A stretch of 64,000 nt of DNA from Clostridiales bacterium. GTDB taxonomy: Bacteria > Bacillota > Clostridia > Christensenellales > Borkfalkiaceae. The position numbers and the translations under genes were made by a program. The stretch covers positions 1 to 64,000 of the forward strand of contig SVHZ01000003.1 of the NCBI GenBank assembly GCA_015055525.1, given 5' to 3'. Under the pieces are notes generated by a model that worked only from the letters and a program-made list of their open reading frames with translations, was not told the DNA's origin and ran no database searches. Shown here piece after piece: positions 1 to 64,000 of this stretch (its first letter is position 1; each line of letters begins with the position of its first letter).

Positions 1-213
1 GTTGACGAACTTCCCGCTCAATTTATTTGCAACAACAATCCTAATTACGTTTGCAAGGCTCTTTATTACGATGCTAATACCGCAACTGAAGAAGAATACG
101 CTATCTGCGTAACCAAGGGTAACACCGAACTTCTTGACGCTATCAACGCAGTTCTTGCTGAACTCGGCGAAGAAGGTATTAACGCGCTCGTTAAAAAGCA
201 CCTTGGTCTTTAA
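1..213 (+). CDS. Amino-acid ABC transporter substrate-binding protein, C-terminal fragment
   Basis: The last 70 codons of a gene that begins before the window, open in frame 1 and ending at TAA. The residues (ICNNNPNYVCKAL, then EEYAICVTKGN, then LDAINAVLAELGEEG near the end) resemble the C-terminal lobe of family 3 periplasmic binding proteins, where a segment of the form 'a(v/i)akgn.eLl..iN..l..l...G' is typical. It lies directly before an amino-acid permease and ATPase, so it is very likely the extracellular receptor of that importer. The ligand (polar or charged amino acid) cannot be judged from this fragment. Confidence 0.85.
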   Translation, partial: VDELPAQFICNNNPNYVCKALYYDANTATEEEYAICVTKGNTELLDAINAVLAELGEEGINALVKKHLGL

Positions 214-231
214 GACTAATTAAGTATTTGA

Positions 232-260
232 CGGGAATCGCACCGCGATTCCCGTTTTAT
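232..260 (+). terminator. Intra-operon hairpin terminator/attenuator
   Basis: Perfect 10-bp inverted repeat (232-241 CGGGAATCGC with 245-254), 3-nt loop, followed by TTTTATTT. It lies between the binding-protein gene and the permease. Such partial terminators usually let the receptor be made in excess over the membrane components; it may also stabilise the 3' end of the receptor mRNA. Confidence 0.85.
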
Positions 261-279
261 TTGAAAAAAGGTAGATAAA

Positions 280-993
280 ATGTTATTAAATTTATCCGCA
301 GGATTTTTTGAAAATATCGTAACTATTTTCTCTTCTTCAAAATTTATGGAAATGATTTTAGAAGGATTAAAATGCACGCTTATCGTTTCGCTTGGCGCAA
401 CGCTTATCGGCGTTATTTTGGGAACTTTAGTTGCAATTGTCAAAATTATCCCGTCAAAAAGCAAATTAATGATAATCCCCAACTTTATTTGCGACGTTTA
501 CGTAACTATTATTCGCGGTACGCCTATGGCTCTTCAACTATTCATTATGGCGTTCGTAATCTTTGCAATAAGGGGCTTTCCTATGGAACTCACGGCAATA
601 CTTGCGTTTGGTATAAATTCGGGCGCGTACGTTTCAGAAAGTATCCGCGCAGGCATCTTGTCGGTTGATATAGGTCAAACGGAGGCTGGTAGAGCGCTTG
701 GTCTTCCCTACTCTAAAACGATGTCAAAAATAGTTGTTCCGCAAGCGATTAAAAACGTTATACCGTCTATCGGTAACGAAATTATCGCGCTCATTAAGGA
801 AACTTCTATCGTATCAATGATAGGCATGTACGACTTAACTCTCGCTGCAAAGATTATAGGCTCAGGTCAAAACTTAGCAACTTACTTTGCGCCGATGGTC
901 GTAGTTGCTATATTCTATTTAGCAATAGTTTACACTTTAACCTTTATTATTAAAATAATAGAAAGGAGACTCAGAGCAAGTGACAGACGTTAA
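280..993 (+). CDS. Amino-acid ABC transporter permease (HisM/GlnP family)
   Basis: A 237-residue integral membrane protein that forms the translocation pore of a polar amino-acid importer. Hydrophobic segments lie at about 35-57, 66-100, 103-128, 165-185 and 200-225. RGTP at 79-82 and the cytoplasmic EAA loop (EAGRALGLP, from residue 135) are characteristic of the His/Glu/Gln/Arg/opine permease family and contact the ATPase. A GGTAG-type ribosome site (about 270-274) precedes the ATG. The gene overlaps the ATPase start by 14 nt, so the two are translationally coupled. Substrate specificity is not deducible. Confidence 0.93.
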
Positions 994-1780
994 ACCCATT
1001 ATTCAAATTAAAAACGTGCATAAGAGTTTTTCAAAACTCGAAGTATTAAAAGGCGTTTCACTCGATATTGAAAAGGGCGAAAAGGTAGTTATTATAGGAC
1101 CTTCGGGTTCTGGTAAATCAACCCTTCTTCGCTGTATGAACCTTTTAGAAGTTCCAACGATGGGCGAAGTTTGGCTTGACAATAAACTTTTGACCAAGCC
1201 TTGTAAAAACTTACACCCCGACCTTTCCGTAAAAGAACTTAAAGAGTATTACAAGCAAAACTCAATCAACATAAACAAAGGCAGAGCCGAAATGGGTATG
1301 GTGTTCCAACACTTCAACTTATTTAATAACCTTAGCGTTATCGACAATATGACTCTTGCCCCCGTTGAACTCAAACTCAAAAGCAAAGAGCAAGCGGTAA
1401 GCGACGCTGAAAAACTTCTTGAAAGAATTGGTCTTCTCGATAAAAAAGACGTTTACCCCGCAACGTTATCGGGCGGTCAAAAGCAACGTATAGCGATTGC
1501 AAGAGCGCTCAATATGAACCCTAAAGTATTGCTCTTTGACGAGCCTACTTCCGCTCTCGATCCCGAAATGGTAGGCGAAGTTTTACAACTTATGAAAGAC
1601 TTGGCTAGCGAAGGTATGACAATGGTCGTAGTAACTCACGAAATGGGCTTTGCAAAAGAAGTTGGAACAAGAGTTATCTTTATTGACGAAGGCATAATCA
1701 AAGAAGAAAACACTCCCGAAGAATTTTTCGCAAATCCCAAAGACGCTCGTCTTAAAGAATTTTTATCAAAAGTATTATAA
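980..1780 (+). CDS. Amino-acid ABC transporter ATP-binding protein (GlnQ family)
   Basis: A 266-residue cytoplasmic ATPase driving the importer encoded just upstream. Walker [10 protein letters not shown] is at residues 40-48, followed by a Q-loop (VFQHFNLF), the signature LSGGQKQR, Walker [14 protein letters not shown] and the switch histidine in VVTHEMGFA. Compared with many GlnQ proteins there is an extra charged segment of about 25 residues before the Q-loop (around [16 protein letters not shown]), a known variant in clostridial homologues. The start is GTG at 980, with AAAGGAG at 962-968. It ends just before a strong bidirectional terminator. Confidence 0.94.
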
Positions 1781-1783
1781 TAA

Positions 1784-1813
1784 AAAAAAGAACGCTAGAT
1801 AGCGTTCTTTTTT
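1784..1813. terminator. Bidirectional rho-independent terminator
   Basis: 13-bp inverted repeat (1784-1796 / 1801-1813) with an AGAT loop, flanked by A and T runs on both sides. It separates the + strand importer operon from the convergent cation transporter gene and can end transcription in both directions. Confidence 0.9.
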
Positions 1814-1821
1814 AATGTTTA

Positions 1822-2985
1822 TTAAAGGTAATTTTTATCGATAGTTACGACTGTGTCAAACTTTGGATAGGTTTCTTTTACCAAGCAGTCGAGTTCTTCT
1901 CTAAGTTTTACTTCGCTCATATCAAAGTTATACGGCATAACGCAGTCGAAAATTACGATGTTACGATACTTTCCATCAACAATTCTAACGTCGTGCACGG
2001 AAAGTTCTGGGGATATTTTTTTAACGTTACAAGCAAGGTAATCTCTAATTTCAAGCGCGATTGGATTAGTTGTTGAAACGGGATCGAAGTGAATAACTAT
2101 TTCAACTCCGTCTTCATCTAAAAAACTCTTTTCTATGCTATCAATGAGTTCGTGGCTTAAAATAACGTCGCCTTCCGCAGCCATTTCAACGTGAACGCTT
2201 GCAAACTGCCTACCCACGCCGTAATCGTGAACTATAAGGTCGTGAATACCCAACACCCCGTCGTAACTCATTAGTTTTTTTCTAATAAAATCAACCTTTT
2301 CTTTTTCAGGCGGTTTACCGAGAAGTGATGCGAGCGTATCCTTCAAAAGACCGAGCGCGCTTATCATAATAAACACGGCTACTAAAACCGCCATAATTCC
2401 GTCTAGCGGGAAGGATACAAATTTAGATAATATCAAAGATATTAAAACGGCTGTTGTTGAGATAGCGTCGTTTCTCGCATCGTGAGAAGTTGCTTTGAGA
2501 GCCGTTGAGTTTATCTTTTTAGATGCAACTCCGTTCAAAATAGATAAAAGTATCTTAGCAATTATAGAAACGGCGAGAATTATCGCCACTACGGTAGTAA
2601 AATTTACTTGGCTTGGATTTATAATTTTTTCAACGCCACTTTTGAAAAGTTCAACGCCGATTACCATAATTAAAATGGTAACGATAAACGCAGAAACGTA
2701 CTCGTATCTCCCGTGGCCGTAAGGATGCTCTTTATCTGCCGGGCGAACCGACAATTTGAAACCTATAAAACTTATTACGCTAGAAGACGCGTCGCCAAAG
2801 TTGTTGAGCGCGTCTGCAATAATAGCAACCGAGCCTGAAATTAACCCCGCTAAAAGTTTTGCGCCAAAGAGCAAAAGGTTAAAAATTATTCCTACCACAC
2901 TTGTAAACGTTCCGTACGCCGAGCGAACTTTAGGATCGCAAACGTCGTCTGCATTTTTTATAAATATATTAAAAAACTTACTCAT
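1822..2985 (-). CDS. Cation diffusion facilitator family transporter
   Basis: A 387-residue CDF-family metal exporter. Six transmembrane segments cover about residues 25-215. The two metal-site motifs are visible: DALNNFGD in TM2 (D-x3-x-D type) and HDARND in TM5. A cytoplasmic C-terminal dimerisation domain (about 215-295) carries HDLIVHDYG and SVHVEM. The C-terminus extends about 90 residues beyond the usual 300-residue CDF protein and contains another small alpha-beta segment (ISPELSVHDVRIVDG). The family exports Zn, Fe, Mn or Cd by proton antiport; the Asp-rich sites do not settle which metal. It is the last gene of a minus-strand run after tsaD. Confidence 0.9.
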   Translation of the reverse strand: MSKFFNIFIKNADDVCDPKVRSAYGTFTSVVGIIFNLLLFGAKLLAGLISGSVAIIADALNNFGDASSSVISFIGFKLSVRPADKEHPYGHGRYEYVSAFIVTILIMVIGVELFKSGVEKIINPSQVNFTTVVAIILAVSIIAKILLSILNGVASKKINSTALKATSHDARNDAISTTAVLISLILSKFVSFPLDGIMAVLVAVFIMISALGLLKDTLASLLGKPPEKEKVDFIRKKLMSYDGVLGIHDLIVHDYGVGRQFASVHVEMAAEGDVILSHELIDSIEKSFLDEDGVEIVIHFDPVSTTNPIALEIRDYLACNVKKISPELSVHDVRIVDGKYRNIVIFDCVMPYNFDMSEVKLREELDCLVKETYPKFDTVVTIDKNYL

Positions 2986-3007
2986 ATTTTATCCATTAGG
3001 CAAAGTT

Positions 3008-4066
3008 TTAGTTGTATTGCTTGCCTATCTCCACGAAAGCGCTGGCGTTCAAAGTTAAGTCTGCAAAGTTTTTGTTTAGATATTGCAAATAACCTTCTGC
3101 GCCTATCATACAAGCGTTATCGGTGCAAAGTTTCTTTTCGGGAAGAACGAGTTTAATATTTCTCTTTTTGCACTCAAGGGTAAGTTTTTCCCTTAAATAA
3201 CCGTTCGCGGCAACACCACCGCCTATTGATAAAACGTTATAACCCTTTTCCTTTACCGCTTGAATTGCCTTTTTAACTAAAATATCAATCGCTGAGCATT
3301 GAAAAGAACACGCCAAGTCCTCTTTACTATACTCTTCGCCTTTTTGCTCTTTGTTGTGAACGTAGTTTATAACGGCTGTTTTAAGACCGCTATACGAAAA
3401 ATCATATCCCTTTTTGCCTTTTAGCATAACGGGAAGTTCAATATTGTTTTCCCCTTGCTTTGCAAGCCTTTCAACGTTAGGTCCACCCGGATATTGAAGA
3501 CCTAAAACCCTTGCCACTTTATCGAAGGCTTCGCCAACGGCATCGTCAAGCGTTCCACCTAAAACTTCGTAAGTATAATAATCCTTAACGTCGATAATAG
3601 CCGTGTGACCACCGCTCGTTAGCAAACTAATAAACGGCGGTTTAAGTTCTAAATCGGTTAAATAGCCCGCGGAAACGTGCCCCCTAACGTGATTTACTGG
3701 AATTAGCGGAACGCCGAGCGAAAACGCAAGCGCTTTTGCATACGAAACGCCTACGAGTAGCGCCCCTATAAGCCCTGCTCCGTAGGTAACGGCAATCGCA
3801 TCAACTTCTTTCAAAGTTATCCCTGCTTTTTCAACGGCGTTTTTTACCGTCAAAGAAATAGCAGTCGTGTGCATACGCGACGCAATTTCGGGAACGACCC
3901 CGCCAAAGGGAATATGCTCCGTCATTGAACTCATAATTTCAGAAGAAAGTATTTCCCTTCCGCCTTTTATAACGGCGCAAGCAGTTTCGTCGCAACTCGA
4001 TTCGATTGCAAGTATTATGGCATCTTTTTTCAAAGATGCCGTTTTAATTTTATCTATATATTTCAT
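3008..4066 (-). CDS. tsaD: tRNA N6-threonylcarbamoyladenosine transferase TsaD
   Basis: TsaD transfers threonylcarbamoyl from TC-AMP to A37 of ANN-decoding tRNAs, in a complex with TsaB and TsaE (not in this window). The 352-residue protein has the ASKHA-type N-terminus IESSCDETACAV (21-32), the metal-binding pair in NHVRGH (His126 and His130), the nucleotide loop FLSLLTSGGHT-like segment (ISLLTSGGHTAI) and the C-terminal metal Asp in CTDNACMIG. About 15 residues precede the usual N-terminus. Its ATG overlaps the prfB stop (TAATG), implying translational coupling. Confidence 0.97.
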   Translation of the reverse strand: MKYIDKIKTASLKKDAIILAIESSCDETACAVIKGGREILSSEIMSSMTEHIPFGGVVPEIASRMHTTAISLTVKNAVEKAGITLKEVDAIAVTYGAGLIGALLVGVSYAKALAFSLGVPLIPVNHVRGHVSAGYLTDLELKPPFISLLTSGGHTAIIDVKDYYTYEVLGGTLDDAVGEAFDKVARVLGLQYPGGPNVERLAKQGENNIELPVMLKGKKGYDFSYSGLKTAVINYVHNKEQKGEEYSKEDLACSFQCSAIDILVKKAIQAVKEKGYNVLSIGGGVAANGYLREKLTLECKKRNIKLVLPEKKLCTDNACMIGAEGYLQYLNKNFADLTLNASAFVEIGKQYN

Positions 4067-5163
4067 TATGATTTTTTAAGATAATCTACGATAAATAAAT
4101 CAATATCGCCGTCCATAACCGCTTGAACGTTAGAATTTTCAGCGCCCGTTCTATGGTCTTTAACTAAAGTGTACGGGCAGAATACGTACGAGCGGATTTG
4201 ACTGCCCCACTCGATTTTTTTAATTTCGCCTTTAATTTCTTGCGCCTCAGCCATTTTTTCGGCTTCGCGCCTTTCAACGAGTTTACTCATAAGCATACGC
4301 ATTGCTTGTTCACGGTTTTGAATTTGCGAACGCTCGTTTTGGCAAGCAACTATAATACCCGTTGGAATATGCGTAATTCTTATAGCGGATTCCGTTTTAT
4401 TAACGTGTTGACCGCCCGCGCCTGAAGAACGGTAGGTGTCAACCTTTATCTCGTCGGGCTTAATTTGAATAGTGTCGTCATTTTCAATTTCAGGCATTAC
4501 TTCAACTGAAGAAAATGAAGTTTGCCTTCTAGCGTTTGCGTCGAACGGAGATATTCTAACGAGCCTGTGAACGCCCTTTTCGGCTTTGAGATAACCGTAG
4601 GCGTTAATTCCTTCAACTCTAAACGAAACGCTCTTAATACCTGCTGAATCGCCTTCAAGCCTATCGAGTTCGGTTATTTTATAACCGTGCTTTTCAGCGT
4701 ATAAAATATACATACGGTAAAGCATTTCCGTCCAGTCGCACGCTTCGGTACCGCCTGCGCCCGCGTGAAGAGTCATCAAAGCGCTAGACGAGTCGTACTT
4801 ACCGCGAAGAAGGGCTTGAAGTCTAATCTTTTCAATATCTTCTTCCGCTTCTTTAAGGTCGAGTTCAACTTCTTCCATAAAACTATCGTCGTTTTCTTCT
4901 TCGCATAAAGTTATCATTTCTTCAGCGTCGGATATTGCCTTTTCAGCCCTATCGAAAACTTCAATCTTATTGCGGATTGCTTGAGCCTTTTTAGAATACT
5001 CTGCAGATTTTTTAAGGTCCGTGTAAACTTCTTCCTTTTCAAGTTCTTTTTCTATGCTTGAAAGTTCTTCTCTAGCGGTATCGATATCTAAAGAATATCC
5101 CGCCTCTTTCAAGGTCTCTTTCAAATCCGTTATTTTTTGCCAGTATAAATCAGTTCTTATCAT
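4066..5163 (-). CDS. prfB: Peptide chain release factor 2
   Basis: RF2 ends translation at UGA and UAA. The SPF tripeptide (RISPFDANARR), which recognises the stop codon, marks it as RF2 rather than RF1; the catalytic GGQ is in SGAGGQHVNK. I chose the ATG at 5163, two bases after the secA stop (365 aa); a TTG six codons upstream at 5181 is also open. The whole gene reads in one frame, so no programmed frameshift is needed, yet the sequence at about 5084-5103 still resembles one (see findings). It sits between secA and tsaD. Confidence 0.96.
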   Translation of the reverse strand: MIRTDLYWQKITDLKETLKEAGYSLDIDTAREELSSIEKELEKEEVYTDLKKSAEYSKKAQAIRNKIEVFDRAEKAISDAEEMITLCEEENDDSFMEEVELDLKEAEEDIEKIRLQALLRGKYDSSSALMTLHAGAGGTEACDWTEMLYRMYILYAEKHGYKITELDRLEGDSAGIKSVSFRVEGINAYGYLKAEKGVHRLVRISPFDANARRQTSFSSVEVMPEIENDDTIQIKPDEIKVDTYRSSGAGGQHVNKTESAIRITHIPTGIIVACQNERSQIQNREQAMRMLMSKLVERREAEKMAEAQEIKGEIKKIEWGSQIRSYVFCPYTLVKDHRTGAENSNVQAVMDGDIDLFIVDYLKKS

Positions 5164-5165
5164 AA

Positions 5166-7856
5166 TTAGTTTTGCCCACAACAGTTTTTATACTTTTTTC
5201 CGCTACCGCACGGACAAGGATCGTTTCTTCCTACTTTTTTAGCCTTTACGATAGTTCCAGTCGGTCTGTTTTCCGAACTACCGCCACCCGCTTGCAAGTC
5301 TTGCTTGTTCTCTTGGCGTTTAGGCGTAACTTTTACTTCCGATTTAAGTAAAATAGTAACGGTGTCCACTTGAATTCTTTCAATCATATCGTCAAACATA
5401 TCAAGACCTTCTCTCTTGTATGCATTGATAGGATTTTCGTTAGCGTAGCCACGAAGAGATATGCCCCTTTTAAGAATACTCATCGCATCGATATGGTCAA
5501 TCCACTTATTGTCAACGTTTTTAAGAAGAACTACCCTTTCAAGTTCGTCAAAGTTAATGCCTAAATCTCTATATCTAGCAATCTTTTCTTCGTAAACTTC
5601 AATAACCTTTTTAACCGTTCTATCAAGAATAGTTTGGTAATCCCACTTTTCTAAACGCGAACGAGTGATATAATCAGTTCCTTCTGGAAGAACTCTCTCT
5701 TCTAAAGCCTTATTTACTTTTTCTTCATCCCACTTAACGGGTTCTTGACCGACGTTTACCGTTCTATTATAAATACTTGCAACGATATCGGGAATAAGAT
5801 TTAATATCTTAGCGTGAATATCTTCGCCTTTCAAAACTGCGTTACGCTCGTTGTAAATAACTTGGCGTTGAGTATTCATAACGTCGTCGTATTCAATAAT
5901 TTGACGGCGAATACCAAAATTCTTGCCTTCGATAGTTTTTTGAGCGTTTTCAATTGAACGAGCGAGCATCTTTGATTGAATAGGCGTATCTTCGTCCACC
6001 TTGAAAGCGTTGTATATAGTCTGCATCTTTTCTCCACCGAAACGCTTTGCTAAATCATCTTCAAGCGAAATGTAGAAAAGTGAAGAACCGGGGTCGCCTT
6101 GACGGCCTGCACGACCACGGAGTTGGTTGTCAATACGGCGAGATTCGTGGCGTTCAGTACCAATAATTCTAAGACCGCCAAGTTTCATAACTTCTTCTTT
6201 TTCAGCATCCGTTTGTTCGGTGTGTTTTTGCAAGATAACGCGATATTCTTCTCTCACCTTTAACACGTCTTCAGGAACGTTTTGAACGTAAGAAGTCGCT
6301 AAATCTATAACGCTTGGGTCTACGCCCTTGTTTATAAGTTCTTGCTTTGCAAGAAATTCAGGGTTACCGCCCAAGAGTATGTCCGTACCACGACCAGCCA
6401 TGTTGGTTGCGATAGTAACCGCACCCATCTTGCCCGCTTGCGCGATAATTTGCGCTTCGCGTTTGTGGTTCTTTGCGTTTAAGATATTGTGTTTAATTCT
6501 ATTTTTAATAAGGTGCCTTGAAATTTCTTCCGATTTTTCAACGGTAACCGTACCAACTAAAACGGGTTGACCTTTTTCGTGGCAAGCAATAATATCTTTG
6601 ATAATAGCGCGAAGTTTACCCTTTTCAGTAGAGTAAATAATATCCGGCTCGTCAACTCTTTGAACGGGGCGATTAGTTGGAATTTCTAAAACGTCAAGAC
6701 CGTAGATTGTTCTAAATTCTTCTTCTTCAGTTTTAGCAGTACCAGTCATACCAGAAAGTTTCTTGTAAAGCCTAAAATAGTTTTGGAAGGTAATAGTTGC
6801 GTGAGTTTTATTTTCGTTTCTAATGGGAACGTTTTCCTTTGCTTCAATTGCTTGGTGAAGACCGTCTGAATATCTTCTACCAATCATTAAACGACCGGTA
6901 AACTCGTCAACGATTAAAATTTCACCACTCTCAACAACGTAATCGTTATCTCTTTTGAAAATGTGGTGAGCCTTCAAAGCCTGTTGAATATGGTGAGAAA
7001 GTTCAGCGTTTTCAATATCTGAAAAACTTTCTATGCCGAAAAATCTCTCCGCTTTCAAAGCGCCTGATTCGGTAAGTTGAACGGACTTATCTTTAATGTC
7101 AACCGTGAAATCTTCTTCCTTATCGAGCGTTTTAACAAAGCGGTTAGCCTTGATATAAAGTTCTGACGACTTTCCACCCCTACCTGAAATTATAAGCGGA
7201 GTTCTAGCCTCGTCGATAAGGATTGAGTCAACTTCGTCGACAATAGCAAATTCAAGCCCGCGTTGAACCATTTCGCTAAGATTTACCTTTAAGTTATCTC
7301 TTAAATAGTCGAAACCAAATTCGTTATTCGTTCCGTAAGTTATATCGCAGTTATACGCATCTCTCTTTTGATCGTCAGTTAAGTCGTGAACGTTAACGCC
7401 TACCGTTAAACCTAAATACTTGTAAACCTTGCCCATCCACTCAGCGTCACGCGATGCAAGATAGTCGTTTACGGTAACGATGTGAACGCCTTTACCAGTA
7501 AGGGCGTTAAGATATGCTGGAAGGGTTGCCATTAAGGTTTTACCTTCACCTGTTTTAAGTTCGGCAACTCTACCTTCGTGAACGCATACGCCACCCATAA
7601 TTTGAACTCTATAATGGCGCATATTGAGAACTCTGTAACTTGCCTCTCTAACGGTTGCAAAAGCGTGAGGTAAAATATCGTCAAGCGTTTCGCCTTTTGA
7701 AAGCCTTTCTTTTAAGATAGCCGTTTGCGCTTTGAGCGTTTCTTCCGTCATCGCTTCATATATGGGAGATAAAGCCATAACTTTATCTGCGATTTTTCCT
7801 ATGTTTTTAAGTCCTACACGAGTATCGTGAGTTAAAATGTATTTAATTAAACCCAT
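5166..7856 (-). CDS. secA: Preprotein translocase ATPase SecA
   Basis: SecA drives post-translational export through SecYEG. At 896 residues it is full length: N-terminal motor with Walker A (ELKTGEGKTLMA, near residue 100) and the DEVDSILIDEART Walker B region, preprotein cross-linking domain, second motor fold (NMAGRGTDI, RGRAGRQGDPG), helical scaffold and wing, and a C-terminal zinc-binding SEC-C tail (CPCGSGKKYKNCC) that binds SecB or lipids. It is the first gene of the secA-prfB-tsaD-CDF run. An AT-rich upstream region holds a weak promoter candidate (TTGTTT, 17 nt, TAGTAA). Confidence 0.98.
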   Translation of the reverse strand: MGLIKYILTHDTRVGLKNIGKIADKVMALSPIYEAMTEETLKAQTAILKERLSKGETLDDILPHAFATVREASYRVLNMRHYRVQIMGGVCVHEGRVAELKTGEGKTLMATLPAYLNALTGKGVHIVTVNDYLASRDAEWMGKVYKYLGLTVGVNVHDLTDDQKRDAYNCDITYGTNNEFGFDYLRDNLKVNLSEMVQRGLEFAIVDEVDSILIDEARTPLIISGRGGKSSELYIKANRFVKTLDKEEDFTVDIKDKSVQLTESGALKAERFFGIESFSDIENAELSHHIQQALKAHHIFKRDNDYVVESGEILIVDEFTGRLMIGRRYSDGLHQAIEAKENVPIRNENKTHATITFQNYFRLYKKLSGMTGTAKTEEEEFRTIYGLDVLEIPTNRPVQRVDEPDIIYSTEKGKLRAIIKDIIACHEKGQPVLVGTVTVEKSEEISRHLIKNRIKHNILNAKNHKREAQIIAQAGKMGAVTIATNMAGRGTDILLGGNPEFLAKQELINKGVDPSVIDLATSYVQNVPEDVLKVREEYRVILQKHTEQTDAEKEEVMKLGGLRIIGTERHESRRIDNQLRGRAGRQGDPGSSLFYISLEDDLAKRFGGEKMQTIYNAFKVDEDTPIQSKMLARSIENAQKTIEGKNFGIRRQIIEYDDVMNTQRQVIYNERNAVLKGEDIHAKILNLIPDIVASIYNRTVNVGQEPVKWDEEKVNKALEERVLPEGTDYITRSRLEKWDYQTILDRTVKKVIEVYEEKIARYRDLGINFDELERVVLLKNVDNKWIDHIDAMSILKRGISLRGYANENPINAYKREGLDMFDDMIERIQVDTVTILLKSEVKVTPKRQENKQDLQAGGGSSENRPTGTIVKAKKVGRNDPCPCGSGKKYKNCCGQN

Positions 7857-7930
7857 TTCTTTTACTCCAAAAAAATATATATACTTTAATATTTTACTAT
7901 ATTTTAGTATTTAAGTAAACAATTTTTTGC

Positions 7931-7968
7931 AAAAAAATAACCGTTATTTGTCAAAACAACGGCATTAT
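7931..7968 (-). terminator. Rho-independent terminator of the LysM-comFC operon
   Basis: On the minus strand, CCGTTGTTT (7954-7962) pairs with AAATAACGG (7941-7949) around a TGAC loop, with outer AAT/ATT pairing, and a run of seven T follows (7931-7937). It lies just downstream of the comFC stop and upstream of secA. Confidence 0.75.
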
Positions 7969-7970
7969 TT

Positions 7971-8690
7971 TTAAGTTTTTATCTTTGAAACGCTCGCAAG
8001 CGTTAAAACTATCACCTTTTTAGCACCCTTTTTCTTGAGTTCAGAAGATATAGTTTCAACGGTTGAACCCGTTGTTAAAACGTCGTCTATAAGCAAAACT
8101 TCCTTACCTAAAACGTCCGCCTTTTTAACTTTGAACGCTCCTTTTAGATTTTGAGTTCTTTCTTTGAAAGAAAGTTTTGCTTGATGCTCGGTTTCCCTTA
8201 CCTTTGATATAATATCTTTAACTTCCAAATTTAAGCCTTTGGCTACCTTTCTCGCTAAAATTTCGGCTTGGTTATACTCTCTTTTTCTAATTCTTTTATC
8301 CGTCATTGGAACGAAGGTTATAAAATCGCAAGTAAAATTTTCTAAATTGTAAATTTCAATCATTTTACTCGAAAAATAATCGCCTAAATACCTTAAATTA
8401 TTGTACTTAAAATTTTGAATAAGATAACTTATCGGCTCTTTGTATAAAAACACGCTACGAGCGGTATCGAAAGACAAATTCTTTTCAATGCACGAATCGC
8501 AGTAGTCGACGTTTGATATAGATAGCCTACCGCAATGCTTGCATTTGTTTTCCTTTATCTCAACGATTTTATCGTTGCAATCTTTGCAAAAATAACCTTC
8601 GAAAATCTCTTTTCCGCAGGCGTTACACGTCCACCTATCGTTAAATTGAAAACGAGTTATTAAGTTAGAAAGTTTACTAAAAATCTTCAT
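7971..8690 (-). CDS. comFC: ComF family phosphoribosyltransferase-like protein
   Basis: A 239-residue ComFC/GntX-type protein. The N-terminus holds cysteine pairs (CNACGKE, CKDCND, CKHCGR, CDSC) forming a zinc ribbon; the C-terminal half has a type I PRTase fold with the PRPP-binding motif VLLIDDVLTTGST. In naturally competent bacteria ComFC supports single-stranded DNA uptake, and homologues are also common outside competence operons. No comFA helicase is adjacent, so a competence role is only a possibility here. It overlaps the upstream LysM gene by 14 nt. Confidence 0.9.
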   Translation of the reverse strand: MKIFSKLSNLITRFQFNDRWTCNACGKEIFEGYFCKDCNDKIVEIKENKCKHCGRLSISNVDYCDSCIEKNLSFDTARSVFLYKEPISYLIQNFKYNNLRYLGDYFSSKMIEIYNLENFTCDFITFVPMTDKRIRKREYNQAEILARKVAKGLNLEVKDIISKVRETEHQAKLSFKERTQNLKGAFKVKKADVLGKEVLLIDDVLTTGSTVETISSELKKKGAKKVIVLTLASVSKIKT

Positions 8691-8994
8691 AAATAATTCT
8701 CATATACGGGCATAAATAATCAATTTTATTTAACTCGTAAAGTTTTTCTATAGTGGTGTTTAATTTTTTTGCAACTTGAAAAGGCGTATCTAAAACGCTT
8801 ACTTCATAAACGTTTTTGAACGTTCTTATAAACAAAACGTCGCCTTTTTCTATATCTTTTTCAAGATTGTTATCAAAAATCAAAATTGCCTTTGTAGTCG
8901 AATATTTTACCGCTAAACTATCGAGCGTATCCCCGTGTTGAACGCGATAAACACCCTTTTCGTTAACGCTTATAACGTCAGTTAAAACTTCCAT
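8677..8994 (-). CDS. Small protein with two LysM domains
   Basis: A 105-residue protein made almost entirely of two LysM repeats: about 15-58 (YRVQHGDTLDSLAVKYSTT, then GDVLFI) and about 60-105 (YEVSVLDTPFQVAKKLNTT, then YMRIIY). LysM modules bind N-acetylglucosamine in peptidoglycan or spore cortex. There is no signal peptide or catalytic domain, so its location is unclear; cytoplasmic or spore-coat LysM proteins of this kind occur in sporulating Firmicutes. It is co-transcribed with comFC (14-nt overlap) and divergent from the SpoVB-like gene. Confidence 0.82.
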   Translation of the reverse strand: MEVLTDVISVNEKGVYRVQHGDTLDSLAVKYSTTKAILIFDNNLEKDIEKGDVLFIRTFKNVYEVSVLDTPFQVAKKLNTTIEKLYELNKIDYLCPYMRIIYEDF

Positions 8995-9049
8995 ACTAAA
9001 TTGTACTATTAAACTGACTTTTTTATTCTAATATTACAAAGTTTTTAAT

Positions 9050-10561
9050 ATGTTAAATAGTGACGAGGTGGACGCTATTAAACTAATTGTAAAAACAATG
9101 ATGACGGTTACTTTATTTTCTTGCATCGAAAGGCTACTTGGCTTTATCTACCGCATCTATCTTTCAAGATATTTAGGTTCTGAAGGTTTGGGAATTTATC
9201 AAGTTTCACTATCAGTTGTGGGGCTTATTATGACGTTAACGTCGTCTGGAATACCCATAACAGTATCGAGAATTATGATAAAACATAAGGCTCAAGGGCT
9301 TGAACGCTCTAGTTTTAACACGGTTACCGCGGGAATGTTAACAAGCCTTATTCTCTCTATACCTATCGTTTTAATAATTTATATTTTCCCGTCTGTTTTC
9401 AGTTTTATATTCGCTGATGACAGATGCTACGCCCTATTAAAAATTATGCTACCCGGCGTAGTGATAACTTCCGTTTACGCGGTAATTCGAGGTTATTTTT
9501 GGGGAGAAAAAAAGTTCTTTACTTACTCTATCATTGAATTTTTAGAAGAGGCGATAATGTTAGTTGCGGGCGTTCTTTTAATATCGAAGGCAACTGATAA
9601 TTATTCTAAAATTGAAGGCGCGTGTAACGCCGTTTTAATATCGTATATATTCTCGTTTGCAACTGCGTTTCTTCTCTACTTTTTAAGGGGTGGAAAAATA
9701 AAAAATCCCAAGGGCGAACTTAAACCGCTTATAGTTTCTTCAACGCCGATAACTCTAATGCGAACTTCAAACTCGCTAATTAACACTTTAATTGCGATAA
9801 TTCTTCCACTAAGATTAGTTTTGAGCGGTATGACCGAAAGCGGAGCGCTCGCTAGTTTTGGCGAACTTTCCGGAATGAGTATTCCCCTTATTAATATGCC
9901 GTCCACAATTATTGGCTCTATCGCCTTAGTTTTAGTTCCTGAACTTAGCGATAATTTTTACCGCCACAGCGACGTTACCTTAAAAAACAACGTTGAAAAA
10001 GCAATTAAATCATCAGTCTTTATCTCGTGCATGATAATTCCTATATTTTTATCGGTGGGAAAGGAACTTGGAACGCTCGTTTACCATAATCAAACGGCGG
10101 GGATTTACGTTCAAAGAGCGTCTATTATAATGCTACCTATGAGCGTAACGATGATAACGACTAGTATGCTAAACAGCCTAAATTTAGAGAGAAAAACTCT
10201 ACTTTATTATTTAGTTGGCGCTTCGTTTTTGCTCCTATCTATTTACTTCTTGCCAAAATATTTAGGAATATACTCGCTAATTATCGGCTTGCTTTTAAGT
10301 TATTTAACAACTTCTATTTGCAATCTTATTTTAATTAAAAAAACTTGCAATAAAAAACCTAAACTTTCGTTATTTTTAATTGCAAGCGTTTTAATTGTTA
10401 TTCCGTCGGGGCTTATAAGTTATCTGCTAAAAGGGATACTGCTCCCCTTCTTGCCACTTGGCTTAACCGTTTTATTTTGCTCGGTTTTAGCAATGCTATT
10501 TTCTTACGCGTTATTCTCGTTATTCAACCTTTTTAGCGTCAAGGAAGATATCCTTAAATAA
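9050..10561 (+). CDS. SpoVB-like MOP-superfamily flippase
   Basis: A 503-residue polytopic membrane protein with about 14 hydrophobic segments. The N-terminus (FSCIERLLGFIYRIYLSRYL, then GSEGLGIYQ) is diagnostic of the SpoVB/PST branch of the MOP superfamily, which includes lipid II and polysaccharide flippases. In Bacillus, SpoVB acts in spore cortex synthesis; Clostridia carry several paralogues, so the exact role is uncertain. No clear ribosome site is visible upstream of the ATG at 9050; the Met pair at codons 17-18 is a possible alternative start. Its 3' end overlaps the convergent folT gene by 42 nt. Confidence 0.85.
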   Translation: MLNSDEVDAIKLIVKTMMTVTLFSCIERLLGFIYRIYLSRYLGSEGLGIYQVSLSVVGLIMTLTSSGIPITVSRIMIKHKAQGLERSSFNTVTAGMLTSLILSIPIVLIIYIFPSVFSFIFADDRCYALLKIMLPGVVITSVYAVIRGYFWGEKKFFTYSIIEFLEEAIMLVAGVLLISKATDNYSKIEGACNAVLISYIFSFATAFLLYFLRGGKIKNPKGELKPLIVSSTPITLMRTSNSLINTLIAIILPLRLVLSGMTESGALASFGELSGMSIPLINMPSTIIGSIALVLVPELSDNFYRHSDVTLKNNVEKAIKSSVFISCMIIPIFLSVGKELGTLVYHNQTAGIYVQRASIIMLPMSVTMITTSMLNSLNLERKTLLYYLVGASFLLLSIYFLPKYLGIYSLIIGLLLSYLTTSICNLILIKKTCNKKPKLSLFLIASVLIVIPSGLISYLLKGILLPFLPLGLTVLFCSVLAMLFSYALFSLFNLFSVKEDILK

Positions 10562-11089
10562 ACTCTTTTTTAAGGCTAACGGTATAACGATTGACAACAC
10601 CGCGTTGATAGCCGAAACGATAAGTTGAAAAGGAGCGCGCGCAGATAAATAAACCCAGAAAGTTTTTTTACCTTTTGAATACATATTCCACAATGCAAAA
10701 GTATTCAATCCGCAAGTAACTAGCGCGGTTATAAATATATAAGTAATAATTGTAAACGCAATAAAATTTATTGCGTTTTTATTTTTAACGCATTTACCGT
10801 AAATCAAGAAGGCTATTCCTGAAAAAAGACCGGGAAGCCCCGACGCTATCGTTATCAAGATATTATACGGACCTTTCGGCGCGATAACACAACCTATTAA
10901 ATCGCCAAGCACGCCCGATAAAAACCCGAATATCGGCCCGAACAACGCACCCGTTATAAAATTAATAGTGTGGTTAAAATTGACTGCAAAAAGGTTTGGG
11001 ATAATATTTATAGAAAAAATATTAGTAACCGTTGATAACGCTACTAAAACACCTAATACTGCAATCGTTTTAGACGTAAATTTGAACAT
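10520..11089 (-). CDS. folT: Folate ECF transporter substrate-binding subunit FolT
   Basis: A 189-residue membrane S component of an energy-coupling-factor importer; it captures folate and docks with shared EcfA/A'/T subunits encoded elsewhere. About six hydrophobic segments are present. AVNFNHTINFITGALFGP followed by GDLIGCVIAPKGPYN is characteristic of the FolT family. The start is the ATG at 11089: AGGAGG lies 7 nt upstream, whereas an upstream in-frame ATG at 11152 falls inside the riboswitch. A THF riboswitch in the leader confirms folate as the relevant ligand. Confidence 0.93.
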   Translation of the reverse strand: MFKFTSKTIAVLGVLVALSTVTNIFSINIIPNLFAVNFNHTINFITGALFGPIFGFLSGVLGDLIGCVIAPKGPYNILITIASGLPGLFSGIAFLIYGKCVKNKNAINFIAFTIITYIFITALVTCGLNTFALWNMYSKGKKTFWVYLSARAPFQLIVSAINAVLSIVIPLALKKSLFKDIFLDAKKVE

Positions 11090-11121
11090 AAAAAAACCTC
11101 CTAACGAGGTCCACTTAGTCA

Positions 11122-11230
11122 ATAATAAAGCGGACGCGCCCTCAAACCGCAACGACTTCTATCGTTTTCGTTCAAGGACGACATCCCATTCCTTGACACT
11201 TAACGCTATCGGGCTACTCTTTTTTTTATT
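11122..11230 (-). ncRNA. THF (folate) riboswitch
   Basis: On the minus strand the leader matches the THF-I riboswitch consensus: GAGTAG near the 5' end, GCGTTAAGTGT, the hallmark GGAATGGGATGTCGTCC, then GAACGAAAACGATAG and closing GCGTCCGC. An AT-rich P1 (AATAAA... with ...CTTTATTATT) closes it. Downstream, ACCTC (11106-11110) can pair with GAGGT (11096-11100), hiding the Shine-Dalgarno sequence at 11097-11102, so regulation is probably at translation initiation. Confidence 0.95.
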
Positions 11231-11231
11231 C

Positions 11232-11260
11232 ATTATACCACCCTTTATATATTTTTGCAA
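11232..11260 (-). promoter_or_regulatory. Sigma-A promoter of the THF riboswitch-folT unit
   Basis: Minus-strand -35 TTGCAA (11255-11260), 17-nt spacer and -10 TATAAT (11232-11237). The predicted transcription start is a few bases before the riboswitch P1. Confidence 0.85.
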
Positions 11261-11299
11261 CTTTTACATAATATTAAATTAAATTTACATAATAAAATT

Positions 11300-11968
11300 A
11301 TGGCTGTAATCTTTATAAGGTCGTCGCTTATATATATTGCCCTGCTAATAATTATGAGACTTATGGGCAAAAGGCAAATTGGCGAAATGCAACCTTTTGA
11401 ATTTACCGTAACTTTACTTATAGCGGAACTTGCGTGTATACCAATGTCAGACTTTTCAATTCCGCTCCTTTACGGAATATCTGCAATACTTGCAATGTTT
11501 ATTCTTCACCAGTTTATGACCTTGCTTGATAAGTCGAGCAAGACGTTTAAGTTTTTGTTAAGCGGAAAACCGTCAATCGTAATAAACAGAAACGGCGTTG
11601 ACTTTGCCGAACTTAAAAAGAATAATTTAGACGTGCAAGAACTCATCGAATCTATGCGAATACTCGGTTACTTTTCGCTTGACAGCGTTTACTTTGCCGT
11701 TTACGAAGCAAACGGAACTCTATCCGCGCTCGAAAACGACGAATTAGATTTTTCGCCGTCAATTCCGATAGCCGTTGTTAAAAACGGAAAACTCGACAAT
11801 AAAAACTTTGAAATAACAGGGCTTTCAAAAGAAGAGTTAACTAAAATTTTAGACGACAATAATATAAAAAACTTAAAAACGGTAGGCGTTTTTACAGTTG
11901 ATGAAAACGGTAGATACTACCTTCAACAATACAATAAAAAATACGTTACGGGGTATATAAATGGTTAA
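11300..11968 (+). CDS. DUF421 membrane protein (YetF/YcaP-like)
   Basis: A 222-residue protein with three N-terminal transmembrane segments (about residues 5-75) carrying MRLMGKRQIGEMQPFEFTV, the signature of the DUF421/YetF family, followed by two small cytoplasmic alpha-beta domains (IVINRNGVDF, LDSVYFAVYE). In Bacillus, YetF is induced during sporulation; the biochemical role is unknown. The ATG at 11300 matches the family N-terminus; an upstream TTG at 11255 lies on the divergent folT promoter and is rejected. The gene overlaps the next by 8 nt, and this DUF421-DUF4363 pair is recurrent in Clostridia. Confidence 0.88.
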   Translation: MAVIFIRSSLIYIALLIIMRLMGKRQIGEMQPFEFTVTLLIAELACIPMSDFSIPLLYGISAILAMFILHQFMTLLDKSSKTFKFLLSGKPSIVINRNGVDFAELKKNNLDVQELIESMRILGYFSLDSVYFAVYEANGTLSALENDELDFSPSIPIAVVKNGKLDNKNFEITGLSKEELTKILDDNNIKNLKTVGVFTVDENGRYYLQQYNKKYVTGYING

Positions 11969-12338
11969 GGCATTTTACACGGCGGTAATAGCGCTCATTA
12001 TAGTAGTATTAAGTTCGTTTTACGAGCAAATTTATCTAAAAAAATCGTTTGAAGAATTTAGAGAAGTAACTTTAGAAGTATATTCAAAAACCGAAGAGCA
12101 AACTGCGATAAAAGACGACGTTTTAGCCGTGCAGAACCTTTGGCTAGAAAAGAAAAAAACTCTGCACGTCTTTATCCCGCACAACGATATTAAAGAAGTT
12201 GACCTTTGGATTTCAGAGGCGGTAACCTTAGTTGAGAAAAAAATGTGGGAAGACGCCCTTTCAAAACTGGAAGTCGTGATAGAAATGTCTGAACAAATTC
12301 CAAAAACTTACACCTTAAAACTTGAAAATATCCTATAA
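11961..12338 (+). CDS. DUF4363 family protein
   Basis: A 125-residue protein with one N-terminal membrane anchor (about 5-22) and a predicted all-helical extracytoplasmic part. WLEKKKTLHVFIPHNDIKEVD followed by a regular Leu/Glu/Lys helix matches the DUF4363 family, which is usually encoded next to DUF421 proteins in sporulating Clostridia. The function is unknown. The start overlaps the DUF421 stop, implying coupled synthesis and probably a complex. Confidence 0.85.
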   Translation: MVKAFYTAVIALIIVVLSSFYEQIYLKKSFEEFREVTLEVYSKTEEQTAIKDDVLAVQNLWLEKKKTLHVFIPHNDIKEVDLWISEAVTLVEKKMWEDALSKLEVVIEMSEQIPKTYTLKLENIL

Positions 12339-12366
12339 AAAAAGTACGCTTTTAGCGTACTTTTTA
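12337..12366. terminator. Bidirectional terminator between DUF4363 and sigE
   Basis: AAAGTACGCT / AGCGTACTTT inverted repeat (12341-12350 / 12354-12363) with A and T runs on either side. It serves the + strand DUF421-DUF4363 pair and the minus-strand spoIIGA-sigE pair; the sigE stop codon lies within its flank. Confidence 0.88.
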
Positions 12367-13068
12367 TATGTAGTTTTTGAACTCTCTTTTTAGCCTTGAA
12401 ACTATCTTTTTTTCAAGCCGTGATATATATGACTGTGAGATGCCTAAAAGGTCGGCAACTTCTTTTTGAGTTAATTCGTCTTCCCCTGATAAACCAAATC
12501 TTAAATGCATAATTTGCCTTTCTCTAAAACTTAATTTTTCAAGCGCCGATTTAAGTAGTTTTTTCTCTTCGAGTTCTTCTTGCGTTTTATAAACTATCTC
12601 GGGGTCAGTTCCCAAAACGTCACAGAGCAACAACTCGTTTCCCTCGTAATCGACGTTGAGTGGCTCGTCTAATGAAATTTCGCTTTTACTTTTAGAAATT
12701 TTTCTAAGGTGCATTAAAATCTCGTTTTCAATACAGCGCGACGCGTAAGTTGCAAGTTTAATGTTTTTATCTACGTTAAAAGTGTTCACCGCTTTTATAA
12801 GCCCAACGCTACCTACCGATATTAAATCGTCAAGGTCCACTCCGCACCCGTCGAATTTTCTTGCAATATAAACAACGAGCCTTAAATTATGCTCGATAAG
12901 GTCTTTTTTTATCTCTTCCTTTCCATCACTTAAATCTTTGAGTTTTTCACTTTCTTCTTCTTGAGAATACGCATACGGTAAACTTTCGCCGTAACTCAAA
13001 TAATATAAAGAGTTTTCGCCCTTTAACGTGTTTTTGATAAAATCTTTTAATAATTTAATAAATTTCAT
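12364..13068 (-). CDS. sigE: RNA polymerase sigma-E (mother-cell sporulation factor), pro-form
   Basis: A 234-residue sigma-70 family protein. Region 2 (NLRLVVYIARKF, DLDDLISVGSVGLIKAVNTF, ATYASRCIENEILM) and region 4 (ELTQKEVADLLGISQSYISRLEKKI) match SigE closely. About 20 residues precede LYYLSYGESLP, matching the cleavable pro-sequence and processing site of pro-SigE. It directs the first mother-cell programme after asymmetric division. It lies 7 nt after spoIIGA, which encodes its processing protease. The usual neighbour sigG is not here: a terminator and convergent gene follow. Confidence 0.96.
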   Translation of the reverse strand: MKFIKLLKDFIKNTLKGENSLYYLSYGESLPYAYSQEEESEKLKDLSDGKEEIKKDLIEHNLRLVVYIARKFDGCGVDLDDLISVGSVGLIKAVNTFNVDKNIKLATYASRCIENEILMHLRKISKSKSEISLDEPLNVDYEGNELLLCDVLGTDPEIVYKTQEELEEKKLLKSALEKLSFRERQIMHLRFGLSGEDELTQKEVADLLGISQSYISRLEKKIVSRLKREFKNYI

Positions 13069-13075
13069 AATTCAC

Positions 13076-13888
13076 CTATAATAGATGCGGATGCAAAAGT
13101 AGGTCGTAGTCGATATTAGTAAAACCGAACTCGCTAACCCCGATTAGTACGTTATTATATATATTCACTAAACTGCCGTTATATATCATAATTTTATCGA
13201 TAACGTAAAGTTGCATGGTAGAAGTTCCGCTAACCGTGTCGAAATTAATTTTTGAAATGCTCTTTTTAATATTTGCAGATTGAAGTTTTGAAAAAAGGTC
13301 GTTTGAGCAAACTATAACGGGAAAACCTGAACGGCTATCATATAGCCCGTTACCGCTATCGATAAACCCTTTGACTATAAATTTTTTACCGTTCACAATT
13401 AGCGCGCAGTTTCTCAAAAACGGTTTTAGATTTCTTTCTTTAACGAAAAGTTTAGTAACTTTTACTATCATAGTAGACGTTAAATAAATAATTAAAACAG
13501 AAATACATATCGGCAAAACGCTATCGTTATTAAACAAAAAATACTCGTTATAATCAACGCCCGAAAAATTGAATAACGCTATCAAAAACCCACCGCATAA
13601 AAAGGTAAACAGTATAAAAAACATTAGCGTTATAAAGTAACTTTTTACCGTTATAAACCTACCAGATATATAAACCATAACGCACGCGAGCAAAATCTTA
13701 ATTAAAAACAAAATTGAATTATTTAACCTTACGAGCGGGAAAATAATAGCGAAAACAGTTCCAACGAGCGCAGATAAAAACAAAAAAATAAAACGCGTTT
13801 TAATCTTAGCGCAACGCGTTGCCGTTTTTAACAAAAGGTAGTTTATTATCAAATTATCTAAAAAAGCGTACTCGATATAAACTTGCAT
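13076..13888 (-). CDS. spoIIGA: Sporulation sigma-E processing peptidase SpoIIGA
   Basis: A 270-residue protein with five hydrophobic segments in residues 1-150 and a cytoplasmic aspartyl protease domain. The active-site motif is VKGFIDSGNGLYD (D-S-G-N; Bacillus has D-T-G-N). SpoIIGA in the septal membrane cleaves pro-SigE in response to a forespore signal (SpoIIR). It is encoded immediately upstream of sigE, the canonical order. No strong promoter was identified upstream; such operons are normally switched on by Spo0A and sigma-A. Confidence 0.95.
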   Translation of the reverse strand: MQVYIEYAFLDNLIINYLLLKTATRCAKIKTRFIFLFLSALVGTVFAIIFPLVRLNNSILFLIKILLACVMVYISGRFITVKSYFITLMFFILFTFLCGGFLIALFNFSGVDYNEYFLFNNDSVLPICISVLIIYLTSTMIVKVTKLFVKERNLKPFLRNCALIVNGKKFIVKGFIDSGNGLYDSRSGFPVIVCSNDLFSKLQSANIKKSISKINFDTVSGTSTMQLYVIDKIMIYNGSLVNIYNNVLIGVSEFGFTNIDYDLLLHPHLL

Positions 13889-13913
13889 AAGTTAATAGTA
13901 GCGCTTTTTAGCA

Positions 13914-13954
13914 ATAAAAAAAGAGTACTTTTTGTAAAATAGTACTCTTTTTTG
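13914..13954 (-). terminator. Terminator after the His-tailed membrane protein gene
   Basis: AAAAAGAGTACT and AGTACTCTTTTT arms around an 11-nt loop, with A and T runs. It isolates the nrdR-hypothetical unit from spoIIGA and could work in either direction. Confidence 0.8.
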
Positions 13955-13959
13955 CCATT

Positions 13960-14760
13960 TTAATGAGTGTGTTCGTGCTCGTGTTCGCCTTCGTCAGTAT
14001 CGTGAGCCTTAGCGTAAGGGAATTTTTCCTGCTCGTCAACAACGTTTTGCATATCGATAGGCTCGAATTTATCTTTGTGGGTTACAGTTTTATCGTTGCC
14101 GTTAATACCCTTGCTAGGTTTTGTGCCAACGGTAAATTGCTCTACCTTAATAGACGAGAATAATTCACCTTTCTTGCTATCTACTATAGCAACTTCTCTA
14201 AGTTTAACGTTTGCCGAAAAACCTATTTTAAGTTCGCCGTAAAAACCAGAAACGTTATACTCTAATCCGTTTGAGTTATTATATAATCTAAACCAACCGT
14301 CTTTGTCGTTATTTTTTATATCGTTTGCAGTAAGCGTAATATCTTTCAAAAGTTTAGTAGAGCCAGCCGTTCCCTTACCCAAGAAGATATTAAGACTAGG
14401 CTCGTAAAGATCTGATATGTTTATCCAAATTTCTTTAATGGGGCGAGCGTCCCAAGTGCTTAACTTAATGTCAACGCAAGTATATAACTGTTCATCCGTG
14501 TCGCCATCTCTTTGAATTTCAATTTGGCTATACGAATTAGGCGTATCCTTACCGTCAAACGAACCGCTTATACCCGATAAGAAAAATCTATGATAAACTT
14601 TAGGATTTGCAGGAGCAAAACTGTTAACTAAAAACAACGTTGATAAAATTACCGATACGATCAATACAGTTACAAGTAAAACTGTCATCAATTTTTTAAC
14701 GTTTACTTTTTCCATCTCAACTATATCTTGTGTTTCATTTTTTCTTCTTTTATTAGCCAT
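13960..14760 (-). CDS. Unknown single-pass membrane protein with His-rich tail
   Basis: I do not recognise this 266-residue protein. A basic N-terminus (MANKRRKNE) is followed by a transmembrane helix at about 27-48, then an external domain rich in beta strands and polar residues (about 55-225), which could be a jelly-roll or carbohydrate-binding fold. The last residues are acidic and histidine-rich (DEGEHEHEHTH), a likely divalent metal chelator. It starts 5 nt after the nrdR stop and is therefore probably co-transcribed with it. Confidence 0.75.
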   Translation of the reverse strand: MANKRRKNETQDIVEMEKVNVKKLMTVLLVTVLIVSVILSTLFLVNSFAPANPKVYHRFFLSGISGSFDGKDTPNSYSQIEIQRDGDTDEQLYTCVDIKLSTWDARPIKEIWINISDLYEPSLNIFLGKGTAGSTKLLKDITLTANDIKNNDKDGWFRLYNNSNGLEYNVSGFYGELKIGFSANVKLREVAIVDSKKGELFSSIKVEQFTVGTKPSKGINGNDKTVTHKDKFEPIDMQNVVDEQEKFPYAKAHDTDEGEHEHEHTH

Positions 14761-14765
14761 AATTA

Positions 14766-15218
14766 TTAACCCTTTGTCAATTTTTCAAGTTCGCGCATGA
14801 ACGTTGATATATCCTTAAACGAACGATAAACGGAGGCAAATCTAACGTAGGCGACTTCGTCTATATCTTTAAGGCCGTTCATAACCATTTCGCCTATCTC
14901 TTTTGAAGTTATTTCCTGATCGAGCGAATTGTAAACTTGCTTTTGAATATCTTCAACTAAATTATCTATCTTAAACATCGGAACGGGGCGTTTTTCACAC
15001 GCTTTTATAATTCCGCTTTTAATTTTGCCCGCATCAAACATCTCTCTCGTACCGCCGTTTTTAATAACGAGCACGGGAGTAGTTTCAACAGTCTCGTAAG
15101 TGGTAAAACGCCTACCGCAACCTATACACTCGCGCCTACGGCGAATCATAGTGTTTTCATCAGTTGAGCGGGAGTCTATAACCTTACTTTCAATGCAACC
15201 GCAATACATACATTTCAT
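14766..15218 (-). CDS. nrdR: Transcriptional repressor NrdR
   Basis: A 150-residue nucleotide-sensing repressor of ribonucleotide reductase genes. The N-terminal zinc ribbon has CMYCGC and [12 protein letters not shown]; the ATP-cone domain follows ([16 protein letters not shown]...) and the family-typical [13 protein letters not shown] closes it. It binds ATP or dATP and represses nrd operons when dATP is high. A promoter (TTGCAA-16-TAAAAT) lies upstream and AAAGGGG precedes the ATG. Confidence 0.97.
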
Positions 15219-15254
15219 ATCCGTTTCCCCTTTAGGATTGATTGCTACCTTATT

Positions 15255-15282
15255 ATTTTAACATTTTTATATTTTTTTGCAA
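15255..15282 (-). promoter_or_regulatory. Probable promoter of nrdR
   Basis: Minus-strand TTGCAA (15277-15282), 16-nt A/T-rich spacer, TAAAAT (15255-15260), about 40 nt upstream of the nrdR ATG. Confidence 0.6.
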
Positions 15283-15288
15283 GTGTTT

Positions 15289-15306
15289 ATAGCATATTTA
15301 TGCTAT
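15289..15306. repeat. 18-bp perfect palindrome at the ygiQ stop codon
   Basis: ATAGCATA-TT-TATGCTAT, covering the ygiQ stop codon and lying just upstream of the nrdR promoter. It lacks a U-tract so is unlikely to be a full terminator; an operator for nrdR control is possible. Confidence 0.5.
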
Positions 15307-17171
15307 CTTCTACCCTTTTTACTTGAATTTTTAGATGAAAGACTTTTTCTATACACTTCTTGACCACGCGAGAATTTTACTTTGCCTTTGCTTTCGGGTT
15401 TTTCTCTGTTTTGTTTTTGTGGTTTTTTCTTATTCAAATCGTTTATAAGATACGCCTTTTTTATTAACTCTTTATTCTTTGGTAACCTATATTGAAGAAG
15501 CGCCCTTTGAATACTCTTTTCTTCCTTAGTCTTTGGAACGAAAACCGGTTTTAACGTGTCAGGATCAATTCCCGTATAGTACATACAAGTAGACCTTGCC
15601 CCTGGCGTTGGATAAAAATCTTGAACTTGTTCGGGCATATATTTAATGCTTTTAAGGTATTCTGTAAGTTCAATAGCGTCAGATAGCGTGCAACCTGGGT
15701 GAGAAGATATTAAATAGGGAACTAAAAACTGCTTTTTGCCAAGTTTTTCATTTATGTTTTTATACTTATTTGAAAACTCTTTATACACCTTAAACGACGG
15801 CTTGTTCATTACCCTTAAAACGTTTTCCGCCATGTGCTCAGGCGCAACTTTAAGTTGCCCTGATATATGGTGTTTTATAATTTCTTCCATAACGGAATTA
15901 TCTTTTTCGTATAAAAGATAATCATATCTTATTCCGCTACGAATAAACACTTTTTTAACGCCCGGTATTTGCCTTGCTTTTCTAAGCAAATTTATAAACC
16001 CAGAGTGATCTACTTTTAAGTTGGGGCAAGGTTTATAACCTATGCAATAATTATCCTTGCAAACGCCCTTACACTTTTGTTTATCGCACGCCCTTTCTCT
16101 AAAATTTGCCGACGGACCGGATAAATCGTGAATATATCCCTTAAAATCTTTATCCTTAGTTAAAAGTTCAATTTCTTTAAGTATGCTTTCATCGCTTCGC
16201 TTTTGAATAACTCTGCCTTGGTGATAGTTTATTGAACAAAACGAACAACTACCAAAGCAACCCCTATGGCTAACTACTGAAAATTTAACTTCTTCGATAG
16301 ATTTAATACCGCCCTCGCTTTCGTAAACGGGGTGATAAGTTCTCTTATAAGGAAGATTATAAACAAAATCCATCTCGCTCTCGGTAAGCGGAAATTGCGG
16401 TAAGTTTTGAACTACTATCTCGCCACCGCTTTGCTCTTGAAACAAAACGTCGGCGTTGATTGCATCGGTATTTCTCGCCTGCTCTTTGAAAGCCTTGGCG
16501 TACTGCAACTTGTCTTCCGTTATCTCTTTATAACTAGGCAATCTTTTATAGCCCTTTTCTAAAAGGGCACTTTCAAAAGACTTGTCTACCTTATAAACCG
16601 TTCCCCTAACGTCTTTAATCTTTTGTATGGGAACGCCTTTTTTTACCAGCGCCAAAATATCTAAAAAAGGTCTTTCACCCGCGCCGTAAATTAAAAGGTC
16701 GGCGTTAGACTCGATAAGTTCTGAATTTCTAACGCTATCGCTCCAATAATCGTAATGGGCAAACCTTCTAAGCGACGCTTCAACTCCGCCTATTATAACG
16801 TAACTATCGGGGAATAATCTTTTAAGCGTTTTAGAATAAACGCTCACTTGCCTATCGGGGCGCTTGCCTTGTTTTGAAAGTGGAGAATAAACGTCACCTT
16901 CTCTTTTTTTCTTGGCGACGGTGTAATTATTCACCATACTGTCAACCACGCCACCAGAAATAAGGTATGCAATTTTAGGAATAGGCAAGTTAAAATATTC
17001 CTCGTCCTTGATAGGTTGCGGAATTATACCTATTGAAAAACCTTGGCTTTCAATAAGGCGTGATATTATTGCGTGGCCGTAAGTTGGATGATCAACGTAC
17101 GCGTCTGACGAAATCATAACAAAATCGAGCGAGCCACCTTTAACTTGACTTTTATCTATTGGTAAAAACAT
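15303..17171 (-). CDS. YgiQ family radical SAM protein
   Basis: A 622-residue radical SAM enzyme of the YgiQ family (UPF0313). It has an N-terminal domain (residues 1-290) and the cluster motif CFGSCSFCSI (C-x3-C-x2-C) near residue 305. A second cysteine cluster (CDKQKCKGVCKDNYC) is found in the family. The C-terminus is a basic low-complexity tail (KKPQKQNREKPESKGK). The reaction is not established. It stands alone, divergent from a DUF1294 gene, with a 16-bp CATACTT/AAGTATG palindrome in the 31-nt gap between them. Confidence 0.92.
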   Translation of the reverse strand: MFLPIDKSQVKGGSLDFVMISSDAYVDHPTYGHAIISRLIESQGFSIGIIPQPIKDEEYFNLPIPKIAYLISGGVVDSMVNNYTVAKKKREGDVYSPLSKQGKRPDRQVSVYSKTLKRLFPDSYVIIGGVEASLRRFAHYDYWSDSVRNSELIESNADLLIYGAGERPFLDILALVKKGVPIQKIKDVRGTVYKVDKSFESALLEKGYKRLPSYKEITEDKLQYAKAFKEQARNTDAINADVLFQEQSGGEIVVQNLPQFPLTESEMDFVYNLPYKRTYHPVYESEGGIKSIEEVKFSVVSHRGCFGSCSFCSINYHQGRVIQKRSDESILKEIELLTKDKDFKGYIHDLSGPSANFRERACDKQKCKGVCKDNYCIGYKPCPNLKVDHSGFINLLRKARQIPGVKKVFIRSGIRYDYLLYEKDNSVMEEIIKHHISGQLKVAPEHMAENVLRVMNKPSFKVYKEFSNKYKNINEKLGKKQFLVPYLISSHPGCTLSDAIELTEYLKSIKYMPEQVQDFYPTPGARSTCMYYTGIDPDTLKPVFVPKTKEEKSIQRALLQYRLPKNKELIKKAYLINDLNKKKPQKQNREKPESKGKVKFSRGQEVYRKSLSSKNSSKKGRR

Positions 17172-17202
17172 ATTATTTATTCACTTTCACATACTTAAAA
17201 GT

Positions 17203-17499
17203 ATGATAATACTTTTTAGAATTTTATTCGCCGTTTATTTAGTTTCTATAAATTTGTTTTCGTTTTTACTCGTAAAAACACAAAAACAACAAACGGTTGA
17301 AAATAGAGAATATATTATAAGCGACGGAAAGATTTTATTTACGGGAGCGCTCGGCGGAGGGCTTGGCGCATACCTTGCCCTATTTATATTTAAGCACAAA
17401 AGAGATAGCATCTCCTTGATGGTTTTACTTCCCGTTTTTATCGCGCTCACTATATATTTAGTAGTTATGAGCGTAGTATTAGATTTCGGCGTTAATTAG
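17203..17499 (+). CDS. DUF1294 family membrane protein
   Basis: A 98-residue protein with three predicted transmembrane helices (about 2-24, 45-65, 72-95). GALGGGLGAYLALFIFKHK matches DUF1294, small membrane proteins of unknown function whose signature is a Gly-rich helix followed by FRHKT-like residues. It is divergent from ygiQ and its 3' end overlaps uvrC by 8 nt. Confidence 0.85.
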   Translation: MIILFRILFAVYLVSINLFSFLLVKTQKQQTVENREYIISDGKILFTGALGGGLGAYLALFIFKHKRDSISLMVLLPVFIALTIYLVVMSVVLDFGVN

Positions 17500-19312
17500 A
17501 CCCGTTTTTTAGCAAGAACTCTTTGATTTTAATAGCAAGTTTTTCGCCTATTCCAGAAGTTTTGCTAAGTTCTTCTATCGGCGCGGATATAATACTATCA
17601 ATATCTTTGAACTTGTCAATCAACGCGTCCCTCTTTTTCTTGCCTATTCCTTGAATTTCGGTAAGAAGAGATTTTAGCGTGCGCTTATTTCTTAAATTTC
17701 TATTAAAAGTTATTGCAAACCTGTGAGTTTCATCACGCATTCTTATAAGCATTTGAAGCGCCTTGTCAGAACGCGGAAGTTTAATTGATTGGCTACTATC
17801 AAGGGTAAAGATTTCCTCTTCCCTTTCGGCAAGCGATATAAGGTCTATCCCCTCGATAGAGAACTCGTCAAAAATCTCTTTAACGGAAGAAAGTTGACCT
17901 TTGCCACCGTCTATAACTATAAGGTCGGGGCGAGCAAATCTCTCTTCTTCATCGGTGTTGAGTTTAGAAAATCTACGCCTTAAAACTTCTTGCATACACG
18001 CAAAATCATCGTTTCCCGCAACGGTTTTTATCTTGAAACGACGATAGTTCTGCTTGTCTGGCTCGCCGTTTGTAAACACCACCATCGCGCCCACTTTATC
18101 AACGCCTGATATGTGCGATATATCATAGCACTCCATACGGTTCGGCGTTCTTTTAAGATTTAATAAAGTTTTAAGCCTTAATAAAGATAACTCTTTAACT
18201 TCGTGCTTTCTAACGATTTTATCAATGTATTTTTCAAGGTATTCGCTAGCGTTTTTGCCCGCCATTTCAAGAAGGCTCTTTTTAACACCCTTTTTAGAAA
18301 GGATAAAGTCCACCTTCTTTCCTGCTTGCTCGCATATTTTTTGAGTTAAAACGCTATCCACTTGATATTCGCACACGATTTCTTCGGGAATTTCTCTACC
18401 ACCGTCGTAAAATGCGGATATAAATTCTTCAAGCCTTTCGCTATCGCTACCAGATAGCGTTTGCGCTTGATAGCATTTTACGCCCATTGACTTTCCACCG
18501 CGAACGAATAAAACGGCTATTGCCGAAAACAAACCGTCACTTTTAACCGAGATAAAGTCAGCCGAGATATAGCGATTGAGAGCGGTAATCTTTTTCTCTT
18601 TCATCTTTTCAAAAACGGAGAGTTTTTCCTTTATTTGAAGAGCCCTTTCAAACTCTTCGTTCTCCGCAAGTTTTAGCATCTTTTCTTTTAGAAGTTTTTC
18701 AACCCCATCGTCGTTACCCGACAAAAAATCAATTGCGCTCTTAACTTTTTCTCTATACTCTTTACTACTGCATTTGTTAGCGCACGGCGCTAAACATAAG
18801 CCCAAATGATAATTTAAGCACTCCCTTTGACTTTTCCCCGTCAATTTTTTAGTGCAAGGGCGGATTTTATAGGCTTCCTTAATAATATCTAAAACGTCGT
18901 TTACCGAGAAGTTGAGCATATACGGGCCAAAGTATTTCGCCCCGTCTTTTTTTATTTTTCTCACCACCGTAAATCTCGGAAAATCTTCTTTTAGATCAAC
19001 TCTAATATAGGGATAACTCTTATCGTCTTTTAGAAGGATATTATATTTTGGCTTGTACTTCTTTATAAGGTTATTTTCCATTGACAACGCGTCGCGCTCG
19101 GTATGAGTTAAAACGTAATAAAAATCATCTACGCTTTTTACCATAGCGTAAACCTTTTCAGTTTTAAGCCCGTTTCTAAAATATTGCGTTACCCTATTTT
19201 TAAGGTTTTTTGCCTTTCCAACGTAAATGACGTTCTGCTCGCTATCAAGCATAACGTAAACGCCGGGGGACGTTGGCAATAATTTAATTTTGCTTTCTAA
19301 ATTATCCGTCAT
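17492..19312 (-). CDS. uvrC: Excinuclease ABC subunit C
   Basis: UvrC makes both incisions in nucleotide excision repair. The 606-residue protein has the N-terminal GIY-YIG nuclease (PGVYVMLDSEQNVIYVGKAK), a cysteine cluster (CTKKLTGKSQRECLNYHLGLC), the UvrB-interacting UVR domain around residues 195-235, the RNase H-like 5' nuclease (CYDISHISG, DLIVIDGGKGQL) and C-terminal HhH repeats (IQGIGKKKRDAL, TSGIGEKLA). It is the last gene of the murB-whiA-cca operon, three bases after cca. Confidence 0.97.
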   Translation of the reverse strand: MTDNLESKIKLLPTSPGVYVMLDSEQNVIYVGKAKNLKNRVTQYFRNGLKTEKVYAMVKSVDDFYYVLTHTERDALSMENNLIKKYKPKYNILLKDDKSYPYIRVDLKEDFPRFTVVRKIKKDGAKYFGPYMLNFSVNDVLDIIKEAYKIRPCTKKLTGKSQRECLNYHLGLCLAPCANKCSSKEYREKVKSAIDFLSGNDDGVEKLLKEKMLKLAENEEFERALQIKEKLSVFEKMKEKKITALNRYISADFISVKSDGLFSAIAVLFVRGGKSMGVKCYQAQTLSGSDSERLEEFISAFYDGGREIPEEIVCEYQVDSVLTQKICEQAGKKVDFILSKKGVKKSLLEMAGKNASEYLEKYIDKIVRKHEVKELSLLRLKTLLNLKRTPNRMECYDISHISGVDKVGAMVVFTNGEPDKQNYRRFKIKTVAGNDDFACMQEVLRRRFSKLNTDEEERFARPDLIVIDGGKGQLSSVKEIFDEFSIEGIDLISLAEREEEIFTLDSSQSIKLPRSDKALQMLIRMRDETHRFAITFNRNLRNKRTLKSLLTEIQGIGKKKRDALIDKFKDIDSIISAPIEELSKTSGIGEKLAIKIKEFLLKNGSN

Positions 19313-19315
19313 CTA

Positions 19316-20623
19316 CTATAACCTTTTAAGAATAAGTTCCCTATCGTTTTCAAGCCTATCAAAAATGACTTCGGTTAAAATTTCTTGTAACTTTTCCTTG
19401 ATTTCAGCACCTTGATAACCGAGTTTTTTAAGGTCGTTGCCGTTAACTTTTAACTGTTTAAGCGAGTAACACTCGCCGTTGTTAATAATTTCTCTTACCG
19501 TGTTTATAAACTTTTCGGCAAGCATTTTTCTAAATTCAGTATATTCTTCGGCGTGAGCAAGCCCGTCCGCAATCTTAACGAGCGCAAGTTTTTCTAAAAG
19601 TTCAACGCCGTAAGCGTTTATCATCTTTTTAATTTCGCCACGCTCAACTTCCGTTTTAATATCGTGAAGAAACACTAAATCGTTAACGTCTTTTATAAGT
19701 TTATTATCGGCTTTTAGCCTTTTTAATATTTCAATCGATTTTTTAGCGCTCTTTTGTTGATGCCCGTAAAAATGCCCCACTCCAAACTTATCAACGCTAT
19801 AACAAGACGGTTTTTCAATATCGTGAAGAAGTAGCGCCCATCTAACCGTTTTATCACTATAAGATTTTCCAACGCTATGAACGATATGCTCGTAAACGTC
19901 GTAAGCGTGATATTTGGTGTTTTGCGAAAACCCGTTGCAAAGTTTGAGTTCAGGGATAACTTCAAAAATAACTTCTCTATGAGATAATAAAACTCTTTCC
20001 GCACCCTTGCCGACTAAAATCTTACTAAGTTCTGAAAAAATTCTCTCAATGGAAACGCTTTTGAGAAGACTTGCCTTTTCTCTCATGGCGTTAGCGGTGT
20101 TTTTCTCTATTTCAAAATCTAATTGAGATGCAAACCTTAACGCTCTAAGTATTCTAAGCGCATCTTCGCTAAACCTTTTATAAGGGTCGCCAACAGCCCT
20201 TATTATTTTGTTTTTAATATCTTCTTTACCGCCGAATAAATCAACTAAATTCTCGCCGTCAAACGCCATAGCGTTAACGGTAAAATCACGGCGTTCAAGG
20301 TCTGTTTTAAGGTCGGAAACAAAGTTTACGGTATCTGGGTGGCGATTATCGAAATACTCTCCGTCAACCCTAAACGTCGTTACTTCAATATTTTCATTTT
20401 CCGCGTTTATCGTTACCGTGCCGTGTTTAAGCCCTGTTTTATAAACCTTAAAATCTTTGAAAATTTCAAGAATTTTATCGGGGGTGGCGCTAGTTGTTAT
20501 ATCGACGTCAAAACTTTCTATATCAAGCAAATTATCCCGCACGAAACCACCAACGGCGTACGCTTCGTACCCGCTTTTATTAAGTGTTTCTATTATAAGT
20601 TTTGCACCGATCGTAAGTTCCAT
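19316..20623 (-). CDS. cca: CCA tRNA nucleotidyltransferase with HD domain
   Basis: A class II nucleotidyltransferase-fold enzyme of 435 residues that adds or repairs the tRNA 3' CCA end. Visible are the head motif AVGGFVRDNLL, the catalytic carboxylates in SFDVDITTSA, the RRDFTVNAMAFD motif and the nucleotide-recognition segment RFSEDALRILRALRFASQ. An HD domain follows (YEHIVHSVG; LLHDIEKP; GHFYGHQQKS), as in many Clostridia. Its ATG overlaps the whiA stop (TAATG). Confidence 0.95.
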   Translation of the reverse strand: MELTIGAKLIIETLNKSGYEAYAVGGFVRDNLLDIESFDVDITTSATPDKILEIFKDFKVYKTGLKHGTVTINAENENIEVTTFRVDGEYFDNRHPDTVNFVSDLKTDLERRDFTVNAMAFDGENLVDLFGGKEDIKNKIIRAVGDPYKRFSEDALRILRALRFASQLDFEIEKNTANAMREKASLLKSVSIERIFSELSKILVGKGAERVLLSHREVIFEVIPELKLCNGFSQNTKYHAYDVYEHIVHSVGKSYSDKTVRWALLLHDIEKPSCYSVDKFGVGHFYGHQQKSAKKSIEILKRLKADNKLIKDVNDLVFLHDIKTEVERGEIKKMINAYGVELLEKLALVKIADGLAHAEEYTEFRKMLAEKFINTVREIINNGECYSLKQLKVNGNDLKKLGYQGAEIKEKLQEILTEVIFDRLENDRELILKRL

Positions 20624-21558
20624 TATAAGTTTTTAGCAATCTCCGATATTTTTCTAAGTCTGTGGTTTAAGCAACTCTTTGAAAGACCTGATATCTTTGA
20701 TAATTCTTCCAAAGAACTATCTCTATTTTCAAGCCTTAATAAACAAGTTTCTTTTAATTGAACGCTAAGCCCGTCAAGCCCTATCGTCGTTTCAATAAGC
20801 GTAATATCTTGAACTTGCTTGATAGACGCTTCTATTTGCTTGGTGATATTTCCCATATCACAGTTACGCTTTCTATTGGTATCGTTGTTCATAAATTTCT
20901 TAACGATTATTTCTTGAAGTTCAAAACCGCATTTTTTAGCGCCCATAAAGTATAGCAGTTCGCTTATTTCATCGCCGTTTTTGAAGTAGACGATAAAACT
21001 ATCTTTCCTTTCGGTAAGTTTGGGTAAAAAGCCAACCACGGTTAATAGGTCGCTCACGCAAGACGCCGTTTCATAGTTTGAAAAAACAAACTCCAAATGA
21101 TAACTCGTGCTTGATTTTTCAGAAGGAATAGTTACCGAACCGCTACCTTGAAACGCGCCTATTATATACGCCCTTTTGCAACACTCGTTTTCAATCAAAT
21201 ACTTATCAATCGAAAGGTTTATTCCCGCGCCGTGCGCCCCTTCGCTTATTATTCCAAGTTCGCTAAGTATTAAAGTGCTTTTCTCGTTTACGAGTTTCAT
21301 TTTGTATTTGGGCTTCCCCGTAAACTTGTCCTTAAACTCTGAAAGGGAAATTTCCGCACCGTATAGAGAAGTTAAAATAGAAGAAAAATAATCGTTTGCC
21401 TTTTTGTTTTCAGTTACTATTTCAAAGCCTATTTGACCGTTTGATATAAGAAGAGTTCCAGCGCCCCTTATAAACGCCGAAAGAGCCGATACTTGACAGC
21501 ACGGCTGATTTATCTTCTTTATTAAAATTTCTTCCTTAACTCTTTCGGTAAAAGTCAT
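20623..21558 (-). CDS. whiA: WhiA family DNA-binding protein
   Basis: A 311-residue WhiA homologue: N-terminal LAGLIDADG-like homing-endonuclease fold (RGAGTLLISNG; YIIGAFQGSGSV) joined to a C-terminal helix-turn-helix (SLEELSKISGLSKSCLNHRLRK). In Bacillus it influences chromosome segregation and cell division; in actinomycetes it controls sporulation genes. The usual neighbours rapZ and yvcK are absent; here it lies between a PHP phosphatase and cca, with stop/start overlaps on both sides. Confidence 0.96.
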   Translation of the reverse strand: MTFTERVKEEILIKKINQPCCQVSALSAFIRGAGTLLISNGQIGFEIVTENKKANDYFSSILTSLYGAEISLSEFKDKFTGKPKYKMKLVNEKSTLILSELGIISEGAHGAGINLSIDKYLIENECCKRAYIIGAFQGSGSVTIPSEKSSTSYHLEFVFSNYETASCVSDLLTVVGFLPKLTERKDSFIVYFKNGDEISELLYFMGAKKCGFELQEIIVKKFMNNDTNRKRNCDMGNITKQIEASIKQVQDITLIETTIGLDGLSVQLKETCLLRLENRDSSLEELSKISGLSKSCLNHRLRKISEIAKNL

Positions 21559-22334
21559 TATAGGTTTTTCCTTTTGTATTCCAAAAATCTAAAATATTGA
21601 GGCGATTTACCATCGATATTCATAATTCTATCAAGCGGTATTCCCACCCTATCAATCAAATCTTCAACTTCGCCTAAATTTCCAACGTTTGAAGGTTTGT
21701 GCGCGTCGCTATCGATAACGAATTTTACGTTCGTTTTCAAAACTTCTTCCCACTCGCTATCTTCAAGATGTTTCTTTCTCGCATCAATTTCAAAATAAGT
21801 GCCGTAATCTTCACAACATTTAGCAACGTCGTAAGCGTTTATAAACGCGCAAAATCCGGGGTGAGCTAAAATGTCTATCGGATTGTTTTTGATTGCGTTA
21901 ATATAAACCTTTGTGTTTCTATCTCTTAAACTCTTCGACGGCTTTACTATATGTTTTGATAAAAAGTTGTTACCAAAGAGCAAGAACCACTCTTTGGGTT
22001 TATCGTAAGTTATCATCTTGTGAATACCCGCAAGATAAATATCCATATACTCCATATCCGATATTTTCATATCCGTTTTACCGCTAATACCTAGAATATT
22101 AGACTCCACGCCAAACAAAACTTCAACACCCGTTTGAGTTGACGCTTGCTTGCAAAGTTCCTGCATATAAGGAACTTTTTTATGGCTTATTCCATAAACG
22201 GTATGACCGTAGCCGTGGTCGGTAATCGCTATTTTAGAAAGCCCCCTTTCCTTTGCCACAAGGGCATTGTCTAAAATAGTTCCTTTACCGTGGCTAAAAA
22301 CGGTGTGCGTGTGAAAATCACAGTTAAGTTTCAT
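21558..22334 (-). CDS. PHP domain phosphoesterase
   Basis: A 258-residue PHP-family metal-dependent phosphoesterase (YcdX/HisK-like). Metal ligands are visible in DFHTHTVFSHG (6-16), ITDHGYG, a Glu in FGVESNI, the AGIHK histidine, LAHPGF and DSDAHKPSNVG at the C-terminal end. The substrate is unknown. In Clostridia such genes often lie between murB and the rapZ-yvcK-whiA group, as here with whiA. Confidence 0.9.
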   Translation of the reverse strand: MKLNCDFHTHTVFSHGKGTILDNALVAKERGLSKIAITDHGYGHTVYGISHKKVPYMQELCKQASTQTGVEVLFGVESNILGISGKTDMKISDMEYMDIYLAGIHKMITYDKPKEWFLLFGNNFLSKHIVKPSKSLRDRNTKVYINAIKNNPIDILAHPGFCAFINAYDVAKCCEDYGTYFEIDARKKHLEDSEWEEVLKTNVKFVIDSDAHKPSNVGNLGEVEDLIDRVGIPLDRIMNIDGKSPQYFRFLEYKRKNL

Positions 22335-23215
22335 TAAAATTCTCCAAGGTAAACGAGTTCTTCTACCAGTTTTATCTGGCGTTTTTCAAAGACTTTATCC
22401 TTTACCACGTTTATTAAATCGTATATGTTTTTAGAAGTTGCCCCGCCACCTGCAATAATGAAGTTGGCGTGTTCAGGCGAGATAAACGCTCCGCCTATTT
22501 TATAACCTTTAAGACCACAATCGTCTATAACCTTTCCTGCAAAGTAGCCTTCGTTTTTGAAAACCGAACCGCAATTTCTACCTTTTGGATTTTTTCTAGA
22601 CCGCTTGTAATTTTTAAGTTTATCTTCAATAATCTCAGTTTCAGACGGAATTAGTGAAAAACAAACCTTAACTACCGCCTCTTTATTTTGCAAAAACCTA
22701 CTCGTTCTATAACCAAAACCACAATCTTTCAAACTGACCGTTTCGTTTTCGGTAACTACGTATTTAACTAAATCGCCAACCGTTTTGCCAAAACAACCAG
22801 CGTTCATTGAAACCGCACCGCCAACCGTTGCGGGGATTCCAACTGCAAATTCAAGACCGCTGAGAGAATTTAAGGAAAGTTCTTCAATAGCGTCGATTAA
22901 CTTAACACCGCTTTCGCAAACGTATAAACTACCTAAAAGTTTAGTTTTTTGCAAGTTTTTAGTTATGATAACCGCTCCGCTATATCCATTATCGCTTACA
23001 AGCAAATTATTGCCACCGCCGATAATTTCATACGGGCAAACGCCTTTTACTATTGAAATTGCTCTTATAAGTTGCTCTTCATCGTTTGGAAATATCGCTA
23101 AATCGCAATTTCCTCCCGTGCCGTACCTTGTAAAAGCGCCTACCTTAAAATCTTTTTCCCATTTGATATTTTCAAGTTTTAAGGTTATATCTTCATAGCA
23201 TTTATTAAAAATCAT
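22334..23215 (-). CDS. murB: UDP-N-acetylmuramate dehydrogenase
   Basis: MurB reduces UDP-GlcNAc-enolpyruvate to UDP-MurNAc with NADPH and FAD, an early step in peptidoglycan synthesis. The 293-residue protein is a short (type II) MurB: FAD-binding IIGGGNNLLVSDNGY, SGLEFAVGIPATVGGAVSMNAG, the YRTSRF motif, the proton-donor Ser in CGSVFKN, and the C-terminal catalytic Glu region PEHANFI. The ATG overlaps nothing upstream; the PHP gene overlaps its stop. Confidence 0.97.
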   Translation of the reverse strand: MIFNKCYEDITLKLENIKWEKDFKVGAFTRYGTGGNCDLAIFPNDEEQLIRAISIVKGVCPYEIIGGGNNLLVSDNGYSGAVIITKNLQKTKLLGSLYVCESGVKLIDAIEELSLNSLSGLEFAVGIPATVGGAVSMNAGCFGKTVGDLVKYVVTENETVSLKDCGFGYRTSRFLQNKEAVVKVCFSLIPSETEIIEDKLKNYKRSRKNPKGRNCGSVFKNEGYFAGKVIDDCGLKGYKIGGAFISPEHANFIIAGGGATSKNIYDLINVVKDKVFEKRQIKLVEELVYLGEF

Positions 23216-23251
23216 TGCTATCTCCTTTATTTTACTACATTTATAAAAATT

Positions 23252-24220
23252 TTACAACTGTTTTAGAAATTTTACGATTACATCGTAATTACCACTCTCT
23301 TTTGCCACCGTCAAAGCCAAATTGCAAACCTTATCGTACTCGCTTTTTTCGGCGTACGGCGAAAAAGTGTATTGCGGTTTTTCGTTCTCGCCGTTTGAAA
23401 AATAACTATCCCCGTTATATAGCCCCGATTTGTTTACCGAAAACATATTAAGCGACGTGAGTTTATCTTGAACTTCACTCGATAAAAGATAATTTATAAA
23501 CTCTCTTGCGTAAAACTTTTCACTATCCCCTTTAGCCGTGAGCGAAATATACTGAAACAAATCGCAATAACTATCTATAGCCGTTAAAGTAAACTCTTGC
23601 TCGTTGTTTATAAGGCGTATCACGTCGCGTTGAGTTCCTATCATAGTAACATCCTTTTTAAGCGCGAATTGATTATACGCTTTTATCGGCGATAACGTTT
23701 CAAATTCTATGCCGTGAACGCCTGCGAACAAGCACGCTATCTCAGGTGAAGAAAACTCGCTCTTAGATAAAATTACCGCCTTACCTTCAACGCCTTTACT
23801 AATCTTAAAATAACGCCCTTTTAAGTAACTTACCGCAAACCTTTTTCCGCTTGAAAGCCTACCGCCGTCCAAGACGCTAAAATCAATTTTTTCGGCGTGA
23901 TTTTCAAGGTTTATCGAGCAACCGCCGTAAGATATTAAATCGGGTGTTTTCCCGCTTGATAAGGCGGTTTTTAGCCCCTCTAAAGTGTAATTAGTTACCA
24001 AAAACGAAACGTTTTTATTCTTCTTTGAAAAGTTAGTTGCAACCTTTCTTAAAAACGCCGTTCTGCTTCCCTTTCCCCCTTCGAAAGAGTCAACGTGCCA
24101 CACCGTTATAACTACGCTATCTATAGGTTTAGAACTAACTTTTTGCTTTATCAAAAACGGGCATATTACAATTACCGCAACCGTTATTATCGCCGTTATA
24201 ACCCATAAAAACTTTTTCAT
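23252..24220 (-). CDS. Membrane-anchored protein resembling family 1 solute-binding proteins
   Basis: A 322-residue protein with an N-terminal hydrophobic signal or anchor (about 3-25) and no lipobox cysteine. TPDLISYGG, SYLKGRYFKIS, the AINEQ-type middle part and FINYLLSSEVQDKLTSLNMFSV resemble the sugar-binding (SBP_bac_1) fold, the last segment being typical of its C-terminal helix. It is shorter than typical family members (about 400-450), and no permease or ATPase is adjacent. It heads the operon with murB, 36 nt upstream of that gene, so a role in cell-envelope sensing or recycling is conceivable but unproven. Confidence 0.7.
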   Translation of the reverse strand: MKKFLWVITAIITVAVIVICPFLIKQKVSSKPIDSVVITVWHVDSFEGGKGSRTAFLRKVATNFSKKNKNVSFLVTNYTLEGLKTALSSGKTPDLISYGGCSINLENHAEKIDFSVLDGGRLSSGKRFAVSYLKGRYFKISKGVEGKAVILSKSEFSSPEIACLFAGVHGIEFETLSPIKAYNQFALKKDVTMIGTQRDVIRLINNEQEFTLTAIDSYCDLFQYISLTAKGDSEKFYAREFINYLLSSEVQDKLTSLNMFSVNKSGLYNGDSYFSNGENEKPQYTFSPYAEKSEYDKVCNLALTVAKESGNYDVIVKFLKQL

Positions 24221-24258
24221 ACTTATAAAGTATTAGTTATCTTGCAAAAATATTCAAT

Positions 24259-24289
24259 AAAAAACCCGACTACCATTTGGTAATCGGGA
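24259..24289 (-). terminator. Terminator of the wzz-cpsD-cpsB operon
   Basis: Minus-strand CCCGATTACCA (24278-24288) pairs with TGGTAGTCGGG (24265-24275) and is followed by TTTTTTA. It lies immediately after the cpsB stop. Confidence 0.9.
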
Positions 24290-24294
24290 ATTTA

Positions 24295-24981
24295 TTAAAG
24301 TAATATTTTAGCGTTGTTTTCAAAAAGGTTGTCTGCAACTTCTTTATTAAACTTGCGCTTGATTATCTTATAACACTTTTCTATCTCCACTTTACGATTG
24401 ACGTGCGCGTCAGTCGAGATAAAATCAACTAGTCCTCGCTTTATAGCGTTAAAGGCTTTCTTTCTAAACTCTTTACCGTTTTCGCCAACGATACTTGAAG
24501 TGTTTATTTGAATAAGCGCTCCTAAGTTTTTAAGTTCAAATATATCTTCTATCGTCAAATAATTATATCTTTCAACGTGCGCTATAATCGGGGTATAACC
24601 CATAGTTTTTACGTTATAAGCATAGTCTATAACGTCGTCCGGATAAAAATAATTAAACTCAATAAGAACGAATTTTTTATCGTTAATCGTTAATGCGTTG
24701 CCGTTTTTAATAACGTCGTAAACCCTATCGTCACACAAAATCTCAGAGCCGAGATAAAGTTTTACGGGTATATTGCGCTCGATTACAAGATTGTTAAATT
24801 CGTTAAATTTTAACCTTATTTGACTTGCGGAAAGGTCGTAAATCCCACGCTTATAATGTGGCGTGCAAATAATTTTATCAACGCCTTGAGATACCATATT
24901 TTCAAGCAAAGAGATAGATTCTTCACTATCGTTACTCCCATCGTCAACGTACGGCAATATATGAGAGTGAATATCAATCAT
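24295..24981 (-). CDS. Tyrosine-protein phosphatase, CpsB/CapC family
   Basis: A 228-residue manganese-dependent PHP-type phosphatase: DIHSHILPYVDDGS (3-16), ICTPHYKRG, LGSEIL, IAHVERYN and ISTDAHVN provide the metal ligands. CpsB/YwqE enzymes remove phosphate from the tyrosine-rich tail of the partner BY-kinase, here encoded just upstream with an 8-nt overlap, and so regulate capsule or exopolysaccharide assembly. Confidence 0.93.
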   Translation of the reverse strand: MIDIHSHILPYVDDGSNDSEESISLLENMVSQGVDKIICTPHYKRGIYDLSASQIRLKFNEFNNLVIERNIPVKLYLGSEILCDDRVYDVIKNGNALTINDKKFVLIEFNYFYPDDVIDYAYNVKTMGYTPIIAHVERYNYLTIEDIFELKNLGALIQINTSSIVGENGKEFRKKAFNAIKRGLVDFISTDAHVNRKVEIEKCYKIIKRKFNKEVADNLFENNAKILL

Positions 24982-25723
24982 TTACTTCCTCTGAATATTG
25001 AGATTTAAGATATTTATAGTAGCGATTGTTATAATAGCCACCGTATCGAGATGAGAATTTGCCCGTGTTTTTATAAGTTACTACCGTACCTAAGAAATTA
25101 TCGTTATGCTTTTTCATAAGTTCAACCGCTTCTCTGAGTTGAGAACGGCGAGTTACGCCCATGCACGCAACGAAAACTACCACGTCGCTAAGTTTAGAGT
25201 AATGAATATAATCTGAAACTAAAAGAACGGGCGGACAGTCGAACAACACTAAATCGTATTGCTTTTTTAATTCTTCAATAAGTTCTTTGAACTTATCCGA
25301 AGTAAATATTATCGATGCGTTTTGAGTTGCTTTACCGCGGTTAACAACGTCAACCCCATATTCCGTCTTTTTAATAATATCTTTTATTTCGTATTCGCCG
25401 AGCATATACTCTGCAATACCTTGAACGTTTTGAACGGAGAATATTCTGTGAATTTTAGGTCTTCTAAAATCGAGGTCAACGATAACTACTTTTTTACCGC
25501 TCAACGCCAACGCTACTGCGGTGTTTGAAACAACCGTTGATTTTCCTTCACCTGAAATTGCAGACTCAAATTGGAAAACTTTGTTTTTTCCGCTATCCGA
25601 CGAGTAAATAATATTGTCTTTAAGCCTATAATAACTCTCGCCACGGCCACTCGTTTCGCTAACTATAATCTTGGGGACGTCGTTATCAAAATGTTCAAGT
25701 TTTTTATTTTTTTTACCAGCCAT
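24974..25723 (-). CDS. Bacterial tyrosine kinase (BY-kinase), CpsD/CapB family
   Basis: A 249-residue cytoplasmic kinase. Walker A is SGEGKSTVVSN, Walker A' is VVIVDLDFRRPK and Walker B is LVLFDCPPVLL. The C-terminus has a tyrosine cluster (RYGGYYNNRYYKYLKSQY), the autophosphorylation tail. In Firmicutes these kinases need a separate transmembrane activator, encoded here by the preceding wzz gene (one base upstream). They control polysaccharide chain length and export. Confidence 0.95.
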   Translation of the reverse strand: MAGKKNKKLEHFDNDVPKIIVSETSGRGESYYRLKDNIIYSSDSGKNKVFQFESAISGEGKSTVVSNTAVALALSGKKVVIVDLDFRRPKIHRIFSVQNVQGIAEYMLGEYEIKDIIKKTEYGVDVVNRGKATQNASIIFTSDKFKELIEELKKQYDLVLFDCPPVLLVSDYIHYSKLSDVVVFVACMGVTRRSQLREAVELMKKHNDNFLGTVVTYKNTGKFSSRYGGYYNNRYYKYLKSQYSEEVND

Positions 25724-25724
25724 T

Positions 25725-26489
25725 TTACTTTACCCCCTTGTTATCTTGCTTTGTTTCAATCATATTTGGCGAGATATCGATAGTTGCAATAATTTGACCG
25801 CCCGTGATTAACTCAACTTGGTCTTTATCAACTATTGTATCGCTAAGGAGTCGCTTAACTAAAACTACCACCATTGAAACAACTAAACCAAGTAAAGTTG
25901 CAAGCGCTATAACTTTCGATCTACCTGTCGAAGTAGTAACGTCTTTAGGAGCAGCGTCCGAATAAACTACTATTTTATCGCATAAATAAACGTATTTTTC
26001 TTTATCGGCATTGATAACTTCAACGCTTTTAAGAACGTAATCGTTCAAAGTTTTAGCAACTTCGTACTTAATCGCATTTGGATCGCCACCGTGTTCGCTA
26101 TAAGTATAAGTAATCGAAAAGAAAGGCGAATCTTTCTGAACTATAAAGTTCAACGAACCTTTGAGTTTTATGCCTTGTTTAGAAACGTTGTTCATAATTT
26201 CATTACTTGTGAACACCGACTCGCATTGAGGAACGAGCATAGCGCAATATTGATACGCTATATGTTCTGAAATATCTTCGTTTCTTTTACCATCGTCACT
26301 TTCGGTATAGAGTTTATCGGTAAAAATGTACGCGTCTATCTTAGCCGTGTAACTCGTTTTTTGAACAAGGAAAGCATACGCTCCGCCTAAACACGCAAAA
26401 AGTATGGTGATAATGATTATCCAAACCAAACCTTCGCGGAATATTGAAAATATATCGCCGATTGAAAGTTTTTTCTCTTTTTCGTTCAT
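25725..26489 (-). CDS. Wzz/YveK-type chain-length determinant, kinase activator
   Basis: A 254-residue membrane protein with transmembrane helices near 17-38 and 187-207 and an external loop between them, the layout of Wzz family modulators. The C-terminal cytoplasmic tail (SDTIVDKDQVELITGGQIIATI) is the part that activates the BY-kinase in Staphylococcus and Bacillus pairs. It is the first gene of the wzz-cpsD-cpsB operon and is preceded by a near-consensus promoter. No glycosyltransferase, flippase or polymerase gene follows. Confidence 0.88.
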   Translation of the reverse strand: MNEKEKKLSIGDIFSIFREGLVWIIIITILFACLGGAYAFLVQKTSYTAKIDAYIFTDKLYTESDDGKRNEDISEHIAYQYCAMLVPQCESVFTSNEIMNNVSKQGIKLKGSLNFIVQKDSPFFSITYTYSEHGGDPNAIKYEVAKTLNDYVLKSVEVINADKEKYVYLCDKIVVYSDAAPKDVTTSTGRSKVIALATLLGLVVSMVVVLVKRLLSDTIVDKDQVELITGGQIIATIDISPNMIETKQDNKGVK

Positions 26490-26522
26490 AGCAAATAAAA
26501 CTCCTAAACTTACTTATATTTT

Positions 26523-26551
26523 ATTATATATAATATTATTGCCTTTGTCAA
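26523..26551 (-). promoter_or_regulatory. Consensus sigma-A promoter of wzz-cpsD-cpsB
   Basis: Minus-strand TTGACA (26546-26551), 17-nt spacer, TATAAT (26523-26528): both hexamers are perfect, implying strong expression. TTTAGGAGT precedes the start codon. Confidence 0.9.
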
Positions 26552-26557
26552 TGCGCA

Positions 26558-27874
26558 TTATTTTTTAATGCCTTTATCTATACGCATTTTCTTTATTTGT
26601 TTTTCAAACCCGTGATCTGTCGGTTGATAAAAGGTTTGCCCCCTAACTTTTTTAGGAAGATACTCTTGCTCAACGTACTCGCCAAAGTCGTGAGGGTATT
26701 TGTACTCCGCGCTAAGTTTCTTTCCTTCCTTGCTCAAATACGAGGGATTGATAAGATGAGGGGGAATATCGTCGTCCTTTATCTCTTCAACCGCCTTGCT
26801 CGCCTTTTCAATAGCAGTTATAACGGAATTTGACTTATTCGTTTCGCAAACGTAAATAATCGCCTCTGAAAGCGGAATCAGCCCTTCGGGTTGCCCAATG
26901 TGTTGAAGAGCAGTCATAGCGCTCGTTGCAATCACTAACGCCTGCGGATCTGATAAGCCCACGTCCTCTGCCGAGTGAACTACCAATCTCCTTGCAATAA
27001 TCATCGGGTCAAGCCCTGCTTTTATCAAGCGTTGGCTATAATAAAGCGCCCCGTCGCTATCGCTACCGCGAAGGCTTTTGCAAAAAGCGGAAAGCATGTG
27101 ATAATATCCGTTTTCATCTATTGATAAAGCCTTTTTTTGAATTGATTGCTCGGCATCTTTTAACCTTACTCTCGTAACGCCGTCTTCATCTACCGGAGTT
27201 GTAAGCACGGCAAGTTCTATCGCGTTATACGCAGTTCTAAGATCACCAGCGGAAGTTATTGCAATATGGTTATACGCATCTTCCTCTACTTCCAAATTCA
27301 TTTCGCCAAACCCGCGTTTTTTATCCGCAACCGCCTTTTTAAGCGCATTTTTTATAATCTCAGTTGAAAGGGTTTTGAACTCGAATACCCTGCACCTTGA
27401 TATTATTGCGGGAGTCATAGCAACGTAAGGGTTTTCCGTAGTTGAGCCGATAAAAATTATCGTTCCCTTCTCGATTGAAGGAAGTAAACTATCTTGTTGC
27501 GTTTTGTTAAAACGGTGGCACTCGTCTAAGAGCAAATAAGTTCTCTTACCAAAAGTTTTAAGGTCGATTTCCGCTTGCTCGATTGCCTTTTTAACGTCCG
27601 CCACGCCACTTGTTACAGCGTTTAACTTAACGAATTTTCCGCTCGTTGAATTTGCAATAATATTTGCAAGCGTTGATTTACCCGTTCCCGGTGGACCGAA
27701 GAAAATGCAACTTCCCAACCTATCCGATATAATAGCCCTTTTTAATAAACTACCTTCGCTTGCAATATCTGATTGACCTAAAAACTCTCTCAAAGTTTCA
27801 GGTCGCATGCGCTCGGCTAACGGCGTGGATTTTAATTGATTTTCATTGTTTAATTCATCAAAAAGCGTATACAT
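26558..27874 (-). CDS. rarA: Replication-associated recombination ATPase RarA (MgsA)
   Basis: A 438-residue AAA+ ATPase related to clamp loaders that acts at stalled replication forks. Near the N-terminus is RMRPETLREFLGQ, then Walker A FFGPPGTGKSTLAN, Walker B TYLLLDECHRFNK, sensor 1 IIFIGSTTENPY and the arginine region AIISRCRVFEF. The C-terminal tetramerisation part carries RGSDSDGALYY and the family-typical YKYPHDFGEYVEQEYLP. It is divergent from ylbJ across 30 nt. Confidence 0.96.
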   Translation of the reverse strand: MYTLFDELNNENQLKSTPLAERMRPETLREFLGQSDIASEGSLLKRAIISDRLGSCIFFGPPGTGKSTLANIIANSTSGKFVKLNAVTSGVADVKKAIEQAEIDLKTFGKRTYLLLDECHRFNKTQQDSLLPSIEKGTIIFIGSTTENPYVAMTPAIISRCRVFEFKTLSTEIIKNALKKAVADKKRGFGEMNLEVEEDAYNHIAITSAGDLRTAYNAIELAVLTTPVDEDGVTRVRLKDAEQSIQKKALSIDENGYYHMLSAFCKSLRGSDSDGALYYSQRLIKAGLDPMIIARRLVVHSAEDVGLSDPQALVIATSAMTALQHIGQPEGLIPLSEAIIYVCETNKSNSVITAIEKASKAVEEIKDDDIPPHLINPSYLSKEGKKLSAEYKYPHDFGEYVEQEYLPKKVRGQTFYQPTDHGFEKQIKKMRIDKGIKK

Positions 27875-27904
27875 AATTACCTGTTTTATAAAATATAAAT
27901 TAGT

Positions 27905-28897
27905 ATGTTTTCAAAAAGTATTAACAAGAAAAAAACTATTAAAATAATTCTTTCTGTATTTTTGTTTTTTTTAATAATTTGCCTATCCGTTTTTCCAGAA
28001 AAGTACTCAAAGAGTACTTTTAACGGAATAAGTTTATTCGCCGTGAGCGTTTTACCGTCGCTTCTTCCTTACTTTTTCTTGACGGCAATATTATCAAGGC
28101 TCAACGTTTTAAGTTGCTTTTGCAAGGCGTTTGATAATTTTACTAAAAAGGTTTTTAATCTCAACGGATATTGTATATACGCATTTTTAATGAGTATACT
28201 TTCAGGCTATCCCGTGGGGAGCAAAATCATTTTAGAACTTCATTCTAACCGCCTTATTAGCGACAGCGAAAGTTCAAGGCTATCGCTTTTAGCCTCGACT
28301 TCAGGACCGCTCTTTATAATCGGCGCAGTTGGCTCAACTATGTTTCAAAATAAACTTGCGGGGGTTATTATATATATAACTCACGTCTTGTCCGCAATTT
28401 TAACTTGCTTAATATTTAGAAAGTCTGGAACTTCTAGCCAAATGATAAGCGGTTACGAATTTAACGACAATAACGACCAAATTTTATACGACTCAGTCTA
28501 CTCTTCGATTATTTCTTGCTTGATAGTAGGCGGTTTCGTAAGCGTGTTTTTCGTAATATCTCAAATTTTAATCGATTTTAAGATTTTATATCCAATCTCT
28601 TTGCTTTTTTCTTCAATTTTAGCGCCGATTTCAAGCGGAAACGAAGGGTTGGCGCTATCGGTTGGGCTTATCGAGTTTACAAACGGCTCTAAAATGCTAT
28701 CCTTGATAGGAACCACGCCTATTACCGTTTCAATTTCTTGTTTTATAATAACTTTCGGCGGAATATCGGGAATACTTCAATCTCTCGTTTTCCTAAACAA
28801 AGCAAAGGTTAAAAGTTGGTTTTTTATTCTTGGAAAGGTTATCCAAGCAACGATAGCTTCCGTTATTTGCTATTTTGCTTGCTATTTTTTTCTATAA
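27905..28897 (+). CDS. ylbJ: Sporulation integral membrane protein YlbJ-like
   Basis: A 330-residue polytopic membrane protein with about eight hydrophobic segments. FPEKYSKSTFNGISLFAVSV, LMSILSGYPVGSKII and PISSGNEGLALSVGLIEFTNG match the YlbJ/nucleoside-recognition (Gate domain) family needed for spore cortex formation in Bacillus. The transported substrate is unknown. Its 3' end overlaps convergent coaD by 35 nt. Confidence 0.88.
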   Translation: MFSKSINKKKTIKIILSVFLFFLIICLSVFPEKYSKSTFNGISLFAVSVLPSLLPYFFLTAILSRLNVLSCFCKAFDNFTKKVFNLNGYCIYAFLMSILSGYPVGSKIILELHSNRLISDSESSRLSLLASTSGPLFIIGAVGSTMFQNKLAGVIIYITHVLSAILTCLIFRKSGTSSQMISGYEFNDNNDQILYDSVYSSIISCLIVGGFVSVFFVISQILIDFKILYPISLLFSSILAPISSGNEGLALSVGLIEFTNGSKMLSLIGTTPITVSISCFIITFGGISGILQSLVFLNKAKVKSWFFILGKVIQATIASVICYFACYFFL

Positions 28898-29351
28898 TCT
28901 TTATAACTTCGCTAGAAAGTTTATCTTGCAAATTTTCATTGTTTTCTAACGCCTTTTTTACTAAGGTAGAACTAATGCTTTTTAGTTTTTCATCGCACGG
29001 AATATATAAAGTAACTATTTCAGGATACAAACTGCTATTAAAATCGTGCATCTTGCGTTCGTATTCGTAATCTACCGAATTTCTAACTCCCCTTACGGTG
29101 TAAATAATGCCGTTTTCTTTCATAAAATCAACGAGCATTCCGCTATGATAAATAACTTTTACGTTTTTATATTTTTTGCACGTTGCATTTAGCATTTCAA
29201 GGCGAATATCAAGTGAAAATTTGGCAGTCTTTTCAGCGTTTATACAAACGGCTACAATAACTTCATCAAATAGGTTAGACGCCTTTTCTATAACCGCCTC
29301 GTGCCCTAAAGTAACGGGGTCGAAAGTGCCTGCAAATACTGCTTTTTTCAT
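28863..29351 (-). CDS. coaD: Phosphopantetheine adenylyltransferase
   Basis: CoaD converts 4'-phosphopantetheine and ATP to dephospho-CoA. The 162-residue protein shows the nucleotidyltransferase T(H)xGH motif GTFDPVTLGHEAVI (8-21), the RGVRNSVDYEYE loop and the ISSTLVKK motif near the C-terminus. Its start overlaps the rsmD stop by 4 nt, the common rsmD-coaD arrangement. Confidence 0.97.
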   Translation of the reverse strand: MKKAVFAGTFDPVTLGHEAVIEKASNLFDEVIVAVCINAEKTAKFSLDIRLEMLNATCKKYKNVKVIYHSGMLVDFMKENGIIYTVRGVRNSVDYEYERKMHDFNSSLYPEIVTLYIPCDEKLKSISSTLVKKALENNENLQDKLSSEVIKIIEKNSKQNSK

Positions 29352-29884
29352 AAGTTGTCTCCATAAAAATCAAAAACGGCAATTCCGTATTTTCTCGTGT
29401 CTAATAGTTTTAATCCTTCAACGATCAAAGACTGCTTGTCCGCCTTGTGTTCGTAGATAAAAACTCCGTTTTCCTTTAATAAACTTCTGTTTTTAACAAT
29501 TTCTAAAATACTTTTAATCTCTGAAAAATCGTACGGCGGATCAAAAAATATAACGTCGAATTTTTTATCGGTTGAAGATAAAAAGTTATTAGCCGAACTT
29601 AAAACAAAAGTTTCCGATAAGCCGATAGAATTTGCGTTTTCTTTAACCAAAGATAAACTTTCTTTAGAAATATCGACGAAAGTTACCGAGTTTGCCCCGC
29701 GTGAAAAACTTTCAAGCCCAATAGACCCCGTGCCTGCGCAAAGGTCTAAAAAGTTACAGCCTAAAACTTTATTACCTAAAATATTGAAAAGAGATTCTTT
29801 TGCTCTATCCGACGTTGGGCGAATTTTATCGCCCTTGAACTCTTTTAATTTTTTACCTTTATTTTTTCCGCTTATAATTCTCAT
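29348..29884 (-). CDS. rsmD: 16S rRNA (guanine966-N2)-methyltransferase
   Basis: A 178-residue class I SAM methyltransferase. The N-terminus MRIISGKNKGKKL and RPTSDRAKESLFNILG are characteristic of RsmD; the SAM site is FLDLCAGTGSIGLESFSRGA and the catalytic motif IV is FFDPPYDF. It methylates G966 in helix 31 of 16S rRNA. It follows alr with 8 nt between them. Confidence 0.96.
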   Translation of the reverse strand: MRIISGKNKGKKLKEFKGDKIRPTSDRAKESLFNILGNKVLGCNFLDLCAGTGSIGLESFSRGANSVTFVDISKESLSLVKENANSIGLSETFVLSSANNFLSSTDKKFDVIFFDPPYDFSEIKSILEIVKNRSLLKENGVFIYEHKADKQSLIVEGLKLLDTRKYGIAVFDFYGDNL

Positions 29885-29892
29885 TTTAATCT

Positions 29893-30909
29893 TTATTCAT
29901 AAATAATTTCCGCGCGCGAACCAAACTGAGTCAATATCTCGTACGGAATAGTTTTATATTTTTTTGCTAAACTTTGGGCGTTATCCATAACGCAATAATA
30001 ATTTTCAAAATGCGCCCCTAAAACAACGCTTAAATCCATGCACCTTGGCGGAAGAATTTGATCGCCACTTCTAAAAAAACCGTCGGCATACCCAACTCTT
30101 AAAAGAGTAACTTTATCAAAACTGTATTTTTTACTGCCGTAAAGTAAACGCTCACTTTTAATTTTTTCCCTAACGAGCAAAGTTTTTGCATAAACTTTCA
30201 TAGCGGGAGATAGCGTAAGTAAGTTAGTTTCAAACGGAGTATATCCGTATAAGGAAAGCCCAACTCTAACCATATCAAAATAAAACTTTTCGCCAAGTAG
30301 TATTCCCGCGCTTGAAGAAAGGTGCATAGTAACCATTGGATACTCGTCTAAAATATAACTTGATAGTTTTATAAAGTTTTCACGCTGAAAGTTTGCGTAT
30401 TTTTTATTTTTAGCATCGCCCAAGTGCGAATATACGCCCGTTATAATAAAATTATTACGCCTAGCGATAGATAAAACTTCGCTTACTTCGTAAACGGAAG
30501 ATATGCCGAGCCTATTCATACCCGTGTTGAGTTTTATATGAACTTTGGCTCTTTTTTTAAGCCCCGAACAAATTCCGTCTATTAAGATTGCATCTCTTTT
30601 AGAAGTTATCGTCAAGGTTATATCTTTTTCAATAAGCCTTTCTAAATAGTTTTCATCTATCGGGGTAAGTAGCAAAATTTCTTTATCGATTCCGCTAAAT
30701 CTTAAATCTAACGCCTCTTTAACGAGCGAAACGCAAAACCCGTCAACCATAGAGTAAACTGCGTTAGAAACGCCGATAATTCCATGCCCGTAAGCGTTTG
30801 CCTTAACTACCGCAAACACTTTGGTTTTAGAACCTACGAGCGTTTTTATTTTGCTTAAATTTTCTTTTACGTTGTAGAGCGAAACTCTTTTAATAACAGG
30901 ATACGACAA
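29893..30909 (-). CDS. alr: Alanine racemase
   Basis: A PLP-dependent fold type III racemase supplying D-alanine for peptidoglycan. The PLP lysine is in AVVKANAYGHG (33-43), and the second catalytic base tyrosine in LRVGYADGFFR. At 338 residues it is shorter than typical Alr (about 370-390): after RCMD the beta-barrel segment normally containing the 'GD.V.lfG' strand is reduced. INxG-type HIKLNTGMNRLG and GLSLYGYTP are conserved, so activity is likely retained. Confidence 0.92.
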   Translation of the reverse strand: MSYPVIKRVSLYNVKENLSKIKTLVGSKTKVFAVVKANAYGHGIIGVSNAVYSMVDGFCVSLVKEALDLRFSGIDKEILLLTPIDENYLERLIEKDITLTITSKRDAILIDGICSGLKKRAKVHIKLNTGMNRLGISSVYEVSEVLSIARRNNFIITGVYSHLGDAKNKKYANFQRENFIKLSSYILDEYPMVTMHLSSSAGILLGEKFYFDMVRVGLSLYGYTPFETNLLTLSPAMKVYAKTLLVREKIKSERLLYGSKKYSFDKVTLLRVGYADGFFRSGDQILPPRCMDLSVVLGAHFENYYCVMDNAQSLAKKYKTIPYEILTQFGSRAEIIYE

Positions 30910-30950
30910 GGTAATTACTCCGCCCTATTTATATGCAAAACTAATATTTT

Positions 30951-30980
30951 TTGACAAACGCTTATCAACTTGAATATTAT
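30951..30980 (+). promoter_or_regulatory. Promoter of the 35-residue membrane protein gene
   Basis: TTGACA (30951-30956), 18-nt spacer, TATTAT (30975-30980), followed by an AGGGGA ribosome site (30989-30994) upstream of the ATG at 31006. Confidence 0.75.
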
Positions 30981-31005
30981 TTAGTATAAGGGGAATAATT
31001 ACGGT

Positions 31006-31113
31006 ATGAGTTTCGTTATAGGATTAACAGTTGGAATAATAGTCGGCGCAAACGTCGCGCTAATAGTAACGGCGCTATTTGCCGTAAATAAACAAAACAA
31101 GAAGGTTAAATAA
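31006..31113 (+). CDS. Small single-pass membrane protein (35 aa, DUF3789-like)
   Basis: A short reading frame: a Met-Ser start, a hydrophobic helix of about 25 residues with small-residue spacing (VIGLTVGIIVGANVALIVTA), then a basic tail NKQNKKVK. The layout (Gly-rich helix, positive C-terminus) resembles DUF3789-type clostridial peptides. A near-consensus promoter and AGGGGA ribosome site support real expression. The last 8 nt overlap the convergent ABC exporter gene. The function is unknown; positive-inside would place the C-terminus in the cytoplasm. Confidence 0.7.
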   Translation: MSFVIGLTVGIIVGANVALIVTALFAVNKQNKKVK

Positions 31114-32722
31114 GTTTACCACCGCTAATAACCGCCGTTTTAGTAACGGAATTTTCAAACGCTGGTTTATGCGATATAATTATCAACGTTCTATCTAAAT
31201 CGCAAAGTGATTTAACAACTTCTTTTTCGGTTGTTTCATCAAGAGCCGAAGTAGGCTCGTCTAAAATAATAACGGGCGCTTTTGAATAAACTGCTCTCGC
31301 TATTGCCAAGCGTTGTTCTTGCCCTTCTGATAGGCGGAAAGTTTCGGATAAATAGGTGTTTTCTTTTTCGGGAAGGCTATTTATCACTTCGTCAAGTTTT
31401 GCAATTTTAAGCGAATAATTTAGTCTATCTTCGTCGTATTCACCGTTGAATACGACGTTTTCTTTTATAGTCCCCGAAAAAATCATATTGCCTTGTGGAA
31501 CGAAACTATAAAGTTTTGATACGCTAGTGGGAAGATAGTGATTATCGCCGTAATTTATAGTAATTTGACCGTTAGTTACAGGATAAAGCCCCGCTATAAC
31601 CTTAACGAGCGTAGTTTTTCCCTCGCCGGAACTACCTTTTATCAAGAGTTTATCTCCCTTATTTACGGTTAAACTAGCGTCCTTTATAACTTCGCCGTCG
31701 CCGTAAGAAAAACTAACTGAATTTAAGTTTATACTGTCAAAATCTAAAAGTTCTTTTTTGTCTTGCTCTTTATTTTTAATTTCAAAAAGCCTACCGCCCG
31801 CAACTAACATTTCAGCGTGCGCGGTAAAGAATCCGCTAACGCTAGATATAGGCGCTCTAATTTGCAAAACGAGTTGTAACATAGCGGTTATAACGCCAAA
31901 ATTTATCCCAACAACACCGTTTAATATGCCGTAAGTTCCATAAATTGCAGTAGCCGTGTAAAACGCGGTAAAACAAAGGTTGATAACGGAATTTACAAAC
32001 GAGCCGAAGTATTTTTCTTTAAGGCTTGCTTTTTTATAACCCAAAAAGTTACCGTCCGCCCTATCTAAAACAAAATTTTCAGCGTTAAAAGTTTTAACTG
32101 CTATTGCGTTATCTGAAATTTCAGAAACGAAAGACGATTGCTTAGAACTTGCTATTCTTGAATTTTTATGAAGTTTATAAACGACTTTTCTCACCCAGAA
32201 CGAGCAAGCGACTATAACGAGCGCGCAACCTAAAATTATGGTGGTAAACAACGGCTGTAAAACAAATAAAGCAACCATCGTTCCAATAAGCCTAACCGCC
32301 GTTGCTAAAATATTTGGCAAAAGGTTAACTCTTATGCTTGAAACCTTCAAAACGTCCCCGTCAAGCCTTGAAACCAAATCGCCCGACGTTAAACTTGATA
32401 AGGTTTTATAATCGCTACCAAGTATTCCAAATAGCACGTATTTTTTAAGCATACGCTCGGAGTTTACCATTAAATTATCCCCTAAAAGTCTTACGATAAC
32501 ACCTAAGACGTAAGAGATTATAACTATTACCGCAAGGTAAATAACGGCGTAGATAGTGGGCATTGAACTACCGCCTTCAACCGTGTTGATAAGCGTTTTA
32601 ACCGCGAGAGCAAACAAAACGGAAAATATCGCTTGCACCGCCCCCAAGAAAACGTATAAAAAATATTTGAAGTTGTTTTGCGGAATTGCCTTTTTAATTT
32701 CGCTCTTTACATACTTATTCAT
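31106..32722 (-). CDS. ABC exporter, fused membrane and ATPase domains
   Basis: A 538-residue half-transporter of the ABCB type: six transmembrane helices (about 18-300) followed by a nucleotide-binding domain with Walker A IKGSSGEGKTTLV, signature LSEGQEQRLAIARA, Walker [15 protein letters not shown] and switch His in IISHKPAF. TSGDLVSRLDGDV is the usual intracellular coupling helix region. It would act as a homodimer exporting lipid, peptide or drug; no partner gene is adjacent, so the substrate is unknown. LSEGQ in place of LSGGQ is a tolerated variant. Confidence 0.92.
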   Translation of the reverse strand: MNKYVKSEIKKAIPQNNFKYFLYVFLGAVQAIFSVLFALAVKTLINTVEGGSSMPTIYAVIYLAVIVIISYVLGVIVRLLGDNLMVNSERMLKKYVLFGILGSDYKTLSSLTSGDLVSRLDGDVLKVSSIRVNLLPNILATAVRLIGTMVALFVLQPLFTTIILGCALVIVACSFWVRKVVYKLHKNSRIASSKQSSFVSEISDNAIAVKTFNAENFVLDRADGNFLGYKKASLKEKYFGSFVNSVINLCFTAFYTATAIYGTYGILNGVVGINFGVITAMLQLVLQIRAPISSVSGFFTAHAEMLVAGGRLFEIKNKEQDKKELLDFDSINLNSVSFSYGDGEVIKDASLTVNKGDKLLIKGSSGEGKTTLVKVIAGLYPVTNGQITINYGDNHYLPTSVSKLYSFVPQGNMIFSGTIKENVVFNGEYDEDRLNYSLKIAKLDEVINSLPEKENTYLSETFRLSEGQEQRLAIARAVYSKAPVIILDEPTSALDETTEKEVVKSLCDLDRTLIIISHKPAFENSVTKTAVISGGKLI

Positions 32723-32784
32723 ACTAATAGTTTATACCAAATAAGTAAATAAGTCAATGCTAGTTTTTTATTTTATAAAAACTG

Positions 32785-32813
32785 TTTACAATAATTGAAA
32801 TTTGCGTTAAAAT
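32785..32813 (+). promoter_or_regulatory. Promoter of the DUF6062-amidohydrolase operon
   Basis: TTTACA (32785-32790), 17-nt spacer, TAAAAT (32808-32813), then CTAGGAGA at the ribosome site before the ATG at 32844. Confidence 0.8.
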
Positions 32814-32843
32814 AAACTTAGTAAAAAAATCTAGGAGATTATT

Positions 32844-33533
32844 ATGGGTTACAGTATTGCAACTATGCATATTTGGCGAATGTTTAACGGCGAGTGCGAA
32901 TGCCCTATGTGTAAGTTAAGAGTAAAAACCGAATGCGATATAGGCGAACTTTATCTTTCCGAGGCGGTTATGGAAGACGATGAGAGAAAACTCGTTAACA
33001 AATACGGGTTTTGCAAAGAGCATTTCGACCTTTTATACGCTGGTAAAAACAAATTAGGTCTTGCCCTTCAACAAGACACAAGGCTTAAAACCGTTGATAA
33101 ACTCATAAAGCCCATTAACGCTAAAAACGCCGTTAAAACGGCTAAAAAATTGAAAGAAGAGTTTTCAGACTGTATTATTTGTAGGCGCTTAGAATACAAT
33201 ATGAAACGCTATTTTGAAACGGTTGCAAGATTGTATGGCGACGATGAAAAATTCAGAAATCAATTTAAGACGGTAAAAGGTTTTTGCTATCCAGACTATA
33301 TAAGGCTTGTTGAAAACGCTCCGAAGGCGGGAAAGTTCGCTCAAGAGTTTTTAGACGTGTTATATGAAAAGCAAAAGCAAACCGCTCAAGAAATTCATCA
33401 AAATTTAACGGATTTTACTATGGCTTTTGATTATCGCTCAAGTTCTCTTCCACCAAAGAGCGCATCGATGAGTTTAGTTCAGTCAAGAATTAAGTTCTAC
33501 GGCGAGAAAGCAGTTCTTCCCGAAAGGAGATAG
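32844..33533 (+). CDS. DUF6062 family protein
   Basis: A 229-residue cytoplasmic protein with paired cysteines (CECPMCKLR near residue 20 and CIICRRLE near 112) and FCKEHF/FCYPDY segments, consistent with a zinc-stabilised helical protein of the DUF6062 family found in Clostridia. The function is unknown. It is two bases ahead of the amidohydrolase gene and shares its promoter. Confidence 0.82.
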   Translation: MGYSIATMHIWRMFNGECECPMCKLRVKTECDIGELYLSEAVMEDDERKLVNKYGFCKEHFDLLYAGKNKLGLALQQDTRLKTVDKLIKPINAKNAVKTAKKLKEEFSDCIICRRLEYNMKRYFETVARLYGDDEKFRNQFKTVKGFCYPDYIRLVENAPKAGKFAQEFLDVLYEKQKQTAQEIHQNLTDFTMAFDYRSSSLPPKSASMSLVQSRIKFYGEKAVLPERR

Positions 33534-33535
33534 TT

Positions 33536-34867
33536 ATGATAAATTTAATTAAAAATGAAGTTAAAAAATACGAAAGCCAAATGCGTGACGGCTTAAAATA
33601 TTTATGGGAAAACGCCGAAACGGGTTATAGAGAAGTTAAGAGTTCATCGTATATGGCTAAAATTTTTGAAGACTTAGGCTACACCTTAACTTATGCAGAC
33701 GGCATTACCGGTTTTATAACCGAAATCGATACGGGGCGTAAAGGTCCAACTATTTTAGTTCTTTCTGAACTTGACTCGCTTATAAATTTTGACCACCCCG
33801 ACTGCGTTAAGGAAACGGGCGCGGTTCACAGTTGCGGTCACGCCGCTCAATGCGGAGCGATGATAGGAATTGCAGGCGCGCTTAAATCCCCTGAAATTTT
33901 AGAAAAATTATCGGGTAAAATACGCTTGTGCGTAGTACCCGCTGAAGAACTTATCGAAATTGAATATCGCCAAAACCTTATTAAAAAAGGCGTTATTAAA
34001 TACTTGGGCGGAAAGGCGGAATTTTTATCTAGGGGTTATTTTGACGGCGTTGATATGGCGTTTATGCTCCACACCACTCAAAACGAACACTTTTTCGTAA
34101 ACAACGGAGCAATCGGTTGCATTGCGAAAAAGATAACTTACAAGGGTGTTTCCGCTCACGCTGGCGGTTCTCCTTGGAACGGAGTTAACGCGTTATACGC
34201 GTCAACGCTCGGTTTATCTGCAATAAACGCAATTAGAGAAACTTTCAAAGAAGAAGATATTATAAGAGTTCACCCGATAATCACTAAAGGCGGTAACGCC
34301 GTTAACGCAATACCCGATAAAGTTACGCTTGAAAGTTATATAAGGGGCAATTCTTTCAACGCTATTCTTGACACGAATAAAAAAGTTAACCGCGCGCTCA
34401 TAGGCTCTGCCCTTTCTATCGGTTGCAATATCGAAATTGAAGATTCCCCCGGCTACGCTCCTTTTAAGAACGACGCTATAATGCGCGAAGTATTTAAGGA
34501 AAGCGTAAATGAACTTGGATATTTATTTAAGAGTAGAGATATAACAAGTTCTGGCTGTACAGATATGGGCGACCTTGCTTGCGTTATGCCGATAATTCAC
34601 CCCTACGCTCCCGGTGCAATAGGATTATCTCACGGCAACGATTACTATATTGATAAGCCCGAACTTGCAGTCATAGCGTCAGCCGAAGTTCAAGTAAAAA
34701 TGCTAGTTGAGTTTTTATCAAACGGCGGTAAGATTGCCAAAGAAGTTATTGAAAATTACGTTCCGTTATTTTCTAGTAACAAAGACTATCTTAATTATCT
34801 TGACTCTATCAATTCTTCAGGCGAAAGAATTGAATATAAAGAAAATTCTGCAACCGTAAAATTATAA
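33536..34867 (+). CDS. M20 family amidohydrolase/peptidase (AbgB/IAL-like)
   Basis: A 443-residue zinc hydrolase of the M20D type. Conserved features are LSELDSLINFDHPD, the metal cysteine-histidine motif HSCGHAAQ, VPAEELIEI (metal and base Glu), the dimerisation domain around YKGVSAHAGGSPWNG, and a C-terminal SCTDMGDLACVMP-like motif. Relatives hydrolyse p-aminobenzoyl-glutamate or N-acyl amino acids. The C-terminal metal His lies in GLSHGNDY. A strong AAAGGAGA site precedes it. Confidence 0.9.
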   Translation: MINLIKNEVKKYESQMRDGLKYLWENAETGYREVKSSSYMAKIFEDLGYTLTYADGITGFITEIDTGRKGPTILVLSELDSLINFDHPDCVKETGAVHSCGHAAQCGAMIGIAGALKSPEILEKLSGKIRLCVVPAEELIEIEYRQNLIKKGVIKYLGGKAEFLSRGYFDGVDMAFMLHTTQNEHFFVNNGAIGCIAKKITYKGVSAHAGGSPWNGVNALYASTLGLSAINAIRETFKEEDIIRVHPIITKGGNAVNAIPDKVTLESYIRGNSFNAILDTNKKVNRALIGSALSIGCNIEIEDSPGYAPFKNDAIMREVFKESVNELGYLFKSRDITSSGCTDMGDLACVMPIIHPYAPGAIGLSHGNDYYIDKPELAVIASAEVQVKMLVEFLSNGGKIAKEVIENYVPLFSSNKDYLNYLDSINSSGERIEYKENSATVKL

Positions 34868-34878
34868 TTTCAAAACAA

Positions 34879-34907
34879 AAAAAAGTGCGATATAATCGCA
34901 CTTTTTT
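34879..34907. terminator. Bidirectional terminator between the amidohydrolase and engB
   Basis: AAAAAAGTGCGAT (34879-34891) pairs with ATCGCACTTTTTT (34895-34907). It serves both the + strand operon and the minus-strand lon-engB unit, which ends 4 nt away. Confidence 0.92.
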
Positions 34908-34910
34908 GTT

Positions 34911-35543
34911 TTATTCTTCTTCCGTTTCTTCTTCTATTTCTTCGGTGTAAAAATCGTCGTTAAAAATTTCTAAAACGGTATCTAATTTTGCAAGGAGTTT
35001 ATCTTTTCCGTAACCCGTTTCGCTAGACGTTGGTATTATACTTTGACCGCCTATCGTTAAGATATTTCCAATAGATTTTACCCTTTCAAAAATCTTAGTT
35101 TTGCCAATTTTATCCGCTTTGGTTGCAACTACGGTAAACGGTAGCGCGTACGAGTGGAGATAACTTATCATTGACAAATCGTCTTTAGTTGGATCGTGGC
35201 GAATATCAACGAGCATTATAACGTGGCAAATTCCCTCTTTATAAGCAAAGAAATCTTCCATAAGTCTTGCCCATTTTTGCTTTTCGCTATCCGATACTTT
35301 TGCAAAGCCGTAACCAGGTAAATCTGCTAAGATAAACTCGCCGAAATCAAAGTAGTTTATAAGCCTAGTTCTACCGGGCGTAACCGACGTTCTCGCTAAT
35401 TTTTTGCGGTTTGCTAGGCAGTTTATTATTGAACTTTTGCCAACGTTTGACTTTCCGCAAACGGCAATAATCGGCTTATCGGAAACTAAAAAATTCTTTT
35501 TATCCGCTACCGAAGTTATGAATTTTGCTTCTTTAATAATCAT
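34911..35543 (-). CDS. engB: Ribosome biogenesis GTPase EngB/YsxC
   Basis: A 210-residue GTPase needed for 50S subunit assembly. G1 is CGKSNVGKSSIIN, the G2 threonine lies in TSVTPGRTRLINYF, G3 is DLPGYGFA, G4 is ATKADK and G5 is SSETGYG. The C-terminal 15 residues are acidic (EEIEEETEEE). It begins at the lon stop (overlap), and lon-engB is a conserved pair in Firmicutes. Confidence 0.96.
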   Translation of the reverse strand: MIIKEAKFITSVADKKNFLVSDKPIIAVCGKSNVGKSSIINCLANRKKLARTSVTPGRTRLINYFDFGEFILADLPGYGFAKVSDSEKQKWARLMEDFFAYKEGICHVIMLVDIRHDPTKDDLSMISYLHSYALPFTVVATKADKIGKTKIFERVKSIGNILTIGGQSIIPTSSETGYGKDKLLAKLDTVLEIFNDDFYTEEIEEETEEE

Positions 35544-37897
35544 TATTTTACTATTACCTTTTCAAATACTTCTTCAACCGTTTTAACGGGAATAAAGTTC
35601 AACTTATCCTTAATTTCGCTTGGAATTTCTTCTAAGTCCTTAACGTTTCCAAACGGAATAATAATTTCTCTCACTCCAAGCCTATACGCCGCGAGTGATT
35701 TTTCTTTAAGACCGCCAATTTTAAGAACGTTACCGCGCAAAGTTATTTCACCCGTCATACCAACGTTTCTTCTAACTTTTTTACCCGTAAACGCCGAAAG
35801 GAGCGCGGTTGCTATGGTAATGCCTGCGCTAGGCCCGTCTTTTGGCGTTGCGCCTTCGGGAACGTGAAGGTGGATATCCGTTTTATCAAAGTCAACGGTT
35901 ACGCCTAATTTATCCTTATTAGAACGGATATAGCCGAGCGCCGTCTTAGCGCTTTCTTGCATAACTTCGCCAAGTTTACCCGTGAGTAAAATATTTCCTT
36001 TGCCTTCCATAAGGGCAACTTCGATAGTGAGCGTAGTTCCTCCAACTTGCGTCCAAGCAAGCCCCGTAGCAGAGCCAACTTGATTTTCTTCTAAAGTTTC
36101 TTCGCTCTTATATCTTTCAGCGCCTAAATAGTCGCTTATGACCTTATCGGTTATAATTTGCTTGGGGTATTTTTTATTTTTAGCAAGTTGAACTGCAACT
36201 TTTCTGCAAACCGTTCCAACGAGTTGTTCAAGTTTTCTAACGCCCGCCTCGCTCGTGTAACCTTCAATAATAGCCGAAACGCCTTCACGCGTGAACTCGA
36301 TATTATCACTTGTAAGCCCGTTTTCCTTTGATTGCTTGGGAGCAAGATATTTAAGGGCAATTTCAATCTTTTCTTCTTGCGTATATCCTGAAAGTTCCAA
36401 AATCTCCATACGGTCGCGAAGTGGCGCGGGAATAGTATCAAGCGTATTCGCGGTGGTTATAAACATAATCTTTTGAAGATTATAAGGAATTTCAATATAT
36501 CTATCTCTAAAACTTTCGTTTTGCTCGGGGTCTAAAACTTCAAGGAGCGCGCTTGCCGGGTCGCCACGAAGATCGGTTGAAAGTTTATCTATTTCGTCGA
36601 GTAAGAATACGGGGTTTATAACGCCCGCTTCTTTCATACCGTAGATAATTCTACCGGGCATTGCGCCGATGTAAGTTTTTCTATGGCCACGAATTTCAGC
36701 CTCGTCTTTAACACCGCCAAGGCTCATTCTAACGAGTTTTCTATTCAAGGCTCTCGCCACCGATTTTGCAACCGAAGTTTTACCAACGCCCGGAGGACCA
36801 ACTAAACATAATATAGGACCTTTAAGAGATTTTGTAAGTTTAAGTACCGCCAAGTATTCTAAAATTCTCTCTTTGATTTTTTCTAAACCAAAGTGGTCTT
36901 CTTCAAGCATTTTTTCTGACTCTGAAAGGTCTTTTGTGTCTTGACTTTCAACGTTGAAAGGAAGATCGATTATCCAATCGATATACGAGCGTAAAACGGT
37001 GTAATCCGGCGAAGAAGGAACCATTTTAGACATTTTGGTAAGTTCGGCAAGAACTTTATCTTCCGATTCTTTGGGCATATTTTTAGCCTTGATTTTCTCG
37101 GTTAACTCGTCAAGTTCTTTCATATCGTCGCCGAGTTCTTCGTGAATTGCCTTTAATTGCTCGCGAAGATAAAATTCTTTTTGGTTCTTTTCAACGCTTT
37201 CCTTTACCCTTTCGGCAATTTGCTTATTGGCGCTAATAATTTCCTTTTCGTAGAGCAAAAGGTCGTAAAAGAGAATAAGCCTATCTTTTAAGTCTTCAAG
37301 TTCTAAAACCCTTTGCTTGTCCTTTTCCTTGATGGGAAGATTGAAAGTTGCCGTGTTTATAAACTCTTCAGCGTTTTCAATCGCGGAGATTTTGCTTGCC
37401 GTATCTTTATTAAACTTTTGCAAAACCGCCGACGTTTCCTTGAAAAGTTCTTTGGCGTTTCTAAAATAAGCGTCGCCTAAAACGTCAAGTTCATCGTTGC
37501 CAACAATTTTTTCAACGTTAAAAGAAAAGTAATCTTTATTATCAGATACGGCGGTAATCTTCGCCCTATATAAACCTTCAACTGCCAAGCGGAAATTCTC
37601 GTTTCCAACTTTTGAAAGGTTGCCAACACGGCAAACAGTACCCACTTCGTATAAATCGCTAGCGGTTGGAGAATCTACTTTAACGTCTTTTTGGCAAGTT
37701 AAAAATATAAGCCTATCTTGTTTCATAGACGCGTTTACCGCGGCAAGAGATCTAACTCTGCCAACGTCAATCGTAGTGTAAACGTTAGGGAAGATTACCT
37801 TACCCCTAACCGCCATTGACGGCATACCGAAAGATTCAACTTTCTTTGTTTCAGTTTCTATAATTTCAATTTGTTCGTTATTCATATTTTCTTGCAT
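35543..37897 (-). CDS. lon: ATP-dependent protease Lon (LonA)
   Basis: A 784-residue AAA+ serine protease: N-terminal substrate domain (about 20-220), coiled-coil middle, AAA+ module (Walker A CLVGPPGVGKTSVAK; FLLDEIDKL) and proteolytic domain with the Ser-Lys dyad in KDGPSAGITIATA and the Lys in GGLKEKSLAAYR. It degrades misfolded and regulatory proteins. A perfect-spacing promoter (TTGATA-17-TATAAT) and an adjacent 19-bp dyad lie upstream; no CIRCE or obvious CtsR heptad repeat was seen. Confidence 0.98.
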   Translation of the reverse strand: MQENMNNEQIEIIETETKKVESFGMPSMAVRGKVIFPNVYTTIDVGRVRSLAAVNASMKQDRLIFLTCQKDVKVDSPTASDLYEVGTVCRVGNLSKVGNENFRLAVEGLYRAKITAVSDNKDYFSFNVEKIVGNDELDVLGDAYFRNAKELFKETSAVLQKFNKDTASKISAIENAEEFINTATFNLPIKEKDKQRVLELEDLKDRLILFYDLLLYEKEIISANKQIAERVKESVEKNQKEFYLREQLKAIHEELGDDMKELDELTEKIKAKNMPKESEDKVLAELTKMSKMVPSSPDYTVLRSYIDWIIDLPFNVESQDTKDLSESEKMLEEDHFGLEKIKERILEYLAVLKLTKSLKGPILCLVGPPGVGKTSVAKSVARALNRKLVRMSLGGVKDEAEIRGHRKTYIGAMPGRIIYGMKEAGVINPVFLLDEIDKLSTDLRGDPASALLEVLDPEQNESFRDRYIEIPYNLQKIMFITTANTLDTIPAPLRDRMEILELSGYTQEEKIEIALKYLAPKQSKENGLTSDNIEFTREGVSAIIEGYTSEAGVRKLEQLVGTVCRKVAVQLAKNKKYPKQIITDKVISDYLGAERYKSEETLEENQVGSATGLAWTQVGGTTLTIEVALMEGKGNILLTGKLGEVMQESAKTALGYIRSNKDKLGVTVDFDKTDIHLHVPEGATPKDGPSAGITIATALLSAFTGKKVRRNVGMTGEITLRGNVLKIGGLKEKSLAAYRLGVREIIIPFGNVKDLEEIPSEIKDKLNFIPVKTVEEVFEKVIVK

Positions 37898-37906
37898 AGT
37901 TTAATA

Positions 37907-37953
37907 ATTATATACTAAATAATAATATTTATCAAGTATTTTTTCAAAATACT
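37907..37953 (-). promoter_or_regulatory. lon promoter with adjacent dyad
   Basis: Minus-strand TTGATA (37930-37935), 17-nt spacer, TATAAT (37907-37912). Abutting the -35, AGTATTTT-TTC-AAAATACT (37935-37953) is a 19-bp dyad in the 90-bp gap between lon and the divergent SDR gene, a plausible operator. Confidence 0.75.
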
Positions 37954-37987
37954 GTTCTATGTAAAAAATTTGTGATAAACTGTATAT

Positions 37988-38797
37988 ATGAACAAGTATT
38001 TTAATGAGCAATCTAACATATTAATCACGGGCGCTTCTTCTGGGATAGGCAAAAATTTGGCTACCCTACTTATTAAAAAATACGGCGCTAAAGTTTTAGG
38101 CGTTGCCCGTAACCAAGAAAAACTTCAAGCAGTAAAAGAAGAACTTGGCGATAATTTTAACTATATAATAGCCGACGTTGGCATTGAAACGGAGTGGCAA
38201 AAAATTAAAAATTATATAGAAGAAAACAAAATTTCTATAAACGGCGTTATAAATTCCGCGGGCGTACTCCCTAAGTTTTCAAGTTTTAACGGCGAGTATT
38301 TCGACTTAAATAAAAAAGTTATCGACGTTAACTTTTTATCGGTTGTTTACTCTGCAAAGTATATGCTACCCGTTATTGAAAATCAACCCAGCCCTATTAT
38401 GATAAATATATCAAGTTCCGCAAGTCTATGCCCGTTTGCAGGAATTTCACTCTACTCGGCAACAAAATCTGCAGTAACAAGATTTTCAGAGTGCTTATCC
38501 TTTGAAAATAAAAAGGTTAGTATCGTTACCGTTATGCCGGGATTTACCAAAACTGAAGTTATGCGCAATCAAGCACTTGATAAAAAGGAAAAGGGTTTAA
38601 TCGATAAAATTTCCGCAAACCCTATAAAAGTTGCCAAAAAAATTATAAGAAAGGCAAGTAAAGGTAAAAAACGAATAATTACGGGGTTTGACGCCTATCT
38701 TATGAATTTTATGTATAAGTTCTTTCCGCGTACTGCTCCCCGCCTTATAGGTTGGTTTTTAAGAAAAACTAAAATGAAAGTATTTGAAAAAATTTAA
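37988..38797 (+). CDS. Short-chain dehydrogenase/reductase
   Basis: A 269-residue classical SDR: NAD(P) motif TGASSGIGKN (15-24), NSAG-type INSAGVLP, catalytic Ser in ISSSAS and YSATKSA (Tyr-x3-Lys). The C-terminal part (about 225-269) is basic and hydrophobic (MNFMYKFFPRTAPRLIGWFL), resembling membrane-associated SDRs acting on lipid-linked substrates. The substrate is unknown. It is divergent from lon. Confidence 0.9.
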   Translation: MNKYFNEQSNILITGASSGIGKNLATLLIKKYGAKVLGVARNQEKLQAVKEELGDNFNYIIADVGIETEWQKIKNYIEENKISINGVINSAGVLPKFSSFNGEYFDLNKKVIDVNFLSVVYSAKYMLPVIENQPSPIMINISSSASLCPFAGISLYSATKSAVTRFSECLSFENKKVSIVTVMPGFTKTEVMRNQALDKKEKGLIDKISANPIKVAKKIIRKASKGKKRIITGFDAYLMNFMYKFFPRTAPRLIGWFLRKTKMKVFEKI

Positions 38798-38798
38798 C

Positions 38799-38830
38799 AA
38801 AAAAACGAGTTCAGTTTGAACTCGTTTTTT
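38799..38830. terminator. Bidirectional terminator after the SDR gene
   Basis: AACGAGTTCA / TGAACTCGTT inverted repeat with A and T runs on each side, shared by the SDR (+) and aminotransferase (-) genes. Confidence 0.9.
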
Positions 38831-38834
38831 ATTG

Positions 38835-40052
38835 TTATTTCTTAAGAGTTTGCAAGTAGTCACCAATTTCGTACATTGCATTTTTAAGAGTTTGATGCTC
38901 TGGGAGCATAACTACTCTGAAGTGGTCGGGCTTGGTGTAACCAAAGCCAGAGCCTGCAACTACTAAAATCTTCTTTGCTTCAAGCAAGCCTCTAACGAAC
39001 GCTTTATCATCAGTTACGTTAAATCTTTCGGTGTCAATTTTCGGGAAGATATAGAACGCACCGTCGTTAGGAACTACCGATAAACCGTCAATTTCATTAA
39101 TCGCTTCGATGCACGCTTTTCTTTGAAGATAAAGTCTACCAGTTTCACCAATCATTTCGTTAGTGTAATCAGTATCTTTAAGCGCGGTGGGGATAATAAG
39201 TTGCATAAGAGCGTTTGAGCAAAGTCTAACAGACGCTAAAACTACGAGAGCCTTGTTAAGTTCTTCCATTTTAGCACTCTTACCGCTTAAGCAAATCCAA
39301 CCGCATCTTAAACCGCATAAACAATGTGATTTTGATAAACCGTTTAAGGTTACAATGTCAAGATCCGGCGCAAGTTTTGCAAAAGAATTGTGAACTTTAC
39401 CATCGAAAACAAGTCTATCGTAAATTTCATCAGAGAAAACGATAATGTTGTTTTGGCGAGCAATTTCAGCAATTTCAAGTAAAACGCTATCGGGATATAA
39501 AACGCCCGTTGGGTTGTTTGGGTTAATAACAACGATTGCTTTAGTTCTCTTTGAAATCTTGCTCTTGATATCTTCGATATCAGGGCTCCAATTTAATTCT
39601 TCAACGCAATTATAAAATACAGGTTTACCGCCTGCCGCTATAACTGAGTTTGACCAGAGTGAATAGTAAGGGCTTGGCATTAAAACTTCGTCGCCGTCGC
39701 TAACGAGCGCTTGGGTTAACATGCTTGCCGCTTCACTAACGCCGTTAGTAATAAACACGTCGTCAGGTGTAAGACCGGGAACGCCTTTAGAAGTTTCGTA
39801 TTCAACGATTGCTTGTTTAGCGATAGGCATACCTCTTAAATCACAGTAACCTAAACCCTTTTCAACGTTGTTGATAATTTGATTTTTAATAGATTCGGGC
39901 ATTTTGAAACCGAAAGTTGCAGGGTTACCCGTGTTGAGTTTTAACACCTTTTGACCTTCCGCTTCCATTTCTAAAGCTCTAAAGAAAATAGGACCACGAA
40001 TATCAGAGTGGATATTTTCAAGTCTATCAGCCATATAATTAAACTTTTTCAT
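38835..40052 (-). CDS. Class I/II pyridoxal-phosphate aminotransferase (AlaA-like)
   Basis: A 405-residue fold type I aminotransferase. FRALEMEAEGQKVLKLNTGN at the N-terminus, NPNNPTGVLY, FSDEIYDRL and the PLP lysine in TLNGLSKSHCLCGLRCGW (a serine-lysine-x3-G-like motif) resemble glutamate-pyruvate (alanine) transaminases of the AlaA group. The arginine binding the alpha-carboxylate is in HFRVVMLP. A 5' leader hairpin (CTAAAAA...TTTTTAG) lies between promoter and start codon. Confidence 0.92.
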   Translation of the reverse strand: MKKFNYMADRLENIHSDIRGPIFFRALEMEAEGQKVLKLNTGNPATFGFKMPESIKNQIINNVEKGLGYCDLRGMPIAKQAIVEYETSKGVPGLTPDDVFITNGVSEAASMLTQALVSDGDEVLMPSPYYSLWSNSVIAAGGKPVFYNCVEELNWSPDIEDIKSKISKRTKAIVVINPNNPTGVLYPDSVLLEIAEIARQNNIIVFSDEIYDRLVFDGKVHNSFAKLAPDLDIVTLNGLSKSHCLCGLRCGWICLSGKSAKMEELNKALVVLASVRLCSNALMQLIIPTALKDTDYTNEMIGETGRLYLQRKACIEAINEIDGLSVVPNDGAFYIFPKIDTERFNVTDDKAFVRGLLEAKKILVVAGSGFGYTKPDHFRVVMLPEHQTLKNAMYEIGDYLQTLKK

Positions 40053-40085
40053 AAAAAAACCTACCTAAAAAGTATTTACTTTTTT

Positions 40086-40114
40086 AGTTTACAATTCCGC
40101 ACGCGTTTTGTCAA
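40086..40114 (-). promoter_or_regulatory. Promoter of the aminotransferase gene
   Basis: Minus-strand TTGACA (40109-40114), 17-nt spacer, TAAACT (40086-40091). Confidence 0.8.
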
Positions 40115-40161
40115 TAAAAAACTAAGATTTTTAATAAAAATAAAAGTATATTATTTTTTTC

Positions 40162-40267
40162 GTAGAGGGGCAAGGGGCGTTTTCCGGACGTGCCCCTTAC
40201 CCCCTACAACCCCCAACCCTCAAACTCCTCATATCCCCTTGTATTCCCCTTACTCTTTAAGGGGAAT
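40162..40267. repeat. GC-rich intergenic island with two hairpins
   Basis: A stretch far richer in G and C than its surroundings, without a credible gene. A first hairpin pairs GTAG/CTAC, GGGG/CCCC and AAGGGGC/GCCCCTT (40162-40207) around a CCGG-containing loop. After a C-rich single strand (CCCCTACAACCCCCAACCCT), a second hairpin pairs ATTCCCCTT with AAGGGGAAT (40243-40267). It looks like a dispersed repeat or remnant of a mobile element; it could also bind protein as C-rich RNA. Confidence 0.55.
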
Positions 40268-40276
40268 TATTGCAAC

Positions 40277-40304
40277 TTAAAAAGCGTGGGTCACCCCACG
40301 CTTT
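40277..40304 (-). terminator. Terminator of the lipoprotein gene
   Basis: Minus-strand AAAGCGTGGG (40295-40304) pairs with CCCACGCTTT (40281-40290), followed by TTAAG after the T run, just downstream of the lipoprotein stop. Confidence 0.85.
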
Positions 40305-40309
40305 CGATT

Positions 40310-40795
40310 TTACATTTCAAGTTCAAGTTTTTTCACAGCACTTGCTAATTCTTTTTTTAACGTTTCATTGTTTGATGAAAAACTTGTAAAACTACCGCTC
40401 ACGTTATATACAAATTCATAATAATCCGTATAAGCACTCATAACGTCTTTAATTTGATCTCCTAAATCACTATCCTTTACCGTTTTATAAAGATCCTTTA
40501 ATTTTTCATCATTTGCTTTAATAAATTCATATGCTTCATATTCATTAGTAATCGCAGTTAAAAGAGCTGCGTCAACGCTACTATATTTATCTTTATAAAC
40601 ATACGCATGCCAACAAGTATAAATTTCGCCAGCAAGAGTCTCTAAAGCGCTTTTTGACTCAACAACAGCATCATAAAACGATTGAATCTCTTCGGTATTA
40701 CCCTTATTTGAATCGCACGCTGAAAACACAAGCACTGAAAAAATCATTAAAGTGCTTACAGCAAAAACACTTACTCTTTTTAAAACAGATTTCAT
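40310..40795 (-). CDS. Small lipoprotein of unknown function
   Basis: A 161-residue protein with a lipoprotein signal peptide: basic start, hydrophobic core and lipobox VFSAC with the acylated Cys at residue 26. The mature part is helical and acidic (about 30-160), without recognisable domain. GGAGGG precedes its ATG. Its promoter spacer is filled exactly by an operator half of the divergent XRE repressor gene, so it is almost certainly controlled by that regulator. Codon choice looks plainer and more AT-rich than neighbouring core genes. Confidence 0.8.
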   Translation of the reverse strand: MKSVLKRVSVFAVSTLMIFSVLVFSACDSNKGNTEEIQSFYDAVVESKSALETLAGEIYTCWHAYVYKDKYSSVDAALLTAITNEYEAYEFIKANDEKLKDLYKTVKDSDLGDQIKDVMSAYTDYYEFVYNVSGSFTSFSSNNETLKKELASAVKKLELEM

Positions 40796-40826
40796 AAAGA
40801 AACCCTCCTTTGTAATTAATAAAGCA

Positions 40827-40882
40827 ATTATATCACACCGTTTGGTGTAATGTCAACAAAAATACACCGCTTGGTGTAAAAT
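40827..40882. promoter_or_regulatory. Divergent promoters with two identical-type operators
   Basis: Two dyads ACACC-N4-GGTGT lie at 40835-40848 and 40864-40877, 29 bp centre to centre. The minus-strand lipoprotein promoter is TTGACA (40851-40856), 18 nt, TATAAT (40827-40832); the first dyad occupies that spacer. The second dyad abuts a TAAAAT -10 (40877-40882) for the + strand XRE gene, whose ATG is at 40889, so that mRNA could be nearly leaderless. Confidence 0.85.
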
Positions 40883-40888
40883 AATCGT

Positions 40889-41101
40889 ATGGATAATAAG
40901 ATCATGAAGGCATTTGCCGAAAATTTAAAAGCGCTAATAGGTGAAACTTCAATTTCAGAATTTGCAAGAAAAGTTGATATTCCCCAACAAACAATATCGA
41001 GATATTTACTTTGTCAAAGAGAAATAACGCTATCAAACTTATGCAAAATTGCCGATTATTTTGATGAAGATATTGATTTTTTAATAGGTAGAAAAGATTA
41101 A
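40889..41101 (+). CDS. XRE family HTH regulator
   Basis: A 70-residue protein made of a single Cro/CI-type helix-turn-helix (SISEFARKVDIPQQTISRYLLCQREITLSNLCKI, split over two helices) with the typical FDEDIDFLIGRK end. As a free HTH domain it would bind as a dimer to the two ACACC-N4-GGTGT sites in its own promoter region, giving autoregulation and repression of the divergent lipoprotein. No ribosome site is visible, consistent with a leaderless start. Confidence 0.88.
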   Translation: MDNKIMKAFAENLKALIGETSISEFARKVDIPQQTISRYLLCQREITLSNLCKIADYFDEDIDFLIGRKD

Positions 41102-41128
41102 AAAAGCACGCTGTTAGCGTGCTTTTAT
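41102..41128 (+). terminator. Terminator of the XRE gene
   Basis: AAAAGCACGCT (41102-41112) pairs with AGCGTGCTTTT (41116-41126), followed by ATTATT, immediately after the stop codon. Confidence 0.85.
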
Positions 41129-41151
41129 TATTTATAAAATTCATCAACAAC

Positions 41152-41195
41152 TTTTTGACAGAGTCAAAAAATATATCTTTGCATAGCAAAATATA
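41152..41195. repeat. Two-hairpin GATAT-type repeat downstream of clpX
   Basis: Hairpin TTTTTGAC-AGA-GTCAAAAA (41152-41170), linker ATATATC, hairpin TTTGC-ATA-GCAAA (41178-41190), then ATATA. The first hairpin differs only in its loop from one in the array upstream of clpX at 42480-42498. Together they bracket the clpX gene. Confidence 0.7.
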
Positions 41196-41204
41196 ACCGC
41201 ATAA

Positions 41205-41231
41205 AAAAACAAGGCATTAAGCCTTGTTTTT
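41205..41231 (-). terminator. Terminator of clpX
   Basis: AAAAACAAGGC / GCCTTGTTTTT inverted repeat around ATTAA; the clpX stop codon (41230-41232) sits in its outer arm. Confidence 0.85.
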
Positions 41232-42453
41232 ATGCTATTTCGGGTTTTTTGTTACCCTTTACAACTTCTTCATCGATTATTACTTTTTTAGCGTTTTCGG
41301 TGGGGATATCGTACATGCAGTCAAGCATTATATTTTCAAATATAGTGCGCAAGCCCCTTGCGCCAGTCTTTAACGATATTGCCTTTTTAGCAATCTCGTA
41401 AACTGCGCCGTCAGTTACTTCAAGTTCGCAATCGTCCATACCGATAAGTTTTTTATACTGCTTAACGAGTGCGTTTTTAGGCTCGGTCATAATCTTAACA
41501 AGAGCCGTTTCGTTAAGCGGATCTAAGCATACCGTAATTGGAACTCTTCCAACAAATTCAGGTATTAAACCGTATTTAGTTAAATCGCCCGGTTGAACGT
41601 CACTTAAAACCGCAGTCGTGTCGTTTTTATTTCCGTTAACTTCTCCGCCAAAACCTAAACTTGACGTGTCTTTACGCTTTTTAATAATCTTATCAAGCCC
41701 AACGAACGCACCACCGCAAATGAATAAAATATTCGTAGTGTCAATATGGATAAGTTCTTGTTGCGGGTGCTTTCTTCCGCCTTGCGGTGGAACGGCTGCA
41801 ACGGTTGACTCGATAATTTTAAGGAGCGCTTGTTGAACGCCTTCGCCAGAAACGTCACGCGTGATGGACATATTTTCAGATTTTCTTGCAATCTTGTCAA
41901 TCTCGTCAATATAAACTATTCCGCGTTCCGCCCTTTCAATATCGTAATCGGCGTTTTTGATAAGTTTTAATAAAATATTTTCAACGTCTTCACCAACGTA
42001 ACCAGCCTCTGTCAAAGTCGTAGCGTCGGCTACTGCAAAGGGAACGTTCAAAATTTTAGCAAGCGTTCTTGCAAGCAAGGTTTTACCCGAACCCGTAGGG
42101 CCTAAAAGCAAGATATTGCTCTTTTCAATTTCAGTATCGTCGTCGCACTTACCAGCAGTTTGAGAGTTGATTCTCTTATAATGATTGTAAACCGCAACGG
42201 ATAAAACTTTTTTGGCTTTATCTTGACCGATAATGTAATTATCAAGTTCTTCTTTTATCTCTTTCGGGGTTTTTAAGGGAACTGTTTCCATTTCAGGAGA
42301 AATTGACTCTTCTTCTAAAATAGAATTGCAAATTTCCAAGCACTCGTCGCAAATATATAAACCGTTAGGGCCTGCAACTAACTTGTTTGCAAGTTCCTTT
42401 GGCTTACCGCAAAAAGCGCAATAAAGCCCGTTATTTATCGTTTCATCTGCCAT
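41230..42453 (-). CDS. clpX: ATP-dependent Clp protease ATP-binding subunit ClpX
   Basis: ClpX unfolds substrates and feeds them to ClpP. The 407-residue protein has the N-terminal C4 zinc domain (CAFCGK and CDECLEIC), Walker [16 protein letters not shown], Walker [11 protein letters not shown], the RKH-type pore loop (GGRKHPQQE) and the IGF-type ClpP-docking region as LGFGG. The start is ATG at 42453 with AAAAGGAGG 6 nt upstream; a longer frame from 42519 runs into the hairpin array and is rejected. It lies 304 nt downstream of clpP, an unusually long and structured gap. Confidence 0.97.
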
Positions 42454-42470
42454 AGTCAACCTCCTTTTAA

Positions 42471-42570
42471 TAGTGATATTTTTTGACTGCGTCAAAAAGT
42501 GATATTCGCCTTTCGGCAAGATATATTTTACGCTTTGCGTAAAGTTATATTTTTTGTTTTCAACAAAAAG
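42471..42570. repeat. Array of four different hairpins with GATAT-like linkers
   Basis: Four adjacent small inverted repeats with unrelated stems: TTTTTGAC-TGC-GTCAAAAA (42480-42498); GCC-TTTC-GGC with a T/A pair outside (42505-42519); TTTACGC-TTT-GCGTAAA (42527-42543); TTTTTGTT-TTC-AACAAAAA (42551-42569). Between them recur linkers of one type: GTGATAT, GATATAT, GTTATAT. The array lies 18 nt upstream of the clpX start codon, in its leader or promoter region. Confidence 0.75.
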
Positions 42571-42638
42571 TTGTGGATAAAATCTATATATAATTTGTTT
42601 AGCTTAACTCAAAGCCTAGTTAAACACGTATTTTAAGA

Positions 42639-42749
42639 CGTTAGAAGCGAGTTAGACGAGGCACAAGATTTTTTAACGCTGAGATAGACCTTGTCGGTCA
42701 TCGAAGTGTTAAAAAGTCGCAGTAACAAAGTATAACGACGCTTATAACG
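42639..42749. repeat. 111-bp nested inverted-repeat element between clpP and clpX
   Basis: Three nested helices: outer CGTTAGAAGCGAGTTAGAC (42639-42657) with GTATAACGACGCTTATAACG (42730-42749), 16 of 19 pairs; middle 42667-42685 with 42700-42718, 17 of 19 pairs; inner GACC/GGTC (42687-42690/42696-42699). Two of the non-Watson-Crick positions in the middle helix are G-U pairs only if the + strand is transcribed. It contains no reading frame of note. Possible identities are a MITE-like repeat or a structured RNA. Confidence 0.65.
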
Positions 42750-42757
42750 GATTAAAA

Positions 42758-43339
42758 TTAGCGATTGTAATAGATTTTATCAATTAACCCGTACTCAAGC
42801 GCATCTTCAGCGGATAAGTAGTTATCACGATCAGTGTCCTTTTCCACTTGCTTGATAGACTTACCTGTGTTTTCAGATAAAATCTTGTTGAGTTTATCTT
42901 TAATCTTTAAGATATGGTCGGCTTGAATTTTAATATCGCTCGCTTGACCTTGAGCGCCACCTAAAGGTTGATGAATCATAATTTCGCTGTTGGGAAGAGC
43001 AAATCTCTTTCCCTTTTTACCGCTTGAAAGAAGGAAAGCGCCCATCGATGCAGCCATACCGATACAAATAGTAGAAACGTCACACTTAATATAATTCATA
43101 GTATCATAAATTGCAAGACCTGCGGTAACCGAACCACCCGGGCTATTGATATATAAACAAATATCTTTATCGGGATCTTTTGCCTCAAGGTAGATAAGTT
43201 CTGCAACTATAGTGTTTGCAGTTGCATCGTCAATCTCCCCTGAAAGCATTATAATTCTATCTTCAAGTAATCTTGAATAAATATCGTAGGAACGTTCACC
43301 TTTGTTGGTTTGTTCCACAACCATAGGTATTAAAGCCAT
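42758..43339 (-). CDS. clpP: ATP-dependent Clp protease proteolytic subunit ClpP
   Basis: A 193-residue serine peptidase forming the tetradecameric ClpP barrel. The catalytic triad is Ser in [12 protein letters not shown], His in IMIHQPLGG and Asp in the following helix region ([16 protein letters not shown]). The N-terminal [23 protein letters not shown]-like segment (split here as VEQT and SYDIYSRLL) fits the axial loops. It follows tig by 31 nt, the conserved tig-clpP-clpX order. Confidence 0.98.
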
Positions 43340-43370
43340 AATACTCCTTATAGACTAAACTAAATTCTAA

Positions 43371-44657
43371 TTAGTCGATTTTGTTGTTTGCAGTAAGGAA
43401 GGCAAACATTTTTTCAATGAGAGCGTTGTTTTCAAAATAAGAAAGTTGACGGTCGTTCATTGACTTTTTGTATTCTTCAAAGTCCTTACCCATATTCTTT
43501 GCTTGTTCTTTGATTTTTTCGTCAATTTCCGCTTGATCTACGGTAATGTTTTCAGTCTTGATAATCTTTTCAACAACAAGTTGAAGTTTAACTTGCTTTT
43601 GAGCGTTATCTCTGAAAGAATTTCTATAATCTTCCATAGATTGATTGCTATATTTTAAGAAATCTTCAAGTCTTAAACCTTGATACATCATTCTATATTC
43701 CATATCTTGAACGATAGCGTCAATTTGCCTTTCAACCATAGCGTCTGGAATTTCAACGGTAGAAGTTTCAGCAATCTTTTCAATGATTTTATCTTCGGTT
43801 TCTGCTTTTGCTCTCTTGTCGTTTGCTTCTTTAAGTTTAGCCTTAGTTGACTTTTTGAAAGCGTCAAGAGATTCTTCGCCAGTTGCTTCCTTGATAAATT
43901 CATCAGTAACTTCGGGAAGTTCTTTTACCTTAATTTCGTGAAGTTTAACGGTAAAGACAGCGTCTTTACCTTTTAATTCTTCAGCGCCGTAGTTATCGGG
44001 GAACTTAACGTTAATATCCTTTTCATCGCCGATGTTCATACCAACAACGCCGTCTTCAAATCCAGGAATAAACGCGCCTGAACCAAGTTCTAAAGTTTGA
44101 CCTTCTGCAGTACCGCCGTTAAATGCTACGCCGTCAATAGTACCCTTGTAGTCGATAACTGTGATATCGCCGTTTTGGCAAGGTCTACCTTCAACGTTAA
44201 CTTCTCTTGCATTTCTCTTAACTAAACGGTCGATTTCAGCGTCAACGTCCTTTTTAGTTACATTATACTCAACTTTATCAATAGTTATACCTTTATATTC
44301 GCCAAGAGTAACTTCGGGCTTAACTGGAACGATTGCAACCATAGTAATACCCTTTTCGTCAATCTTTTCAATATCAATGTCAGGTCTGTCGATAGGTTCG
44401 ATAGAAGTTTCTTTATCTAAAATTTCAAAGTAGTATTCTGAGAAAGAAACGTTGATTGCCTCTTCAAAGAATACGCCTTTACCATACATTTGTTCAATTA
44501 CGTTCTTAGGAACTTTTCCTTTTCTAAAACCAGGAACGCTATATTTACCCTTAGTTTTATCATACGCTTTCTTTTGAGCGTTTTCCCATTCTTGAGCGTT
44601 GAGAGTGATGTTGATTTTTACCGTGCTTTTTTCAGCAGGTTTAACAGTATATTTCAT
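43371..44657 (-). CDS. tig: Trigger factor (ribosome-bound chaperone and prolyl isomerase)
   Basis: A 428-residue protein with the N-terminal ribosome-binding domain (signature FRKGKVPKNVIEQMYG near residue 45), a central FKBP-type PPIase domain (about 150-245; GAFIPGFEDGVVGM) and a long charged helical C-terminal arm domain (EIDEKIKEQAKNMGKDFEE). It shields nascent chains at the tunnel exit. It heads the tig-clpP-clpX group behind a TTTACA-17-TAAAAT promoter, and AGGAGA precedes the ATG. Confidence 0.97.
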   Translation of the reverse strand: MKYTVKPAEKSTVKINITLNAQEWENAQKKAYDKTKGKYSVPGFRKGKVPKNVIEQMYGKGVFFEEAINVSFSEYYFEILDKETSIEPIDRPDIDIEKIDEKGITMVAIVPVKPEVTLGEYKGITIDKVEYNVTKKDVDAEIDRLVKRNAREVNVEGRPCQNGDITVIDYKGTIDGVAFNGGTAEGQTLELGSGAFIPGFEDGVVGMNIGDEKDINVKFPDNYGAEELKGKDAVFTVKLHEIKVKELPEVTDEFIKEATGEESLDAFKKSTKAKLKEANDKRAKAETEDKIIEKIAETSTVEIPDAMVERQIDAIVQDMEYRMMYQGLRLEDFLKYSNQSMEDYRNSFRDNAQKQVKLQLVVEKIIKTENITVDQAEIDEKIKEQAKNMGKDFEEYKKSMNDRQLSYFENNALIEKMFAFLTANNKID

Positions 44658-44692
44658 TATATTTCTCCTAAAAGTTTTTAATTACTTTATTT

Positions 44693-44721
44693 ATTTTATC
44701 AAAGATAACGATTATTGTAAA
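44693..44721 (-). promoter_or_regulatory. tig promoter
   Basis: Minus-strand TTTACA (44716-44721), 17-nt spacer, TAAAAT (44693-44698). Confidence 0.8.
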
Positions 44722-44751
44722 GTTTTTTATGGCACGATTTTGAATTTTTAA

Positions 44752-44780
44752 TTTACAATTAACGCTTAAAGTTATATAAT
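44752..44780 (+). promoter_or_regulatory. rqcH promoter
   Basis: TTTACA (44752-44757), 17-nt spacer, TATAAT (44775-44780); AAAGGAAG is the ribosome site before the ATG at 44802. Confidence 0.85.
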
Positions 44781-44801
44781 ATAACCGAAAAAGGAAGAAT
44801 T

Positions 44802-46490
44802 ATGCCACAAGATTTAATAACTCTTAAAAAAATCGCCCTATCACTTAACGAAAAAATAGCGGGCGCAAAAGTAAATAAAATTACCGAGCCGAGTTTGTCT
44901 GAGATAGATATTGCAATCTATAAACAAGGCGTTTCAAGGCTAATAATGAACTTATCGGCTAATTTTTGCAGGGTTTCACTTTCGTATAAGGAAAAGCCTA
45001 ATCCCGAGGTATGCCCTAATTTTTGCATGCTACTTCGAAAACACTTGACGGGTGCGGAAATTGAAAAGGTTGAGATTGCTAACGACGATAGAATTATTGC
45101 CGTTACCTTTATAAATTACAATGATTTCAAAGACGCCGTTAGATACACTTTGTTTTCAGAAATTATGGGAAAACACAGCAACCTATTTTTAGTTAAAGAC
45201 GGATTAATTTTAGGCTCGCTTAAATCCACCCCGCAAGACCTTGACTCAAAGCGTGTAACCCTAGTAGGCGCGCAGTACAAATTTCCCGATAATACGGGCA
45301 AAATTTCAATTTTTAGCCCAGATGCAAAAGGCGTATTTTTAGCGTCAAACGGCGAGAGTTTAGATAAATATATTCTCAATAATTTTTATGATTTTTCGCC
45401 TAAAACGGCAGGCGAGATTGCATATAGAATTTCTAATAGTTTATCCGTTTACGACGGGGAAAAAGCATATAAAATAGCGCTTGATTTTTCAAACTTAAAC
45501 GCATCGCCCGTAACGATTAACGACGGTAAGATGAAAGACTTTTTCTTTACCGATTATATATCTATTTTAGGCGAAAGAAACAAGTTTGACTCTATAATTT
45601 CGGCTATGGAAAGCGTTTACGGAAGCGCGGAAGAAAACTCCGATATAAAAACTAAAAGAAACAACCTTTTAACCTATATAAATTCACAAGAGAAAAAATT
45701 TACTAAAAGAATAGCCGTTTTAACCGAAACTATAATTTCGGCTAATACTTTAGAAAAATATAAACTTTACGGCGAACTTATAACTTCGCAAATGTACCTT
45801 ATAAAAAAGGGGCAAGAAAAAGTTGCCCTTACAAATTATACGGATAACGGCGCTGAAACGGTTGAAGTTTCGCTTGATAGCACCCTTTCCCCGCAACAAA
45901 ACGCTCAAAAATATTTCAAAATTTACAAGAAAAAGCAAAACGCTATAAAGCAATCTGAAATCCAACTTGAAGACGCTAGGCGTGAACTTGAATATATAAA
46001 GTCTATTAGATTTTCAATTGAAAACGCAATAACTTTACAAGATTTTGATGAAATTAAGCAAGAACTTATTTATTTGGGGCTTATAAAAACTCAATCTAGT
46101 AAAAACAAAAATAAAAAGAGTTTACCGCTTGGATTTATTAAATACGAGATAAACGGCGTTTCCGTTTTAGTTGGCAAAAACAACGTGCAAAACGATAGAC
46201 TGCTTAGTATTTCAGATAGAAACGATTTGTGGTTTCACGTTAAAAACTATCACTCGTGCCACACTATATTAAAATCTAGCGACGATATCAATAACGATAT
46301 TATTAAAACGGTAGCCGAGATTTGCGCCTTTTACTCCGAAGCATCGCAGGGCGTTAAAGTTGAAGTTGACTATACGCTTAGAAAGTTCGTTAAAAAGCAA
46401 GGCGGTAAAAATTTGGGCGCAGTTTATTATACCGACCAAAAATCTTTACTCGTAAATCCAAACAAACACCAAGAATTTATTATCAAGTAA
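44802..46490 (+). CDS. rqcH: Ribosome quality-control factor RqcH (NFACT/FbpA family)
   Basis: A 562-residue NFACT protein. The N-terminal domain (MPQDLITLKKIALSLNEKIAG; VCPNFCMLLRKHLTGAEI; SEIMGKHSNLFLV) is followed by HhH and coiled-coil parts (about 290-420) and the NFACT-R RNA-binding domain (DLWFHVKNYHSCHTIL). RqcH binds stalled 50S-peptidyl-tRNA and adds C-terminal alanine tails, marking the chain for ClpXP and similar proteases. It is divergent from tig-clpP-clpX, so tagging factor and protease are near each other. Confidence 0.95.
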   Translation: MPQDLITLKKIALSLNEKIAGAKVNKITEPSLSEIDIAIYKQGVSRLIMNLSANFCRVSLSYKEKPNPEVCPNFCMLLRKHLTGAEIEKVEIANDDRIIAVTFINYNDFKDAVRYTLFSEIMGKHSNLFLVKDGLILGSLKSTPQDLDSKRVTLVGAQYKFPDNTGKISIFSPDAKGVFLASNGESLDKYILNNFYDFSPKTAGEIAYRISNSLSVYDGEKAYKIALDFSNLNASPVTINDGKMKDFFFTDYISILGERNKFDSIISAMESVYGSAEENSDIKTKRNNLLTYINSQEKKFTKRIAVLTETIISANTLEKYKLYGELITSQMYLIKKGQEKVALTNYTDNGAETVEVSLDSTLSPQQNAQKYFKIYKKKQNAIKQSEIQLEDARRELEYIKSIRFSIENAITLQDFDEIKQELIYLGLIKTQSSKNKNKKSLPLGFIKYEINGVSVLVGKNNVQNDRLLSISDRNDLWFHVKNYHSCHTILKSSDDINNDIIKTVAEICAFYSEASQGVKVEVDYTLRKFVKKQGGKNLGAVYYTDQKSLLVNPNKHQEFIIK

Positions 46491-46500
46491 TAAAATGATT

Positions 46501-46534
46501 AAACGCTCGCAAGCCTTATGCTTGCGAGCGTTTT
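46501..46534. terminator. Bidirectional terminator between rqcH and an RluA gene
   Basis: AAACGCTCGCAAGC (46501-46514) pairs perfectly with GCTTGCGAGCGTTT (46520-46533) around CTTAT. The adjacent minus-strand gene ends inside it. Confidence 0.9.
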
Positions 46535-47355
46535 CAAAAGTCGTTATTATCTAAAGTTATAGTTTCCCCGTTTATAGAATATAAAGGGCTATCTTTTTCA
46601 AAATTAAACGTCAACGAATAAGCCGTTAAGCGCTGGCGCTTTGCTTTGAAAAGTTTATTTATCTCGTTACTACCATACTTTCCGTCACCTATAACGAAAT
46701 GCCCGATATGAGCAAAGTGAGCCCTTATTTGATGAGTTTTGCCCGTTATGAGTTCAACCCTTATAACGGTTGAGTTTTTCCTTTTTTCAACAACTTCGTA
46801 CTTGGTTACTATTTTAACGCTCCCTTCCACCTTTTTATCGTAAATTTTCACAAGAGAGTTTTCCGAGTTTTTCACAAGGTAAGAACTCAATGTATCGCTA
46901 TCTTTTTCAAGCGCTCCGTAAACTTCGGCTAAATAAAACTTTTGAATAGTCCTCTTTTTGAAGGCGCTAAGCATTTCTTCAAGGCTTTTTTCTATTCCAA
47001 AAACTAATAAACCCGCCGTGTTCCTATCAAGCCTGTGGCAAAGTTTATAGCCTTGATAAGTTTTATTAACTTCTACTTCAAAGTCTTCACTCGTTATCGT
47101 TCTCGGCTTGAAAAAAACTAAAATTCCGCATTTATTAAAAAGTGGCGTGATTTCATTTTTAACCCCGTCAAAATAAACGCAAATTTCTTGACCTTTTTGC
47201 ACGGTTAAATCTTTTGAAACCCTTTTACCGTCAACCTTTATATCTTTTGCGCGGAATAATTTTTGCATGGTAGAATACGGCATTGACGCGCCGTACTTAT
47301 CACTTAAAAACTTGCTTAGTTTTATTGAATTTTCTTCTACCTTGAAAACCTTCAT
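46534..47355 (-). CDS. RluA family pseudouridine synthase with S4 domain
   Basis: A 273-residue enzyme: N-terminal S4 RNA-binding domain (about 8-70; LSKFLSDKYG, KDIKVDGKRV) and a catalytic domain with HRLDRNTAGLLVF containing the nucleophilic Asp, plus ELITGKTHQIRAHFAHIG. It converts uridine to pseudouridine in rRNA or tRNA; RluC/RluD-type specificity cannot be fixed. Its start overlaps the feoB stop by 4 nt. Confidence 0.92.
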   Translation of the reverse strand: MKVFKVEENSIKLSKFLSDKYGASMPYSTMQKLFRAKDIKVDGKRVSKDLTVQKGQEICVYFDGVKNEITPLFNKCGILVFFKPRTITSEDFEVEVNKTYQGYKLCHRLDRNTAGLLVFGIEKSLEEMLSAFKKRTIQKFYLAEVYGALEKDSDTLSSYLVKNSENSLVKIYDKKVEGSVKIVTKYEVVEKRKNSTVIRVELITGKTHQIRAHFAHIGHFVIGDGKYGSNEINKLFKAKRQRLTAYSLTFNFEKDSPLYSINGETITLDNNDF

Positions 47356-49049
47356 ATTATCAACCTTAATATCAAAGATATTAAATACGCCTCTACAATC
47401 AATATAAAAACGTAGATTATCGTAAATTTTTTCCCTGCAACGCGTTTAACTTGCGATAGCGCCACTATACACGGCGGATATATAATGATGAACGCCGTTA
47501 GCGTTATAACCGTTTCAAAACTTAAATAAACGCCTTCTGGATATAAAGTTATTAGCGTTGAAAGTATAGCCTCTTTTGCAAACAAGCCAGAAATTAACGC
47601 CTGAGTAACCTTCCAATCTCTAACGCCAAGCGGATAAAGTAAAGGAGTTAACGCCTTGCCTATTATTGATAAAATACTATCTTTTCCACTTGCGCTAACG
47701 AAACTTAAATCAAACGATAGTGAACTTAATAGATAAGTTGCAACCGAAATTAAAAATATAACCGTTGCTATTTTTATTATAAACTGTTTTAAGTTATTTA
47801 GCAAGGATTTATATAGGTCTTTACCTTTGCAAAGTCGATAAGGCGGTAATTCCATAATGAGCGGAGCGCGTTTTCCCTTTACAATTAAATTCCCCGTAAC
47901 GAATAATCTAACAAAAACTATCATTATGGAAAACAAATAAACGCCCGTTATATAAAAAAATGGATATTTTACGCAAGGCAGAGTTGAAAAGAATAAAAAT
48001 ATCGGGAGTTTTGCCAAGCAGTTTATTCCGCTACAAAGAAGTGACGCCCTTTTTCTCTCCTTTTCACTTTCTAATCCGCCCGTATAGTTTATCGCAACAG
48101 CGGTGCAACCAAACCCCATAAGAGCCGAAAACACCGCTCTTCCGTTAAGACCGCTTGAATATAAAAAACTTTCGGTTATAAACGCTATTCTCGCCATAAT
48201 ACCGCTCTGCTCTATAAAGGTTAACACAACGCCTAAAACGAGCATTTGCGGTAAGAAAGTTAAAACGGAAGATAGGCCTGAAAAAATCCCGTCTAAAATA
48301 AGCCCCTTTATAAATAAGGATATATCAACGCTTATTAAAAACCTTTCTAAAAGTATATATAACTTTTCAAACCCATAACTTAAAAGGCTACTTAAAATAC
48401 CACCTATGCCGTAAGAACCGAAAGATATATAAAAAGTTATTATTACCGACGCTAAAACGAATAGCCACGACAATTTAGACGATAAAACCATTTTGTCAAT
48501 TTTTTCTTTTTTATAAGGCGGAACTTCTATAAAATTTACGAGCGCATTTTTATCGTAATAAGCAGTAGTTCTTTGATAATTATATATTTCGTTTTTTATA
48601 AGGCTAACGCCTAATTTGGTATTAAAATCAGATAGTATTATAGGAAAAGGAAAACTCTTTACTATATCCTTATTATATATACCGCCGTTTTTTTCAAACT
48701 CTTTGAGAAAATTTACGGCTAAAATTACGTTAAACCCTTTATTATATAAGGATAAAACTGAAGTTATTGCAAAAGGGTAAGATATAAAGTCGGTAACAAA
48801 CACCATTATTCCATTAAATTCTTTAATCTTACTAAGCGTAACTTTTTCTTCAAGCGTTAAGGGGTTTAGCGAATATATCCCGGGCGTATCGGTTAAAAGA
48901 TAAGTTTTTTCATTTATCGTAAACGGCTTTGAAACGGTATCAACGGTAACACCGTGCCAGTTGCCCACTTTAACGTTGCCCTTTGTAAGGGCGTTAAACA
49001 AAGTTGATTTACCGCTGTTTGGCGTTCCAACGATAAGAACTTCACTCAT
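47352..49049 (-). CDS. feoB: FeoB-like ferrous iron transporter with atypical G domain
   Basis: A 565-residue protein with an N-terminal G domain (1-165) and a polytopic membrane domain (about 190-565). G1 GTPNSGKST, G2 region GNWHGVTVD and G3 DTPGIYSL are intact. The FeoB G4 motif N-x-x-D reads NFLK and the G5 SAxxG motif is not recognisable (DFNTKLGV). The membrane core keeps SVLTFLPQMLVLG, SGIMARIAF, MGFGCTAVAI and the CLAKLP cysteine motif. It is about 100-200 residues shorter than usual FeoB, with a reduced helical domain. The adjacent feoA supports an iron (Fe2+) uptake role. Confidence 0.85.
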   Translation of the reverse strand: MSEVLIVGTPNSGKSTLFNALTKGNVKVGNWHGVTVDTVSKPFTINEKTYLLTDTPGIYSLNPLTLEEKVTLSKIKEFNGIMVFVTDFISYPFAITSVLSLYNKGFNVILAVNFLKEFEKNGGIYNKDIVKSFPFPIILSDFNTKLGVSLIKNEIYNYQRTTAYYDKNALVNFIEVPPYKKEKIDKMVLSSKLSWLFVLASVIITFYISFGSYGIGGILSSLLSYGFEKLYILLERFLISVDISLFIKGLILDGIFSGLSSVLTFLPQMLVLGVVLTFIEQSGIMARIAFITESFLYSSGLNGRAVFSALMGFGCTAVAINYTGGLESEKERKRASLLCSGINCLAKLPIFLFFSTLPCVKYPFFYITGVYLFSIMIVFVRLFVTGNLIVKGKRAPLIMELPPYRLCKGKDLYKSLLNNLKQFIIKIATVIFLISVATYLLSSLSFDLSFVSASGKDSILSIIGKALTPLLYPLGVRDWKVTQALISGLFAKEAILSTLITLYPEGVYLSFETVITLTAFIIIYPPCIVALSQVKRVAGKKFTIIYVFILIVEAYLISLILRLII

Positions 49050-49269
49050 ATAAAACCTCCAAACAATCAGTTATCTCGCTAGATAAAATCACAGCCTTTC
49101 CGTTAAGAGAAACAACGCTTGCCCGCTTGTTTTTTAATATAAACTCAACTTTTACTTTCGCGCCGATAAAAAGCCCTAAACTATAAAGTCTAGAAAGATA
49201 CTCTTTATCTTTTAAGTTTATTGCCGATATAACGGCTGTTTTATTAACGTCGCAATTTGTAAGTATCAT
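49042..49269 (-). CDS. feoA: FeoA family protein
   Basis: A 75-residue SH3-like domain protein. LSRLYSLGLFIGAKVKVEF matches the FeoA motif (L..lGl..G..v.v). FeoA binds or modulates FeoB; here it overlaps feoB by 8 nt. No Fur box was identified with confidence upstream. Confidence 0.88.
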   Translation of the reverse strand: MILTNCDVNKTAVISAINLKDKEYLSRLYSLGLFIGAKVKVEFILKNKRASVVSLNGKAVILSSEITDCLEVLYE

Positions 49270-49334
49270 ACGAGATTATATGATTTATGATAGGTTAATA
49301 TAATTAAAACGATAATTTTATAACTTTACGGTAA

Positions 49335-49364
49335 CAAAAAAGCACGCTTGAAGCGTGCTTTTTA
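49335..49364 (-). terminator. Terminator of the surface protein gene
   Basis: AGCACGCT (49341-49348) pairs with AGCGTGCT (49352-49359), loop TGA, with A and T runs on both sides; it also separates that gene from feoA. Confidence 0.85.
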
Positions 49365-49370
49365 ATTTAA

Positions 49371-50825
49371 TTATTCTTCATCGTCATCTTCAACTTTATT
49401 TTCTTTTTTAGCAAAAATCTTTTTGAAGAAATTAGCGATTGCTTCCATTCTCTTTGGAGTGAGAAGTAATAATACTACGATAGCAAGTAAGCATACAACT
49501 GATAAGCAAAGGAAGATGAACGGAACTTTATTAACGCTGAGCCAGTTTTTGAAACTTGTTTTGTACTCAACCTTAGAAAGTTTTTTAGTAACTACGATGC
49601 TTGCAGTAGCGTCACTTTCAGAGATACCGTCAACGTCGATAACGTCAACCTTAACTCTATAATAACCTTCCTTAGTAGGAGTGAAAGAGTGCTTTGATTC
49701 ATCGTACTCTTCACTAGCGGTTTGCCACTCGTCAGTTTGATTTTCTCTATATTGTAAAGTGTAAGTAGCGTCAACGTCATTACCGGTTACTTCAATACCC
49801 TTAACGTTATATTTAAGGTTGATATAACCTTTTTCTTGGTAAGAAGGAAGTGTAATCTTAGGACCGGCATTTTCAATAGTAAACTCGAAAATGGGAACTA
49901 CGAGTTCTGCTTTTGTAAGTTCGCCCGTGTATTCTTCAGTAAGGTCTTCATCTTTATAGAACTTAATAGCATCGCCTGAACCTGAAGAGAAAAGGTATTT
50001 ACCGTTATCGCCCTTTACCTTATAGAAACCGTCTGCATATTCTTGAGTATTCTTAGTGGTAATACTAAAAGTCTTACCGTCAATACTATCTAAACTAAAT
50101 AAAACGTAAAATCTATAAGTACCAACTTTAGTAATATTGATTTTAAGGTCGGTGTTGCCGTTTGCATTTGTAGTAGAATAGGTTGAAGAATGGGGAACAA
50201 CGTAATATAAATTTCTCTTATATTGGCTATATCCAAACGCACCTGTATCAACTATATCTTTAAGCGTGGGAACTTTATACTCGTCACCAATTGAAAGCAA
50301 CACGTCTTCATCTTCAGGGTTAACCTTTTCAGCAACGGTAGAGTTCTTAACGATTTGCCTATAAGCAGCAATCTCACTTAACTTATAACTAGGCTCTGTG
50401 AAGTTTTGCTTAAATTCTTCACTATTAACGTCATCAAGAACTTTAACGTCAAAAGATTGAGAAACGGCAGTATCTTTCTTTGTCGTTTCAACTGAAACAA
50501 CGTAATCGCCTGCGCGAGTAATTCTCAAAGTAACCTTACCAGTAGTATAAGAATTTAATACCGCGTTGGTAACGCCTTCAGTCTTAATAGTGCCGTTTTC
50601 ATATAAAACGACAGGAGTACCCGCAGTTTCTTTTAATTCAATTTTAACGTCTGAACCCGCGTCTTTAATCCCCTCGTTGGTAACAACAAGTTCAAAGTTA
50701 ACGCCAACGTACGCGTAAGTTTTATTCGCATCTGCCTTAACGACGAAAGCGCCTAAGGCAATAGGTAACACGAAAATTGCGCATACGAGAGTTACTAATA
50801 ATTTGGTAATGCGTTTTTTAGTCAT
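49371..50825 (-). CDS. Unknown surface protein with signal peptide and C-terminal anchor
   Basis: A 484-residue protein that I do not recognise. A signal peptide (about 1-32, ending near VVKADA) leads into a Thr/Lys/Glu-rich, mainly beta ectodomain (33-425). Near 90-130 (VTLRITRAGDYVVSVET) and 370-415 (HSFTPTKEGYYRVKVDVID) are two repeats of the form 'G-Y/D-Y-x-V-x-V', typical of Ig-like or bacterial surface beta-sandwiches. A transmembrane helix (about 437-460) and an acidic-basic tail (KKENKVEDDDEE) follow. It is monocistronic, with its own strong promoter. Confidence 0.8.
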   Translation of the reverse strand: MTKKRITKLLVTLVCAIFVLPIALGAFVVKADANKTYAYVGVNFELVVTNEGIKDAGSDVKIELKETAGTPVVLYENGTIKTEGVTNAVLNSYTTGKVTLRITRAGDYVVSVETTKKDTAVSQSFDVKVLDDVNSEEFKQNFTEPSYKLSEIAAYRQIVKNSTVAEKVNPEDEDVLLSIGDEYKVPTLKDIVDTGAFGYSQYKRNLYYVVPHSSTYSTTNANGNTDLKINITKVGTYRFYVLFSLDSIDGKTFSITTKNTQEYADGFYKVKGDNGKYLFSSGSGDAIKFYKDEDLTEEYTGELTKAELVVPIFEFTIENAGPKITLPSYQEKGYINLKYNVKGIEVTGNDVDATYTLQYRENQTDEWQTASEEYDESKHSFTPTKEGYYRVKVDVIDVDGISESDATASIVVTKKLSKVEYKTSFKNWLSVNKVPFIFLCLSVVCLLAIVVLLLLTPKRMEAIANFFKKIFAKKENKVEDDDEE

Positions 50826-50884
50826 TTTAACTCCTAACCATATAAAGTGCGTAAACTCGCACTATTTTACTATAATACTTATAT

Positions 50885-50913
50885 ATTTTACCCTTATTAT
50901 TATAATTTGTCAA
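50885..50913 (-). promoter_or_regulatory. Promoter of the surface protein gene
   Basis: Minus-strand TTGACA (50908-50913), 17-nt spacer, TAAAAT (50885-50890). The leader contains a small hairpin AGTGCG/CGCACT just before the TAGGAG ribosome site. Confidence 0.85.
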
Positions 50914-50949
50914 TAATAATAATTAATTTTTGCTCATTTTAACCAGAAA

Positions 50950-51651
50950 TTATAACGACGGAACTACTGTTACCGACGTATCGAATAATTTCCAAGGCGA
51001 AAGTTCCTTGGGCGGTTCAACCTTAAAACTCAATCTTTCCTTAGTTACGGGGTGGGTAAACGACAACGAAGTTGCAAATAACGCAAGGTTTCCCTTAACT
51101 GCATTTTCGCCACCGTAACGCATATCGCCGTAAACAGGATAGCCAAGGTTTGCCATTTGAACTCTAATTTGATGACTTCTGCCCGTGTAAAGTTTAACCT
51201 TAACGAGTGATAAGCCGTTCTTTTCCTCACACACGTCGTAATGAAGTTCGGCTTTCTTCGCGCCCTCAACGGTTTGCGGGCAAATATACACCATATTAGT
51301 TATAGCGTTCTTTTTAAGATAATTCGTTACCGTTTGTGATTTTTTATCAAGCGTTCCAACGAGCACCGTGTGATAAACCTTTTCAAAATCGCCAGATTTC
51401 ATTTGTTCAGAAAGCCTACCCGCCGCCTTCGACGTTTTGGCAAACACCATAACCCCACCAGTCGGTCTATCAAGCCTATGAACTAAGCCTAAATATACGT
51501 TGCCCGGCTTGTTATCTCTTTCCTTTATCATTTGTTTAAGAGCAGAAAGTAAAGATAAATCTTTACTCTCATCGTCGCAAGACGGCATATTTTGCGGTTT
51601 TAACGCAACTATAACGTGATTATCTTCGTAAATTATAATAGGATTTTCCAT
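50950..51651 (-). CDS. RluA family pseudouridine synthase (no S4 domain)
   Basis: A 233-residue compact member of the RluA family: IIYEDNHVIVALKP near the start, LVHRLDRPTGGVMVFAKT with the catalytic Asp, and LYTGRSHQIRVQMANLGYP. It lacks an N-terminal S4 domain, as in the RluA/TruC-like group modifying tRNA or 23S rRNA. It follows the methyltransferase gene by 43 nt and is probably in the ileS operon. Confidence 0.92.
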   Translation of the reverse strand: MENPIIIYEDNHVIVALKPQNMPSCDDESKDLSLLSALKQMIKERDNKPGNVYLGLVHRLDRPTGGVMVFAKTSKAAGRLSEQMKSGDFEKVYHTVLVGTLDKKSQTVTNYLKKNAITNMVYICPQTVEGAKKAELHYDVCEEKNGLSLVKVKLYTGRSHQIRVQMANLGYPVYGDMRYGGENAVKGNLALFATSLSFTHPVTKERLSFKVEPPKELSPWKLFDTSVTVVPSL

Positions 51652-51694
51652 AAAACTCCTTTCTGTTTTTTAGTCCTAGCGTAATTTTTGGGTG

Positions 51695-52561
51695 TTACGA
51701 TAAAACTTTAGACCACAATCCAGAACAACCGCAAGGAAGATTAATTCCCTCGCGAGTTGGAAGCCCAACTTCGTAAGCATCGATATTATATTCGCCCTTA
51801 GGCATAAGCAACGTAAGAATATTTTTAAGAACTTGAGGTTGAAGACCCGTTGTATAACTGTTTATTAAAAAGAACAACGGATTATCACTTAAAACTTGCG
51901 TGCATATTTTAACTAAATTGTAAAGTTCGTTTTCAATCTTCCAAGTTTCTCCGCCAGGTCCTCTACCAAAACTCGGCGGATCCATAATAATAGCGTCGTA
52001 CTTTTTGCCACGGCGAATTTCACGTTGAACGAATTTTAAGCAATCGTCGATAATAAACCTAACCTTACCTTCACCAACGCCTGAAAGACGGCAGTTTTCT
52101 CCCGCCCTTTCAACCATACCTTTAGCAGCGTCAACGTGGCAAACGCTCGCGCCTGCTTTTAAGCAAGCAACGGTAGCGCCACCCGTGTACGCAAACAAAT
52201 TGAGAACGTTTATAGGACGGTTGGCTTTTTTGATAAGCGCCGTCATCTTTTCCCAATTTCCCGCTTGTTCGGGGAATAAGCCCGTATGCTTAAAACCCAT
52301 AGGTTTTATTTTGAATTTTAACTCTCCGTAACTAATTATCCACTCGTCTGGCATAGACTTTAACCTTTCCCATCTACCGCCACCTGATTCGCTACGGATA
52401 TATTTAGCGTTTAACCCCTGATAGTTAAACATATCAACGTCAGTCTTCCAAATTACCTGCGGATCGGGGCGAAGTAAAGTAACGTCTTTCCAACGCTCTA
52501 ACTTATACCCGTCACCCGTCGCGATAATTTCATAGTCCGACCACTTGTCTGCAACAACCAT
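51695..52561 (-). CDS. Class I SAM-dependent methyltransferase (RlmI/K-like)
   Basis: A 288-residue cytoplasmic methyltransferase. An N-terminal beta domain (1-110) precedes the SAM fold with NLFAYTGGATVACLKAGA (motif I), VDAAKGMVERAGEN, and motif IV MDPPSFGRGPGGETW. The DPPSFG motif and layout resemble the catalytic half of rRNA methyltransferases RlmI/RlmK, suggesting an rRNA target. Its ATG directly abuts the ileS stop, so they are co-translated. Confidence 0.88.
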   Translation of the reverse strand: MVVADKWSDYEIIATGDGYKLERWKDVTLLRPDPQVIWKTDVDMFNYQGLNAKYIRSESGGGRWERLKSMPDEWIISYGELKFKIKPMGFKHTGLFPEQAGNWEKMTALIKKANRPINVLNLFAYTGGATVACLKAGASVCHVDAAKGMVERAGENCRLSGVGEGKVRFIIDDCLKFVQREIRRGKKYDAIIMDPPSFGRGPGGETWKIENELYNLVKICTQVLSDNPLFFLINSYTTGLQPQVLKNILTLLMPKGEYNIDAYEVGLPTREGINLPCGCSGLWSKVLS

Positions 52562-55500
52562 TTACGCTTTTTCAACTCCGATAATTACTTTCGCGTCTGC
52601 AATGTCCCACTCTTTTACAAAGCCTTTAACGTCGCTAGTTTGTGTTACTGTTACAGCAAGAACGCTATCTCCTAACGCTTTAGCGTTAGCGTTAAATACG
52701 GTAAGCGCGTCGCCTTCCGCTTGGTAGTAAACGTTAATTCTATCGGTAACTTCAAAGCCCGCTTCTTTTCTCATCGTTTGGATTTTAGAAACGATTTCTC
52801 TTTCAATACCTTCGAATAAAAGTTCTTTTGTAATAGTAGTATCAAGAACTACCGTTACGCCGTTTTCACTAGCCGATACGTAACCTTCCTTACTTTCTGA
52901 AGAAATAAGAAGATCGTCGATAGTAAATTCAACTTCAGATCCACCGAGTTCAACTTTGAAACTACCGCTTGACTTAACCGCTTCAACAACGGCGTTAGCA
53001 TCGCAAGTTTCAAGGAAGTTTCTAATAAGACCGAGTTTAGCGCCGTATTTAGGTCCTAAAGTTTTAAGTTGCGGTTTTAACTTGTAAGAGATAAATCCCT
53101 TTGCATCGGTTAAAACTTCAAGTTCTTTAACGTTGAGTTCTTCCTTTGCAATAGTGATTAAATCTTCAGTCAACGCTTTTGCTCTTTCAGTCGCTACGAA
53201 AATCTTAGAAAGCGGTTGACGGTTTTTGATGTTTGACGTATTTCTCGTTGCTCTACCTAAAACAACCACGTCAAGAACTACTGCCATGCCTTCTTCAAGT
53301 TTCTTGTCAACCATCTTTTCGTTGTATTTGGGGAAAGAACAAAGGTGAACGGAGATTGGCTCGTCTTTATAGAAAGACGGAACTAAGTTAAGATACATAC
53401 TTTCTGCCATGAACGGAACGTATGGAGCGGAAAGTTTTGCGAGCGTTACAAGCACTTGATAAAGCGTAACGTAAGCGGCAATCTTATCTTCAGTCATTTC
53501 CTTGCCCCAATATCTTTCTCTACCACGGCGAATATACCAGTTAGAAAGATCGTCGGCATAATCTTGAAGCATTCTTGAAGTTTCAAAGATTTGATATTTA
53601 TCTAAACCTTCGTCTACGTTTTTAATAAGCGTGTTGAGTTTTGAAAGTATCCACTTGTCCATAACGGAAAGTTTAACTTTGTTTATATCGTACTTGCTTG
53701 GATCAAACCCGTCGATTTCAGCGTATAAAACGAAGAAAGCGTAAGCGTTCCACAACGTACCCATAAACTTTCTTTGCGCTTCGGATACGGCTTCCGGATA
53801 GAATCTTGACGGGAGCCACGGAGCAGAACCGGTGTAGAAATACCATCTAACAGCGTCCGCACCTTGTTTATCAAGAACGGTCCACGGATCAACTACGTTT
53901 CCTATGTGCTTACTCATTTTAAGACCGTTTTTATCGTTAACGTGGCCGAGAACGATACAGTTTTTGAACGGCGCTTTGTCAAAGAGTAAAGTTGAAATTA
54001 CAAGCAAGGTGTAGAACCAACCGCGAGTTTGGTCAACCGCTTCGCTTATAAAGTCTGCGGGGAATTGCTTTTCAAAGAGTTCTTTATTTTCAAACGGATA
54101 GTGAAGTTGAGCAAAAGGCATAGAACCAGAGTCAAACCAACAGTCGATAACGTCTTTAACTCTACTCATCGTGCCACCGCAAGAACACTTAAACGTAGGC
54201 TCGTCAATGTATGGACGGTGAAGTTCAATATCCCCGTCGATACCGCAGAGTTCTTTAAGTTCTTGCTTAGAGCCGATTACGTGAACTTTTCCGCACTCTG
54301 AACAAGTCCAAACGGGAAGCGGAGTTCCCCAATATCTTTCACGAGATAAGCCCCAATCGATAATATTTTCAAGGAAGTTACCCATTCTACCCGTCTTGAT
54401 AGTTTCAGGCATCCAGTTAACGGAATTGTTAGATGCGATGATTTTATCTTTAACGGCAGTAGTCTTGATAAACCAACTTGATCTTGCATAGTAAATAAGC
54501 GGAGTGTTACAACGCCAACAGAAAGGATAACTGTGCGTAAAGTCCGCCGCCTTAAATAAAAGACTGCGATTTTGTAAATCTTCAATGATAAGTTTATCAG
54601 CGTCTTTAACGAATACACCTGCGATAAATCCACACTCTTCAGTCATTTTACCGCGAGTGTCAACTAAATTAACGAAAGAAACGTCGTACTTTTGGCAAAC
54701 CCTAGAGTCGTCTTCACCGAACGCGGGAGCGTTGTGAACGATACCAGTACCGTCTTCCATAGTAACGTAATCGTCGGTTACGCAGATATACGCTTTTTTA
54801 TTCTTTTCTAAAGTAGCGAAGTTATAGAGTGGTTCGTATTCTGCAAATTCGTAAAAACTACCCTTATTTGTTGAGATAACTTCGTATTCTTCAAAGAGTT
54901 TAGATGCAAGTTTTTCAGCGAGAATATAGTATTCTTCGTTAACTTTAATCTTAACGTAGTCTTCGTTTGCGTTAAAACAAAGGGCAACGTTTGAAGGAAG
55001 AGTCCAAGGCGTAGTAGTCCACGCGAGGAAGTACTCGTTTTGAGTTCCCTTTACCTTAAACTTAACGTATACCGATTTTTCAGTAACGTCTTTATAACCT
55101 TGAGCAACTTCGTGAGAAGAAAGCGCAGTTCCACAACGCGGGCAGTATGGAACGATTTTGTAGCCTTTATATAAAAGACCTTTTTCCCAAATCTTTTTAA
55201 GCGCCCACCACTCAGATTCAATATAATCGTCGTGATAAGTAACGTAAGGGTTATCCATATCGCACCAATAACCCAAACGGTCGCTCATTTCCTTCCACTC
55301 GCTAGTATACTTAAACACAGAGTTTTTACACTCTTTGATAAACGGTTCAATGCCGTATTTTTCAATATCTTGCTTTCCGTCTAAATTGAGTTTCTTTTCA
55401 ACTTCAAGTTCAACGGGAAGACCGTGGGTATCCCAACCCGCTTTTCTCAAAACGTGCTTACCCTTCATAGTTTGATATCTAGGAATAATGTCCTTCATAA

Positions 55501-55687
55501 CGCGCGTTAAAACGTGGCCGATGTGCGGTTTACCGTTAGCCGTCGGCGGACCGTCATAGAAACAGAATTCTTCTGCTCCTTCGCGTGTTTCCATACTCTT
55601 TTTGAAAACTTCGTTTTCTTCCCAGAATTTGATAATTTCTTTTTCCCTATCTAAAAAGTTAAGGTTGGTTTCTACCTTTTTGTACAT
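52562..55687 (-). CDS. ileS: Isoleucyl-tRNA synthetase (type 2 like)
   Basis: A 1041-residue class I aminoacyl-tRNA synthetase. HIGH is in NGKPHIGHVLTR (near residue 55) and KMSKS appears as KMSKHIGN; the CP1 editing domain includes GWDTHGLPVE and TTTPWTLPSNVAL. Zinc-type cysteine pairs (CPRCGTA; CSECGK; CSCGG) lie in the CP region. The length and the long C-terminal part without the CxxC zinc knuckle of type 1 enzymes fit the eukaryote-like type 2 group, whose members often resist mupirocin. No T-box leader fits in the 150 bp upstream. Downstream genes are a methyltransferase and a pseudouridine synthase. Confidence 0.96.
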   Translation of the reverse strand: MYKKVETNLNFLDREKEIIKFWEENEVFKKSMETREGAEEFCFYDGPPTANGKPHIGHVLTRVMKDIIPRYQTMKGKHVLRKAGWDTHGLPVELEVEKKLNLDGKQDIEKYGIEPFIKECKNSVFKYTSEWKEMSDRLGYWCDMDNPYVTYHDDYIESEWWALKKIWEKGLLYKGYKIVPYCPRCGTALSSHEVAQGYKDVTEKSVYVKFKVKGTQNEYFLAWTTTPWTLPSNVALCFNANEDYVKIKVNEEYYILAEKLASKLFEEYEVISTNKGSFYEFAEYEPLYNFATLEKNKKAYICVTDDYVTMEDGTGIVHNAPAFGEDDSRVCQKYDVSFVNLVDTRGKMTEECGFIAGVFVKDADKLIIEDLQNRSLLFKAADFTHSYPFCWRCNTPLIYYARSSWFIKTTAVKDKIIASNNSVNWMPETIKTGRMGNFLENIIDWGLSRERYWGTPLPVWTCSECGKVHVIGSKQELKELCGIDGDIELHRPYIDEPTFKCSCGGTMSRVKDVIDCWFDSGSMPFAQLHYPFENKELFEKQFPADFISEAVDQTRGWFYTLLVISTLLFDKAPFKNCIVLGHVNDKNGLKMSKHIGNVVDPWTVLDKQGADAVRWYFYTGSAPWLPSRFYPEAVSEAQRKFMGTLWNAYAFFVLYAEIDGFDPSKYDINKVKLSVMDKWILSKLNTLIKNVDEGLDKYQIFETSRMLQDYADDLSNWYIRRGRERYWGKEMTEDKIAAYVTLYQVLVTLAKLSAPYVPFMAESMYLNLVPSFYKDEPISVHLCSFPKYNEKMVDKKLEEGMAVVLDVVVLGRATRNTSNIKNRQPLSKIFVATERAKALTEDLITIAKEELNVKELEVLTDAKGFISYKLKPQLKTLGPKYGAKLGLIRNFLETCDANAVVEAVKSSGSFKVELGGSEVEFTIDDLLISSESKEGYVSASENGVTVVLDTTITKELLFEGIEREIVSKIQTMRKEAGFEVTDRINVYYQAEGDALTVFNANAKALGDSVLAVTVTQTSDVKGFVKEWDIADAKVIIGVEKA

Positions 55688-55792
55688 AAAAATACCTCGC
55701 CTTATAATTAGTAAATATACATACCTTTATGTATTTTAACAAATTTTTGCATTTAAGTAAAGTAAAACGACGTAAATTTTAACTCTAAACGC

Positions 55793-55821
55793 TTGATTAT
55801 TTTCAAGTTTTATTATAAAAT
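55793..55821 (+). promoter_or_regulatory. SRP RNA promoter
   Basis: TTGATT (55793-55798), 17-nt spacer, TAAAAT (55816-55821), placing the start a few bases before the mature SRP RNA 5' end. Confidence 0.7.
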
Positions 55822-55835
55822 AATACTACTGCGAT

Positions 55836-56114
55836 AGACGGGGAGTTAGCGGTGCCCTGTAACTTGCAATCCGCTATAGCAAGGTTGAACGTCTTCCGCG
55901 GTCTTTGTTATGGAAGGCTGGGCTTTGAAAGAAACGTTGACGTTAAGGTCTTATGCAACGGCAACCCGTGAACCGTGTCAGGATAGGAATATAGCAGCAC
56001 TAAGCGGTATAGTCGTGTGCCATAAGGTAGCTTTGACTGAGTTTTGATTGAAGTTTTCGCTTCGGTTTCAAATATCAGAGTTGATTCGCAGTATTTAGAT
56101 ATTTCGGCTCCGTT
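55836..56114 (+). ncRNA. ffs: Signal recognition particle RNA, large bacterial type
   Basis: About 279 nt. The Alu-domain part AGTTAGCGGTGCCCTGTAA followed by GCAATCCGCTATAGCA matches Bacillus scRNA; the S-domain has CCGTGAACCGTGTCAGG, a GGAA tetraloop and AGCAGCACTAAGC. Ends were placed by pairing of ACGGGGAG near the 5' end with CTCCGT near 56108-56113, so they are approximate. With Ffh it targets nascent membrane proteins to SecYEG. The three base pairs beside the tetraloop are AUA/UAU instead of UCC/GGA. Confidence 0.95.
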
Positions 56115-56277
56115 ACAATAAGCGACTGAACAAGTCCAATTGAAACGAGGCATAATACTTCGTTAAAGCCATTGAAAAGACGTATACTCTTATCTTCAGG
56201 CTTTGCCTTGTCTTATACCCCACGTTTCCTTGTCCTTAATTATTCAGTCGTCATTGTACGTCGCCTTTAGAAAACAA
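56115..56277. other. Unexplained region between SRP RNA and yggS
   Basis: No credible gene. CGACTGAA near 56123 and TTCAGTCG near 56244 form an 8-bp long-range inverted repeat, and AACGA (near 56146) with TCGTT (near 56162) a short inner one, hinting at a folded RNA or an extended SRP precursor. Confidence 0.4.
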
Positions 56278-56307
56278 AACGGAGTTTTAGCCCGCTAAAA
56301 CTCCGTT
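56278..56307 (-). terminator. Strong hairpin upstream of yggS, T-run on the minus strand
   Basis: AACGGAGTTTTAG / CTAAAACTCCGTT (56278-56290 / 56295-56307) with a CCCG loop. The T-rich tract (TTTTGTTTT) follows only on the minus strand; on the plus strand the hairpin lies 16 nt before the yggS ATG. Confidence 0.65.
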
Positions 56308-56323
56308 AACTATTTGGTGTATT

Positions 56324-56980
56324 ATGGAAAATAAACTTAAACAAATTTTTTCTGAAATTGAAAACGGCAACTCGTACGGTGAACAAGTTACGCTCGTTGG
56401 AGCAACAAAATTCGTTCCCGTTGAAATTATCAACCAAGCAATCGCTTTCGGTCTTAAAGATATATCTGAAAATAGAGCGCAAGAATTTAAGGATAAATAT
56501 CCGCTCGTCACTCAACCTGTAAACTACCACTTTATCGGTTCTTTGCAAAAAAACAAAGTTAAATACTTAATTGGAAAATGCTGTTTAATTCAGAGTGTTG
56601 ACAGTTTATCTCTTCTTGACGAAATTGCTCGCCAAAGCGTTAACAAGAACGTTTTAACTAACGTCTTGCTCGAAGTAAACTTAGGCGTTGAGGAGCAAAA
56701 ACACGGCTTTGATTATAGCGAACTTGAAAACGCCCTTTCTTACGCTAAAAATTTAAGCGGTGTTAAAGTTTTAGGTCTTATGGCTATGCTCCCTGAAAGT
56801 GATGATGAAGATATGCTTTTAGATTTATCTAAAACTTTGAGAAAAGTTTACGATAGTTATAAAGACGAATACGGTTTCAAGCATTTATCTCTCGGAATGA
56901 GCAACGACTACAAGATAGCAATTAAAGCAGGCTCTAATATGATAAGAGTCGGCTCTAAAATCTTTGGAAGAAGGTATTAA
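56324..56980 (+). CDS. yggS: YggS family pyridoxal-phosphate homeostasis protein
   Basis: A 218-residue single-domain PLP-binding TIM-barrel protein (PLPHP). The PLP lysine is in LVGATKFVP (near residue 30); HFIGSLQKNKVKYL, LLEVNLGVEEQKHGF, MAMLPE and LSLGMSNDYKIAI are family signatures. It balances free PLP and amino-acid pools rather than catalysing. It precedes sepF, as in many Firmicutes division clusters. No ribosome site is apparent, only a hairpin 16 nt upstream. Confidence 0.95.
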   Translation: MENKLKQIFSEIENGNSYGEQVTLVGATKFVPVEIINQAIAFGLKDISENRAQEFKDKYPLVTQPVNYHFIGSLQKNKVKYLIGKCCLIQSVDSLSLLDEIARQSVNKNVLTNVLLEVNLGVEEQKHGFDYSELENALSYAKNLSGVKVLGLMAMLPESDDEDMLLDLSKTLRKVYDSYKDEYGFKHLSLGMSNDYKIAIKAGSNMIRVGSKIFGRRY

Positions 56981-56984
56981 AATC

Positions 56985-57203
56985 TTGCAAAACACAAGCG
57001 TAAAAACTTTTACGCCATCAAGCACGGAAGACTGTTTTGAAATTATAATTTACCTTAAAGAAAACCCCGCTCTAATCTCTCTAAAACAAGCCAATAAGGC
57101 GGTTAAACAGAGAATTATAGACGTTTTGTGCGGAGCGGCAACTGCCTATCAAATGGGCGTTTGCATGGTAGATAAAAACAATATTTTGATAATAAAAAAG
57201 TAG
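56985..57203 (+). CDS. sepF: SepF-like cell division protein, core domain only
   Basis: A 72-residue protein matching only the C-terminal SepF domain (VKTFTPSSTEDCFEIIIYLK, LKQANKAVKQRIIDVLCGAA, YQMGV). SepF normally has about 150 residues: an N-terminal amphipathic helix that binds membrane, a linker, then this domain, which forms rings and binds the FtsZ tail. The start is TTG at 56985, with GAAGAAGG 10 nt upstream; an earlier TTG at 56964 adds only seven residues. It overlaps nothing but follows yggS directly. Confidence 0.85.
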   Translation: MQNTSVKTFTPSSTEDCFEIIIYLKENPALISLKQANKAVKQRIIDVLCGAATAYQMGVCMVDKNNILIIKK

Positions 57204-57246
57204 CGATAAAAGGGAGTTTACCGTAGGGATTTTTTAGGATATTATA

Positions 57247-57280
57247 AAAGGATAGCGAAATTTTCGCTATCCTTTACTTT
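57247..57280 (+). terminator. Terminator of yggS-sepF
   Basis: AAAGGATAGCGAA (57247-57259) pairs with TTCGCTATCCTTT (57263-57275), followed by ACTTTTTG. Confidence 0.8.
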
Positions 57281-57345
57281 TTGCCTTGCAAAACACACGA
57301 CTTTCATTTGAAAGTATAGTGTGCTACACTTTCTCTTTTACATTA

Positions 57346-58224
57346 TTAACCTAAAATTTGTTTCTTTTTTTCTTCAAATTCTTCGTGAGTAATTATCCCT
57401 TCGTCAAGTAATTTTTTATATTTAATTAAAGAGTCAACGCTCTCGTCAGATATTTGATTTTCAGGAATTTTATTCATGTTTTCTTTACTTTTTGACATTA
57501 TGTATGAATGTACCTTTTCCGCATTGAACTTGAAATTAAAACAATTACTGCTAGCATATAAAGTAGGATAATTATTATTTTTGAAAACAAACTTATAATA
57601 AGACAAATCACGCGTTTCTGTTCTTGATGAGTTCGCTATAGCAGCAGCAGTACCATATATGGCCGCATCAACGGCAACACTAGAATTAGATTTTGTTGTT
57701 GTATACGTTTTTTTGTTTTCACAATATTCTATATATAATAAATCTTCTTCAGGAATAAAATATTTGCTTAAATTTTCTATTGATTCATAAGGTAATTTTG
57801 TCTTAATATCATTAAGCAATTCATCAGTTAAACACACATCAATAAACGCTTTAGATAAATAAGTCTCATCATGCGGAACGACAACAAATAAACGTTTTCC
57901 ATCAAAATCATACAATTTTAAAGTAAAACTTGAAAAGCTATGATTTATTTCGTTTTTATCTAAAACATTATAAACCGTCGAGGAAAACATTTGATTAATT
58001 AATGAGCGACTATTAAACCAAAATTTTTCAAGACTAACATTATATTTCTTCTCAAAGTCAATGCAAACTTTATTGTTGAAAACATTTTTAAATTCAACAG
58101 AATTTTTGTTTGCAGTACTTTCTTTAAAATCTTTATTTTCTTTAGCGGAAGAAATAATATTTCCTATACAAAAGTATATACACAAACCCAGTAATATTAC
58201 AAAAAAACCAATAATGAAACCCAT
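57346..58224 (-). CDS. SHOCT-domain membrane protein of unknown function
   Basis: A 292-residue protein: N-terminal transmembrane helix (about 3-23), a central domain of mixed alpha-beta character (50-245) that I do not recognise, and a C-terminal SHOCT motif (LIKYKKLLDEGIITHEEFEE), a short helical oligomerisation module. In the middle, SSVAVDAAIYGTAAAIAN is a small-residue hydrophobic stretch that could insert into membrane. The ATG at 58224 follows AGGGGG. Codon choice is more AT-rich than in nearby core genes. It is preceded by a 230-nt structured leader ending in a terminator, so its expression is probably conditional. Confidence 0.75.
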   Translation of the reverse strand: MGFIIGFFVILLGLCIYFCIGNIISSAKENKDFKESTANKNSVEFKNVFNNKVCIDFEKKYNVSLEKFWFNSRSLINQMFSSTVYNVLDKNEINHSFSSFTLKLYDFDGKRLFVVVPHDETYLSKAFIDVCLTDELLNDIKTKLPYESIENLSKYFIPEEDLLYIEYCENKKTYTTTKSNSSVAVDAAIYGTAAAIANSSRTETRDLSYYKFVFKNNNYPTLYASSNCFNFKFNAEKVHSYIMSKSKENMNKIPENQISDESVDSLIKYKKLLDEGIITHEEFEEKKKQILG

Positions 58225-58242
58225 AAAACCCCCTAAAAAAAC

Positions 58243-58270
58243 AAAAAATGCGCCTACCGAAGTAAGCGCA
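58243..58270 (-). terminator. Terminator in the leader of the SHOCT gene
   Basis: Minus-strand TGCGCTTAC (58262-58270) pairs with GTAGGCGCA (58249-58257) around TTCG, followed by six T (58243-58248), only 19 nt before the start codon. An alternative upstream pairing could block it. Confidence 0.9.
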
Positions 58271-58458
58271 CAAAAACACAGACTCCGATAGTCGCCAAAC
58301 TAACTTTACGCAAAATGGTGTAACCACAATAGCACAAGTAGAATCTGCATTTTATCAAATTCAATAATACTATTGTGGTAAAAATAGATATAATTATCCC
58401 TATAAAAAAAGAAAATTACACCACAAGAATTGCGTTTATTTAGTTAGTTTGGCTATAG
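58271..58458 (-). ncRNA. Candidate structured leader RNA (riboswitch-like) or small RNA
   Basis: Minus-strand RNA beginning near 58455. Nested long-range helices: GCCAAACUAACU (58442-58453) with AGUUAGUUUGGC (58294-58305); ACGCAA (58430-58435) with UUGCGU (58308-58313); UGGUGUAA (58416-58423) with UUACACCA (58316-58323); ACCACAAUAG (58370-58379) with CUAUUGUGGU (58323-58332). A 36-nt insertion on one side can form its own hairpin (AUAGGGAUA...), giving a three-way junction. A perfect promoter lies upstream and a terminator downstream. I know no family it matches. Confidence 0.7.
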
Positions 58459-58460
58459 TT

Positions 58461-58489
58461 ATTATAGCACTTATAAAAAGTTTTATCAA
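58461..58489 (-). promoter_or_regulatory. Promoter of the structured leader RNA
   Basis: Minus-strand TTGATA (58484-58489), 17-nt spacer, TATAAT (58461-58466). The predicted start (about 58454) coincides with the outer edge of the first long-range helix. Confidence 0.88.
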
Positions 58490-58510
58490 GTGTTTTAGCG
58501 TGGGTAAAAG

Positions 58511-58540
58511 AAAACTCGACTTGTGTGAAAGTCGAGTTTT
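58511..58540 (-). terminator. Terminator of the atp operon
   Basis: AAAACTCGACTT (58529-58540 on the minus strand) pairs with AAGTCGAGTTTT (58511-58522), loop TCACAC, then TCTTTT. It lies 55 nt after the atpC stop. Confidence 0.9.
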
Positions 58541-58594
58541 ATAAATAGTTTAATTTAAATCCCTATGGAAAGAGCGGTAAGCCTACTTTTTTTG

Positions 58595-58855
58595 TTATTT
58601 TTTCCACTTAAAAGAGCCGGATGCTAGCGTTACCGAATCTTTTGCAACGGATAATAACCCGCCGTCAACGGAACCTAACTTAACACCGCTTTCAAGTTCT
58701 ATTTTAACTTCACAAGGAACTATTCCCGTTACGAAAGGAGCATGCCCTGCCATAACTGCAAGTTCGCCTTCGGTTCCGCGAAGTCTTAAATATATTGCCT
58801 CTCCACTAAAAACGTTGCCGTCGGGAGAAGTTATGGTTAGATTAAATTTGTTCAT
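58595..58855 (-). CDS. atpC: ATP synthase epsilon subunit, N-terminal domain only
   Basis: An 86-residue protein covering only the beta-sandwich of subunit epsilon (LTITSPDGNVFSGEA, LRGTEGELAVMAGHAPFV, VDGGLLSV). The usual subunit has 130-140 residues with a C-terminal two-helix domain that inhibits ATP hydrolysis; it is absent here. The stop is followed by non-coding sequence and the operon terminator, so the shortness is not a frameshift that I can see. Confidence 0.93.
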   Translation of the reverse strand: MNKFNLTITSPDGNVFSGEAIYLRLRGTEGELAVMAGHAPFVTGIVPCEVKIELESGVKLGSVDGGLLSVAKDSVTLASGSFKWKK

Positions 58856-58863
58856 AAATTTCC

Positions 58864-60267
<1,404 letters not shown>

Positions 60268-60280
60268 TTAATCTTCTTAG

Positions 60281-61084
60281 TTAAACCTCGCTTCCCGCGA
60301 CGATTTCAGTAATTTCTTGCGTGATTGCGCCTTGGCGAGCGCGATTGTATTCAAGTTGCAAGTCTTCAATCATCTGAGTAGCGTTCTTACCAGCCGAATC
60401 CATAGCGGTTCGCCTTGCAACGATTTCACAAGCAAAACTCTCCCTTACCTTTTGAACGATTACGCTGGCAAGGTATTCTGGAATAACTGCATCTAACACC
60501 GTTTTTTCATCAGGCTCGAAAATTACGCCCGCACCGTCACTCGACGGCTCTATATCAAACGGCAAAACCCACTCTAAAACAGCCTCTTGAGAAATCATAG
60601 AGTTGTATTTTGTGGAAATTATCGCAACTTTTCCTATATCTCCACTTTGATAATCGCTTAAAAGTTTATCCGCTAAAATCTTTGCGTCGCTATAACTAAA
60701 CTTTTCAGCAGAAATATAAGGGGTGGAAAGTCTATCGCACGCGCGCTTGCCGATAGCGTATCTAACGGCGTTGCCAAACGTTTTTTCAAGCCTAAAAACG
60801 TTTGCGTTGTAACCGCCGGCAAGACCTCTATCCCCCGCTATTACAATTAGCGCAGTCGCAATCTTCCCGTTTCCTTGAAAGTAAACGCTGTTTTTACAAT
60901 CAGAACTTTGAAGTAAAACCCTAATCGTTTTTTCAAGAGATTGCTTGTATTCGGTAGACTTCGCCTTTCCGTCTAACGCGCGCTTCATCTTTGATGAAGC
61001 AACAAGCCCCATAGCCTTAGTTAAATGCAAAGTGGAATCGATACTTTTTATTCTGTTTCTTAAACTTTTAATATCTGCTCCCAC
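60281..61084 (-). CDS. atpG: ATP synthase gamma subunit
   Basis: The 267-residue rotor shaft. The N-terminal helix has LRNRIKSIDSTLHLTKAMGLVASSKMKRA and the C-terminal helix carries ARRTAMDSAGKNATQMIEDL, the family signature next to LEYNRARQGAITQEI. It is slightly shorter than the common 285-290 residues, by trimming in the central Rossmann-like part. Confidence 0.97.
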   Translation of the reverse strand: MGADIKSLRNRIKSIDSTLHLTKAMGLVASSKMKRALDGKAKSTEYKQSLEKTIRVLLQSSDCKNSVYFQGNGKIATALIVIAGDRGLAGGYNANVFRLEKTFGNAVRYAIGKRACDRLSTPYISAEKFSYSDAKILADKLLSDYQSGDIGKVAIISTKYNSMISQEAVLEWVLPFDIEPSSDGAGVIFEPDEKTVLDAVIPEYLASVIVQKVRESFACEIVARRTAMDSAGKNATQMIEDLQLEYNRARQGAITQEITEIVAGSEV

Positions 61085-61086
61085 GG

Positions 61087-62580
61087 TTAAAATTTCATCT
61101 CCTTGAGCGCTTTATTCAAAGTTTCTACGTCTTCTTTTTCAAAGTAACCTTGTTCAAACCTTACGAGCAAGTCATTGTACTTACTCTCCATAAAATCAAA
61201 CAAGTTGGCTTCGTAATCTTTAACTTTTTTAACTTCAACTTCGTTTAAGTAGCCGTTTATAACCGCGTAAACTATTGAAACTTGAAGCCCTACTCTAACG
61301 GGGGAATTTCTCTTTTGCTTTAACACTTCTACTATTCTCTCGCCAAGAGCAAGCCTGTTTTTAGTATCTTTATCAAGATCGCTACCAAATTGAGCGAAAG
61401 ATTTAAGTTCTCTATATTGAGAATAGATAAGTTTAAGTTCGCCCGAAACCTTTTTCATCGCTTTAAGTTGGGCAGAACCGCCTACACGGCTAACTGAAAT
61501 ACCCGGGTTAATTGCAGGCATTATGCCGGCGTGGAAAAGTTCCGTTTCCAAAAATATCTGCCCGTCCGTTATAGATATAACGTTGGTTGGAATATAAGCA
61601 GAAACGTCACCCGCTTGAGTTTCAATGATCGGAAGAGCGGTAATAGAACCACCGCCGTATTCTTCAGAAACGCACGCCGCTCTTTCTAAAAGGCGTGAGT
61701 GAAGATAGAAAACGTCACCGGGATACGCTTCACGTCCAGGTGGTCTTCTAATCAATAAGGAAAGCGCTCTATACGCTACTGCGTGTTTTGATAAATCGTC
61801 GTAAATAATCAAAACGTCTTTTCCCTTTTCTCTAAAATACTCCGCCATAGCGCAACCTGAGTACGGCGCAACGTATTGAAGGGGCGCAGACTCAGATGCA
61901 GATGCCGATACTACGATAGTATACGGCATAGCGCCAGCCTTTGTAAGTTCGTTTACGAGTTGAACTACCGAAGAGTTCTTTTGACCTATCGCTACGTAAA
62001 TACAAATTACGCCCGTATTTTTTTGATTGATAATGGTATCTATTGCAATTTCAGTCTTACCCGTTTGCCTATCGCCTATCAAAAGTTCTCTTTGACCGCG
62101 ACCAATGGGAATCATACTGTCAATCGCCTTAATGCCCGTTTGAAGGGGAACGCAAACGCTCTTTCTCTCAATTATACCAGGCGCTTCTGCCTCGATAGGA
62201 CGGAAGTTTTTAACGTTTATCTCGCCTTTACCGTCAATTGGTTTACCGAGCGCGTTAACTACTCTGCCTAAGAGTTCTTCGCCTACGGGAACGGATAAAA
62301 CTTTTCCCGTGCGTTTAGCAATCGTTCCTTCTTTAATATTATTCTCGTTAGATAAAAGAGCAACTGAAACGGTTTCTTCTTCAAGGTTTTGAGCCAAGCC
62401 AAAACTTCCGTCTTCAAACTCGATAAGTTCACTCGCCATGCAAGCCCTTAAACCGTAAACTCTCGCAATACCGTCACCAACCAAAACGACCGTTCCGGTT
62501 TCTTGCATTTCCATGCGAGATTTATACGATTTTATCTGCTCTTTTATAACGTTGCTTATTTCTTGAGATATGCCACTCAT
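61087..62580 (-). CDS. atpA: ATP synthase alpha subunit
   Basis: The 497-residue non-catalytic nucleotide-binding subunit. Walker A is [13 protein letters not shown], followed by [12 protein letters not shown], the [11 protein letters not shown] Walker B and the arginine-finger region [19 protein letters not shown]. It overlaps atpH by one base (TAATG-type junction) and is 2 nt from atpG. Confidence 0.98.
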
Positions 62581-63098
62581 TATAATGTTTCCTTTAATCG
62601 TTTTAATTTTTTCAAAATACTGCCGTCGTAAATCTTATCGTCTACGGTAACGACGATTCCACCTATCAGCCCTTTATCGACTTCGCACTCTAAAACTATC
62701 GTTTTACCAAGAGTTTCTTGAAGTTTTGCTTTTAAGTTTTTTCGTTGAACGTCACTTAACTCAACGGCGCTTTTAACTACGGCAAAACAGAGATTTTCCC
62801 TTTCTAAAAGAAGTTTTTCATACTCTTTTACCGCTTGCTTGAAAATTGCCGTCTTGCGTTTTTCAACGATTAACTTGAAAAATGAAAGAACTTGCTCTTC
62901 AACTTTATCTAAAAACACCTTGTCAATAAAAGATAATCTTTCAGACAATAAAATAGACGGAGAAGATAAAAAATCTAAATATTCATCACTTAAACTATCC
63001 GCGATAAGTTTAAGGTTTTCAAGGTATAACTTTTCCTTTTTATTTTCTAAACCAAGCGAATAAATCGCGGTTGCGTATTCGCTAAAACCGCCCGTCAT
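62580..63098 (-). CDS. atpH: ATP synthase delta subunit
   Basis: A 172-residue subunit delta (OSCP) linking the peripheral stalk to F1. [14 protein letters not shown] near the N-terminus and [28 protein letters not shown] at the C-terminus (in two parts) are family signatures. It overlaps atpF by 4 nt. Confidence 0.95.
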
Positions 63099-63619
63099 GC
63101 CTTTTCTCCTAATTCATTTATGAATTGATCTATAAGTTTATCGTGGTCTTCTTTATTAACTTCGCGGTTAAGCATTTTTTCAGCAACGGCAGTTGAAACT
63201 TCAACGACTTCGTTTTTGAAGTTATTGCGTGATTTTTCAAGTTCCAATTTAGCCTCCGTTTGAGCCTCGGCTAAGATAATTTCCGCTTGACCATCCGCTT
63301 CGCTAACGATTTGCTCCGCGCGTTTTTTAGCAACGGCGGTTGCGTTTTTAATAATATCATTAGCCTCTTCTTCAGCGCTAGCCAACTTTTCCTCCCACGC
63401 TAAACGATCGGCGTTTGCTTTTGAAATAGCATCGTCGGCTTGAGCGTACTTATCTGAAAGTTCTTTTTCACGGGTTTCAAACATCTTTTTAACCGGCTTA
63501 TATAAGAATTTTTTAATAAGCAAGAAGAGTAGTATTAAATTTGCAAGCGAAATCAAAATATGCCAAAAGTTAACCGAAATAACGTCTAATGATTGCGCTA
63601 ATAAACAAAAATTAACCAT
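63095..63619 (-). CDS. atpF: ATP synthase b subunit
   Basis: A 174-residue peripheral stalk protein with one N-terminal membrane helix (about 18-38, ILISLANLILLFLLIKKFLY) and a long charged coiled coil rich in Ala, Glu and Lys. A short hydrophobic N-terminal extension (MVNFCLLAQSL) precedes the membrane helix. Confidence 0.96.
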   Translation of the reverse strand: MVNFCLLAQSLDVISVNFWHILISLANLILLFLLIKKFLYKPVKKMFETREKELSDKYAQADDAISKANADRLAWEEKLASAEEEANDIIKNATAVAKKRAEQIVSEADGQAEIILAEAQTEAKLELEKSRNNFKNEVVEVSTAVAEKMLNREVNKEDHDKLIDQFINELGEKA

Positions 63620-63622
63620 AAA

Positions 63623-63910
<288 letters not shown>

Positions 63911-63937
63911 CTAAAACTAGAAATCGTAAATTATATT

Positions 63938-64000
63938 TTATGCATTGGTTTTAGCCAATGCTTTTTTCTTTTTTAATTCTTTTTTCAACGCGTATTTTTC
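63938..64000 (-). CDS. atpB: ATP synthase a subunit, C-terminal fragment (inferred)
   Basis: The last 20 codons of a gene that enters from beyond the window: an Ala/Lys/Leu-rich basic tail (KKELKKKKALAKTNA) and a TAA stop 37 nt before atpE. Standard operon order makes atpB the likely identity, but the visible residues are a charged extension rather than the conserved membrane part, so this rests on position. Confidence 0.55.
   Translation of the reverse strand, partial: EKYALKKELKKKKALAKTNA

Follow-up and report, generated by a model that had tools for sequence, protein, structure and literature searches.

Between clpP and clpX lies a copy of a quasi-palindrome of about 130 bp, larger and different in kind from the 111-bp nested inverted repeat of the preliminary description. 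That it belongs to a multicopy, mobile family with rule-bound behavior is well supported. We consider it probable, though far from certain, that this is a non-autonomous family of mobile palindromes, MITE-like in size, whose functional form would be a single folded DNA strand. The exact fit to stop codons, the lock to one replication strand and the mobility were all missed in the first reading.

The window analyzed is the 64,000-nucleotide stretch at positions 1-64,000 of contig SVHZ01000003.1 (GCA_015055525.1). Its genome, G000, comprises 1.53 Mb in 53 contigs. In clp orientation, the full unit runs from one base past the clpP TAA to about 42606 (Table 1). The inverted repeats are real and far beyond chance. 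Either strand of the gap folds far better than shuffled sequence: the element region reaches -49.7 kcal/mol on the + strand (z = -6.2) and -41.0 kcal/mol on the - strand (z = -3.9), and none of 200 shuffled sequences folded as well. The boundaries first assigned, 42639-42749, are too narrow. From these ends, the 19-nt outer arms pair at only 11 positions without gaps, so the 16 of 19 originally given requires a bulge. The middle arms are present, with ungapped pairing at 15 of 19 positions in place of the proposed 17, and the GACC/GGTC core is present.

Table 1. Features of the hairpin unit between clpP and clpX, in window coordinates.
Feature	Position	Strand	Evidence
Complete hairpin unit, clp orientation, TTTTAATCCGTTATAAGC...GCTTCTAACGTCTTAAAAT	42630..42758	-	Model R1 match 42632-42756, 140 bits, E 9.8e-38
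Left basal arm, clp orientation, abuts clpP stop codon	42739..42758	-	17/20 pairing with right basal arm
Right basal arm, clp orientation	42630..42649	-	17/20 pairing with left basal arm
Inner hairpin	42667..42718	-	Arms 42667-42685 and 42700-42718, 15/19 paired ungapped; predicted folds
GACC/GGTC core	42687-42690 / 42696-42699	-	Invariant in 25-copy alignment
Downstream tail, clp orientation, ACGTGTTTAACTAGGCTTTGAGTT, about 26 bp	42606..42629	-	BLAST matches span window 42606-42760
clpP stop codon TAA, insertion point, native C-terminus retained	42758-42760	-	Ortholog comparison

Flank comparison showed that the tail is common to some copies, yet it varies even where the cores are about 95% identical. 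In an Rfam scan of the window, the element matches no family above the gathering score. The only matches above that score are a bacterial large SRP RNA at 55829-56091 (+) and a THF riboswitch at 11126-11223 (-). The hairpin array said to adjoin the element does so. At about 42473-42600, starting near TTATCCACAAC, it consists of short hairpins separated by ATATMAC-like spacers and is distinct from the element. Similar arrays at loci L020, L024 and L132, the last being the clpP-clpX gap of genome G007, mark it as a second repeat family.

The element is present in many copies. BLAST found 74 matches in G000, and a covariance model built from 25 copies found 88, of which 67 are near-complete. The stems covary strongly, with 16 of 34 pairs doubly compensated in one genome. 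The preliminary description would have been undermined by a single copy with independently diverging arms; since the element is multicopy, this is not the case. The same model gave between at least 5 and at least 100 matches per genome in nine genomes of the genus. Matches occur in 82 of 121 genomes sampled across the family, a group of uncultured gut Clostridia, and in 15 of 18 genera. Only weaker matches were found outside the family in the same order. Among the matches listed, a pattern scan of named genomes returned Clostridia/Clostridiales MAGs only, and those with a named source came from the ruminant gut. No phage or plasmid record matched the element, and an origin from either was rejected on this ground. 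A keyword search of the open literature found no account of such a hairpin family in Clostridia, which is weak evidence of absence. One family relative carries four tandem copies with a spacing of about 129 bp between opposite-strand genes (L178:1501-2010).

Comparison with orthologs indicated that the element inserts at gene ends. At clpP-clpX it is absent from eight genus relatives, where a short gap comes after the clpP stop, or the short-hairpin array in the case of G007. At clpP and 18 further gene ends with orthologs, 19 in all, we set the element-bearing species against close ones. Presence is polymorphic, always exactly at the native stop codon: for most of these ends at least one relative has no element, and other relatives have one at that same stop. 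Nearly every case keeps the native C-terminus. In intergenic sequence that could be aligned, several loci still have the terminator of the host downstream of the element. Because relatives lack the element and the terminator is retained, these are insertions at the stop codon and not replaced terminators. An intrinsic terminator was rejected together with terminator replacement, since orthologous terminators remain downstream. In place of a GC-rich stem followed by a T-run, the hairpin ends in ...CTTAAAA. At six loci (L108, L100, L104, L115, L120 and L367), a terminator module of the form TTTTAAGACATAAAAAAGC-stem-GCTTTTTTTATTCCG recurs directly after stops. An element with the left end TTTATTCCG often follows it, and in genome G002 the module occurs without an element.

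Among 193 copies, 176 could be classified by their upstream gene, which has the orientation of the copy in 168. Of the 111 copies placed near a stop, 94 have their start within -15 to +4 nt of a stop codon in the same orientation. These junction stops are TAA in 93 cases and TAG in one, against a background of 179 TAA, 22 TGA and 8 TAG in 209 genes. Most of the copies located elsewhere come after the T-run of a terminator or after an earlier copy. The left junction is exact at TAA, be it in stop codons, post-terminator tails or the ends of earlier copies, whereas the right side is sloppy. No target duplication was found, as identical 3-mers made up at most 10% across 36 boundary choices. In some genes the stop codon comes from the element, as TTTTAA or TTATAA, and the stem is then closed at its base by coding bases of the host. 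The right arm tracks the host coding base, being complementary at position 1 in 7 of 8 non-T cases. At the end of a gene that is probably queA, as judged from its C-terminal sequence (L112 and L173), two genomes differ by codon changes and the opposite arm compensates.

The orientation of the copies is tied to replication. In G000, one of the 67 near-complete copies disagrees with the other copies on its contig, and about 98% have leading-strand orientation. Of the genes in the sampled stretches, 198 point in the element direction and 59 against it (77% with). The discordant copy, L114:1579-1702 (G000:C3:38078), is on the opposite strand and close to a normally oriented copy. The element strand follows GC skew. 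On a 217-kb contig from another genus (G031:C4), it flips between 86 and 146 kb, coinciding with the cumulative GC skew minimum at about 130-140 kb. Copies change orientation at the replication origin. As the element strand follows the skew and flips at its minimum, the gene-sense orientation runs with the fork, which makes the antisense strand the template for leading-strand synthesis.

These data bear on whether the element is an ordinary MITE of a DDE transposase since lost, its strand and stop-codon pattern arising from selection only. Its size, terminal inverted repeats and intergenic location fit, and MITE-like repeats are known in Firmicutes (PMC3049150). The missing target duplication, by which a MITE that duplicates its target was rejected, and the exact left junction at TAA argue against it, as does a strand bias far above the 61-63% of the pneumococcal BOX, RUP and SPRITE repeats (PMC3049150). 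We regard this origin as quite improbable.

Several observations suggest which strand is functional. The preliminary description had tentatively placed the functional molecule, if any, antisense to the clp operon because two mismatches become G-U pairs in that strand. The choice of strand is supported, but the argument for it fails. Across copies, antisense G·T numbers 89 and sense G·T 64, near the expectation from base composition, and neither strand has a G-U excess. Watson-Crick pairs occupy 88.5% of 3,720 cells in the helices, a count biased towards pairing since the covariance model derives from the same copies. The remaining sense-strand pairs are the 64 G·T, 89-90 A·C and 275 other mismatches. 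Functional RNA helices normally show a wobble excess, and G-U is not enriched over A-C here. At positions 6, 7, 13 and 25, conserved mismatches are T·C or C·T in the sense strand and G·A in the antisense strand. Together these positions give 435 G·A in antisense and 6 in sense, where base composition would give about 2:1. A one-base asymmetry of the hairpin is also conserved. The antisense strand is the more stable in 180 of 184 copies folded as DNA and in 174 of 184 folded as RNA. With the G-U argument gone, and the fold and the G·A mismatches favoring the antisense strand, a DNA strand is a likelier functional molecule than an antisense RNA. Together, the lack of G-U excess, the conserved antisense G·A and the predicted folds favor folded antisense single-stranded DNA, and not RNA, as the probable functional form.

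The same evidence weighs on a host-useful RNA hairpin in the 3’ untranslated region, which would stabilize or process the mRNA or end transcription, and spread by recombination. Such a hairpin would explain the position directly past stop codons in the orientation of the gene, the fold is stable as RNA too, and the queA end shows vertical maintenance with compensation. The mRNA strand is, however, the one that folds worse in 174 of 184 copies, its conserved T·C mismatches are destabilizing, and G-U excess is lacking in both strands. Intrinsic terminators are still present downstream, the element is confined to leading-strand genes, and its presence is highly polymorphic. This explanation is unlikely.

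Pairing could also be kept mainly by replication template switching, with no structure being recognized. Template-switch repair of quasi-palindromes creates and repairs hairpins, and can yield compensatory changes without selection (PMC8794818). The strand asymmetry and the copying of host bases beside the stop codon by the right arm agree with this. Positions 6, 7, 13 and 25 nevertheless stay G·A on one strand instead of being erased, and dispersal to new genes is left unexplained. As the main explanation, template switching has little probability, yet the process can also keep arms matched, which qualifies the folded-DNA reading.

The sites record a history of turnover. In G000, 25 right arms lack a left partner and 11 left arms lack a right one, several of the latter at contig ends. 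A complete copy precedes 15 of the orphan right arms and follows 2 of them. Those downstream of a complete copy are older copies that have lost their left half. Near-identical cores carry different tails and some copies are mosaic, which suggests that recombination between copies may occur as well as new insertion. In the mosaics at L012, L008:1633-1747 and L016/L095, the left arm is older and the core and right arm are recent, which suggests gene conversion between copies.

We searched for an enzyme that could move the element. The genus assemblies are drafts of 83-94% completeness, so single gene absences are not final. A Y1 HUH transposase (PF01797; RAYT/TnpA) was found in none of the nine genus genomes, with control matches in five genomes. 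The integron integrase model TIGR02249 gave nothing over its cut-off in the nine genomes; below it were only Xer-like tyrosine recombinases, as in all 14 controls. A search for IS91-like Y2 transposases gave no match in the genus and none in the controls either. The analysis came across no excision product, no donor and no autonomous copy.

Reverse transcriptase (PF00078, RVT_1) is absent from G000 and present only in G001 among the nine genus genomes. This concerns a short retroelement whose RNA would be copied in at RNA 3’ ends (terminator tails and stop codons), as in the targeting of group IIC introns. Several copies that begin right after terminator T-runs, the orphan half copies in tandem and the leading-strand lock would suit it. 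But seven of the other eight genus genomes share the absence in G000 despite 5-100 copies each, G-U is not tolerated, and the loss affects the left half of older copies and not a variable end of recent insertions. Such an origin was rejected for want of a reverse transcriptase in G000, and we consider it very unlikely.

A family of mobile palindromes remains our preferred reading. Points against it include the negative Y1 and integron integrase searches, the lack of any excision product, donor or autonomous copy among what was seen, the bias of the covariance model towards pairing, the compensatory changes that template switching can make without selection, and a strand preference opposite to that of IS200/IS605. 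Beyond the folded DNA strand, we infer the mechanism. A structure-specific single-strand nuclease or recombinase would recognize the folded antisense strand and join it at TAA. A copy facing the other way either could not be made, or would be lost because it would expose the better-folding strand on the lagging-strand template. Placement after the stop of a leading-strand gene would be tolerated because only the 3’ untranslated region lengthens, with the protein and the host terminator untouched. Further copies would reach occupied sites by recombination between copies, as the mosaic arms may reflect. Tentatively, this could be a new class of single-stranded DNA mobility, parallel to attC in function and independent in origin, in which a putative recombinase captures the folded antisense strand of about 130 nt, joins it at TAA behind leading-strand genes and has the basal stem rebuilt to the host's last codons. 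We hold this broader proposal as possible but doubtful.

Mobile repeats usually lie dispersed between genes, in either orientation. This family combines two rules, exact placement at stop codons and a fixed direction relative to replication, and bears marks of selection on the fold of one strand. It raises the testable questions of which enzyme recombines the element and whether recombination of attC-like folded strands evolved more than once. Gene annotation is affected because the element can supply a host gene's stop codon, and assembly because several G000 contigs end inside copies matched by BLAST.

We compared the element with known systems. Like group IIC introns, some copies lie directly behind terminator stem-loops, but the element is not ribozyme-sized and G000 has no reverse transcriptase. 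ERIC (127 bp), RUP, BOX and SPRITE are likewise small interspersed MITE-like palindromic repeats of similar size. BOX, RUP and SPRITE mirror the coding bias, and RUP and BOX have target duplications (PMC3049150); exact stop-codon placement is unreported for these repeats in the literature compared here.

REP/REPIN with RAYT and IS200/IS605 share short high-copy palindromes near gene ends without target duplication. Here too a short fixed motif is adjacent, TAA at the left junction. Hairpins, the involvement of single strands and a coupling to replication are further features in common with IS200/IS605 and REP (PMC6006769, PMC2817692). IS200/IS605 transposition favors the lagging-strand template (PMC6006769), whereas the better-folding strand of our element is on the leading-strand template. 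It also forms one hairpin of about 130 bp, compared to 20-40 bp for REPs. A Y1-driven REP/IS605 system was rejected, as no Y1 was found in the nine draft genomes of the genus.

The attC site of integrons consists of inverse-core and core boxes, RYYYAAC ... GTTRRRY, and is recombined by the integron integrase IntI. None of 186 copies contains these boxes on either strand, and membership was rejected without them and without an integron integrase over the cut-off. Unlike attC, the element is scattered at housekeeping genes in conserved neighborhoods, and it moves itself instead of gene cassettes. Like attC, it conserves structure over sequence, has one strand that preferentially folds, forms tandem runs and is placed at gene ends. 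The folding strand of attC is on the leading-strand template in 25 of 30 sedentary chromosomal integrons (PMC5371416), and so is the better-folding strand of nearly all copies here. On the best reading, the new family would work like an integron attC or a REP site, yet it is neither, and its stop-codon placement and fixed direction point to a new way of moving folded single-stranded DNA.
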